Positions 1 to 39,736 of a stretch of 39,736 bases of DNA are shown here, one piece after another; positions within the stretch are counted from its first letter, which is position 1; the number at the start of each line of letters is the position of its first letter. Where the stretch lies: the NCBI GenBank assembly GCA_007695095.1, contig REEL01000079.1, positions 1-39,736 on the forward strand, read 5' to 3'. The stretch comes from Chitinophagaceae bacterium (GTDB lineage: Bacteria > Bacteroidota > Bacteroidia > Chitinophagales > REEL01). Position numbers and translations under genes: made by a program. The notes under the pieces are model-generated. The model was not told where the DNA came from and ran no database searches. It worked only from the letters and a program-made list of their open reading frames with translations.

Positions 1-2523
1 AAAGAAGAAGTAAAAGCAGATAAAAAACCGGAAGAAGAAAAAGAAGTCAAAAAGGAAGAAGAAAAAAAATCGGGAAGAGGCAACGAACTTAAGCTCAAGG
101 TCGTTGGAACAGTAGATTTGGAAGCTAAAGAAAAAGAAAAGAAAGAAAGAGGAGAAAAAGCCAGAAAAGAAGCAGCAGATAAGAAAACCTCTGATGAAGA
201 TAAAGCAAAGGAAGTTGCTGCTAAGAAAGAAGAGAGTGCGAAGCAAGAAGAGAAGAAAGTAAAAGATCCTGAAAAGGAAGCAAAAGATAAAGAAGAATCT
301 AAAAAAGATGCTCCTAAAGAAAGGGAAAAAGAAGTTATAGATAAGCATGAAACTCAGAGAGTTACCTTAACCGGCCCAAAGCTTATTCGTACGGTTGATC
401 TTAAAGGTTTTGAAAAACCAAAAAAATCAGAAACCCAGAAAACGGATAGTAGTAAAGAAGACGACATTCAGAAAAGAAAAAGAAAGAGAAAGAGATTATC
501 TCGTCCGGTAAAACCAACAGATCCATCTAAAAAGCCGGCAAGTGGAACGGGCGCTTCGGGAAGATTTTCCAGAGATGATAAAAGGGCACCAAAAAGAGGT
601 TCAAAAGATGATGCGCAACCACAGGTTTCTGAAAAAGAAATTGAACAAAAAATAAAAGATACTATAGCCAAAATTACCGGAGGCGGAAAAGGCAAAACTT
701 CACGTAGTAAACTTAGGAAGCAAAAAAGAGAGTCTAAAGTTGAGGATGAATCTCAGGAAGAAACAACAATAAAAAAATTAGAAGTTACTGAGTTTATATC
801 GGTAAGTGAGCTTGCAAGCATTATGGATGCGAATGTAGGCGAAGTAATAAAGACTTGTCTGGATATGGGAATCATTGTTTCTATCAACCAACGTTTGGAT
901 GCGGAGGTGATAGAGCTGGTAGCTGATGAGTTTGGATTCGATGTCAAATTTATTGATGTTACTGAAAAACAAGAAGTTGTTGTAGAAGAAGAGGATGATC
1001 CTAAAGATCTTGAAGAGAGAGCTCCAATTGTAACAATTATGGGTCACGTTGATCATGGTAAAACATCTTTACTGGATTTTGTGAGAAAAGAAAACGTTGT
1101 TGCAGGTGAAGCAGGTGGTATTACTCAGCATATCGGTGCTTATGAAGTTTATACACAATCAGGTAAGAAAGTAGTATTTTTGGATACACCCGGCCACGAA
1201 GCCTTTACGGCAATGCGTGCAAGAGGTGCCAAGGCAACTGACATCGCTGTTATTTTGATAGCTGCGGATGATAGTGTGATGCCTCAAACCAAGGAAGCTA
1301 TCAGTCATGCTCAGGCAGCCGGAGTTCCTATGATATTTGCAATAAATAAAATTGATAAACCCAACGCAGCTCCCGACAAGATTAGAGAGCAACTGTCAGC
1401 CATGAATTTATTGGTTGAAGATTGGGGAGGAAAATATCAATCACAGGAAATTTCTGCTAAAAACGGATTAAACATTGATATTTTATTGGAAAAAATCCTC
1501 CTTGAAGCGGAAATGCTTGACTTAAAAGCCAACCCTAACAAGAAAGGAAAGGGTATAGTTATAGAAGCAACTCTTGACAAAGGACGTGGTTATACAGCCA
1601 CTATTTTAGCACAGGAAGGTCAGCTTAATATAGGAGATAATATCGTTTGCGGACCTTATTATGGTAAGATTAAAGCTATGTTTAATGAGAGGGGGGAAAA
1701 GAGAAAAAATATCGGACCATCAACCCCAATCCAAATTTTAGGACTAAACGGAGCTCCTCAGGCAGGAGAAATTATAAAAGTTGTTGAATCTGATCAGGAA
1801 GCAAAAGGCATAGCTCAAAAACGCATTCAGATTGAACGTGAACAGGGACTTAGAACGAAAAAGCATATTACCCTTGATGAAATTGGAAGAAGATTAGCTT
1901 TAGGTACGTTTAAAGAATTGAATGTTATTATAAAAGGCGATGTGGATGGTTCTATTGAAGCACTGGCAGATGCTCTATTGAAACTTTCAACTACCGAAAT
2001 TCAAGTTAACATCGTTCATAAAGCTGTTGGTGCCATAACTGAAAGTGATGTGTTGCTTGCAACAGCTTCTGATGCTGTAATTATTGGTTTTCAGGTAAGA
2101 CCTTCGGTAGAAGCAAGAAAGCTTGCAGAAAAAGAAAACTTAGACCTTAGGCTCTATTCAGTAATTTATGATGCAATAGATGAAGTGAAAACTGCCATGG
2201 AAGGTATGTTGGAACCGAAAATTGAGGAAAGTATCAAAGGTACTGCAGATGTCAAGGAGGTATTCAAAATCACTAAAGTTGGAACCGTTGCAGGTTGTGT
2301 TGTATCAGACGGTAAAATTTACAGAGGTAACAAGCTTCGTTTAATTAGAGATGGTATTGTTATTTACAGTGGAGAAATGCTTGCCTTGAAGCGCTTTAAA
2401 GATGATGTAAAAGAAGTCTTTAGCGGTCAGGAGTGTGGACTGAGTATTAAAGACTATAACGATATCAAAGTTGGTGACGTACTGGAAGCCTTTGAAGAAA
2501 AAGAGGTGAAAAGAAAGCTGTAA
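1..2523 (+). CDS. infB: Translation initiation factor IF-2 (5' end outside window)
   Basis: IF-2 is the GTPase that brings initiator tRNA to the 30S ribosome and promotes 50S joining in the cytoplasm. The frame is open from base 1, so the gene starts upstream; the TTG at 118 is only an internal codon. The first ~250 visible residues are a Lys/Glu-rich N-terminal region with two 'VDL' motifs (near 100-120 and 400-410). The IF2_N helical domain follows at about bases 780-950. The G domain carries G1 GHVDHGKT (1042-1065), then DTPGH, NKID and SAK. The C-terminal beta-barrel and C1/C2 domains run to the stop. The next gene begins 9 bases later on the same strand and is probably co-transcribed. 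Identity is certain. Confidence 0.98.
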
Positions 2524-2532
2524 TCAATAAAT

Positions 2533-3825
2533 TTGCTTTTGAAAAAAATATTTAGCAGGTATTCAAATAGATATATTGACAGTTTTCCTATTATATTTGC
2601 TGCTGTTTTACCATTCCATCAACTCTTAGGTTCTTTTCCGGTATCATCTTACTTGATTGCCCTACTGTTAGTATTACTTCCTTACAAGATATTTATTCAG
2701 CATCAGGACTTATCGAAGAGTTATATTAAAAGGTGTATGCCACAGATACTTTTAGTAACTCTTTTTATTATAAGTCTTTTATGGTCTCGAAATATAAGCT
2801 ATGGTATAGACAAAATTGTATTATATCTGCCCTTTCTAATTTTTCCACTATATTTTTCAATAAAACCGGATTTTAAATTTAAAAAAGTAAAATCTGCTTT
2901 TGTAATATCTAACTTTACAGCAATTGTGTATTGTTTTCTTTTCACAGCAGTAATATATTTTTACAATGAGGACTCTACAATAAGGCAGTTTCAATATTCA
3001 GCACTTTCAGCCCCTCTTAGCTTACACCCCACATATTTTTCATTCTACATCATCACGGCGGCACTTTTCATTTACTATAGTATTTATAAAGCAGGGGTTA
3101 ACAGAAAAAGAGCTGTTATCTCTTTGGCTTTATTATTTCTCTTTTTAGTTTTTATCATTCTACTATCTTCCAGAGTAGCTATATTAATAGGTGTTCCTTT
3201 GTTTATTTACTTTTTTTACAAAATTTGTAATGTACTTTTTAGTAAAACAGTTGCAAATACCGGCCTAGTCATTTTATTTGTAATTGTTTTAGTTGCAGTT
3301 TTTTCAGCTCCGACAACATTTGATCGACTTAGTGAGGCAACAAATGTATTAATAGGTGAAGAAGATATTTCAGATGCCCGGTCTTTAAGCAATAGAAAAA
3401 CTTCATGGTCTGCTGCTGTTCATATTATTTCTTCACATCCTTTTTTAGGTATCGGGATAGGTGATATGGGTGATATGATGAATGAAAGATATTTGGAAAA
3501 AAACAGGGAGGATTTGGCGTCAAGAAGTTTAAATACACACAATCAGTTTCTTCAGTCCGGCTTAGCTATCGGACTGTCGGCAATAATAATTCTCTTTTGG
3601 TTAATTATCAAAAACGTAAAATATGCCTTTAAGAGAAAGGCGTACTATTTTTTAATATGGACATTAACATTAACAGCTGTAATGCTTACAGAGTCTATTT
3701 TTGAAACACAAGCCGGGGTCTTATTTATCGCCTTTTTCTTGGCGATGTTTATTTATAAATTATTTCAGGAAGAGGAAATTGAAAAGGCTGAATTAAACAG
3801 CGAAACTTTCACCACAGGCACATGA
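2533..3825 (+). CDS. O-antigen ligase/polymerase family membrane protein (Wzy_C-like)
   Basis: A 430-residue polytopic membrane protein with about ten hydrophobic segments. A longer hydrophilic loop near residues 285-345 contains SNRKTSW, HPFLGIGIGD and NTHNQFLQ, the pattern of the Wzy_C/O-antigen ligase family (PF04932). Such inner-membrane proteins ligate or polymerise undecaprenyl-linked glycans; the substrate cannot be inferred. The only plausible start is a TTG 9 bases after the infB stop, because the first ATG lies well inside the first membrane segments. The 3' end overlaps the convergent Fe-S carrier gene by 33 bases. No glycan biosynthesis genes are nearby, so the pathway is unknown. 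Confidence 0.8.
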   Translation: MLLKKIFSRYSNRYIDSFPIIFAAVLPFHQLLGSFPVSSYLIALLLVLLPYKIFIQHQDLSKSYIKRCMPQILLVTLFIISLLWSRNISYGIDKIVLYLPFLIFPLYFSIKPDFKFKKVKSAFVISNFTAIVYCFLFTAVIYFYNEDSTIRQFQYSALSAPLSLHPTYFSFYIITAALFIYYSIYKAGVNRKRAVISLALLFLFLVFIILLSSRVAILIGVPLFIYFFYKICNVLFSKTVANTGLVILFVIVLVAVFSAPTTFDRLSEATNVLIGEEDISDARSLSNRKTSWSAAVHIISSHPFLGIGIGDMGDMMNERYLEKNREDLASRSLNTHNQFLQSGLAIGLSAIIILFWLIIKNVKYAFKRKAYYFLIWTLTLTAVMLTESIFETQAGVLFIAFFLAMFIYKLFQEEEIEKAELNSETFTTGT

Positions 3826-4119
3826 GCGGGAAGCGTTCGGATTATTGAAGTAAAAACCTTTTCCTTCAATTCCATCAGAAAAGTCCAGTGTGGTGTTACA
3901 TATATATAAGAAGCTTTTCAAGTCTGTAACTAATTTAATGCCATTATTTTCGAAGACCTGATCGTCTGCCTTTAAATTATTATCGAACTTCATATCGTAA
4001 GAAAAACCACTGCATCCACCACTAACCACTTCGACTCTAACAAAATGTTCGGATCCCATTTTCTCTTTTTTCTTAATCTCTTCTATTTTAGTTTTCGCTT
4101 TTTCTGATACAAATAGCAT
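3793..4119 (-). CDS. A-type iron-sulfur carrier (HesB/IscA/SufA/ErpA family)
   Basis: A 108-residue protein of normal family length. It has the three Fe-S ligand cysteines of A-type carriers: Cys36 in SGGCSGFSY and Cys100/Cys102 in SCACGESF. A-type carriers receive Fe-S clusters from the ISC or SUF scaffold and pass them to apoproteins in the cytoplasm. The last 11 codons overlap the convergent upstream gene. The subtype (SufA, ErpA or IscA) cannot be decided, and no suf or isc genes are in the window. Confidence 0.92.
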   Translation of the reverse strand: MLFVSEKAKTKIEEIKKKEKMGSEHFVRVEVVSGGCSGFSYDMKFDNNLKADDQVFENNGIKLVTDLKSFLYICNTTLDFSDGIEGKGFYFNNPNASRSCACGESFAV

Positions 4120-4166
4120 GAATGATATTTTTTTAATAAACCAAGAACGTATTCAAATGGTTCAAA

Positions 4167-5756
4167 TTATTTATTTAGTATGGTAAACTCAACTCTTCTG
4201 TTCATTTGTCTTCCTTCCTCAGTATCATTTGTAGCCACAGGCTTATTTTTACCGTAACCTTTGCTTTCTATTCTGCCCAGAGGTATACCGTTTTCTCTTA
4301 GATAGTTTTTAACGGCTGCGGCTCTGTCTTCAGAAAGCTTGAGATTAAACGAATCTGAACCTACATTATCGGTATGTCCGGATATTTTGATAATAACTTT
4401 TGGGTTTTCGCTTAAAAACCGGATAATTCTATTTAGCTCAGGAAAAGATTCACTTCTGAGTGATGCTTTTGCAAAATCAAAAAAGATGTTATTTAGTCTA
4501 ACGATTTGTCCAACTTCTATAGGCACCATCATCAAATCTCTTTCTAATTCACGGTAAGAGTCCACTTCTGTCAAATCTAAGTTATCTGATACAGATAAAA
4601 AGCCCGGCACTTCTGCCAGTATACCATAATTTTTACCATATGGAAGTACTATTTGAAATCGACCGCTTCCCGGGCTGCTGCTCGCTATACCGCTTTCTGT
4701 ACCTTCCGGTAAAGTTTCATATGAAATTCTTGCCTCTAATGGTTCTCCGGTTTTGGCGTTTATTACCCTGCCCGAAAAAACAACTACCGGATCCGGCTGA
4801 TGTTCCTTAGTCAGCTTCACACGCACTATATCACCTCCGCCATAAGAATCCTGATAAGAAACCATATAAGCATATTCACCTTTTGCATCTATTGAATAGT
4901 ATCCATCCCATTCAGGAGTGTTAATCGGCGGACCTAAATTCACAGGTTCAGACCACTTTTGCCAGGTATCGTCTAATCTGCGGGTTCTGTAGATATCACT
5001 CGAGCCTAAACCTTCAGGTCTGTCACTGGCAAAATAAAGTGTAACGCCATCAGAAGCTAAAAAAGGAGCAGTTTCATTATAGTTTGTGTTCACTTTACCC
5101 CCTAAAGCTATGGGTTCAGACCAAATTCCTTCTTCCGATTCTAAAAAACTTACGTACAGATTGTTTTTTACGCCATTTCTTCTTTCGCTGAAGTCTATGA
5201 GCAATACTCTGTTGTCATTACTTAAAAAAGCACCTTGAAAAATCCCCCGGTTCATTCTTTGGAAGTTTCTTATAAAAACCTGTTTAGGCTCTGACCAGCC
5301 ACTACTAGTTTTTCTAACAAAAGAAAAACCTCTTCCGGTATAATTTCCTCTTTCATAAGCACCGTTAATCAATAAAGTATTTCCATCCGGGGTAACGCTG
5401 ATTACACTATTATAACGCGCTTTGTTAAAAGGAGCATCTTTTCTCTCAGCTTTTGACCATTCCCCATTTTCATCCATTCGGCTTACCCAAATATCCTGAC
5501 TCCACTGTTCGGGATCCGGGCTTCCATCCGGACTAAATTTACTATCGGGATGGTTTGAACGAACAAAATATAAAGTTCTTCCATCGGGGGAAATGACAGG
5601 AGCCAACTCATCATATTGAGAGTTAATGTTTTGTCCCAGATTCTCGATTCCATATATTGACTCTTCCGGCTTTTCATCAGCATGAACTATATGCTGTAAA
5701 ACAAAAAAGAAAAGAAAAACCCCGAAATATATTTTTTTACAATCAAAAAAACACAT
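4167..5756 (-). CDS. OmpA-family protein with PD40 propeller and carboxypeptidase-like regulatory domain
   Basis: A 529-residue exported protein. A signal peptide (~1-26) is followed by PD40/WD40-like blades (about 30-320; 'ISPDGRTLYF', 'SDGVTLYFASDR', 'DIYRTR'). A carboxypeptidase regulatory-like beta domain (about 325-415) and a C-terminal OmpA domain (about 418-529) complete it. GHTDNVGS starts at residue 460, followed by the peptidoglycan-binding Asp/Arg helix in LSEDRAAAVKNYL. The architecture resembles PorE-type T9SS proteins but lacks an obvious TPR region. It probably anchors an outer-membrane complex to peptidoglycan. It is divergent from the CTD-only/porP pair across a 184-base gap, so a T9SS-related role is plausible but inferred. 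Confidence 0.85.
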   Translation of the reverse strand: MCFFDCKKIYFGVFLFFFVLQHIVHADEKPEESIYGIENLGQNINSQYDELAPVISPDGRTLYFVRSNHPDSKFSPDGSPDPEQWSQDIWVSRMDENGEWSKAERKDAPFNKARYNSVISVTPDGNTLLINGAYERGNYTGRGFSFVRKTSSGWSEPKQVFIRNFQRMNRGIFQGAFLSNDNRVLLIDFSERRNGVKNNLYVSFLESEEGIWSEPIALGGKVNTNYNETAPFLASDGVTLYFASDRPEGLGSSDIYRTRRLDDTWQKWSEPVNLGPPINTPEWDGYYSIDAKGEYAYMVSYQDSYGGGDIVRVKLTKEHQPDPVVVFSGRVINAKTGEPLEARISYETLPEGTESGIASSSPGSGRFQIVLPYGKNYGILAEVPGFLSVSDNLDLTEVDSYRELERDLMMVPIEVGQIVRLNNIFFDFAKASLRSESFPELNRIIRFLSENPKVIIKISGHTDNVGSDSFNLKLSEDRAAAVKNYLRENGIPLGRIESKGYGKNKPVATNDTEEGRQMNRRVEFTILNK

Positions 5757-5888
5757 GCTCTATTAAAATTTAATCCTTACAAAAATACAACATACAAACA
5801 TATAAAAAGCTATTTAGGAAAATCTGCCGCTTTTAAAAAGTTTATCATTGACAAAAAATAAGTACTCAGTAGTTTCATTTCATTCACG

Positions 5889-5914
5889 AACAAACAACAG
5901 ACTTGTTGTTTGTT
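5889..5914. repeat. Perfect 11-bp inverted repeat in a divergent promoter region
   Basis: Arms AACAAACAACA (5889-5899) and TGTTGTTTGTT (5904-5914) are separated by GACT. It lies 26 bases before the CTD-only gene and between two divergent genes. No T-run follows, so it looks more like an operator or mRNA hairpin than a terminator. Function is inferred only from position. Confidence 0.5.
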
Positions 5915-5940
5915 AAGAAAATTATTATTATTATTGAAGG

Positions 5941-6306
5941 ATGAAAAAATTATATTTTTTACTGATAACCTGTGTATTCTACATATTTATTTCTGGAATT
6001 ATTACAGAGAACGTTTATGCTCAGGATAATAATTTTGTGAAATTACCAAATGCTTTTTCTCCAAATGGGGATAATATCAATGATGTTTGGGTTTGGGAGG
6101 CTGAACAAATTGAAATGTTTCAAATCCATATTTATGACCGATGGGGGAAACTTATATTCCGTTCTTCTGATATAGATCAGGGTTGGGATGGCAATGATAT
6201 GAGCGGAAATCCCGTGGCACTTGACACATATATTTATTACATAGAAGGTAGAAAAGCCGGCCATGGAAATTTCTTACAAAAAGGTTCTGTACTTCTTTTA
6301 CGTTAA
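5941..6306 (+). CDS. Stand-alone T9SS type B C-terminal domain protein (gliding-motility-associated CTD only)
   Basis: A 121-residue protein consisting of a signal peptide (about 1-27, ending ENVYA) and one gliding-motility-associated C-terminal domain (CHU_C / TIGR04131 type). The markers are LPNAFSPNGDNIND (35-48), IHIYDRWGKLIF (62-73), GWDGN (81-85) and a final GSVLLLR. In this family the CTD is normally the last ~90 residues of large secreted proteins and directs export by the type IX system. Here there is no passenger domain. It is 9 bases upstream of a porP/sprF gene, the usual neighbour of type B cargo genes, and surely shares its transcript. The protein might be secreted alone, or be the remnant of a larger cargo gene. 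Confidence 0.85.
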   Translation: MKKLYFLLITCVFYIFISGIITENVYAQDNNFVKLPNAFSPNGDNINDVWVWEAEQIEMFQIHIYDRWGKLIFRSSDIDQGWDGNDMSGNPVALDTYIYYIEGRKAGHGNFLQKGSVLLLR

Positions 6307-6315
6307 TTTGTTTTT

Positions 6316-7347
6316 ATGAAAAAGGTATTTTCTGTTCTATTTTTTTCCTTTTTGTTTTTTAGTTTACGTTCGCAGGACTTACACTTTAGTCAGGCAATAA
6401 ATACACCCGTTTTTACGAATCCTGCCTTTACGGGTCTTTACGATGGAGAAGTAAGGGTTGGGTTAATTTACCGTGACCAATGGCAAAGCATATCGGGTTT
6501 TAGAACATTTGGGGCAGCTACAGACCTTAGAATAATTGGTGCTCAAAGAGGCAATCGTTTCTTTTGGTCGGGGATTGGCTTGTATGTATTAACAGATCAG
6601 GGAGGAGGAGGACTTTTAAATACAACAAAGGTTGGAGCTAGCTTAGGGCTTCACTTTAGTGCTTCCGACAATACTTTAATAAGTCTGGGTTTTCAGGCAG
6701 GAAATACTCAGCGGAGTGTTAACTTCAGTGATTTGACATTTAGCACACAATCAACAGGTAATGGCTTTGATCCGGGGATTCAGTCACTGGAACCGCCACA
6801 GGGGTTTACCAATATTTCTTATTTAGAGTATAATGCCGGGATTAACCTAAGGCAGGTTATTCAAAATGATCAATTTGCTTTTAATATCGGAGGGTCTGTG
6901 TTCAGGTTTAATAATCCAACTGAATCTTTTTATTCGGATTTTGAAGGAAAGGAAATCAGTGAAAGGCAATTCGGTTTTAACGGACTTTTAGGATTCGAAA
7001 TCAGCCCTACAGAAAATTTTGATATAATTCCTTTTTTCATGTACAGACAACAAGATATGTACAGTCAAATTTTAGGGATGCTAATTTTTCAAATTCATAT
7101 TCAAAATTTTATACTTGCTCCGGGAAGCGCTTACAGACATGAAGATGCTGTAATACCTTATATGGGTTTCTATTATAGAAATGCTAAGCTCGGTATTAGT
7201 TATGATATAAATATTTCAGAGCTTTCAACGGCTAGTAATATGCAGGGAGGTCCCGAAATTTCACTTTCCTATACAGCAAATCTCGAAGATTTTGGGATAA
7301 ATACGCGCCGTTCCGGAATCAGACAGGTGCCATGCCCTAAATGGTAG
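6316..7347 (+). CDS. PorP/SprF family type IX secretion outer-membrane protein
   Basis: A 343-residue outer-membrane beta-barrel protein. The signal peptide ends about residue 19 (SLRSQ), and the mature start DLHFSQAINTPVFTNPAFTG matches the hallmark N terminus of the PorP/SprF family (TIGR03519). Amphipathic beta-strands alternate with Gly-rich turns. SprF-type members help secrete and surface-attach partner proteins with type B C-terminal domains, and the partner gene is normally directly upstream. Here that partner is the CTD-only protein 9 bases upstream, with no promoter or terminator between them. Family assignment is firm; the cargo relation is inferred from the gene order. Confidence 0.92.
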   Translation: MKKVFSVLFFSFLFFSLRSQDLHFSQAINTPVFTNPAFTGLYDGEVRVGLIYRDQWQSISGFRTFGAATDLRIIGAQRGNRFFWSGIGLYVLTDQGGGGLLNTTKVGASLGLHFSASDNTLISLGFQAGNTQRSVNFSDLTFSTQSTGNGFDPGIQSLEPPQGFTNISYLEYNAGINLRQVIQNDQFAFNIGGSVFRFNNPTESFYSDFEGKEISERQFGFNGLLGFEISPTENFDIIPFFMYRQQDMYSQILGMLIFQIHIQNFILAPGSAYRHEDAVIPYMGFYYRNAKLGISYDINISELSTASNMQGGPEISLSYTANLEDFGINTRRSGIRQVPCPKW

Positions 7348-7491
7348 TTAAAATTTAGTTTTTTTTGAAGCAAGGTAATTTTTAAAACCGAATCTGCGTT
7401 TGTCCATTAAGTTTTCCCCTTACTGCTAAAAAAATTGCAGGAAAACCTTAATTTCGTTAAATACATAATGTAAAACCCTAAAAATACTCAT

Positions 7492-8262
7492 ATGAGAAAT
7501 CTTTTCCGCTTAATAATAATAAGTACAGTATTTACTTTATTTCAGTTTGCCCAACCTTCTCAGGCCTATGGTTTTGAAGGAGTTTTTAATATGAATATTA
7601 AACATTCGGATGATAAAACACCGAAAAGTCTTCATGATTTGACCTTTTATTTAAAAGACACTCGCGGTAAACTCGAAATGAAAAATGAACAAGGTGTTGT
7701 TGCAGCATCTGTGATTTGGAATACAGCAAAAGATGAAATCATGATACTGACAGATCAGGATGGTCAGAAAATGGCGTTAAAGGCCAGCTTTTCTATGTGG
7801 AATATGATGCAGGATCAGTTAGTTTCAATGGCGGATTATGATATGCCGGGAGACGAAGAGGATTTTAAATGGCGCAAAACCAACGAAAGAAAGATCATAG
7901 ATGGTGTCAATTGTGTAAAGCATATTGGTGAAAGTGATGAGTATAAAATGGAAGCATGGGTCACTTCTGAAATGAGGTTTCCTCAGGAAGCACTTGCACC
8001 CTTTATAAATTCAATGCCGGCACTTGCAAACTTTCAGGGTTTGGATGATGGTTTTATGAAACAAGCCAGAGTAATTGGAAAAAAAGACAATACTGTTTTA
8101 GACATTAACAATTCTGTTAAGAGAGAGGAAGTTGCTGAAGATAAATTAAGTACACCAAGAGGTTATATGGTGATGGATATCGGCAGAATGTTACAACAAA
8201 TGTCTGAGATGGATGAGGAAACCAGCAAGAGGTTCTTTGAACAAATGTTTCAGGGTAGATAA
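7492..8262 (+). CDS. Exported protein, DUF4412-like
   Basis: A 256-residue protein with an N-terminal signal peptide (about 1-25, ending SQAYG). The body is soluble and beta-rich. It contains the pattern seen in Bacteroidota DUF4412 proteins: an N-terminal 'FEGVFNMNIKH' strand, a 'KDTRGKLEMK' strand, a segment about the protein's modification state, and IDGVNCVKHI in the middle. The C terminus is Met/Glu-rich (MLQQMSEMDEET) and may form a helix. Function is unknown; periplasmic or outer-membrane-associated location is likely. It is a single gene with its own 144-base upstream gap, and it converges on the Omp85-like gene through a shared terminator hairpin. Family call is moderate. Confidence 0.65.
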   Translation: MRNLFRLIIISTVFTLFQFAQPSQAYGFEGVFNMNIKHSDDKTPKSLHDLTFYLKDTRGKLEMKNEQGVVAASVIWNTAKDEIMILTDQDGQKMALKASFSMWNMMQDQLVSMADYDMPGDEEDFKWRKTNERKIIDGVNCVKHIGESDEYKMEAWVTSEMRFPQEALAPFINSMPALANFQGLDDGFMKQARVIGKKDNTVLDINNSVKREEVAEDKLSTPRGYMVMDIGRMLQQMSEMDEETSKRFFEQMFQGR

Positions 8263-8280
8263 AAGTGGTTAATCACTTTT
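8261..8280. terminator. Bidirectional terminator hairpin
   Basis: Perfect 7-bp stem AAAAGTG/CACTTTT with loop GTTAAT, filling the gap between two convergent stop codons. The A/T ends of the stem supply a T-tract in both directions. Short, so only moderately strong. Confidence 0.5.
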
Positions 8281-10073
8281 TAGAAATAATTTCGGTATCC
8301 AAAGTGAATTTTGCCATTTCTGAATTCAATCGGATTCTCAAGTTGGCGACCGAGAGCGTAACTTACTCCGAATATACCGGCTGCCGTTTCAAAGGTTAGT
8401 CCGGCACCGAAACCAAAGGGGTAATCTCTTTTAAAAGGGTCTTCCCGTAAGGGGTTTTCTAAAAAAGCGCCGTCTGCAAAGAGGTAAGCATAGGAATTCG
8501 TCTCAAGAATATATCTAAGTTCAAGTGTAAACAAATGGTAGTTTGAAGTAAAAATCGAAGCTTCATCAAAGCCTCTGAGTATTCTGTTTCCTCCGATTAT
8601 AAAAAGCTCGTTTTCCAGCAGGTCGTCATTGGAAAAGATTACTCCTCCCCTCATACCGGTTTTTATTACAAATCTGTGTGCCGGGTTCCAAAACCTTCTT
8701 AGATGATACTTTATGCGATAGTTAATGGTAGCATCTTCTTTGTCACTGTATAAAAATTCAAAGTTTTCCCCCGGGTTTTCCGGATCATTAATATTTACTA
8801 TGGTATTATTTCTGACAATATTTCTAAGTCCTATTGCACCTTCTAAAAAAGAAGCCCACCCTCTGGTCGGATTAAACCGATAATCAAGAGCCTCATAGTT
8901 AAGTTTTAAACCATAAATATTTTCACTTCTGTCAAGCCGGGAAGGCAAACTCCTGCTTTGCAGTATTTGCTGTGTATCAACACTTAGAATATTGGTTGAG
9001 CTATTCCTTACAAAAGCCTCTAAATAGTTATTCCCACCCATTAAATACTGAATTCCGAGTTCCCGATGCAAATCAAGGTATAAAGTATCTCTTTTGTACA
9101 ACTCAAATTCAACATCTATACCGAAAGGAAGTCCCAGCAAATATGGATATTGAAAATGAACTTCGAGATTTTGTGTGCGAGCCTGCAAACGTTGCCAGTC
9201 AAGGTATAACCGGCTTCCCCTTCCAAAAGGATTCATCAGCTCCAGGTTTGCTTCTCCGGTGATTACCGCCCTGCCGGTGATTTCGTTATTCGGTAAAACA
9301 CCAACCAGAAAATTAAACCTACTGGCATTTCTGTTTCTTAACTGCAATACAAGTCGCGCTTTTTCATTAGTAAAAAAAACAACCGGCTCACTTATTATTT
9401 CGATAAAAGGCAGATCCCGTAACCTTCGGCCTACTTGTTTAACAGCTCTTTCGTCATAAACTCTGCCCTCTTTGATATTTAGGTAGTTGCTCAAATAGTT
9501 TTTGTGTATTCTGGGTTCGCCCAGTAGTTCTATGGTATCGTATAAAATGAGATTGTTTTTTTCATAAATCAGCTGTGCAGAAATGGAATTATTTTCTATT
9601 TCTACACTATCGAGTTTTACTTTTGCAAAAGGATATCCGTTTTGTTCACTAAAACGAAGTATTCTGTCAATCAGTCGTTGAAAACGGGCCGGATTGAATA
9701 CATTATCTTCAAACTGATGCTCCCGTATTCTTAGATTACTCATCAGAAAAGGATCTGTTTCATCAAAGGATAACTTAATCCATTTGAAGGTTTCTCCGGA
9801 TATAAAAACCACACTTGCCGTATCATCTTCAACCGTAAAATCATCAAAGGTAGCGGTAAGATAACCATCACCGTAAAAGTCGGATAAGCTCCTGCTTAGC
9901 GCTTGCTTCAGTAAGTTAATATGTTGGTAAGACTTTTCTAAATTTAAATCATCAGGGCTTACTGAATGACCTTCTTCATTAAGAATCTTCAGGTAAACTC
10001 TATCATTTGCTTTCGTAAATGAAGCGGAGCAGAAAAACAGTAGAAAAAAAATAAAAAAAAATAATTTATACAA
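8280..10073 (-). CDS. Omp85-superfamily outer-membrane protein (BamA/TamA/ShlB-like)
   Basis: A 597-residue protein. A signal peptide (~1-22) is followed by a ~220-residue N-terminal part resembling POTRA modules; 'YLNIKEGRVYDERAVKQVGRRL' has a POTRA-like look. A C-terminal beta-barrel starts near residue 245. The barrel has the Omp85 loop-6 signature GGNRILRGF (494-502) and ends in an aromatic residue (YRNYF). Omp85 proteins insert or translocate proteins (BamA, TamA, ShlB) or lipids at the outer membrane. The protein is shorter than BamA and closer in plan to TamA or to the Bacteroidota 'BamA/TamA family outer membrane protein'. It stands alone with no cargo gene beside it. Confidence 0.85.
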   Translation of the reverse strand: MYKLFFFIFFLLFFCSASFTKANDRVYLKILNEEGHSVSPDDLNLEKSYQHINLLKQALSRSLSDFYGDGYLTATFDDFTVEDDTASVVFISGETFKWIKLSFDETDPFLMSNLRIREHQFEDNVFNPARFQRLIDRILRFSEQNGYPFAKVKLDSVEIENNSISAQLIYEKNNLILYDTIELLGEPRIHKNYLSNYLNIKEGRVYDERAVKQVGRRLRDLPFIEIISEPVVFFTNEKARLVLQLRNRNASRFNFLVGVLPNNEITGRAVITGEANLELMNPFGRGSRLYLDWQRLQARTQNLEVHFQYPYLLGLPFGIDVEFELYKRDTLYLDLHRELGIQYLMGGNNYLEAFVRNSSTNILSVDTQQILQSRSLPSRLDRSENIYGLKLNYEALDYRFNPTRGWASFLEGAIGLRNIVRNNTIVNINDPENPGENFEFLYSDKEDATINYRIKYHLRRFWNPAHRFVIKTGMRGGVIFSNDDLLENELFIIGGNRILRGFDEASIFTSNYHLFTLELRYILETNSYAYLFADGAFLENPLREDPFKRDYPFGFGAGLTFETAAGIFGVSYALGRQLENPIEFRNGKIHFGYRNYF

Positions 10074-10118
10074 TTGCCCATGATTTAGGATGCGAACAAC
10101 ATAACGAGAAACAGCTTG

Positions 10119-10472
10119 TTATGATGCTTTATTATTAATTTTTTTATCGGCTTTTTTTAATTCTTCATCTATTTGTCCGTTAAGAGTATGCCAAAACATA
10201 ACAAAGTCGGATCCCAGGCTGTAAAGTGGATAAGTAAAAGTTGCAGGTTTATTTTTTTCAAAGAAAAAGTGACCGACCCAGGCAAAGCCGTAACCTACAA
10301 AAGGCAGTAATATCAAAAGCCAGTAATTGGAAAAAATAAATGCAGAAAACAAAAGCACAAAAAACAGCAAAGTGCCTGTAAAATGAAGTTCCCTGCAAAC
10401 AGAATCTGAATGTTCCGTAAGGTAATAGGGGTAGAATTCCCAAAAACTTTTATATTTTTTTTCTTCACCCAT
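10119..10472 (-). CDS. Mpo1-like (DUF962) membrane protein
   Basis: A small polytopic protein of 117 residues from the ATG at 10472; a GTG two codons further upstream is less likely. The family pattern is clear: FWEFYPYYLTEHSD, then CRELHFTGT, GYGFAWVGHFFFEKNKPATF, and YPLYSLGSDFVMFW. Conserved histidines in the EH, LHF and GHF motifs match DUF962/Mpo1-like proteins; yeast Mpo1 is an Fe(II)-dependent dioxygenase in fatty acid alpha-oxidation. Two or three membrane segments are visible (about 32-70). Activity in bacteria is not established. It lies 21 bases after mrpG and may be read through from the mrp operon. Confidence 0.88.
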   Translation of the reverse strand: MGEEKKYKSFWEFYPYYLTEHSDSVCRELHFTGTLLFFVLLFSAFIFSNYWLLILLPFVGYGFAWVGHFFFEKNKPATFTYPLYSLGSDFVMFWHTLNGQIDEELKKADKKINNKAS

Positions 10473-10493
10473 CAACACTAATTTACAAAAAAC

Positions 10494-10904
10494 TTATTTA
10501 TTTTTCTCTTTTTCTATTTCCTTCTGTCTCTCTATTTCTTTTTCTTTATCTCTTTCTATTGATTTTATTTTTTTCATGTCGTTATCGAAATCATCATGGA
10601 ATGTTTGATTCCAGAGTTTTGCCCCATCTCTATATGCAGTTAATCCAATAACATGAGCAGCGACGGAAAGCGAGAATAAAAGAAAGAGTATCAGTCCGAA
10701 GACTTTTAGCATGATAATGGTATCATTAAAATGTATCACCACTGCTGTCATAATCGCCCCAACACCCATAGTAACGGCTTTAGTCACAACAGACATGCGT
10801 GTATAAGTATCCGGCATAGTAAGAATTCCAAGTCCGGCAATAGAAATAAAGCCAACACCGATTAGTACCAGTAAAAGAATTAAAATTTCAGCGACTACTA
10901 TCAT
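10494..10904 (-). CDS. mrpG: Multisubunit Na+/H+ antiporter subunit G (MrpG/MnhG)
   Basis: A 136-residue protein with three membrane helices. The family motif GLGILTMPDTYTRM is followed by the second and third helices and AHVIGLTAYRDG. MrpG is a small subunit of the Mrp cation/proton antiporter complex in the inner membrane, supporting Na+ and pH homeostasis. After the core, the last ~33 residues are an unusual highly charged Lys/Glu/Arg tail that probably forms a cytoplasmic helix. The start overlaps the 3' end of mrpF by 17 bases, showing translational coupling. Confidence 0.92.
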   Translation of the reverse strand: MIVVAEILILLLVLIGVGFISIAGLGILTMPDTYTRMSVVTKAVTMGVGAIMTAVVIHFNDTIIMLKVFGLILFLLFSLSVAAHVIGLTAYRDGAKLWNQTFHDDFDNDMKKIKSIERDKEKEIERQKEIEKEKNK

Positions 10905-11172
10905 CTCCGGATCCTTTGTTGATATAAAATGAGAAAGCTATGGCACCGATAAAGACAACCAAAGACAAAATTAAAACTACATCTATATAAGCTTTATTAT
11001 TTGAAACCATTGAGAAGACACCTAAAAAGCCGATTACCATACAAGTTAGAACATCAAATGCAGTTACTCTGTCTGCAAGATGAGGACCTCTAATGAGTCG
11101 TATTATTACAAAAATAGAGGTAATCGCCATTAGCAACATGAAAATAACAAGTATGATTTCAAAATAGGTCAT
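10888..11172 (-). CDS. mrpF: Multisubunit Na+/H+ antiporter subunit F (MrpF/MnhF)
   Basis: A 94-residue protein with three predicted membrane helices. The conserved RLIRGPHLADRVTAFDVL motif after the first helix is diagnostic of MrpF/MnhF. It is a structural subunit of the Mrp antiporter. The gene overlaps mrpG by 17 bases and starts 3 bases after the mrpE stop, so the genes form one transcript. Confidence 0.95.
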   Translation of the reverse strand: MTYFEIILVIFMLLMAITSIFVIIRLIRGPHLADRVTAFDVLTCMVIGFLGVFSMVSNNKAYIDVVLILSLVVFIGAIAFSFYINKGSGDDSSR

Positions 11173-11175
11173 ATT

Positions 11176-11736
11176 CTAATCGGATAGTTCTTTTAGTTTA
11201 TCTACAAAATTTTCATTGATTTCCTCTCTTGCATCATTTAAAACATCTTCAACAGAGTTAACTTCAGAGCGTTTTTTTCTGAAATACATTTCATGAATAT
11301 ACATAGAGTATTTGGTTTCTGTATCTATTTTTTCTGCATCCGGTAAAAAGTTTTCTCTTACAATCAGGCATAGGGTTCCCGGAGTAAAAGTAATTAGAAT
11401 GCCAAGAGCTACTATATCTCTTTCTTTTTCGAAATCTAAATCTAATCGCATTAGTGCAGGACGGGTTTTTATATCCGTAACGTTAATTACATCTTTGGCA
11501 ACCCGGATATTTGAAATAATTACTTGTTTTAGAATAACGACCAAAAACCTTAAAAAAACAGGTATTTTATAGAAATAACGGGGACTGTAGAAATATGCAG
11601 GCAGATAAATCGCTAAAAAACTGAAAAAAAATACAATTAAAAAAACCAAAGGTTTTGTCAAATCCCAGGGAGCGCTTTCACCTACAAAATAAGTTAAGTT
11701 TAGCGCCAGAATTATATTTAATATCAGTAATTGCAT
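11176..11736 (-). CDS. mrpE: Multisubunit Na+/H+ antiporter subunit E (MrpE/MnhE)
   Basis: A 186-residue protein. Two or three hydrophobic N-terminal segments are followed by the typical cytoplasmic domain with ANVxxAK-like 'SNIRVAKDV', 'ALGILITFTPGTL' and a C-terminal MYIHEMYF stretch. MrpE is needed for assembly and full activity of Mrp antiporters. It is immediately adjacent to mrpD (no gap) and 3 bases from mrpF. The C-terminal ~40 residues are charged and poorly conserved. Confidence 0.93.
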   Translation of the reverse strand: MQLLILNIILALNLTYFVGESAPWDLTKPLVFLIVFFFSFLAIYLPAYFYSPRYFYKIPVFLRFLVVILKQVIISNIRVAKDVINVTDIKTRPALMRLDLDFEKERDIVALGILITFTPGTLCLIVRENFLPDAEKIDTETKYSMYIHEMYFRKKRSEVNSVEDVLNDAREEINENFVDKLKELSD

Positions 11737-13260
11737 TTAGTTTGCAGGTTTAGTTACATTTTCAAAATAAATAGCCGGATTCGAAATTTGTTCAGCTGCT
11801 TTTGCAGATACCTGATACAATGGTTCAGCATATAGTCCGATAAATAAAACAACAACAGTTAAAATAATCAGCGGTACCCACATTTTAGTCAATCCGTTTA
11901 CAGGCATAGTGACTAACGGTTCTTCTGTTTCATCTATTTTGTTCTTAAATACAGGCAACTTCTTCCAGAAGACTTCATTCCATATTTTTGTCATGGAATA
12001 AAGGGTAAACAAAGATACACCTAAAGATACAGCAATTATAAAGTATTGTTCAGCTTCAAGTCCGGCCTTAACCAGAATAAACTTTCCCCAAAACCCTGAA
12101 AAAGGCGGTAATCCGGCTAATGACATAGCCAATATAAAAAAGACGATGGACAGCCATGGGTTTTTTAAATAAAAGCCACCCAGCTTTTTTAAGTCATAGG
12201 TATTATTGTATTTATAAACTATCCCGGCAACTAAAAAAAGTGAAGACTTTACCAAAATGTTGTGAACAATAAAAAAAACAACCCCCGTAAAAGCCAAAGG
12301 GGTAAAAATGGCTAAACCCATGAGCATGTACCCAATCTGACTAATTATATGAAAGGATAGTAAACGCCTGAATTCAAACTGTACTGCGGCTCCCAGTACC
12401 CCGACAACCATAGTTAAGCCACTTATGGTCAAAATGATTGTTTTCGTAAAAATCGGGTCATGCGTAAAAATCAGAGTAAATACTCTAACCATCGCATAGA
12501 TGCCTACTTTTGTTAATAAACCTGCAAAAATTGCTGAAATTGCTATCGGCGGGGTGTGATAGGATGCAGGAAGCCAAAAGAACAGAGGGAAGACCGCAGC
12601 TTTAATTCCAAAGGACACAAAAAAGAAAACTCCGGCTAATGAAAGCCTTCCCGGAGCATCTATATTTATAGCCTTTTGGTGTAAATCTGCAAAATTTAAA
12701 CTTCCGGTGATGCTGTATATGGTTCCAACTCCTGCCAAAAAAATAGCAGAAGCTATAAAGTTTAAGGTTACATACTTAATGGCTCCTTCCAGCTGGTCTC
12801 TTTTTCCACCCAAAGCCAATAAGACAAAAGAAGAAATCAGCATGATTTCAAACCATACATAAAGGTTAAAAATGTCTGTAGTTAAAAATGCTCCAATGAT
12901 ACCAAATATGAGAAAGTGCCACAAAGCAAAAAATCCGTAGCTTTTCCGGTTTTCATCCATAGCGGAAGATGCATACATAACCGCACAGGCGCTTAAGAGC
13001 GTCGAGGTAAGGATTAAAATTACACTGAAGTAATCTGCGGCAAAGAGAATTCCAAAGGGAAACTGCCACCCCCCCAAGCCTACTACTACATAATCATGGA
13101 TAGTGACCTGATGAAACAGAAGAATTGCAGAAGCAAAAGTAAGTATACTTCCGACTGTTGAAATGTAATTCTGAACATTGGGCTTGCCCCAAAAAATTAA
13201 ACAACTGATAGCTGTTAATAAGGGCAGGAATAATGTTGTTAATAAAACTATATAATCCAT
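11737..13260 (-). CDS. mrpD: Multisubunit Na+/H+ antiporter subunit D (MrpD/MnhD)
   Basis: A 507-residue, ~14-helix membrane protein of the complex I NuoL/M/N-like antiporter family (Proton_antipo_M). The functional Glu of MrpD is in FNLYVWFEI (Glu138) and the conserved Lys in GIKAAVFPLFFWLP (about residue 220). The start is taken at the ATG at 13260; the TTG two codons upstream is less likely. It is the first gene of the visible mrpDEFG run. The genes normally upstream (mrpA, mrpB, mrpC) are absent: the next gene upstream is an unrelated DUF3137 protein on the same strand, 102 bases away. A promoter for mrpD must lie in that gap. Confidence 0.95.
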   Translation of the reverse strand: MDYIVLLTTLFLPLLTAISCLIFWGKPNVQNYISTVGSILTFASAILLFHQVTIHDYVVVGLGGWQFPFGILFAADYFSVILILTSTLLSACAVMYASSAMDENRKSYGFFALWHFLIFGIIGAFLTTDIFNLYVWFEIMLISSFVLLALGGKRDQLEGAIKYVTLNFIASAIFLAGVGTIYSITGSLNFADLHQKAINIDAPGRLSLAGVFFFVSFGIKAAVFPLFFWLPASYHTPPIAISAIFAGLLTKVGIYAMVRVFTLIFTHDPIFTKTIILTISGLTMVVGVLGAAVQFEFRRLLSFHIISQIGYMLMGLAIFTPLAFTGVVFFIVHNILVKSSLFLVAGIVYKYNNTYDLKKLGGFYLKNPWLSIVFFILAMSLAGLPPFSGFWGKFILVKAGLEAEQYFIIAVSLGVSLFTLYSMTKIWNEVFWKKLPVFKNKIDETEEPLVTMPVNGLTKMWVPLIILTVVVLFIGLYAEPLYQVSAKAAEQISNPAIYFENVTKPAN

Positions 13261-13361
13261 TAGCAAACTCTTTGTTCGAGTGGTGCAAATTTCTTAAATT
13301 ATTACCAAACTTTTTGATTATTCCGTAAAATCAGCTAAAACTTAAATTTATTTTTAAATAC

Positions 13362-14309
13362 TTAGACTTTTGTCCATATCCGGGTATTCAGATTAAACTC
13401 CTCTACAACAGATATTGCCAGATATAAATCCTCATAATATTCCTTGATATGGTCAATGTTAACCAGTGAGCTGAAAAGGGATGGTTCAAACAAATCTTTG
13501 CTCATGCTGATGGCGATATTAATACTTGCATTTGTAAAAGAAATGCTAAAAGGCCTCCTGGGATTTTGTTCCCGAAAGTCTTTAATATACTGCATCATGG
13601 AAGGAGTTAGCAGGTAGAAAGCTTCTGTTCTTACGGAAGCATATACATTAAAAGCTTTATTGAACTCAACATCCTCCATTTTTACCGAAGATGGTCTGGA
13701 AATAGATTGTGATAATCGACTCAGTCCCGAAAAAATACCCATTGAGCTATTGGGCATAACAAAAGTTTCTCCCTCAAAATTTTTATTAAAATCCGCAATT
13801 AAAAACAAGCCTTTAAAAATAGTGGAATAAGTAGTGCGACCCTTACTGTCAGTTCGTTTTTGCTGAGCAAACACTTCCGAGAACCGAATTGCCGTTTTGT
13901 CTATTTTGCCCCAGACTAAATCATCTCCCTTATATTTATTCGGATAGGTGCTAAAAAGTTTACTGTTAATAAAGTCGTTTTTAGGGATGCTTCTAGCCGG
14001 GTCATATTGAAGAGTGCTGTCAATAAAGTGAATAAGCTTTCTTACTATATCATTTTTAAAGCTTTTTTTCAGTTTATTGAATATCGGAACGGTTGCTATC
14101 GCCATTGCAATTATCCCTATAAATATAATCCCGAAAATGACAATAGCCTCAGCATAGCCCAAAACCAAAACCAATAAAATAAGTCCTATAATGCTTAAAA
14201 AAATGCGTAACCCCCGGCTGAATATTTTTTTTCTTTTAGCTTCCAGTTTTTCCAGATCAGCTTTTAAATCCTGTTCATAGAAATTTTCGAACTCCTGAAT
14301 ATTTTTCAT
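13362..14309 (-). CDS. DUF3137 domain membrane protein
   Basis: A 315-residue protein with an N-terminal amphipathic/charged helix (1-35) and two close membrane helices (about 34-75). A large soluble domain follows with the DUF3137 features: FKGLFLIADFNKNFEG, a middle VEFNKAFNVYAS, and EAFYLLTPSMMQYI. DUF3137 proteins are conserved in many bacteria and have no known role. The gene starts 4 bases after the AlkD-like gene on the same strand, so both are co-transcribed. The family call is good; function is unknown. Confidence 0.85.
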   Translation of the reverse strand: MKNIQEFENFYEQDLKADLEKLEAKRKKIFSRGLRIFLSIIGLILLVLVLGYAEAIVIFGIIFIGIIAMAIATVPIFNKLKKSFKNDIVRKLIHFIDSTLQYDPARSIPKNDFINSKLFSTYPNKYKGDDLVWGKIDKTAIRFSEVFAQQKRTDSKGRTTYSTIFKGLFLIADFNKNFEGETFVMPNSSMGIFSGLSRLSQSISRPSSVKMEDVEFNKAFNVYASVRTEAFYLLTPSMMQYIKDFREQNPRRPFSISFTNASINIAISMSKDLFEPSLFSSLVNIDHIKEYYEDLYLAISVVEEFNLNTRIWTKV

Positions 14310-14313
14310 ACAC

Positions 14314-14991
14314 TTAACTTTTTAAATGTTTTAAGGCTTCTTTTCGACTTAAGTTACTAAGTTCAACTTTTTCACAAAATTGAACAACCCATGTAGGGTT
14401 TGTTTTGGCATATTCTCTTAAAACCCAACCAATTGCTTTTCGAATAAAAAACTCTTTGGAATGCTGATGCCTCAAAATATATTTTTCAAGCAGCTCAGTG
14501 TTTGTGGATTCCTTATACTTTAGTTGAAAAAGTATGCTGCTTCTTTGCAACCAGATGTTATTACTTTTATTCCAATTTCCGGTTTTTTCTGTTATCAGTG
14601 CAGGAAATTTTTTAAAAAAAGATCCGCTTAAATTGCTACTCAGGTAATCAACAGTGTCCCACCATGAGCGGTTTGTAATCATAAACTCTATAGATCTTAA
14701 ACTGTTTTCAGTCCAATTCTTTTCCATTTTTTTCATAATTTCCATAGCAAAATAGTGACATTCACGCTGGGGCAATTCGAATAGTGATTCGATAACCTGT
14801 TCTGTGTCATCTAATTCAGGAAGTCCGTGTTGTTTGATAAAAGCTCTGTCAAGCTTTCTTCTATCGGGGTGTCTGATTCCAAAAAAATCAAAATGGTTTC
14901 TCATGTATTTAGACATACTTTCTGCCTGAATAGGATGCCGGTGTTTTTCATAAAAGGCTGCTAATGTATTTGCATAGTAGTGCATGAGCAT
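14314..14991 (-). CDS. DNA alkylation repair protein, AlkD-like (first of two)
   Basis: A 225-residue all-helical HEAT-like repeat protein of the AlkD/DNA_alkylation family (PF08713). Features seen include FFGIRHPDRRKL near residue 36-47, the EIMKKMEKNW repeat helix, SWWDTVDYLS (the Trp-rich DNA-binding helix), and the C-terminal RKAIGWVLREYAKTNP. AlkD-type glycosylases excise alkylated bases such as 3- and 7-alkylpurines without base flipping. Two in-frame ATGs are possible (14991 or 14985). It follows hpt after a 72-base gap holding hairpins and is coupled to the DUF3137 gene. A second, different AlkD-family gene is at 27009. Confidence 0.92.
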   Translation of the reverse strand: MLMHYYANTLAAFYEKHRHPIQAESMSKYMRNHFDFFGIRHPDRRKLDRAFIKQHGLPELDDTEQVIESLFELPQRECHYFAMEIMKKMEKNWTENSLRSIEFMITNRSWWDTVDYLSSNLSGSFFKKFPALITEKTGNWNKSNNIWLQRSSILFQLKYKESTNTELLEKYILRHQHSKEFFIRKAIGWVLREYAKTNPTWVVQFCEKVELSNLSRKEALKHLKS

Positions 14992-15017
14992 ATCTATTAG
15001 AAGTAACTATTTTAGTA

Positions 15018-15055
15018 TTAAGAAAAACCTTAAGCAGGAAAAAAAATCATCCTGC
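15018..15055 (-). terminator. Paired hairpins between hpt and the AlkD-like gene
   Basis: Two adjacent stem-loops: GCAGGA/TCCTGC (15034-15039/15050-15055) and TTAAG/CTTAA (15018-15022/15029-15033). On the minus strand they follow the hpt stop and contain T-runs in their loops, but no clean T-tract follows the first stem. They may partially terminate hpt transcription. Confidence 0.35.
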
Positions 15056-15063
15056 AAAAAAAA

Positions 15064-15609
15064 TCATTTTAGTTGGTAAATAGATTTCAGATTTCTTCCA
15101 TAACCATCATAATCCAATCCGTAACCTACTACGAAACGATTTGGAATTTCAAAACCGATATAGTCCGCTTTTATATCCACTTGTAAAGACTCTGGTTTAA
15201 TCAAAAGGCTGCAAATTGAGATACTTTTCGGTTCATTTGCTTTAATAACCGGTAAAAACTTTTTAAGAGTAAAGCCTGTGTCTATAATATCTTCTATAAT
15301 AATTACGTGCCTGTCTTTTACGTTTGTATCCAGACCAAGTAGTGTCAAAACCTTACCACTGGATTGTGTGCCTATGTATGAGGCTAATTTTACAAAAGTG
15401 ATTTCAGAGTTAATATGCAACTGCTTCATCAGGTCCGCGGCAAACATAAAAGAGCCATTTAAAACAGCAATGAAAACCGGATTTTTATCCTTAAAGTCTT
15501 CAGAAAGTTGCACTGCAATATTTTTAACTCTTGCTAATATAGTTTCTTCAGATAAGTAAGGAATAAATTCTTTATCTTTTACTTGTATGGACAGTTTTTC
15601 ATTACTCAT
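15064..15609 (-). CDS. hpt: Hypoxanthine phosphoribosyltransferase
   Basis: A 181-residue cytoplasmic purine-salvage enzyme that converts hypoxanthine (and usually guanine) plus PRPP to IMP or GMP. The PRPP-binding loop VIIIEDIIDTG (residues 102-112), the NGSFMFAADL segment (51-60) and the C-terminal FVVGYGLDYDGYGRNL are all typical of bacterial HPRT. Its ATG overlaps the stop of the upstream LysM glucosaminidase gene by one base (TAATG), so translation is coupled. Confidence 0.96.
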   Translation of the reverse strand: MSNEKLSIQVKDKEFIPYLSEETILARVKNIAVQLSEDFKDKNPVFIAVLNGSFMFAADLMKQLHINSEITFVKLASYIGTQSSGKVLTLLGLDTNVKDRHVIIIEDIIDTGFTLKKFLPVIKANEPKSISICSLLIKPESLQVDIKADYIGFEIPNRFVVGYGLDYDGYGRNLKSIYQLK

Positions 15610-17471
15610 TATTCTTTTATCCTGATTTGTTTTCCAACGCTGAGGTTGTCAGACTGAAGGTTATTCCATTGCCTGATTTGGTTTACGGTTACATTATATT
15701 TTCGAGATATAGAAAACAGGGTTTCGCCGCGCTCAACGGTATGATATTTATTTGTATCCTGATTTGTTTGAGTAGGCGTTGCAGTTCTTTCTGAAGTAAC
15801 TTCTTTATGACCAACTACTAAACGCTGCCCTACGGAAAGAGCATTATTTGACAAGTTGTTCCATTTATTCAGGTTTTCAACACTGACATTATACTTTCTT
15901 GAAATAGCAAAAAGTGTTTCGCCTGCCGTCACGGTATGCGTAATTTTTTCAGTGACGGTAGTCGTTTCTGTTGCCGGTCTGCTTTGCTGTGTTTGATGTT
16001 GCGTTTGAGTTTGAGGCTCAGCAGCGGATTCAGCCTTTTTAGAAATAACTAATCTGTCTCCCGGGCTAATCGAGGCACCATCTAATCGATTTAGTGCTTG
16101 TAATTCATTAACGGGAACATCATACTTTCTTGAAATGGCAAAAAGCGTTTCTCCGGCAGCCACAACGTGATAAACAGTTTCCTTTTGCTCATCCGACGTA
16201 GCACTTGATTGCGTTTCATCCTGAGGAATTCTCGGACCGGGCTGGCTTTCAACCAAATCTTCCAGGTTTTCATCGGACATGGTAACCTCTTCAAGCTCTT
16301 CTTCAATATGGCTTTCCGTATCTTCAACAGTGGTTTCAGGAGCGGCAGCTTCCACTCTTTCTTCGTTCACCGAAGAGGAAATAACCTCTCTTTTATCTGT
16401 TTGATCCGGTTCAGTAATACTAATAAATATTTCAGGTCTTCTCTCTTCTCTTGCCAAAGGTTTATCCTTAATTTTTTCTTCGGCCTTTTCAGCAGTAAGC
16501 TGTATTTGTTTAACCTCTTCTTCTGTTCTTAGTTTAGGTGTTTCATGTCTTCTTCCTCTTAAAACCAATCGTTCGCCCGTTGCGGCCTCATCCCCTTCGT
16601 CCATTCTATTTCTCCTTAACAAGCGGTTTAAACGAATACCTTGCTTTTGAGAAATGCTCCACATGTCTTCATTATCTTTGACTATATGAAAGCGGTCATT
16701 GCCTCTTCTTCTTTTAGGTTGCAGATAAACCCTTTCTCCTGCATTTAAAGAGTACTCATCATCAGAACTTAAATCATTATATCTCAAAAGCCTGTTAAGC
16801 CTTACCCCATGAGCCATTGCAATATCAAAATAGGTTTCCCCGGCTTGCGCAACTACAGTTTTAATATTATTGAAGGTGAATATTTGGTCTGCATAATCCT
16901 CTATAGTTTTAGAGCGATCCGTTTCCGATGCCTGTAATCTGGTGGTTCCTTCACTATCTAGCAGGTGCAAATTTCTTTCTTCTATAAGACGGATTAACAA
17001 ATTTGCATAATTGGGGTTGGTTGCGTAACCGGCTCTTTGAAGACCTCTGGCCCAGTTTTTATAATCTTTTGGACTTAAATCAAACAGAAAAGAATAGCGT
17101 GGTCGAGTGGTTAAAAACTCACTATGGTCTTTAAAAGAATCTTCTACTCTTCTGTATTTTCGGAAACATTCATTTGCTTCGTCATCATCCATTCTGACAG
17201 ATGGACCGGTCCACCCAACATGGCACTTTATTCCAAAATGATTGTTTGCTGTTGTTGCAAGCTGGCTGTTACCAAAACCGGATTCTAAAATAGCTTGAGC
17301 CATTTTTATACTGGCCGGAATTCCGGTTCTTTCCATTTCTTTTACTGCCAAAGGGCTGTATGTTTCAATATACTGCTCCATTGAAATACGACGCAGCTCC
17401 ACCTGAGCATTTGTATACCCGGTGTTGAATAAAATAAATCCGAAAATAAAAACTTGTAAAACCTTTCTCAT
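15609..17471 (-). CDS. Exported N-acetylglucosaminidase with five LysM modules
   Basis: A 620-residue cell-wall hydrolase. A signal peptide (1-22, TNAQ) is followed by a GH73/FlgJ-type glucosaminidase domain (about 30-175) with the catalytic-region motif AQAILESGFGNSQLA and ATTANNHFGIKC. Five LysM-like modules follow: two degenerate ones at about 207-255 and 260-310, a linker of ~120 residues rich in Glu/Thr/Ser, then three close copies of 'GETLFAISRKYNV' type ending at residue 620. LysM binds peptidoglycan; the enzyme cleaves it in the periplasm, most likely in cell division or remodelling. It is the first gene of a minus-strand cluster with hpt. Confidence 0.93.
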   Translation of the reverse strand: MRKVLQVFIFGFILFNTGYTNAQVELRRISMEQYIETYSPLAVKEMERTGIPASIKMAQAILESGFGNSQLATTANNHFGIKCHVGWTGPSVRMDDDEANECFRKYRRVEDSFKDHSEFLTTRPRYSFLFDLSPKDYKNWARGLQRAGYATNPNYANLLIRLIEERNLHLLDSEGTTRLQASETDRSKTIEDYADQIFTFNNIKTVVAQAGETYFDIAMAHGVRLNRLLRYNDLSSDDEYSLNAGERVYLQPKRRRGNDRFHIVKDNEDMWSISQKQGIRLNRLLRRNRMDEGDEAATGERLVLRGRRHETPKLRTEEEVKQIQLTAEKAEEKIKDKPLAREERRPEIFISITEPDQTDKREVISSSVNEERVEAAAPETTVEDTESHIEEELEEVTMSDENLEDLVESQPGPRIPQDETQSSATSDEQKETVYHVVAAGETLFAISRKYDVPVNELQALNRLDGASISPGDRLVISKKAESAAEPQTQTQHQTQQSRPATETTTVTEKITHTVTAGETLFAISRKYNVSVENLNKWNNLSNNALSVGQRLVVGHKEVTSERTATPTQTNQDTNKYHTVERGETLFSISRKYNVTVNQIRQWNNLQSDNLSVGKQIRIKE

Positions 17472-17493
17472 GTTTAGTAAACATTTTAATGTT

Positions 17494-17501
17494 CAAAAGT
17501 A
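17494..17501 (-). promoter_or_regulatory. Candidate promoter -7 element
   Basis: Reads TACTTTTG on the minus strand, matching the Bacteroidota TAnnTTTG element, 22 bases before the glucosaminidase start. No clear TTTG -33 element is seen at the right spacing, so support is partial. Confidence 0.3.
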
Positions 17502-17596
17502 TTAAAAATAACTCTAACCGTATTGATTTATTATCACCAACAACTTACTCTATGCCCTAAATAGTATACGATTTGTAAAATTGACTAAGTAAGATT

Positions 17597-18004
17597 TTAG
17601 GAAAAGCTAAATTTTACAGCCTGAATCGCTTCCGGATGCAGAGATAAAGCAACGGGACAGTTTTTAGCAGCATTTTCCAGCATTTTTTTATCTTTTTCCG
17701 ATAAATTTTCCCCTTTTATGTTCAAAAATACTTCAATCTTAGAAATTCGTCTTGGCTCAGCAGCCATATGTTTATGAACATCTGCTTTAATTTCTGAGAC
17801 GGCTAAATCCTTTTCCTGAATTAAAATACCCATGATTGTGATCATACAGTTAGCCAGCGAAGTAGCGGCTAAGTCTGTTGGAGAGAAAGCTTCACCCTTC
17901 CCTTTGTTGTCCGTAGGTGCATCAGTCAGGATTTTGGAACCACTTTTCAGGTGCAAAGATTCGCAACGAAGGTTTTTTGTATAAGTAACCCTTGATATTA
18001 ACAT
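17597..18004 (-). CDS. OsmC/Ohr family protein
   Basis: A 135-residue cytoplasmic protein of the OsmC superfamily. The two conserved redox cysteines are Cys53 in SLANCMITIM and Cys116 in AAKNCPVALSLHP. OsmC and Ohr proteins reduce organic hydroperoxides; this short version with a 'SPTDLAATSLANC' centre is the general OsmC form common in Bacteroidota. It lies between the glucosaminidase gene and a divergent outer-membrane protein gene and appears to be transcribed alone. Confidence 0.93.
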   Translation of the reverse strand: MLISRVTYTKNLRCESLHLKSGSKILTDAPTDNKGKGEAFSPTDLAATSLANCMITIMGILIQEKDLAVSEIKADVHKHMAAEPRRISKIEVFLNIKGENLSEKDKKMLENAAKNCPVALSLHPEAIQAVKFSFS

Positions 18005-18133
18005 TTTTTTTCGGTAAAAATAAGACTTTAAATTAAGTATAAGCAGAGCAAAAACTTTTTAAGTTTATTTCTTATTTTTGAATATTGAAACAATTTTCAT
18101 TTCTCTTCCGTTGTTTAATGTAATTCAGCCAAT

Positions 18134-18916
18134 ATGTTTTTAAAAAAAGGTTTTTGTTCGGCTATATTTTTTTTAATTATCCCTTTTTTTGCATTAAGCC
18201 AAAGCCGGGGTAATCCAACCGAGATTTTGTATAATAACGAAAGAAGCGGAGGAGCATCTATTTCTACAAATGGCTGGTCTGTATTTTACGAAACGGGAAA
18301 AATACAAACGATAAATTCTACAAGAATATGGTCTTTCGAGTTTGCTCAATTGAAGCATGCTAAAGAAAGAAAACAACCCGCAGAGCTTACTTTTACCGGT
18401 TCTTTTTTTGAAAACAAAAGAGATTTTTTCTATGGTAAACAAAATAACTTTTACACCTTTCGGGTAGGTTACGGCTTTAAAAGAATGTTGGGAGATCGTG
18501 CCAATAAGAGTGGGGTAAGGGTTTCTTACACTTATATGGGAGGGCTTAGCTTAGGTATCTTAAAGCCTTATTATCTTAATTTGGTTTACCAAAATAGAGA
18601 CACACAAAACCGATTTGAAATAAGGCCGGAAAGGTACACCGATGAAAATGCAGCAAAGTATCTGGATTGGTTTTCAATAAGTGGAGCAAGCCCTTTTCGA
18701 TATGGCCTGAATGAGATAGAGCCGGTTCCCGGAGTTTTTGGAAGAGTTGGTTTACACTTTGACTGGGCTGCGATGGATGAGTTTATTACAGCCCTAGAAC
18801 TGGGTGTTAATTTGGATGTTTTCTATAAAAACATTCCAATCATGATTACTGAGGATAATAAACCTTACTTTTTAGGAGGTTATTTACAATTAAAATTTGG
18901 AAAGAGAACTAATTAA
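18134..18916 (+). CDS. Outer-membrane beta-barrel protein of unknown function, upstream of lipA
   Basis: A 260-residue protein with a signal peptide (1-22, ending FALSQ). The mature part is beta-strand-rich with frequent aromatic residues. A final strand ([11 protein letters not shown]) suggests an outer-membrane barrel. I do not recognise a named family. '[30 protein letters not shown]' hints at repeated transmembrane strands. The stop is 4 bases before the lipA ATG, so both share a transcript, although no functional tie is evident. A TATTTTTG motif at 18073 could be a -7 element, but without a clear -33 element. Confidence 0.7.
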
Positions 18917-18920
18917 TATA

Positions 18921-19793
18921 ATGATAGAATTACCGGTAGTAAATAAAAAAGAAGAAAGAAGACAAAAGCCGAATTGGTTACGTGTAAAATTACCTACAGG
19001 CGAAAATTATAAGCATGTTCGCAAACTGGTAGACGAATATAAACTTCATACAATTTGTGAAAGCGGAAACTGTCCTAATATGGGAGAGTGCTGGGGAGCA
19101 GGTACTGCAACATTCATGATATTGGGTAATGTTTGTACGCGCTCATGCTCTTTTTGTGCAGTTGCTACAGGCAGACCAAGAGAACTTGATTATGATGAGC
19201 CAAGAAGAGTAGCGGAAGCAGTTAAACTAATGGAAGTAAAGCACTGCGTATTAACATCTATAAATGTTGATAATATTAAGCATGGAGGTGCTCCAATTTG
19301 GGCCGAAACGGTTCGGCAAATAAGGCTTTTAAGTCCGGGCACGACTATAGAAACTCTTATCCCTGACTTTAAAGGTTATGAACCCAGTATTGACATGATG
19401 ATAGAAGTGATGCCGGAAGTAGTTTCTCACAATATGGAAACGGCAGAAAGACTATACAGACTGGTAAGGCCTCAGGCCAAATATCAAAGAAGCTTGAATG
19501 TTATCAAAAGGCTGAAGGATGGTGGTTGTCGAACAAAGTCAGGATTTATGCTTGGATTGGGTGAAAAAGAAGAAGAAGTTTACAAACTGATGGACGATTT
19601 ACTGGAACATGGTTGCGATGTGTTAACAATTGGTCAGTATTTGCAACCCACAAAGATGCACCTGAATGTTGCAGAATATATAACTCCGGAGACATTTGCA
19701 AAATACAAGGAAATTGGTTTACAAAAAGGCTTTGATTTTGTAGAAAGCGGTCCTTTGGTCAGATCTTCCTACCATGCTGAAAGGCATTTATAG
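18921..19793 (+). CDS. lipA: Lipoyl synthase (radical SAM)
   Basis: A 290-residue enzyme that inserts two sulfurs into octanoyl chains on lipoyl domains of 2-oxoacid dehydrogenases and the glycine cleavage system. The auxiliary cluster cysteines are Cys46, Cys51 and Cys57 ([12 protein letters not shown]). The radical SAM triad is Cys72, Cys76 and Cys79 (CTRSCSFC). The C-terminal RSSYHA motif is present. The ATG at 18921 is chosen because MIELPVV... is the normal Bacteroidota start; the TTG at 18897 lies in the previous gene. One oddity: the usual SVxRDDLxDGG block reads [11 protein letters not shown] (113-123). A strong terminator follows. Confidence 0.96.
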
Positions 19794-19811
19794 AAGACAA
19801 AATAAAAATAA

Positions 19812-19844
19812 AAAAATGCCGGGTTAATTTAATCCGGCATTTTT
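19812..19844. terminator. Strong bidirectional terminator
   Basis: A 15-bp stem including ATGCCGG/CCGGCAT, flanked by A5 and T5, with an ATT loop and one G-T pair. It lies between the convergent lipA and DUF2784-like genes and covers the first two bases of the latter's stop codon. It works as a rho-independent terminator on both strands. Confidence 0.9.
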
Positions 19845-20214
19845 ATTTAGAATGAAAGAAGTTTACTTTAATGGATATAATCAATGCTATGAATGCCAGT
19901 CCGATTGTCAAAACCTCTGTTAAAGTATCTGATAGCCTAATTCCAATTAAGCGATCAATTAAATAAGTTACATAAGAACCCGGCAGGCCTACTTCACCCA
20001 TTTCCCGGAGTATGGTCCAGTGCCAGTCAGTAAGCGGACAATAGCCCCAACCATACCAGATTCCCAAAATAAACCATGAAGCAAAGGTTAAGCCCAGGAC
20101 GATAAGATGAGCTTTACGCAGAGGTTTCCATATCCAGGCAAATAAATTAAACAGGATTAAAATAAAATGAAAAATCAGGAAAAAATAATCCAATACAGGA
20201 TAGTAGGCTTCCAT
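19843..20214 (-). CDS. DUF2784-like small membrane protein
   Basis: A 123-residue protein with four hydrophobic segments (about 8-28, 36-54, ~76-90 and 98-117). The WYGWGYCPLTDWHW motif (53-66) and a following GLPGSYVTYL resemble the DUF2784 family. Function is unknown. It is followed by the shared terminator with lipA and lies 41 bases downstream of the erythromycin-esterase-like gene on the same strand, so it may be its operon partner. Confidence 0.7.
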   Translation of the reverse strand: MEAYYPVLDYFFLIFHFILILFNLFAWIWKPLRKAHLIVLGLTFASWFILGIWYGWGYCPLTDWHWTILREMGEVGLPGSYVTYLIDRLIGIRLSDTLTEVLTIGLAFIALIISIKVNFFHSK

Positions 20215-20255
20215 TTCATTTTGATTTAAAAAGTGCTTAAAAAAGCAATCTGAAA

Positions 20256-21617
20256 CTATCTTCTGTGTAAAGGTACCACAGGGCCTGTTTCAGGTATAAA
20301 TATCATTGCATTATATCGCAAAGGCAATACAGATGGCACATAATTTCCGAGCCGTTCTCTTTCAGGATGATAAATAACTCCAATAGCCCGGTGGCCAATT
20401 CTGTTTAGCCAATCGTTGTTTTCACTCAATTCCTCTTCCATTATGAAGTAAAAAGACTTGTTTGAAGAAATACCATTTAACAGATTTTCCAAGCTTCCTG
20501 AAATTCCTTCCGGAACATCAAAAACTCTTCTTTGCCCCTCCCATTCAGAAGCAGCCATAACCCGACCTCTGTGGGTAGAAAACCCAACGGCATATACCTT
20601 TTTAATTCCGTATTTTTCTTTACTTAAATGCCCTATATTAACCTGACCATTCAAACGCATATCTGTGGCAGATGCATCTCCAATGTGGGTGTTGTGAGCC
20701 CATACAATTCCGGCAGAATTATTACTATACTTTTCCTGGAGCCTCAGAACTGTTTCAAACATATGTACAGCGCGGGCATTCCATGACTCATCTTGACCAC
20801 TTATATTGAGTCTGTAATGAGCTTCTGCAGCTTTTACTACATAAATATTTTGCATTAAATAAAAGTATTTTTCAGGATTTCCTCTCTTAAGGTCTTGTAA
20901 ATTACTCTTGACAATACTGTAAACTTCACTAATTGGTCTTTCACAGGATTCTCCACCCTGAGCTACCTGACGAATATAATCCCCTACTCTGTCACGAAAA
21001 TCCATAAAACATTTTAATCGCTCCTGCACCTCCGGCGATATATCCGGCTTATGAGCTCTAACTACTCTAATGATTTCTCGTGCAGATTGCTGTTCGCCAT
21101 AAGCATCCATACCATAAAAGCCAATTCTTTCAGCGGGCTCTTTGTCTTTATTATAGTTTCTCAGCCACTCAACAAAATCGGCTACTTCGTTATTTGCCCA
21201 CATCCACAAAGGCCAACGCTCAATTTCTCTCAATACATTACGGGCATTTCCGTCGCGGTTGGATTTATGTTTTACATAATTATTCACATCATAAAGGCTT
21301 GCCCAGTCTCCTTCTACAGCTATAAACCCATAGTTGCCGCTTTTTACAAGCTCTTTGGTAATTTCAGCCCGCCAGGAATAAAATTCGGAAGTTCCATGAG
21401 AAGCTTCGCCTAATAAAACCAGTTCTCGTTTTCCGATGTCATCAATAAGTTTTTTCAACTCATGAGTTCGTTCAAAATAAACTTTTCTTTCTTCAATTCC
21501 TTTTATTAATTCTTTGTTTTCTGATTGTACACTTAACTCTCCGCTAAAGGCGGTTTGGGAGAAAAAGACTAAGAAAAGGCCTAATAGAAATGATTTGCTG
21601 ACAATAATTTTGTTCAT
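20256..21617 (-). CDS. Erythromycin esterase family protein, exported
   Basis: A 453-residue protein with a signal peptide (1-25, TAFSG). The Ere/EreC fold motifs are present: GEASHGTSEFY (70-80) with the catalytic-type His74, VEGDWAS (101-107) with Glu102, and WAHNTHIGDA near residue 300. Ere enzymes hydrolyse the macrolide lactone, but most relatives have no known drug activity, and resistance should not be assumed. Export suggests action in the periplasm. A TAGCTTTG motif on the minus strand at 21678-21671 could be its -7 element. Confidence 0.88.
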   Translation of the reverse strand: MNKIIVSKSFLLGLFLVFFSQTAFSGELSVQSENKELIKGIEERKVYFERTHELKKLIDDIGKRELVLLGEASHGTSEFYSWRAEITKELVKSGNYGFIAVEGDWASLYDVNNYVKHKSNRDGNARNVLREIERWPLWMWANNEVADFVEWLRNYNKDKEPAERIGFYGMDAYGEQQSAREIIRVVRAHKPDISPEVQERLKCFMDFRDRVGDYIRQVAQGGESCERPISEVYSIVKSNLQDLKRGNPEKYFYLMQNIYVVKAAEAHYRLNISGQDESWNARAVHMFETVLRLQEKYSNNSAGIVWAHNTHIGDASATDMRLNGQVNIGHLSKEKYGIKKVYAVGFSTHRGRVMAASEWEGQRRVFDVPEGISGSLENLLNGISSNKSFYFIMEEELSENNDWLNRIGHRAIGVIYHPERERLGNYVPSVLPLRYNAMIFIPETGPVVPLHRR

Positions 21618-21740
21618 GATTTTATTTTAATGGTTTAAAATACTAAACATTTTTGCTCAGGATTTATTCTCAAAGCTATAAAACTTTAGTTTAAGCTGAA
21701 TATTTTCTTTATAAGATAAATTCATTTAAGATAAAAAAAC

Positions 21741-21774
21741 TTTGGAAAAATTATAAAGTCATTGATTAGATTTG
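21741..21774 (+). promoter_or_regulatory. Bacteroidota-type promoter
   Basis: TTTGG at 21741 and TAGATTTG at 21767-21774 are separated by 22 bases, fitting the TTTG-N17-23-TAnnTTTG pattern of the primary Bacteroidota sigma factor. It stands 14 bases before the ATG of the FAD/Fe-S dehydrogenase, implying a 5' leader of under ten bases. Confidence 0.55.
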
Positions 21775-21788
21775 CATATATTGATTAA

Positions 21789-24743
21789 ATGAACCCAAGC
21801 GAAAGGATGAAAGCGCTTTCAGAAGCATTAAGAAATAATATAGAAGGAGATATCCTTACCGACGAACTAAGTCGTAATATTTATGCAACAGATGCTTCTG
21901 TTTATAAAGAGTTGCCACTTATTGTTGCATACCCAAAACACAAAAAAGATATACAGGAAATTGTAAAACTTGCCGGCAGCTATGATACTCCTGTTATCCC
22001 CAGAAGTGGAGGAACGAGTTTAGCAGGTCAATGTGTGGGCTCCGGAATTATCCTGGATGTTTCCAGGTATATGTGTGGGATTTTAGAGGTAGATGAAACC
22101 GATAGATGGGCAAGGGTCCAGCCGGGAGTAATTCGAGATGAACTGAATTTCATTTTAAAGGAAAAAAACTTATTTTTTGGCCCTAATACCAGTACAGCCA
22201 ATAGAGCTATGATAGGCGGAATGGCCGGAAATAACTCCAGTGGTTCTTATTCACTGGTTTATGGAACGACGAGAGACCATGTGATAGAATTGGAGATGGT
22301 TTTGCAAGATGGAAATCTTTATCGTTTTAAAAACATTGATTTAGAAAGCTTTAATGAAAAGTGTAATCAAAGTGATTTTGAAGGAGAACTATATCGTCAT
22401 ATTCACAAGCTTCTAACTGATGAAAACACCAAAGAACTTATAAGCAGAGTTTTTCCTAAAAAAAGTATTCACAGAAGAAACTCCGGCTATGCATTGGATA
22501 CACTCCTGGATTCCGCTCCATTTGGAGGGAAAGAGCCCTTTAATTTTTGCAAACTTTTATGCGGCACAGAAGGTACTCTTGGAATTATAACCGAAATTAA
22601 AGTTAATCTTTCTCCCCTCCCTCCTCCTTGCAGTGTTTTAATTGGAGTACATTTTGAAAGTATACAGTCAGCACTGGATTCTGTTATCATGATTTTAGGT
22701 CACAAGCCCAGAGCTGTGGAGCTGATGGACAAAATAATTCTGGATTGCACAAAAGAAAATATAGCTCAGCAATCCAATCGTTTTTTTATAAAAGGTGATC
22801 CGGAAGCAATCTTACTGATTGAGTTTGCTGATGAAACGGACAATTTGGTTGATGAAGCAGGAAGAGCGTTAATTACTGAATTAACGGAAAATGAAATCGG
22901 TTATCACTATGCTGTTTTAAAAAATGAAAATATACATAAGGCCTGGACATTACGGGCTGCCGGTCTTGGAGTTTTATCAAATATCAAGGGGGATTCTAAA
23001 CCGGTGGCAGTGGTTGAAGATACTGCTGTAGACCCTACAGATTTAAGTGCATATATAGCAGAGTTTTCAAAATTAATGCATTTGTATGGACAGAAAGCAG
23101 TTTATTATGCCCATGCAGGTGCCGGGGAGCTGCACTTAAGACCAATTTTAAATTTGAAAGAAAAGTCTGATGTAAAAAAATTCAGAGATATCGCCCGGGA
23201 TTCTGCCTTATTGGTAAAAAAATATAATGGTTCATTAAGTGGTGAGCATGGCGATGGAAGAGTGCGTTCTGAATTTATTGAAACCGTTATGGGAAAAGAG
23301 GCTGTCACTCTATTTGAATCGGTCAAAGATACCTGGGATCCAAAGGGAATTTTTAATCCGGGAAAGAAAGTCCGGCCCGTAAAAATGGATGAAAATTTAC
23401 GTTATGAATCCGGAGAAGCTACTAAAGAAATTAATACAAAACTCAGCTTTGAAGAATCCGGTGGTTTTTTAAGGGCAGTGGAAAAGTGTAATGGATCGGG
23501 TGACTGTAGAAAACTCGCGCTTAGTGGTGGCACAATGTGCCCAAGTTACATGGCCTCCCGGAATGAAAAAGACACAACCAGAGCCAGAGCAAACGCCCTC
23601 AGACAATATTTAACTAAAAGTAAAAAAGAAAATCCCTTTGATGAAAAAGATTTAATGGAGGTGCTGGACTTGTGCATATCTTGCAAAGGCTGTAGTTCAG
23701 AATGTCCTTCAAATGTTGATATGGCATCTATGAAAGCTGAATTTCTGCACCAATATTATCTCACAAACCCCATCCCTTTCCGAAGTCGGCTCTTTGCTTC
23801 TTTGAACAGCATTAATAAAACGGCTACTCATTTCTCGGGTCTTTCTAACTGGATGATGAATAACAGCCCTTTTTCAAAAGGGATTAAAAATATGCTTGGA
23901 ATAAGCCCCGGGAGAAAACTTCCTGAATTAAGCGGCAATGACTTAGTAAAATGGTGGAAAAAAAATAAATCAAAATATGCTCCCAAAGCTAAAAAGGGAA
24001 CCGTCTACTTCTTTACAGATGAATTTACCCGATTCAATGATACAAATATTGGTCAAAAAGCGATTCTTTTAATATCGGCTTTAGGCTATGAAGTAGTTAT
24101 TCCGGAGCATGAGGAAAGTGGACGAATTCATATATCCAAAGGGTTTTTGGATAGAGCCGCCATCTTAGCTGAAAAAAATGTTAAAGTTTTTAGTGAATTT
24201 ATTTCTGAAAACTCACCATTGATAGGCACTGAACCATCGGCGATTTTTACTTTTAGGGATGAATACCCTAAATTGGTTAAAGCATCTATGGTAAAGGATG
24301 CAAAAAAAATAAAAGCAAACACATTCACGGTGGAGGAGTGGTTGTCCGGCTTATTAATCGAACAAAAAGATCTTTCAAAATTATTTAAACCTCAAAAAGG
24401 TTTTACCTATCATTATCATGGTCATTGTCATGAGAAATCACTTTCACAAAAAGGGCTGACTCCAACCCTTTTTCAGTCACTTTTAGAAGTGAATCTATTC
24501 AATATACCTTCCGGTTGCTGCGGTATGGCCGGTTCTTTTGGTTATGAGAAAGAGCACTATGAGTTTTCTGAAAAAATTGCCGAATTAGTACTGCTGCCCT
24601 ATATCAGAAAGCTCTCTGAACAGGACATTATTTTAGCATCAGGTACCAGTTGCCGGCATCAGATTAGAGATTTTACTGAAAGGGTTGCCTTACATCCGGT
24701 TGAAGTTTTGTTTGAGGCATTGAAAGAAAAACCGGAATTTTAG
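21789..24743 (+). CDS. Fused FAD/Fe-S 2-hydroxyacid dehydrogenase (GlcD-GlcF/YdiJ-like)
   Basis: A 984-residue fusion. The N-terminal FAD_binding_4 domain (~35-175) has IPRSGGTSLAGQCVG and NRAMIGGMAGNNSSG. The FAD-oxidase C-terminal domain follows (~270-535; HAGAGELHLRP, LSGEHGDGR). A 4Fe-4S ferredoxin region (~565-690) contains CISCKGCSSECP, and a CCG domain at the end has SGCCGMAGSFGYE. This is the plan of YdiJ, D-lactate or D-2-hydroxyglutarate dehydrogenases, which feed electrons to quinone or other carriers. The exact substrate cannot be read from sequence. It stands alone with its own promoter. Confidence 0.92.
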   Translation: MNPSERMKALSEALRNNIEGDILTDELSRNIYATDASVYKELPLIVAYPKHKKDIQEIVKLAGSYDTPVIPRSGGTSLAGQCVGSGIILDVSRYMCGILEVDETDRWARVQPGVIRDELNFILKEKNLFFGPNTSTANRAMIGGMAGNNSSGSYSLVYGTTRDHVIELEMVLQDGNLYRFKNIDLESFNEKCNQSDFEGELYRHIHKLLTDENTKELISRVFPKKSIHRRNSGYALDTLLDSAPFGGKEPFNFCKLLCGTEGTLGIITEIKVNLSPLPPPCSVLIGVHFESIQSALDSVIMILGHKPRAVELMDKIILDCTKENIAQQSNRFFIKGDPEAILLIEFADETDNLVDEAGRALITELTENEIGYHYAVLKNENIHKAWTLRAAGLGVLSNIKGDSKPVAVVEDTAVDPTDLSAYIAEFSKLMHLYGQKAVYYAHAGAGELHLRPILNLKEKSDVKKFRDIARDSALLVKKYNGSLSGEHGDGRVRSEFIETVMGKEAVTLFESVKDTWDPKGIFNPGKKVRPVKMDENLRYESGEATKEINTKLSFEESGGFLRAVEKCNGSGDCRKLALSGGTMCPSYMASRNEKDTTRARANALRQYLTKSKKENPFDEKDLMEVLDLCISCKGCSSECPSNVDMASMKAEFLHQYYLTNPIPFRSRLFASLNSINKTATHFSGLSNWMMNNSPFSKGIKNMLGISPGRKLPELSGNDLVKWWKKNKSKYAPKAKKGTVYFFTDEFTRFNDTNIGQKAILLISALGYEVVIPEHEESGRIHISKGFLDRAAILAEKNVKVFSEFISENSPLIGTEPSAIFTFRDEYPKLVKASMVKDAKKIKANTFTVEEWLSGLLIEQKDLSKLFKPQKGFTYHYHGHCHEKSLSQKGLTPTLFQSLLEVNLFNIPSGCCGMAGSFGYEKEHYEFSEKIAELVLLPYIRKLSEQDIILASGTSCRHQIRDFTERVALHPVEVLFEALKEKPEF

Positions 24744-24754
24744 CGATTTACCAA

Positions 24755-24786
24755 TTTGGATAATTTAAACATTTATATTATGTTTG
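24755..24786 (+). promoter_or_regulatory. Bacteroidota-type promoter with an almost absent leader
   Basis: TTTGG (24755-24759) and TATGTTTG (24779-24786) are correctly spaced. The ATG of the next gene is only 3 bases downstream of the -7 element, so the mRNA would be leaderless or nearly so if this promoter is used. Confidence 0.45.
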
Positions 24787-24789
24787 AGA

Positions 24790-25908
24790 ATGAAAAATAT
24801 AAATGTTAAAACAATCGTATCGATTTTATTCAGTATTTTTTCTCTATTGATAACATCAAAAGAATCTCATGCTACACATGGTGCAGCTGCATATATGACT
24901 TTTAAAGCTGTCCCGGATACATCGGGTTTTAGTTATCATGTTTATTTAACTTATTATACAGACCCAATTGGTGGAGTTGACAGACCTTCTCTTACTGTTA
25001 ACATGGGGGATACGAATATTCAATTAAATAGAATAAACGGTTTGATTGCTCCGGGAGATTCAATTCCGGGTGGAGAAATAACACCATATGGTTTTAAAAA
25101 AAGTATATACTCCGGCATTCATACCTATAATGATCTTGCTCCATTCCGTGTAATTTCTTTTACGGATCCAAATAGAGTTGCCGATATCGTAAATATGACA
25201 ACTTCTGTTAATGTACAACTTTACATTGAAGACACGTTGTTTATGCTTGACCCTTCTATATATGGATATAATGAACCTCCGATTTTCACTTACGATAATT
25301 TGGTAGACATAGCTTTGTTATATGAACCTTACTATTTTAACTTTAACTTTTTTGACATTGATGGGGATAGTTTAAGTTTTAAATTAGTAGAGCCGCTTCA
25401 ACAAACCGGGTCAAGTGTGCCCGGCTATATCTTTCCTGAAGATGTAATGGCCGGACCTGACAATCAATTTTCTTTAAATGAACTCACCGGAGAGATCAGT
25501 TGGAATGCACCTCAAGCTACAGGACTTTATCTCATTAGTATTTTGCTTACAGAATACAGAAATCAGGTTAAGTTGGCCACGTATCAGTTTGATTTTCTGA
25601 TAAAAGTGATTTTAGGACCAAATTCTGTAACGGATGTGTTTAATAATACTGAAGAAATTGAAGCTTATCCGAATCCCTTTTCAGACTATATTGAGATATT
25701 CACAAACCTAAATCAAACAAAGGATTTAAACGCTTATTTGTATGACAGTTCCGGAAAATTAGTCCATCAAAGCAGTCATAATGTACAATCCGGAAAAACA
25801 AATACCAGGATAAGCGTACCCGATCAAATCCCTGCCGGCTATTATATACTCAAACTTAAATCCTCGTCTGAGAACAAATTACATCAGATTCGGGTAGTAA
25901 AACAATAG
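24790..25908 (+). CDS. Secreted protein with T9SS type A sorting domain
   Basis: A 372-residue protein from the ATG at 24790; a TTG two codons upstream is unlikely. The signal peptide (~1-28) ends in SHATHG. The N-terminal ~200 residues are beta-rich with no family I recognise. A putative Ig-like/cadherin-like stretch lies at about 185-270 (FDIDGDSLSFKL... GEISWNAPQATG). The C-terminal T9SS type A sorting domain (TIGR04183 type) starts at AYPNPFSDYIEIF (about 290) and ends with IPAGYYILKLK and IRVVKQ. The protein should be exported by the type IX system and attached to or released from the cell surface. Confidence 0.85.
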   Translation: MKNINVKTIVSILFSIFSLLITSKESHATHGAAAYMTFKAVPDTSGFSYHVYLTYYTDPIGGVDRPSLTVNMGDTNIQLNRINGLIAPGDSIPGGEITPYGFKKSIYSGIHTYNDLAPFRVISFTDPNRVADIVNMTTSVNVQLYIEDTLFMLDPSIYGYNEPPIFTYDNLVDIALLYEPYYFNFNFFDIDGDSLSFKLVEPLQQTGSSVPGYIFPEDVMAGPDNQFSLNELTGEISWNAPQATGLYLISILLTEYRNQVKLATYQFDFLIKVILGPNSVTDVFNNTEEIEAYPNPFSDYIEIFTNLNQTKDLNAYLYDSSGKLVHQSSHNVQSGKTNTRISVPDQIPAGYYILKLKSSSENKLHQIRVVKQ

Positions 25909-26244
25909 CTTGCAGAGCTTAAAACCTTTCCCGTTCGGCAAGATTTTTTTCAAATGGAGTGAATAAGTTTTTTTTATTGAAATTGCCATAAAGTATTTAA
26001 AAACTCGCTAATACAAACTAATTTCCCGGGTAGCTGCTAGGCCTAAGGTTATTATAGGAAACTGAGGTGATTTTTTTATTTTATTTACTTTATTCAAGTT
26101 TATTAAATGAGTGATATAATCAAAAACACTAAACAAACATTAAAATTGAGTTATTAAAATGTTTTTATTGTATAATTTATTATAGTTATAAATAAATCCT
26201 GTTTTTTTATTGTGGATTTTCTTAAATCATTTAAATTATTAACT
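25909..26244. other. 336-base intergenic region, no gene seen
   Basis: AT-rich gap between the T9SS cargo gene and the lipoprotein gene. I see no ORF, no terminator with a good stem, and no full TTTG/TAnnTTTG promoter. The last ~33 bases before 26245 are in frame with the lipoprotein (GTG at 26212), but this extension would spoil its signal peptide. Confidence 0.5.
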
Positions 26245-26835
26245 ATGTATTTGTACAAGAATTATTTTATTATTATTTGCTTAGCCTTTTTATTTGTTTC
26301 CTGTATTAAAGAAGATGATGAAGAAGATGCAGAGGAAGAAATCATTGCAACTTTTAATCTTTCAGGAGCAGGAATTGGCGGCTTATATGAAGGGGACAAT
26401 ACTTTGATAGGAATACATTATAATGAGGAAGATGAAAGTGAAGCCAGTACTAATTGGTCAACAACTCCTCCTCAGGGAGAAGGTACATTTTGGAGATTAG
26501 AATTCGGACGAGTAGATAAACCCAGACTTGACTTGGACCCCGGCACCTATATAATTGGTAATGTTGATGATCTGGCAAATGGAGATGCAGATTTAATGGT
26601 TGCTTTTCAGCATCACAGCAACCCTCAGGGTTTTCCCTTTCTATGGGGAGCATTGGGAGATGCGAGTGGCACATTAGTAGTTACACATGAAATAGGAGAG
26701 TATGCGTATGGAACTTTTGAATTTACTGCAAGTGATAATAATATAGACGGAACTTTAGATCAGCCCCCACTTGATGATATTATTGTAACTAATGGTAAAT
26801 TCAGAGCTTATAAAAAGGCTTTTGTTTTTCAGTAA
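26245..26835 (+). CDS. Predicted lipoprotein of unknown function
   Basis: A 196-residue protein from the ATG at 26245, chosen because it gives a clean lipoprotein signal: charged N terminus, hydrophobic core, and lipobox FVSC with Cys near residue 20. The cysteine is followed by IKEDDEEDAEEE, an acidic stretch like the Bacteroidota lipoprotein export signal that sends proteins to the cell surface. The mature part is beta-rich with an acidic bias and no family I recognise (DPGTYIIGNVDDLANGD, FEFTASDNNIDGTL). It is a single gene with no related neighbour. Confidence 0.75.
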   Translation: MYLYKNYFIIICLAFLFVSCIKEDDEEDAEEEIIATFNLSGAGIGGLYEGDNTLIGIHYNEEDESEASTNWSTTPPQGEGTFWRLEFGRVDKPRLDLDPGTYIIGNVDDLANGDADLMVAFQHHSNPQGFPFLWGALGDASGTLVVTHEIGEYAYGTFEFTASDNNIDGTLDQPPLDDIIVTNGKFRAYKKAFVFQ

Positions 26836-26921
26836 ATCCGGTCTTTACAAAACAGTTTTAGATTTCTGCACTTAAATTTTTCACTTCAATTTGATATTCC
26901 GAGAGTTTAGTAAGTTGAATT

Positions 26922-26950
26922 TTTGGAAAATTTAATATTTTATAGATTTG
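26922..26950 (+). promoter_or_regulatory. Bacteroidota-type promoter
   Basis: TTTGG from 26922 and TAGATTTG at 26943-26950 with a 17-base spacer. It precedes the second AlkD-like gene by 58 bases. Confidence 0.55.
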
Positions 26951-27008
26951 TTATGTTCTATGAAGTCAATTTATGCTGATAGTCATTTAATAATACAAAT
27001 TGTAAAAC

Positions 27009-27650
27009 ATGAAACGATCTTCTAAAGCAGAAAACATTTTAAGCCAAATCAATAGCAATACAAAGTTAGGTGATTTACGTAAAATGGCTAAAGAGATTAA
27101 AAAAGACCATGAATTAGCAATGGAGCTTTGGTCAAGTGGTGAATTTTTGCCCCGGCAATTGGCCATCTTGATAATGGACAAAAAACAGCTGACAGAAGAT
27201 TTACTTAAAAAGCTTGATAAAGATATGCAAGCGCAATCATATGATGAGCGAAATAACCTAATGGATTGGTTAATGGCAAATCAGCTCACCAAAGATAAAA
27301 AGACCATAGCATTGATAGAATCATGGGAAAACAGCCCCTCTGCTCTTCAAAGACGGACTTTTTGGTATTATCAAGCCCGATTGAGGTGGGCAGGACAAAC
27401 ACCTCCTGATAACACTGCAGATTTACTATCAACAATGGAAGCTAAAATTATGCATGAAGAGCCGGAAGTTCAATGGGCCATGAATTTCACCGCCGGCTGG
27501 ATTGGAGTTTATGAAGATAAATATCGTACTCGCTGTATAAAGCTGGGAGAAAAGTCCGGTCTTTACAAAGGCGAAAAAGTAGCAAAAGGCTGCACCCCCA
27601 ACTATTTGCCGGAATTCATTTCTATTGAAGTTGAAAAAAGAAAAAAGTAA
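27009..27650 (+). CDS. DNA alkylation repair protein, AlkD-family (second)
   Basis: A 213-residue all-helical protein of the DNA_alkylation/AlkD superfamily. It lacks the SWWDTVD-type helix of the first paralogue but has HEAT-repeat-like helices with FLPRQLAILIMD, LMDWLMANQL and RRTFWYYQARLRW. The ending GCTPNYLPEFISIEVEKR is common in this Bacteroidota subfamily. It likely binds DNA and may excise or sense alkylated bases. It is a distant relative rather than a recent duplicate of the gene at 14314. It has its own promoter and a hairpin terminator. Confidence 0.85.
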   Translation: MKRSSKAENILSQINSNTKLGDLRKMAKEIKKDHELAMELWSSGEFLPRQLAILIMDKKQLTEDLLKKLDKDMQAQSYDERNNLMDWLMANQLTKDKKTIALIESWENSPSALQRRTFWYYQARLRWAGQTPPDNTADLLSTMEAKIMHEEPEVQWAMNFTAGWIGVYEDKYRTRCIKLGEKSGLYKGEKVAKGCTPNYLPEFISIEVEKRKK

Positions 27651-27689
27651 TTGAGGGGTCTCAGTACTCCGTGATTCAATTTTCAAAAA

Positions 27690-27711
27690 GTTGATGAATC
27701 GACTGTTTTTT
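27690..27711 (+). terminator. Candidate terminator of the second AlkD-like gene
   Basis: GTTGA/TCGAC stem with a TGAA loop followed by TG and six T residues, 40 bases after the stop codon. The stem is short and has one G-T pair. A larger inverted repeat (TCCGTGA 27668-27674 and TCACGGA 27737-27743) encloses it. Confidence 0.4.
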
Positions 27712-27798
27712 AATGAAGCCAAAATTTCATTTTCAGTCACGGATTTCATGCAAACTCAAATGACTGTTTGCGCTAGAATTAAAGAGAAGTCTAATGTT

Positions 27799-28407
27799 TT
27801 ATTTTGAATCAAAAAATTGATCATACTCTACTTCCACGACAATTTCATTCCTACGGTTAATAACTTGATATGGTGGGTTGTAGCCTAAAAAGCTAAAGTT
27901 TCCTTTATGTTTAATATTATTTTTTTGAAGTTGCTCAATAAGCTGTTCCTGATATTGGTTTATTTTTTTATCATTTGCCCAACCTGAAAATTTAATAACA
28001 GCCATTACTTTTTCCTTTTCTTCTATAAATTCTATTTCTTTATTATTCGGAAGGGGTAAGTCTTCTTTTGTGTAATTAGCCGGTACCATAAATCGCATTT
28101 CTGACTCTTCTCCAAAAGACATGCTTACCGGAGTTGTCATTGCAATTTTTTCTTTAGCAGCATTTCCTCCAAATATATAATCGGCCAAAATTCTAAAACC
28201 TTTGCCGGAAACCTGACTGTAGCTGTTACCTGACAAACGAATTTTAGTAAACAATGCGCTGCTGTAATGTCGAATTTCTATATCGTCAAATCGTTTTATT
28301 ACTTCGTAAGCATGTTGCTCAGTTTTATTGGATGAATTATTAACAATAAATTGAGCTGCCAGAAAGAAGGTGACTATTACAATAAACACAATTAGTAAAG
28401 TTTTCAT
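27799..28407 (-). CDS. SOUL-family heme-binding protein
   Basis: A 202-residue protein with an N-terminal membrane anchor or signal (1-24) and a SOUL domain (about 32-200). Typical stretches are YEVIKRFDDIEIRHYSSALF, GFRILADYIFGGN and KIAMTTPVSM, then FMVPANYT and a C-terminal LGYNPPYQVINRRNEIVVEV. SOUL proteins bind heme or related tetrapyrroles. The membrane N terminus suggests an exported or anchored form facing the periplasm. The gene is convergent with the second AlkD-like gene and borders the accessory region. Confidence 0.9.
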   Translation of the reverse strand: MKTLLIVFIVIVTFFLAAQFIVNNSSNKTEQHAYEVIKRFDDIEIRHYSSALFTKIRLSGNSYSQVSGKGFRILADYIFGGNAAKEKIAMTTPVSMSFGEESEMRFMVPANYTKEDLPLPNNKEIEFIEEKEKVMAVIKFSGWANDKKINQYQEQLIEQLQKNNIKHKGNFSFLGYNPPYQVINRRNEIVVEVEYDQFFDSK

Positions 28408-28472
28408 AAAAAATACATACAGAGTTAAACATCTACTTTCCTAAAAAGTTTTTTGTTTAATAAAAAAGCACC

Positions 28473-28635
28473 CCTCTGTCGCATACATCAGCATGTGACA
28501 CGATAGGCAAATTGATAATGAGTTAATTGAGTAGTTTTTGAACAATTATTTTAAATAAATTAGATTTACATGTTGATTGATGATTTTTTTACATAAAACT
28601 GCCGTATCCCAAGCGAAAGCATGCGATAGGTGGGG
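28473..28635. repeat. Palindromic repeat element, copy A (163 bp)
   Basis: Ends are imperfect inverted repeats: CCCCTCTGTCGCATAC (28471-28486) against the reverse of GCATGCGATAGGTGGGG (28619-28635). Its right arm folds as a hairpin around GAAA (28607-28630). A related copy is at 31356-31477 in the same orientation. It resembles a small non-autonomous (MITE-like) element; no target-site duplication is obvious. Confidence 0.7.
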
Positions 28636-28663
28636 AAGTTTTTAATTGTTAAATGGCTTTACT

Positions 28664-28671
28664 TATCTTTG
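28664..28671 (+). promoter_or_regulatory. Candidate promoter -7 element upstream of the Abi-family gene
   Basis: TATCTTTG with a TTG at 28646, a spacer of only 15 bases. If used it gives a ~200-base leader for the Abi-family gene. Confidence 0.3.
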
Positions 28672-28873
28672 TTAGGGGTATAAATAAGTTGGCAGCCATT
28701 TGGCTCCGTGGCAACCTATATACGTAATGAGAAATTTCGGGACAAAAAGGCAGGCTACGGGAAAAACTTGAAGTATAAAAAACAAAAAACCCCAGTTTCA
28801 TCATCCCATTTAAGAGAGAGAGGAGTTACTGAGGACTGCACACAAATATACGAAGTATTTTTAATTTTGTTGT

Positions 28874-29491
28874 ATGAATGAACAAAAAATAATTGACTCT
28901 ATCTCCCAAGAAAGATTTGATCCTTACTTAACTTTTTGTGATAGGGATAAAATAAAGGCTTTAAAACTTTATCAAAAGAATATAGAAGTTTCCCAAGCTT
29001 TTTATGCGCCATTATCAGTTTTGGAAATTACGCTAAGGAATAAAATAGATCTATCTTGTAGAGAACATTTTAAAAGTGAAAAATGGCTGACTGAAAAATT
29101 ACCACCTATCTTGCTAAAACAAGTAGTAGATATCGAAGTAAGGTTAACTAAATCAAGAAAGACAATTACGAATAGCAAAATATTAGCAGAACTGAACTTT
29201 GGTTTCTGGACAACGCTATTTAATCGGCAGTATGCGAAAATATTTTGGAAACCGTTGCACAGAATATTTCCAAATGTGCCAAAAGAAAAAAGAAAACGAA
29301 CTGAAATTTCATCCAGGCTAAATCACATTCGAACATTCAGAAATAGAATTTACCATTATGAGCCAATAATTTGGGACTTAAATGCCCTTAGACAGAAAAG
29401 TCAAGAAATCGATGAAATTACACACTGGTTAGATAATGACACTTCAGGATGGGCAAAACAATTCAACCAAATCGACAGGCTATTGGAATAA
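28874..29491 (+). CDS. Abi-family (HEPN-like) abortive infection protein
   Basis: A 205-residue helical protein of the Abi-like family (PF07751 type). The C-terminal motif RLNHIRTFRNRIYHYEPI contains R156-N157-x3-H161, the RNxxxH signature of HEPN RNases. The N-terminal part has the usual YAPLSVLEITLRNKID stretch. Relatives confer abortive infection by cutting RNA after phage infection; that role is inferred here. It sits next to a broken dinD and between two palindromic repeat copies, as expected for mobile defence cargo. Its codons are AT-rich like the host. Confidence 0.8.
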   Translation: MNEQKIIDSISQERFDPYLTFCDRDKIKALKLYQKNIEVSQAFYAPLSVLEITLRNKIDLSCREHFKSEKWLTEKLPPILLKQVVDIEVRLTKSRKTITNSKILAELNFGFWTTLFNRQYAKIFWKPLHRIFPNVPKEKRKRTEISSRLNHIRTFRNRIYHYEPIIWDLNALRQKSQEIDEITHWLDNDTSGWAKQFNQIDRLLE

Positions 29492-29563
29492 TTGAAAACG
29501 GCTGCAAAACGTTCTCATACACGCAAAACAATGGCGAGCATTTAAACAAACTAAATTTACGAC

Positions 29564-30176
29564 ATGAAGAAGGAATTGAACAGAATTATTTGAAAAATTT
29601 GAAGATGCCTGCTATGATCTTGACGGACATGAATGTTGGAGTGGTAGAGAACTACAAGAAATTTTAGGATACTCCGATTGGCGAAATTTCACCAATACAA
29701 TTCAGAAAGCTGTTAAGTCATGTGAGAACTCAGGAGAAAAGGAATCGGATCATTTTGTTGGCTTCACCAAATTGATAGAAATTGGAAAAGGTGGACAAAG
29801 AGATGTTCAAGATGTAGCCCTGACAAGGTACGCTTGCTATTTAGTAGCACAAAATGGAAATGCTTCTAAACCTGAAATAGCCTTTGCACAAACCTATTTT
29901 GCTGTCCAAACAAGAAAACAAGAGTTAATCGAACAAAGACTTCTTGATATAGCTAGAGTAAATGCTCGTGAGGAGCTTTCTAAGTCAGAAAAGAAACTTT
30001 CAGGAATCATTTATGAAAGGGGCGTTGATAATAGAAGTTTTGCAGTAATTCGCTCGAAAGGAGATCAGGCACTATACGGTGGTAAATCAACCCAATTCAT
30101 GAAAAATAAACTTGGGCTACCAACAAACAGACCACTTGTAGATTTTCTTATTCTGCTTTTCTATCAACTTCATTAA
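29564..30176 (+). pseudogene. dinD: DNA-damage-inducible protein D (dinD) remnant, frameshifted and truncated
   Basis: A clear DinD protein is spread over two frames. ATG at 29564 begins MKKEL and then meets a stop at 29591. Skipping one A at 29579-29580 gives a normal DinD start leading into FEDACYDLDGHECWSGRELQEILGYSDWRNF. The frame then continues through SDHFVGFTKLIEIGKGGQRD and ends LGLPTNRPLVDFL. The usual ~80-residue C-terminal part is missing: after DFL the frame reads a few residues out of the 3' end of the convergent yihY gene and stops at 30176. DinD proteins are SOS-induced in E. coli. Two separate lesions indicate a pseudogene. Confidence 0.85.
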
Positions 30177-31059
30177 TTTCAAATTCGACCGCATAGTCTT
30201 TGGGTTTTATATCATGTGAATACATTTTGGCAAATTGTTGTGTAATTTCTGCACCAAAGAAAAATATGAGCGAAGAATAAAACACCCATAATAAAATCAG
30301 CACGAGAGAACCTGCTGCTCCGTACATTGCACCGATATCAGCAAACTTCAGACCCAGAGTGATGATAAATTTTCCGATTACAAACAAAATTGCAGTAATA
30401 AAGGCTCCCATCCAGGTAACCCGCCATTTCATATGAACATCGGGCAGAAAACGATAGATCAAGGCGACAATCACCATAATTAGGGCAAAGTAAACGATGA
30501 AATTCCCCACTTCTACAACATAAACGGTAAGTACAGGGAGATTTTCATCCAAAAAATCTTTAAACAACGATTTAGACGCATCAATTATAAAGGATACCAA
30601 CATTACAAATCCCAGTATAAGTATCAGTCCGAAAGAGATAAGGCGGTCGTATAAGGTTCTCAGAAAATTATTTTTTGGCTTAGTCTGAATTCTCCAGATG
30701 TAATTCAGCGACCTTTGCATTACACTAAAAAAAGTGGTAGATATAAAAATGAACATGACGAACCCAACAATGGTACCGATAATACTTGTTCGTGTATCCT
30801 GAAAGTTTTCTACAATATTCCGAAGAAAAAGTGCACTTTGTTCCCCAACTAACTGATCTATTTCAGCAAAAAGTCTCGCCTGCGTTTCTTCCTGCCCAAG
30901 CAATAATCCTGCAACAGATATAATAATAATGATTAAAGGAGCCATCGCAAAAATAGCAAAGAAGGCAGTAGTACCTGCTAATTGCAGCGGATTATCCAGT
31001 TTGAATTTTCTGACAGAACGCTTCAATAACTCGAAGACCTGTTTGAATTGTTCTTTCAT
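30148..31059 (-). CDS. YihY/BrkB-family inner-membrane protein
   Basis: A 303-residue inner-membrane protein with about six helices. The N-terminal 'LAGTTAFFAIFAMAPLIIII' region, the central 'FISTTFFSVMQRSLNYIW', and 'GAMYGAAGSLVLILLWVFYSSLIFFFGAEITQ' are typical of the YihY family (PF03631; formerly called ribonuclease BN by mistake). No function is established. The last 29 bases overlap the broken dinD frame. It is likely a native gene at the edge of the accessory insertion, since dinD was truncated precisely at its end. Confidence 0.9.
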   Translation of the reverse strand: MKEQFKQVFELLKRSVRKFKLDNPLQLAGTTAFFAIFAMAPLIIIIISVAGLLLGQEETQARLFAEIDQLVGEQSALFLRNIVENFQDTRTSIIGTIVGFVMFIFISTTFFSVMQRSLNYIWRIQTKPKNNFLRTLYDRLISFGLILILGFVMLVSFIIDASKSLFKDFLDENLPVLTVYVVEVGNFIVYFALIMVIVALIYRFLPDVHMKWRVTWMGAFITAILFVIGKFIITLGLKFADIGAMYGAAGSLVLILLWVFYSSLIFFFGAEITQQFAKMYSHDIKPKDYAVEFEINEVDRKAE

Positions 31060-31152
31060 TAAAGCAATATTTCATTCATGAGTGTAAGTAATTCTGAATA
31101 TACAAAACTTTATCAATATTACACTCATTATTTGTTTTCAATCTAATTCGGG

Positions 31153-31354
31153 TGTAAGTGGATATACCGGCGGATGTTGACCACTTTGTTAAAAAAATCC
31201 GGAGCATGTTGACCACTTTAGGGAGTATAATCCGGAGCATATTGACCACCCTAATGATTAAAACGATTCATTTGTCTGAAATTTTAAAATCAGACACTTA
31301 TGGCAGGAAAACCAAAAGACATGAATCAAGTAAAACAACTTTTAATGATGCATC
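31153..31354 (+). mobile_element. Left end of an IS21-family insertion sequence, truncated in istA
   Basis: Three direct repeats with core CCGGaGCATgTTGACCAC start at 31167, 31199 and 31232 (spacing 32-33 bases), as in the transposase-binding ends of IS21 elements. An ATG at 31300 begins MAGKPKDMNQVKQLLMMH, an IstA-like N terminus. Homology stops where repeat copy B begins, and the frame stops at 31389. No right end or istB was found. The remnant is inactive. Confidence 0.75.
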
Positions 31355-31355
31355 G

Positions 31356-31477
31356 CCTCTATCGCAGACCTCCGCATGTGACACGATAGGTAAATTGATA
31401 ATGAGTTAATAGAGTAGTTTTTTGACTTTTTTGCTCAAAACTGCAGTATCCCAAGCGAAATCTTGCGATAGATGGGG
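31356..31477. repeat. Palindromic repeat element, copy B (122 bp)
   Basis: Shares both arms with copy A at 28473 but lacks ~45 internal bases. The two ends form a 9-bp perfect inverted repeat (TCTATCGCA and TGCGATAGA). The 3' hairpin shows paired base changes compared with copy A. It abuts the truncated istA start. Confidence 0.7.
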
Positions 31478-31537
31478 TGAGTATTAATGAAAAAAGTAAA
31501 ACATAAGTAAGCGTTCAGAAGAAAAAACAACTAAATA

Positions 31538-31580
31538 TTTATTGACAAAAAGCATTAAAAAAAACGAGTTTGTCAATAAA
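31538..31580. repeat. Perfect 12-bp inverted repeat
   Basis: TTTATTGACAAA (31538-31549) and TTTGTCAATAAA (31569-31580) enclose a 19-base A-rich loop. No gene is near; it may be a transposon end or a weak transcript terminator. Confidence 0.5.
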
Positions 31581-31713
31581 AAGCCATGAAATTTCAATAA
31601 TCAGTTAAAATTCCGGGGAATATAGAAGTTGTCGAAAATCATAGAAGTTTTACCATAAAATTACCTCAAGGTTTCTGCTGTGATTATACCTATACTCACA
31701 GAATTGGCTCATT

Positions 31714-31815
31714 CCCCTCCTTGGAGGGGTGCCCTTAGGGCGGGGTGGGTCATATCCCTCCATTGAAGAAGTGCCTCAAACTCATAATGAGTTAATATCA
31801 ATGAAAAAACAAACT
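31714..31815. repeat. GC-rich two-hairpin repeat, solo relative of the hsdR cassette flank
   Basis: CCCCTCCTTGGAGGGG (31714-31729) is followed by GCCC-TTA-GGGC, GGGGTGGGTCA, and about 60 more bases that align loosely with the left flank of the DUF559 cassette in hsdR (39137-39240), including CCTCAAA and a CTCA-TAA-TGAG hairpin. The ATG at 31801 aligns with an ATT in the hsdR cassette. The frame after it stops after ten codons. Confidence 0.65.
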
Positions 31816-32120
31816 TTAGTAAGTTTAAAATAGAAAAAAAGCAAATAAAACTTAATTAGAAAGTAAAAAATTATTAGGGTACAAATCAGTAACTACTTTA
31901 CAAATTGCAAATAAAGAAATATTTCAATAAGTTTGTTGGGAAGAAAAGTTAACTTGTGTGATGTAAAACGTTGGTTAAGCAGTGTTTGATATGGATAAAT
32001 TATTTAGGTCTCAGTAAGAATAACTATCGTATTGTCTAACAAATATAGGTTTACCCTTAATCAGACGACCTTTCTTTAGAAAAGACGAAAAGTATAACTA
32101 GTTAAAACACTCAACAATAA

Positions 32121-33671
32121 ATGGCAAAAAAGAACGGAAACGGTACGCAAGAACCCTTGGAAAAACAGCTCTGGAAAACGGCAGACAAGCTGCGTAAGAA
32201 CATTGATGCTGCGGAATACAAACACGTCGTGCTTGGCTTGATTTTCCTGAAATACATCTCTGATGCATTTGAAGAACTTTATGAAAAATTGGAAGCAGGT
32301 GAAGGAGATTATGACGGTGCTGACCCGGAGGACAAGGATGAATACAAAGCAGAAAACGTCTTTTTTGTACCGGAAAAAGCCCGATGGAAATATTTGCTGT
32401 CACAGGCCAAACAGCCTAACATTGGCAAAACGGTAGATGAAGCCATGGATTTGATTGAAAAAGAAAATGCATCCTTAAAAGGCGTTTTACCAAAGGTTTA
32501 TGCCCGCCAAAATCTTGATCCCGCCAGTTTAGGTGAATTGATTGACATGATTGGAAATATCGCTTTGGGTGATGCTAAATCCCGCTCTGCTGATATTCTC
32601 GGTCACGTTTTTGAATATTTCCTCGGTGAGTTTGCTTTGGCAGAAGGCAAAAAAGGCGGACAGTTCTATACACCAAGAAGTGTAGTAGAATTACTGGTTG
32701 AAATGCTCGAACCCTATAAAGGCCGTGTATTTGACCCTTGCTGCGGTTCGGGTGGTATGTTTGTGCAATCTGAAAAATTTGTAGAAGACCATCGTGGAAA
32801 AATCAATGACATTTCCATTTACGGACAGGAAAGCAACCAAACCACCTGGCGATTGGCAAAAATGAATCTGGCTATTCGTGGGATTGACAGTTCACAGGTA
32901 AAATGGAACAACGAAGGTTCTTTTTTAAATGATGCCCACAAAGACCTGAAGGCCGACTACATCATTGCCAATCCACCTTTCAACGTAAGCGACTGGAGCG
33001 GTGAATTGCTTCGGACAGACGGACGATGGAAATATGGCACGCCACCCACAGGAAATGCCAACTATGCATGGATACAACATTTCTTATATCACTTAGCACC
33101 CAGCGGACAAGCAGGCTTTGTATTGTCAAAAGGAGCGTTGACATCCAATTCCGGTGGAGAAGGAAAGATCCGGCAGGCTTTGGTAGAAGATGATTTGATT
33201 GATTGTATTGTCAACCTGCCGGCAAAATTATTCCTCAATACACAAATTCCGGCTTGTTTATGGTTTATGAGCCGTGACCGGAGCAATCATCGTTTCCGTG
33301 ATAGGCGTGGAGAAATTCTCTTTATTGATGCCCGCAATCTCGGCCACCTGATTAACCGCCGCACAAAAGAACTTTCGCAGGAAGATATTGACCTAATTGC
33401 AAGCACTTACCACAACTGGCGGAATCCTGATGGAGACTATGCAGATGTAAAAGGCTTCTGTGCCTCTGCTCCAAAAGAGCGAGTTACAGAGCTGGGTTAT
33501 GTACTTACCCCCGGCAGATATGTAGGTTTGGCTGATGAAGCAGATGATTTTGATTTTACGGAACGCTTCAGCAGTTTGAAAGCTGAGTTTGAAAAGCAAT
33601 TGGCAGAAGAGGCGGAGTTGAATAAACGTATTGCTGAGAACCTTTCTAAAATTGTGTTGAAAGATGAATAG
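32121..33671 (+). CDS. hsdM: Type I restriction-modification DNA methyltransferase subunit (HsdM)
   Basis: A 516-residue N6-adenine methyltransferase. An N-terminal HsdM_N helical domain (~12-150; [31 protein letters not shown]) is followed by the N6_Mtase domain with SAM motif [10 protein letters not shown] (Asp205 on) and catalytic NPPF (284-287). HsdM works with HsdS to methylate the recognition site and is part of the HsdR2M2S restriction complex. Codons are visibly richer in G and C than in the core genes and in the neighbouring rhuM-like gene. It is the first gene of the defence operon, and its 3' end overlaps the next ATG by 8 bases. Confidence 0.97.
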
Positions 33672-34536
33672 CAAAAACGAAATAATACTATATCAATCTG
33701 ATGAATTGCCAGAGCATATAGAGGTAAGACTGGAGGACGAAACCATTTGGCTGACACAGCAACAAATCGTAGAACTTTTTGAGAGCAGTAAAGCCAACAT
33801 TAGCGAGCACATCAAACATATTTTTGAGTCAGGAGAGCTGATAGAAAATTCAACTGTTCGGAATTTCCGAATAGTTCGTATGGAAGGCAACAGGGAGGTA
33901 AGTAGAGAATTGCAGCACTATAGCTTGGATGTCATTATATCAGTGGGTTACCGGGTAAACTCCAAGAGAGGTACACAATTTCGAATTTGGGCTAATCAAG
34001 TACTCAAAGACCACTTGCTCAAAGGGTACTCCATTGCAAAACGAATTGACAGGATAGAAGAAAATGTACAGGGGTTAATAGGACGAGTGAGTGAAATTGA
34101 TGTGCAAATAAATGCCAGCCTGCCACCTAAACAAGGCATTTTTTACGATGGGCAAGTTTTTGATGCCTATGTGTTTGTAGCTAATCTTGTAAAATCAGCA
34201 AAAAAATCAATTTTGCTGATAGATAATTATATTGATGAAAGTGTATTGGAACTCTTTACCAAACGACATAAACAGGTAACGGTAAAAATTTATACCAAAA
34301 CCATTTCTAAAACGCTCAAGCAAGATGTAGAAAAACACAACGCACAATATCCCTACATTGAAATAGAAAAATTTACTAAAGCCCACGATCGCTTTTTAAT
34401 TATTGACGAATGCACCGTTTATCACTTTGGAGCAAGTCTCAAAGACCTGGGCAAAAAATGGTTTGCCTTCTCGAAAATGAACAGCATGACAAAAGATATA
34501 ATACGAAAATTAAAGAAAGGAGGGGATGATGAGTGA
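33664..34536 (+). CDS. RhuM-family protein with C-terminal PLD-like domain
   Basis: A 290-residue protein. The N-terminal RhuM domain (~17-125) shows [30 protein letters not shown] (winged-helix-like DNA-binding look), then [24 protein letters not shown] short coiled segment (126-150) leads to a C-terminal domain (~160-285) with LLIDNYID and HDRFLIID (241-248), then [14 protein letters not shown], a phospholipase-D-like nucleic-acid binding or cleaving pattern with one HxR...D motif. RhuM genes are often embedded in type I RM operons; their role is unproven. It overlaps hsdM (8 bases) and hsdS (11 bases), so it is translationally coupled to both. Confidence 0.85.
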
Positions 34537-35656
34537 GTGGAAAGAAGTGAAGTTAGAAGATATAACTATACGTATTGGAGATGGTCTGCACGGTACGCCT
34601 GAATACGATTCTGAAGGAGAATACTATTTTATTAATGGAAACAATTTAAAAGACGGGAAAATATTAATTAAGAATGACACCAAAAAAGTAACCAAGGAAG
34701 TAGCTAAAAAGCATGAAAAACCCCTATCTGAAAAAACAATATTACTCGCTATAAATGGTACAATTGGGAATCTTGCATTCTATAATTCAGAAAAATGTAT
34801 GCTCGGCAAAAGTGCCTGCTACATTAATATAACTGACCAAACTGATGTTCAATTTATGTATTACCATTTTTTGAATGAAGACTTTCAATTTTATCTTGAA
34901 ATGATTGCAACTGGAACAACAATCCCTAATGTTCCCTTAAAAGAAATACGTAAATACACTTTTAATCTCCCCCCTCTTCCCGAACAACGCGCCATCGCTT
35001 CCGTCCTTTCCAGCTTAGACGACAAAATAGACATGCTGCACCGCCAAAACCAAACTCTGGAGCAAATGGCGGAGACGCTGTTTCGGCAGTGGTTTGTGGT
35101 GGAAGCGGATGAGGGGTGGAAGGAAGGAGTTTTGGGAGATTTAGTTGATGTAAAATATGGAAAAGATCATAAAAAGCTTGCTGATGGCCAGATACCAGTT
35201 TATGGTTCAGGTGGTTTAATGCGTAAGGTCAATAAATCCATCTTTGAAGGTGAATCAGTATTAATACCTCGAAAAGGTAGTCTGAATAATGTTATGTATG
35301 TTGATGAACCCTTTTGGACAGTGGATACGATGTTTTATACTGTCATGAAAAAGAGTAACCTCGCAAAGTTTATATACCAATTCATTAAGAAAAAAGATTT
35401 ATCTTCAATGAATGTTGGATCAGCTGTACCAAGCATGACCACCAAAGTGTTAAATAATATGCCAATTGGAATACCACCTGATGATGTAGTATCAGAATTT
35501 GAAAAAATGGTATCTCCTTTCTACAATAAAATTAAAACTAACAAAACCCAAATCCGCACCCTCACCGCTTTGCGTGATGCATTATTGCCGAAGTTGATGA
35601 GTGGGGAGGTGCGAATTATAAATGAGTTATTTATTGAAAACGAACCTATTAAATAA
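34526..35656 (+). CDS. hsdS: Type I restriction-modification specificity subunit (HsdS)
   Basis: A 376-residue protein with two target recognition domains separated by conserved helices. TRD1 covers about 1-155 and ends with FNLPPLPEQRAIASVLSSLDDKIDMLHRQN, the first spacer helix. TRD2 covers about 200-340 and ends with the second helix TLTALRDALLPKLMSGEV. HsdS sets the DNA sequence recognised by the HsdM/HsdR complex. Start codons at 34526 or 34529 are both possible. It overlaps the rhuM-like gene, and its stop overlaps the ATG of the Mrr-like gene (TAATG). Confidence 0.96.
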   Translation: MMSEWKEVKLEDITIRIGDGLHGTPEYDSEGEYYFINGNNLKDGKILIKNDTKKVTKEVAKKHEKPLSEKTILLAINGTIGNLAFYNSEKCMLGKSACYINITDQTDVQFMYYHFLNEDFQFYLEMIATGTTIPNVPLKEIRKYTFNLPPLPEQRAIASVLSSLDDKIDMLHRQNQTLEQMAETLFRQWFVVEADEGWKEGVLGDLVDVKYGKDHKKLADGQIPVYGSGGLMRKVNKSIFEGESVLIPRKGSLNNVMYVDEPFWTVDTMFYTVMKKSNLAKFIYQFIKKKDLSSMNVGSAVPSMTTKVLNNMPIGIPPDDVVSEFEKMVSPFYNKIKTNKTQIRTLTALRDALLPKLMSGEVRIINELFIENEPIK

Positions 35657-36642
35657 TGGCGAAAAATAAAAACATAGAATTATATTGTGTAAGAGCTGAA
35701 TTTGGAACCTATACTCAACATTTTCTTGATGGTGGATATATAGGTATTGGTTGGCTGCCCGACAACAACCTCTCGAATATTCAAACCCGTGATGAATTAT
35801 ACCCGCTATACAAAACCGCTTACCCAAAAGACACAAGCAATGTAGTAATTGGTCAACAGGTAGGGCAAATCGCTCGCTTTCTTTTGGAAATCACCTCTGG
35901 AGATTATGTGATTACACCTGCTCTGAACACAGAATATATTTACTATGGAATAGTAGAGGAAAACTCCTACTTTTTTGACAATGGCTCTGATGGATGCCCA
36001 TTCTTACATCGTAAAAAAGTAAAGTGGAATAAAGAACCCATTCAAAGAAGTCAATTCTCTGTTCCTTTTCAAAATACCATCCGGTCTTCGCTAACTGTAT
36101 TTTATATCTCCCATAAAAAGAATTTTTTTACAACAATCGGAAAACCCCAACTTGTTCCTGAGAGCGACCAAAAACTGGAGGACAACTACTATATTTCAAT
36201 TTTAAACCGTATTTTAGAATTAGATGATAAAGAATTTGAAATTTTAATTACCCATATATTAAATGCACTCGGTTTTGAAGGTTCAGAACATACCGGGAAA
36301 ATAGGAGATGGTGGAGTAGATGCAACAGGCGAACTGAATGTGGCAAATATGGCTAAAATAAAGTTGTTTGTGCAAGCCAAACGCTACAAGCTGGGGTCAA
36401 GGATATCTGCCAATGTTGTAAAAGCATTACGTGCCAACATCCCTTCGGGAGGTCAAGGAGCATTTATCACCACAGCGGATTTTCAGAAAAAAGCAAAAGA
36501 AATTGCTATTGAAACAGGTTTTCCGAGAATCGGTCTAATTGATGGTGAACAACTGGTTGACATTTTAGCAGAACACTGGAATAATATACCAAATGATTTT
36601 AAAGAAAAATTGGAATTAAAGACAGGATTGATTCCAAGTTAA
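35656..36642 (+). CDS. Mrr-type restriction endonuclease with an N-terminal accessory domain
   Basis: A 328-residue protein. The C-terminal Mrr_cat domain (~188-310) begins FEILITHILNALGFEG and has the PD-(D/E)xK-type residues Asp218/Asp222 (GDGGVD) and the QxK motif of Mrr (FVQAKRY, Gln240/Lys242), then GGQGAFITTADF. The N-terminal ~165 residues (CVRAEFGTYTQHFLDGGYIGIGW, SGDYVITPAL, YIYYGIVEE) look like a PUA/EVE-type fold that could read modified bases. That assignment is an inference. Mrr enzymes cut methylated DNA. It is coupled to hsdS by a one-base overlap, unusual for a type IV enzyme. Confidence 0.87.
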   Translation: MAKNKNIELYCVRAEFGTYTQHFLDGGYIGIGWLPDNNLSNIQTRDELYPLYKTAYPKDTSNVVIGQQVGQIARFLLEITSGDYVITPALNTEYIYYGIVEENSYFFDNGSDGCPFLHRKKVKWNKEPIQRSQFSVPFQNTIRSSLTVFYISHKKNFFTTIGKPQLVPESDQKLEDNYYISILNRILELDDKEFEILITHILNALGFEGSEHTGKIGDGGVDATGELNVANMAKIKLFVQAKRYKLGSRISANVVKALRANIPSGGQGAFITTADFQKKAKEIAIETGFPRIGLIDGEQLVDILAEHWNNIPNDFKEKLELKTGLIPS

Positions 36643-36652
36643 ATAAAAGATT

Positions 36653-38110
36653 ATGGCAAAAAAATTTATAAAAGGGCAGAAATATACGCATGAGGAATAC
36701 ATGCAGCACTCTATTGAGGAAATGAGGAGGAGTAAATCGGAGCATACTCATAAAACAGACCCGAAAGTAGGAGCTGTATTGGTTGATAAAGAAGGTAGAT
36801 TGGTAGAGAAAGCTCATCGTGGTGAAATAAGAAAAGGTGATCATGCCGAATACACTATTTTTAGTAAAAAACTGCGGACGACCGATGTTACTGGTTTTAC
36901 ACCTTACACCACTCTTGAGCCATGTGTAGAACGGAACGAGCCAAAGACGGGCTGTAGTTTTCACACCATTGACGCAAGAATTGCCAAAGTCTTTATAGGC
37001 CATAAAGATCCTGACCCCAGTGTGGCCGGTGATGGCATTAAGCTATTAGAAGACGCTAAGATTGAAGTTGGGTATTATGACAAAAAATACAACGAGATTA
37101 TAGCAAAGGAGAATGAAATATTCTTCGAAGAGGCCAGGCTAAGAGCCAAAGAAGCTGATGGCAAGGAAATAACTCCTGCACTTTCTCCTTTTGAAAGCGA
37201 ACTTTCTAATTTCACGTTGAGTGATTTCTCAGAAGAAGCACAAAGGGAAATGATAGACAAAATGGATTTAAAGTTTAAAATGGGCTCAGATGCTTATAAT
37301 AACTTTTTGTTTAAACTTGGTTTAATTAAGGTTAAGCCCAAAGCTAAAACAGCAAAACCAACAGGTTTGGGCATTCTATTACTGGGCAAACAGCCTGAAT
37401 TACAGTTTCCACAGTCCAGGGTAAAATTCACAATTCGCAGGGAGAATGAAGATCCGATTATAAAAGACTTTGATGGACCATTGGTATTACTCCCTGATAA
37501 AATTGAAGAGTATCTTGAAGTAATTTTCCCAAAAGAAATTTCTCGAACTGGCTTTCAACGAAATGTAAAACAGGATATCCCATACAGAGCATTACTTGAA
37601 GTTATTATGAATGCCATTGTTCATCGTGATTACACAATTGATAATGCGCGTATCATGATTGAAGTAGATAAAAACAAAGTGGTTGTTTCAAGCCCTGGCA
37701 TTCCTTTAGCACCTTTAGATAAGTTCAAAACCTTTAGTGTGGCATCCAATAGCCGTAATCCTAAAATCGCTTTTATACTTTTTGAAATGGGCTTGGTAGA
37801 AGAAAGAGGATTCGGAATGGAAGAACTTTCTAAACTTGAAAAACAAGGTTATCCAAAACCAGAATTTGAATTGGATGGCCAAATTCTGAAAACAATAATT
37901 TATCGTGGTGGAACTGATATGCAGAAGAAAGAAAATCTAAAAGGGTTAAAGGAACTTTTAGACCATAGAGTGCTTACATCGGAAAAATATGTGCAGTTAA
38001 CCGGAGTTTCTGAACGTACAGCCCGTAGGCATTTAAATGATTTAGTAAAAGCAGATAAAGCGATCAAGGAAGGTGATGGACCCGCAACAGAATATAGAAT
38101 TAAGGATTGA
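36653..38110 (+). CDS. RibD-like deaminase fused to GHKL ATPase (HATPase_c_4) and winged helix
   Basis: A 485-residue three-part protein. Residues ~12-150 are a zinc deaminase of the cytidine/RibD type: HAE (64-66), EPC (89-91), second Cys101, and DPDPSVAGDGIKLL as in RibD. Residues ~205-420 are a HATPase_c_4 ATPase: NNFLFKLGLIK, GLGILLLGKQP, N-box ALLEVIMNAIVHRDY (Glu316, Asn320, His324), SSPGIP and EERGFGMEEL. Residues ~425-485 form a winged-helix DNA-binding domain (VLTSEKYVQLTGVSERTARRHL). Relatives normally start with a Schlafen AlbA_2 domain; here the deaminase replaces it. It starts 10 bases after mrr, inside the RM operon. A phage-defence effector role is inferred. Confidence 0.8.
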   Translation: MAKKFIKGQKYTHEEYMQHSIEEMRRSKSEHTHKTDPKVGAVLVDKEGRLVEKAHRGEIRKGDHAEYTIFSKKLRTTDVTGFTPYTTLEPCVERNEPKTGCSFHTIDARIAKVFIGHKDPDPSVAGDGIKLLEDAKIEVGYYDKKYNEIIAKENEIFFEEARLRAKEADGKEITPALSPFESELSNFTLSDFSEEAQREMIDKMDLKFKMGSDAYNNFLFKLGLIKVKPKAKTAKPTGLGILLLGKQPELQFPQSRVKFTIRRENEDPIIKDFDGPLVLLPDKIEEYLEVIFPKEISRTGFQRNVKQDIPYRALLEVIMNAIVHRDYTIDNARIMIEVDKNKVVVSSPGIPLAPLDKFKTFSVASNSRNPKIAFILFEMGLVEERGFGMEELSKLEKQGYPKPEFELDGQILKTIIYRGGTDMQKKENLKGLKELLDHRVLTSEKYVQLTGVSERTARRHLNDLVKADKAIKEGDGPATEYRIKD

Positions 38111-38117
38111 TGATTTT

Positions 38118-38220
38118 CCGGCCAATTTTTTTTGGCCGGATTGGCCGGATAAACCAGGTTCATTAAAAAGCGGCCAAAAAAAATTGGCCGGATTGGCCGG
38201 ATTGGCCGGAATTTGGCCGG
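38118..38220. repeat. TTGGCCGG repeat array with hairpins
   Basis: Six direct TTGGCCGG copies (38132, 38141, 38184, 38193, 38202, 38213) plus inverted copies at 38118 and 38171. The pair CCGGCCAA (38118-38125)/TTGGCCGG (38132-38139) encloses six T residues. It fills the gap between the fusion gene and hsdR and could attenuate transcription or act as a recombination hotspot. Confidence 0.85.
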
Positions 38221-38242
38221 CTTTCAATTCGCAAAATGTAAA

Positions 38243-39736
38243 ATGACACGAATAACCGAAAATACCATCGAAGATTTTGCCATCAAATTGCTGGAGGGTT
38301 TGGGTTATGCTTATGTCTATGCTCCAAACATTGCTCCGGATAGTAAAAACCCGGAGCGTAGCACATACGAAGAAGTATTGCTCAATAGCCGGATGACAGA
38401 AGCCGTGCAACGAATTAACCCTACTGTTCCTGTGGAAGCTCAGGAAGAAGCCATCAAAGAAATGCAGCGGATTCATTCCCCGGAATTGCTCACAAATAAC
38501 GAAAGCTTTCATCGCATGCTCACCGGCGGCAAAAAGGTAAGTTATCAGAAAGATGGTAATCAAAGGGGCGACTTGGTATGGTTCATTGATTTCAACACAC
38601 CGGAAAATAATGATTTTGTTGTTGCTAATCAGTTTACAGTGATAGAAGATGGGATAAACAAACGCCCGGATGTTGTTCTGTTTGTCAACGGCATTCCTCT
38701 GGTTGTCATAGAATTAAAAAATGCTGTGGATGACAAGGCTACCATTAAATCAGCATGGAACCAAATAGAAACGTATAAAGCCACCATACCGGGCCTTTTC
38801 ACCTACAATGCCTTTACGGTTATTTCAGACGGCCTTGAAGCACGGGCAGGTACTATTTCCTCCGGTTTAAGCCGTTTTATGAAATGGAAAACTTCTGATG
38901 GCAAAACCGAGGCTTCAGGCCTGATACCGGAACTGGAAACACTTATCAAAGGCATGTTGAATAAAGAAACCCTGCTTGACTTGATTCAGCATTTCATTGT
39001 GTTTGAAAAATCAAAAAAAGAAGATGCCAAAACAGGTGTAACAACGATTACAACAGTTAAGAAGTTAGCCGCCTATCATCAATACTATGCCGTGAATCGT
39101 GCTGTAGAATCTGTTCTAAGGGCAGTTGGCAAAAATCCCCTCCTTGGAGGGGTGCCCGAAGGGCGGGGTGGGTCATTCCCCACCAATATCAAGACCCCTC
39201 AAATTCAGCGTGAGTCCATAACAATTAAAAAAGACAACAAAAATTCAAACGAGAACAATTTAGAACATCAGCAATCATTCAGAAGAAAAATACTTCCTTA
39301 TAACCCCAAATTAAAAGAGCTTGCTCGAAAGCTAAGGAAAAACATGACGCTTTCAGAAGTTCTTTTGTGGAATGAATTAAAGCAAAAAAAAATGTTGGGA
39401 ATTGACTTTGACAGACAATGCCCTATAGATGAATATATTGTTGATTTCTATTGTAAAGACTTAATGTTAGCCGTAGAAATAGACGGTAATAGTCACGACT
39501 ATGAAGAGGTTGCAAAAAAAGATAAAAGAAGACAACAACGTCTGGAATCAATGGGAGTTCGTTTTTTACGATTTGATGATATAGAAGTAAAAAAGAATAT
39601 GCGCAATGTGCTACTCAGTATTCAGTATTGGATTGAAGCACATGGTGATGATTTTATAGGAAGAGAACCTACCCCTAACCCCTCCAAGGAGGGGAATATA
39701 CATGAATCACCAGAAAGCTATGGTTTAACAGGGGTA
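38243..39736 (+). CDS. hsdR: Type I restriction subunit R (HsdR) carrying an in-frame DUF559 insertion; 3' end outside window
   Basis: HsdR cuts and translocates DNA in type I restriction. The frame starts at the ATG at 38243, is open to base 39736, and continues beyond the window. Native residues 1-296 hold the N-terminal nuclease domain (RPDVVLFVNGIPLVVIELKN, about 143-162) and end at KLAAYHQYYAVNRAVESVLRAVG, the usual lead-in to helicase motif I. A ~190-residue insert follows, containing a complete DUF559 nuclease domain, then the HsdR-like linker ESPESYGLTGV resumes. The helicase ATP site lies outside the window. All frame joints were checked codon by codon; no stop was found. Confidence 0.9.
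   Translation, partial: MTRITENTIEDFAIKLLEGLGYAYVYAPNIAPDSKNPERSTYEEVLLNSRMTEAVQRINPTVPVEAQEEAIKEMQRIHSPELLTNNESFHRMLTGGKKVSYQKDGNQRGDLVWFIDFNTPENNDFVVANQFTVIEDGINKRPDVVLFVNGIPLVVIELKNAVDDKATIKSAWNQIETYKATIPGLFTYNAFTVISDGLEARAGTISSGLSRFMKWKTSDGKTEASGLIPELETLIKGMLNKETLLDLIQHFIVFEKSKKEDAKTGVTTITTVKKLAAYHQYYAVNRAVESVLRAVGKNPLLGGVPEGRGGSFPTNIKTPQIQRESITIKKDNKNSNENNLEHQQSFRRKILPYNPKLKELARKLRKNMTLSEVLLWNELKQKKMLGIDFDRQCPIDEYIVDFYCKDLMLAVEIDGNSHDYEEVAKKDKRRQQRLESMGVRFLRFDDIEVKKNMRNVLLSIQYWIEAHGDDFIGREPTPNPSKEGNIHESPESYGLTGV
39131..39697 (+). mobile_element. DUF559 endonuclease cassette inserted inside hsdR
   Basis: Flanked by CCCCTCCTTGGAGGGG (39137-39152, followed by GCCC-GAA-GGGC) and its reverse complement CCCCTCCAAGGAGGGG (39679-39694). 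Between them, in the hsdR frame, lies a DUF559 (Vsr-like PD-(D/E)xK) domain: PKLKELARKLRKNMTLSEVLLW, DEYIVDFYC, AVEIDGNSHD and RFLRFDD. The cassette has no start codon of its own upstream of the domain: an ATT (39224) aligns with the ATG of the solo repeat at 31801. It is a multiple of three bases, so hsdR stays open. Confidence 0.8.

Follow-up and report, generated by a model that had tools for sequence, protein, structure and literature searches.

Results

Two short repeats, A (28471..28635, plus strand; 165 nt including its C/G tracts) and B (31356..31477, plus strand; 122 nt), lie 2.9 kb apart in the 39,736-nt contig that was analyzed at full length (the window), on either side of a segment with Abi, a DinD fragment, yihY, and an IS21 remnant. 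A preliminary description made from the sequence had given their lengths as 163 and 122 bp; the value for B stands, and that for A becomes 165 nt when the C/G tracts are counted. Their arrangement as two copies in direct orientation was confirmed: identity is 91% over the left 67 nt of the two (28473-28539 and 31356-31422) and 77% over the right 75 nt, and since the match reached E = 1.5e-20 in a search of the whole genome, the likeness is not due to chance. B is of the same family as A but lacks about 41 nt of its middle. Terminal inverted repeats were likewise found in both elements, CCCCTCTGTCGCA.. facing ..TGCGATAGGTGGGG in A and CCTCTATCGCA.. facing ..TGCGATAGATGGGG in B. The longer open reading frames (ORFs) on the two sides are divergent at both repeats, with 27799-28407 on the minus strand and one at 28874 on the plus strand around A, and 30148-31059 on the minus strand and one at 32121 on the plus strand around B. 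A short plus-strand frame at 31300..31358 (MAGKPKDMNQVKQLLMMHR..; read by hand), which we take to resemble the start of the IS21 istA gene, is ended by element B.

We annotate A as a putative REP doublet, non-autonomous and REPIN/MITE-like, with the stump of a gene for a REP-associated tyrosine transposase (RAYT). Its left REP (CTGTCGCATACATCAGCATGTGACAC; 28476..28501, plus strand) has decayed inner pairs, and its right REP (minus strand CTATCGCATGCTTTCGCTTGGGATAC; 28604..28629) is degenerate; the corresponding hairpins of B are at 31359..31384 (CTATCGCAGACCTCCGCATGTGACAC, plus strand) and 31446..31471 (minus strand CTATCGCAAGATTTCGCTTGGGATAC). The candidate 3'-end stump of the RAYT gene in A (28514..28534, plus strand) reads GAT AAT GAG TTA ATT GAG TAG, or DNELIE*, and is too short to be identified alone, its frame being set by alignment to the copies C80 and C162; where A reads DNELIE*, C80 reads DIELIE in the alignment. 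In B, the stretch recognized by alignment only is 31397..31417 (plus strand), GAT AAT GAG TTA ATA GAG TAG, again DNELIE*, so that A and B each keep only about six RAYT codons. An AT-rich stretch follows the stump in A (28535..28603, plus strand), as it follows the RAYT 3' end in C80, and is common to other copies; it may be the former 3' untranslated part of a RAYT unit.

The lack of other copies in the genome, named in advance as one part of the result that would count against the repeats, did not occur, because further copies exist: the family occupies 18 distinct places, some of them elements and others solitary half-copies, spread over 15 of the 186 contigs. When up to 3 mismatches were allowed, 19 REP sites were found in this genome and none with a reversed control pattern. 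A complete copy consists of two facing REP hairpins (approximately CTRTCGCAAGCGTCCGCTTGTGAYAC and its inverse) around a spacer of 61 to 239 nt. Ten places with a spacer can be aligned; the end of C162 and the start of C83 have 55 identical columns in common, and the number falls to nine if they are one broken copy. Both inverted REP ends are present in A, B, C83b, C80, and C136, the left end of C182 is truncated, and C88 and C162 run off the ends of their contigs; the order and orientation of the parts are constant across the aligned copies. Solitary REPs were found at C20, C39, C151, C177, C163, and C75, and two solitary left REPs precede an abundant, unrelated repeat by about 26 and 35 nt. 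The foot of the REP is conserved as CT (19 of 21 REPs in this genome), and the GTAG foot of GTAG-type REPs is absent from them. Since the copies are 58 to 88% identical in pairwise comparisons (C162/C83a overlap excepted), recent movement is not evident. No target-site duplication was evident by eye at the family copies, and to our knowledge none is expected for the Y1 (HUH) enzyme class.

The preliminary description held that the repeats may mark the edges of an inserted segment. A single composite mobile unit of about 2.9 kb (Abi/DinD fragment/yihY/IS21 remnant), inserted or moving as a block, would then have A and B as its ends, and it is true that copies in direct orientation flank a segment with defense-like and IS-remnant genes and that, of the aligned copies, A matches B best and B matches A best (83% over 132 columns). 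Three same-orientation pairs within 3 kb, a distance picked after the A-B pair was known, were observed against 0.26 expected (P ~0.0025); however, the stretches inside the other two close pairs differ from the A-B segment and are much shorter, at 0.4 and 0.85 kb. The family has one place only on 12 of its 15 contigs, although a partner copy could be cut off on some of these because several of the places lie near contig ends. C182 is nearly as close to A (78%) and to B (79%) as the two are to each other, A and B differ by the 41-nt deletion, and the yihY gene between them (Pfam BrkB) is an ordinary chromosomal gene. We consider such a unit improbable. In this comparison, which covered relatives of the same order only, A and B appear to be insertions 2.9 kb apart, and the view of them as two ends of one transposon finds no support. 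For the window, the outcome is deflating: the repeats look like dispersed parasites, and they provide no solid ground for calling the segment a mobile cassette.

The repeats had also been proposed as structured RNAs, with a compensating change in the right-hand hairpin, where an A-A mismatch in A becomes A-T in B. Right REPs elsewhere in the family carry A-T at this site (for example GTATCACAAGCGGACGCTTGCGATAG in C136), so the mismatch is more simply a one-sided loss by decay in A, with B keeping the common pair. Covariation is visible only at the level of the family. In two REP stem alignments, the paired cells, the cells changed on both sides, and the covariation score exceeded all 500 shuffles; of the five covariation measures, pairs with both-side change and further pair types were the two that did not; across the 21 REPs of this genome, pair 9-18 is A-T in 7, G-C in 6, and T-A in 5, and pair 3-24 is G-C in 9 and A-T in 7. 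Folded as DNA, the whole of A and the whole of B gave z = -0.55 and -0.89 against dinucleotide shuffles, and none of their four end hairpins, folded singly, was significantly more stable than shuffles. Non-coding RNAs or transcript-level elements such as terminators or RNA-stabilizing hairpins, roles hypothesized for REPs generally in the available text of PMC3733652, would be consistent with a hairpin that covaries within the family. Against this, an Rfam scan of the window gave 0 matches above the gathering score, A and B show no folding advantage over shuffled DNA, a terminator is unexpected between the divergent longer ORFs around each repeat, and similar hairpins beside RAYT genes, where they would be single-strand DNA signals, account for the covariation at the DNA level. 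We have dropped the RNA reading on these grounds as having little chance of being correct.

The spacer is most informative in C80, the fullest copy, where it encodes the last ~40 residues of a RAYT. Compared with a RAYT protein, it is 39% identical over residues 141-181 (E = 1.9e-4), with one TAA inside the match, and the open frame of C80 aligned with positions 144-181 of 182 in an HMM of 72 complete RAYTs (E = 6.5e-7); the best of 2996 frames from mononucleotide-shuffled sequence gave E = 0.65. This 55-residue open frame matched no Pfam family and extends 15 residues beyond the RAYT end because the stop was lost in C80. By alignment, shorter RAYT stumps are found in C162/C83, C83b, C88, C136, and C180 (the C162 stump alone gave E = 3.5 against the HMM), and the stumps of A, B, and C182 are so short or so scrambled that they cannot be identified by themselves. 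There are at least three forms, namely C80 with about 40 codons, a form starting at the DYAG codons (C83b, C88, C162, and C180), and a shorter one (A, B, and C182). Because the four copies of the second form have the left junction GTGACA[CT][AG]T[AG]CG[AG]TTATGC in common, at sites whose flanks look unrelated by eye, the shortened form itself appears to have spread. Ends retained together with a piece of the parental gene, the hallmark of a MITE, are seen in C80, as short stumps recognized by alignment in C83b, C88, C162, and C180, and by alignment only in A and B.

RAYTs were found mostly in Bacteroidota records, and in relatives (L050, L051, and L054) the RAYT genes sit between inverted REPs of the A/B type, the left REP of L054 being a variant. 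At least 17 identical nucleotides were common to the upstream flank and the inverted downstream flank in 40 of 72 complete RAYT loci, against 16 of 72 in direct orientation and 0 after shuffling. The 18-nt core CGCAAGCGTCCGCTTGTG (up to 3 mismatches) was present on both sides in 12 of the 72 loci, downstream only in 3, and in neither flank in 57; among 37 core REPs beside RAYT loci, 31 point inward like those of A and B and 6 point the opposite way. Pfam Y1_Tnp matched L054, L050, and L064, and NCBIfam REP_Tyr_transpos was over its cut-off for L050 and L064, with L054 at 75.2 bits, under the cut-off of 80. A phmmer search with L050 returned no PDB chains. The 72 RAYTs carry the motifs WQ (69), SSA (69), and Y[ILV][HRK].NP (67), together with NH.H in 21, SH.H in 49, and neither of the last two in 2; the stump itself spans only the SS part of the motifs of RAYT subclass 2.6. 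In Pedobacter sp. UBA4863 (L082, G110), whose genome also holds a full RAYT, five further places carry RAYT 5' ends, and at four of these a left REP precedes the fragment. At L190, 54 RAYT codons stand between two inverted REPs; a right REP clearly closes only one of the five pieces, and two run into a separate 70-nt repeat that is also found alone. These belong to 15 inspected places in other genomes (five Pedobacter pieces, one L195, and nine others) that were chosen for being partial, mostly end-only, RAYT matches, and by eye none of the nine others was a clean REP-fragment-REP doublet.

No full-length RAYT with the tail ..DYAGRKGYIDIELLE or with an A/B REP was present in the 98.6%-complete assembly of the genome itself. 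A PF01797 search returned two genes and a RAYT protein search six places, the C80 stump among them. As cognates we rejected C49, C31, and C123, which are C-terminal RAYT pieces with other tails; C90, another Y1 gene, and C173, both with other repeats around them by eye; and C101, which is flanked by a different REP (CACTGTCCGTAGCG...). REPs of the A/B type were seen beside none of the Y1 genes with an open frame in this genome, and were seen flanking RAYTs only in other genomes. The absence of a full-length cognate from the assembly counts against our reading, in which movement in trans is inferred.

The pattern TTTTTGAACAAN{12,20}RATTTACATGTT, which was fitted to six copies of this genome and drawn from the AT-rich stretch, had no match in either genome_contigs or viral_contigs, although as an exact pattern it would overlook diverged copies. 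DNA searches with the C80 element gave matches in 11 of 99 genomes, this genome counted, and those outside it were REPs or short pieces; among these, the match in G058 (L052) is a broken RAYT and that in G095 (L055) is the end of a different gene. The C83b spacer matched in 5 of the 396 genomes of the order, again with this genome counted; the other four matches reflect AT-rich similarity by eye, and L217, the one match that was translated, contains no RAYT frame. A search of a plasmid collection in distant mode with 181 nt of A gave no match, and a plasmid origin was set aside.

Discussion

We propose, with a probability of roughly 0.84, that A and B are ancient and decayed copies of a mobile element of the non-autonomous, single-strand-DNA kind that was derived by deletion and spread in trans. 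The idea that they are MITE-like is supported in a refined form, as a REP doublet derived from a RAYT unit. Judged by its sequence, the family would be a REPIN/MITE-like REP doublet of the Bacteroidota RAYT kind, nearest to subclass 2.6 (Bertels group 5); the inverted REP hairpins, the REP-flanked RAYTs in other Bacteroidota, and the RAYT 3' end in the C80 spacer can be read directly from the DNA. In this scheme, internal deletion would have removed most of the gene from a REP-RAYT-REP unit and left three or more forms, and the shortened units would have spread in trans, moved by a RAYT that would cut single-stranded DNA beside the hairpin foot and join it elsewhere. In the TnpA-REP enzymes studied so far, the cut next to the hairpin foot is at CT. 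The cognate RAYT may have been lost from this genome or left unassembled, and A and B are therefore probably immobile today. Their equal orientation would fit an enzyme acting on one strand at the replication fork, as is the case for IS200/IS605 elements.

It is very unlikely that the doublets are instead REPs that landed separately, inside a RAYT gene or beside an unrelated repeat, and were then copied: solitary REPs exist, two of them close to the abundant repeat, and REP insertions within RAYT genes, reported for subclass 2.4 in the available text of PMC6006769, offer a second possible route to the layout, but the C80 spacer is a RAYT C terminus ending at the right place, order and orientation are constant in the aligned copies, and relatives have intact REP-RAYT-REP units.

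Our reading of A and B as deletion-derived doublets leads to a broader and more tentative suggestion, to which we would give slightly less than even odds. Bacteroidota RAYT subclass 2.6 units may be small autonomous transposons that repeatedly shed REP doublets by internal deletion, REPIN families being born as RAYT-derived MITEs; this genome, with the 3' end kept, and Pedobacter sp. UBA4863, with the 5' end kept, would be two independent births. The transposase stump bears on the question of REPIN origin, since doublets with a recognizable transposase-gene spacer are the intermediates that this idea predicts. If the same is true in more genomes, the origin and the direction of the process could be read from sequence, in a subclass with "atypical" REPs. 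As fossils, the repeats may hint at a way in which one class of bacterial miniature transposons comes into being.

MITEs are formed when internal deletion shortens an insertion sequence to a miniature element with inverted repeats. The A/B family resembles them in its terminal inverted repeats, in its stump of the parental transposase, and in the spread of a shortened form, but it has hairpins at its ends, and the enzyme of its parent element is of the Y1 (HUH) class and acts on single strands. It resembles IS200/IS605 elements such as IS608 in the Y1 transposase family (Pfam Y1_Tnp for RAYTs) and in having terminal hairpins; the ends of IS608 are not inverted repeats of each other, whereas the hairpins of the A/B family face each other as inverted REPs.

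The REPINs of Pseudomonas are inverted REP pairs, accompanied by singlets, that a RAYT is believed to move in trans, the RAYT gene itself being flanked by REPs, and P. fluorescens SBW25 has 430 REP doublets (available text of PMC3116915). The A/B family is like the REPINs of Pseudomonas and others in its inverted REP unit, its several copies, and its singlets, and unlike them in its low copy number (about ten), in the RAYT gene end that forms part of the spacer in the fullest copies, in a REP that starts with CT and lacks the GTAG foot, and in having no RAYT partner in the assembly. In the available text of PMC6006769, subclass 2.6 is described by a Bacteroidetes host, by the motifs NH[LIV]H, WQ, YIH[QN]NP, and SS, and by flanking "atypical secondary structures" with copies elsewhere in the genome. 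The RAYTs found here likewise mostly show WQ, Y[IL]HxNP, and SS, are mostly from Bacteroidota, and in many cases are flanked by inverted hairpins; they differ in that 49 of 72 have SH.H in place of NH[LIV]H. The main text of that paper never uses the words "truncated," "remnant," "internal deletion," and "non-autonomous," and no report of RAYT-gene remnants inside REP doublets was found in the literature covered, mostly outside subscription journals (available text of PMC6006769, PMC3733652, PMC8266576, PMC2817692, and PMC3116915). The kind of element is already known, as the REPINs of RAYT subclass 2.6, and its unusual part is the transposase stump.

A dispersed family of REP doublets

The two repeat copies sit where the preliminary description placed them, element A at 28471-28635 and element B at 31356-31477 (short C/G tracts included); their left 67 nt (28473-28539 against 31356-31422) are 91% identical and their right 75 nt 77%. 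A whole-genome search with A recovered B at E = 1.5e-20 and also yielded the further copies that the description had suggested looking for, in contigs C182, C83 (two), C136, C80, C88, C161, and C162, with partial copies in C20 and C39; the only weaker match taken up was C151, because it was recovered by the hairpin pattern described below. Aligned side by side, the copies share a common plan: often a C-rich tract, then a left hairpin, a spacer, an inverted hairpin, and often a G-rich tract. The left hairpin is near CTRTCGCA[A/G/T]GCGTCCGC[T/C/A]TGTGAYAC, and the right one is its inverse, with the clean form GTATCACAAGCGGACGCTTGCGATAG; the pair is two REPs (hairpin repeats) facing each other. 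Spacers measure 102 nt in A, 61 in B, 125 in C83b, 149 in C136, and 239 in C80.

With up to 3 mismatches, the left-REP pattern has 19 genomic matches (11 forward, 8 reverse); its reversed control has none. Both REPs of A, C83b, C80, and C136 are among them, as is the left REP of B, C88, and C162; the rest are solitary REPs, located in C20, C151, C177, C163, C180, C75, C92, and C136. Together with C182, C161, and C39, the family occupies 18 separate places, spread over 15 contigs. Several copies are found at the ends of contigs. C162 ends, and C83 begins, within the element, and the two contigs share 55 identical bases there, as expected for an assembly broken by a repeat; the assembly may therefore lack more near-identical copies, even one full unit. 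In two cases, C92:14593-14831 and C136:32379-32729, a solitary left REP of the family lies ~26 or ~35 nt upstream of a ~270-nt repeat and is oriented alike; this repeat (..ATCGCGKCTGAATTCCTCC..) is abundant and unrelated to the family (32/34 matches, 40 of 77 candidates scored).

A transposase remnant in the spacer

The spacer of C80, the fullest copy, holds an open frame containing ..KAEIVLHKENFIWSSARDYAGRRGYIDIELIE.., which the protein of a REP-associated tyrosine transposase (RAYT) from another genome (L054) matched at residues 141-181/182 (39% identity, E = 1.9e-4), with one TAA in the matched stretch. An HMM of 72 complete RAYTs (80 fetched, 8 dropped as broken in frame, cut, or of odd length) matched the same frame at positions 144-181/182 with E = 6.5e-7; the best value among 2996 frames of mononucleotide-shuffled sequence was 0.65. 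C80 has lost the stop codon, and its frame therefore continues beyond the RAYT end. A ten-place alignment carries the RAYT tail into C162 and C83a (..DYAGRKGYIDIELLE*) and C83b (..DYAGRKGKIELLE*), into C88 with one base lost, and, altered, into C136; in A and B it is much shortened (DNELIE*), in C182 scrambled, and C161 has the 3' part only and C180 the first codons only. The C162 stump alone gave no significant HMM match (E = 3.5), and the A and B stumps are much too short to give one; these three are putative stumps, identified through DNA alignment.

Covariation and feet of the hairpin

Among 21 REPs of this genome, with pairing taken from the consensus, 84.8% of cells are paired, 19 cells are changed on both sides, and the covariation score is 0.211; none of 500 shuffles reached any of these values, a control that is lenient since the sequences are related. 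Two other counts, pairs with both sides changed (3) and further pair types (7), did not rise above the 500 shuffles. Pairs 9-18 (A-T 7, G-C 6, T-A 5) and 3-24 (G-C 9, A-T 7) are the informative ones, and a hand-picked set of 33 REPs that included RAYT-flanking ones gave the same picture. Pair 6-21 is a conserved G-T wobble in 18/21, nearly the sole directional feature of the palindromic stem; the innermost pair is broken in 9/21. Folded themselves, A and B did no better than shuffled DNA, and the change previously read as compensating in the right-hand hairpin turns out to be a mutation by which A departs from the A-T pair common in the family. Of the 21 copies, 19 have CT as the first two bases of the REP. 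Since studied TnpA-REP enzymes cut at a CT adjoining the REP (PMC8266576), this foot is a candidate cutting site.

Intact RAYT units with REPs of this type

Three loci in other genomes of the order (L050, L051, and L054) have a RAYT gene enclosed by inverted REPs, the left one of L054 being a variant. The RAYT alignment was scanned against 84,980 species genomes and gave 201 relatives; the best 80 are mostly Bacteroidota by title, with a few others, e.g., Balneolaceae, Chlorobiota, and Thalassovita. Comparing the upstream 250 nt with the inverted downstream 250 nt, the longest exact match was at least 17 nt in 40/72 complete loci and in 0/72 with shuffled flanks; in direct orientation such a match occurred in 16/72, the REP being nearly palindromic. 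The window family's 18-nt core (up to 3 mismatches) lies on both sides at 12/72 loci, downstream only at 3, and is absent from 57, some of which have variant REPs such as CGCAAGCGTCTCGCTTGTG; 31 of the 37 cores found point inward and 6 do not. At the 40 loci whose flanks share a long inverted match, 33/80 ends have a run of at least three C's within 20 nt at the REP outer edge, compared with 12.5% of random 20-nt stretches from the same flanks. All three RAYTs tested match Pfam Y1_Tnp; L050 and L064 exceed the cut-off of NCBIfam REP_Tyr_transpos and L054 falls under it.

The window's own genome also carries a second RAYT/REP family. Its full gene (L064, C101:2935-3758), the own-genome RAYT most like the query, lies between identical 30-nt inverted REPs of a different type, CACTGTCCGTAGCG...; similar genes are represented by C-terminal pieces at C49:1-230, C31:1-170, and C123:41122-41307. 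Two of these three pieces are at contig starts and are followed by CCGGTAGCGGGGGCG..-type REPs. Another Y1 transposase gene, at C90:2509-2940, has flanks that by eye carry the repeat CAACCTTGCGGGTT, perhaps a further REP type.

Spread of shortened forms

One left junction is common to C83b (GTGACACATACGATTATGC), C88 (GTGACACGTACGGTTATGC), C162 (GTGACACGTGCGATTATGC), and C180 (GTGACATGTGCGATTATGC); by eye, the outer flanks of these copies seem unrelated. A second, CACGATAGG, is common to A, B, and C182. The stump in C80 is longer, and this copy has additional sequence that includes a second small palindrome. Because left junctions are shared at unrelated-looking sites, the sequences indicate that the shortened, deleted forms have themselves been copied and have spread, in at least two classes. 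A RAYT acting in trans would mobilize such elements by single-strand cutting at the REP feet, as proposed for REPINs (REP doublets; PMC3116915). What the sequences themselves show is the REP pair, the RAYT stump, the shared junctions, and the same REP type on intact RAYT units elsewhere. A REP landing inside a RAYT gene would lead to the same layout by another route, and REP insertions within RAYT genes are reported for subclass 2.4 (PMC6006769).

A second lineage emerged when 27 genomes were searched with a RAYT protein, which gave full genes along with many pieces. Fifteen places were chosen from its table for inspection. In Pedobacter sp. UBA4863 (G110), the RAYT 5' end occurs at five places (three on its C28, one each on C61 and C56), four preceded by a left REP and one without; one of the five pieces is incomplete. 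A full RAYT gene on C27 of that genome shares 88% identity with the query piece where the two overlap. On C61 (L190), 54 codons lie between inverted REPs; two C28 copies end in a separate 70-nt repeat that also occurs alone, which leaves L190 as the only clean Pedobacter doublet. This 70-nt hairpin repeat, CTACATAAAGCC..TTTGTGTAG, is found on C28, C56, C8, and C5 of G110, both alone and fused to RAYT 5' pieces. In another genome (G107), a weak C-terminal RAYT match (E = 0.007) adjoins REPs; the other nine inspected places had no clean REP doublet by eye.

The segment between A and B

The preliminary description suggested that A and B may mark the edges of an inserted segment. The ORFs that it named Abi-like (205 aa) and DinD-like (a fragment, 134 aa) have no Pfam match and yihY matches BrkB; the enclosed stretch also holds IS21-like remnants, and the short frame ended by B resembles the start of istA. 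Divergent ORFs flank A and likewise B. The two are mutual best matches at 83%, with C182 only slightly lower (78% and 79%). Among the 18 places there are three same-orientation pairs within 3 kb (C79, the window's contig; C83; C136), where 0.26 would be expected (P about 0.0025, for a distance picked after A and B had been seen). Local movement or favored regions may lie behind the clustering, and a strand-specific enzyme behind the shared orientation. As the stretches enclosed by the other two pairs measure 0.85 and 0.4 kb, clustering alone does not establish the 2.9 kb between A and B as a unit.

Shortly before B, at 31164-31261, are three tandem 33-nt repeats (CCGGAGCATGTTGACCACTTT...), which resemble IS21-type end repeats, and at 31710-31750 a palindromic C- and G-rich stretch, CCCCTCCTTGGAGGGGTGCCCTTAGGGCGGGGTGGG, is possibly another dispersed hairpin repeat. 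By eye, 32121-36642 resembles a type I restriction operon, with ORFs that look HsdM-like (516 aa), HsdS-like (376 aa), and Mrr-like (328 aa) and a RhuM-like ORF of 290 aa among them; on C20, a frame of similar appearance runs into the solitary family REP.

Comparison with known systems

RAYT-stump doublets are ordinary as far as the window is concerned and moderately interesting for the origin of REPINs; we found no report of RAYT remnants within REP doublets in the literature searched, of which coverage was partial. The motifs of the RAYTs studied here mostly fit those of subclass 2.6 (PMC6006769), except that 49/72 have SH.H instead of NH.H. The element is a REP doublet of a RAYT family, of a known kind, in a variant that retains part of the transposase gene.
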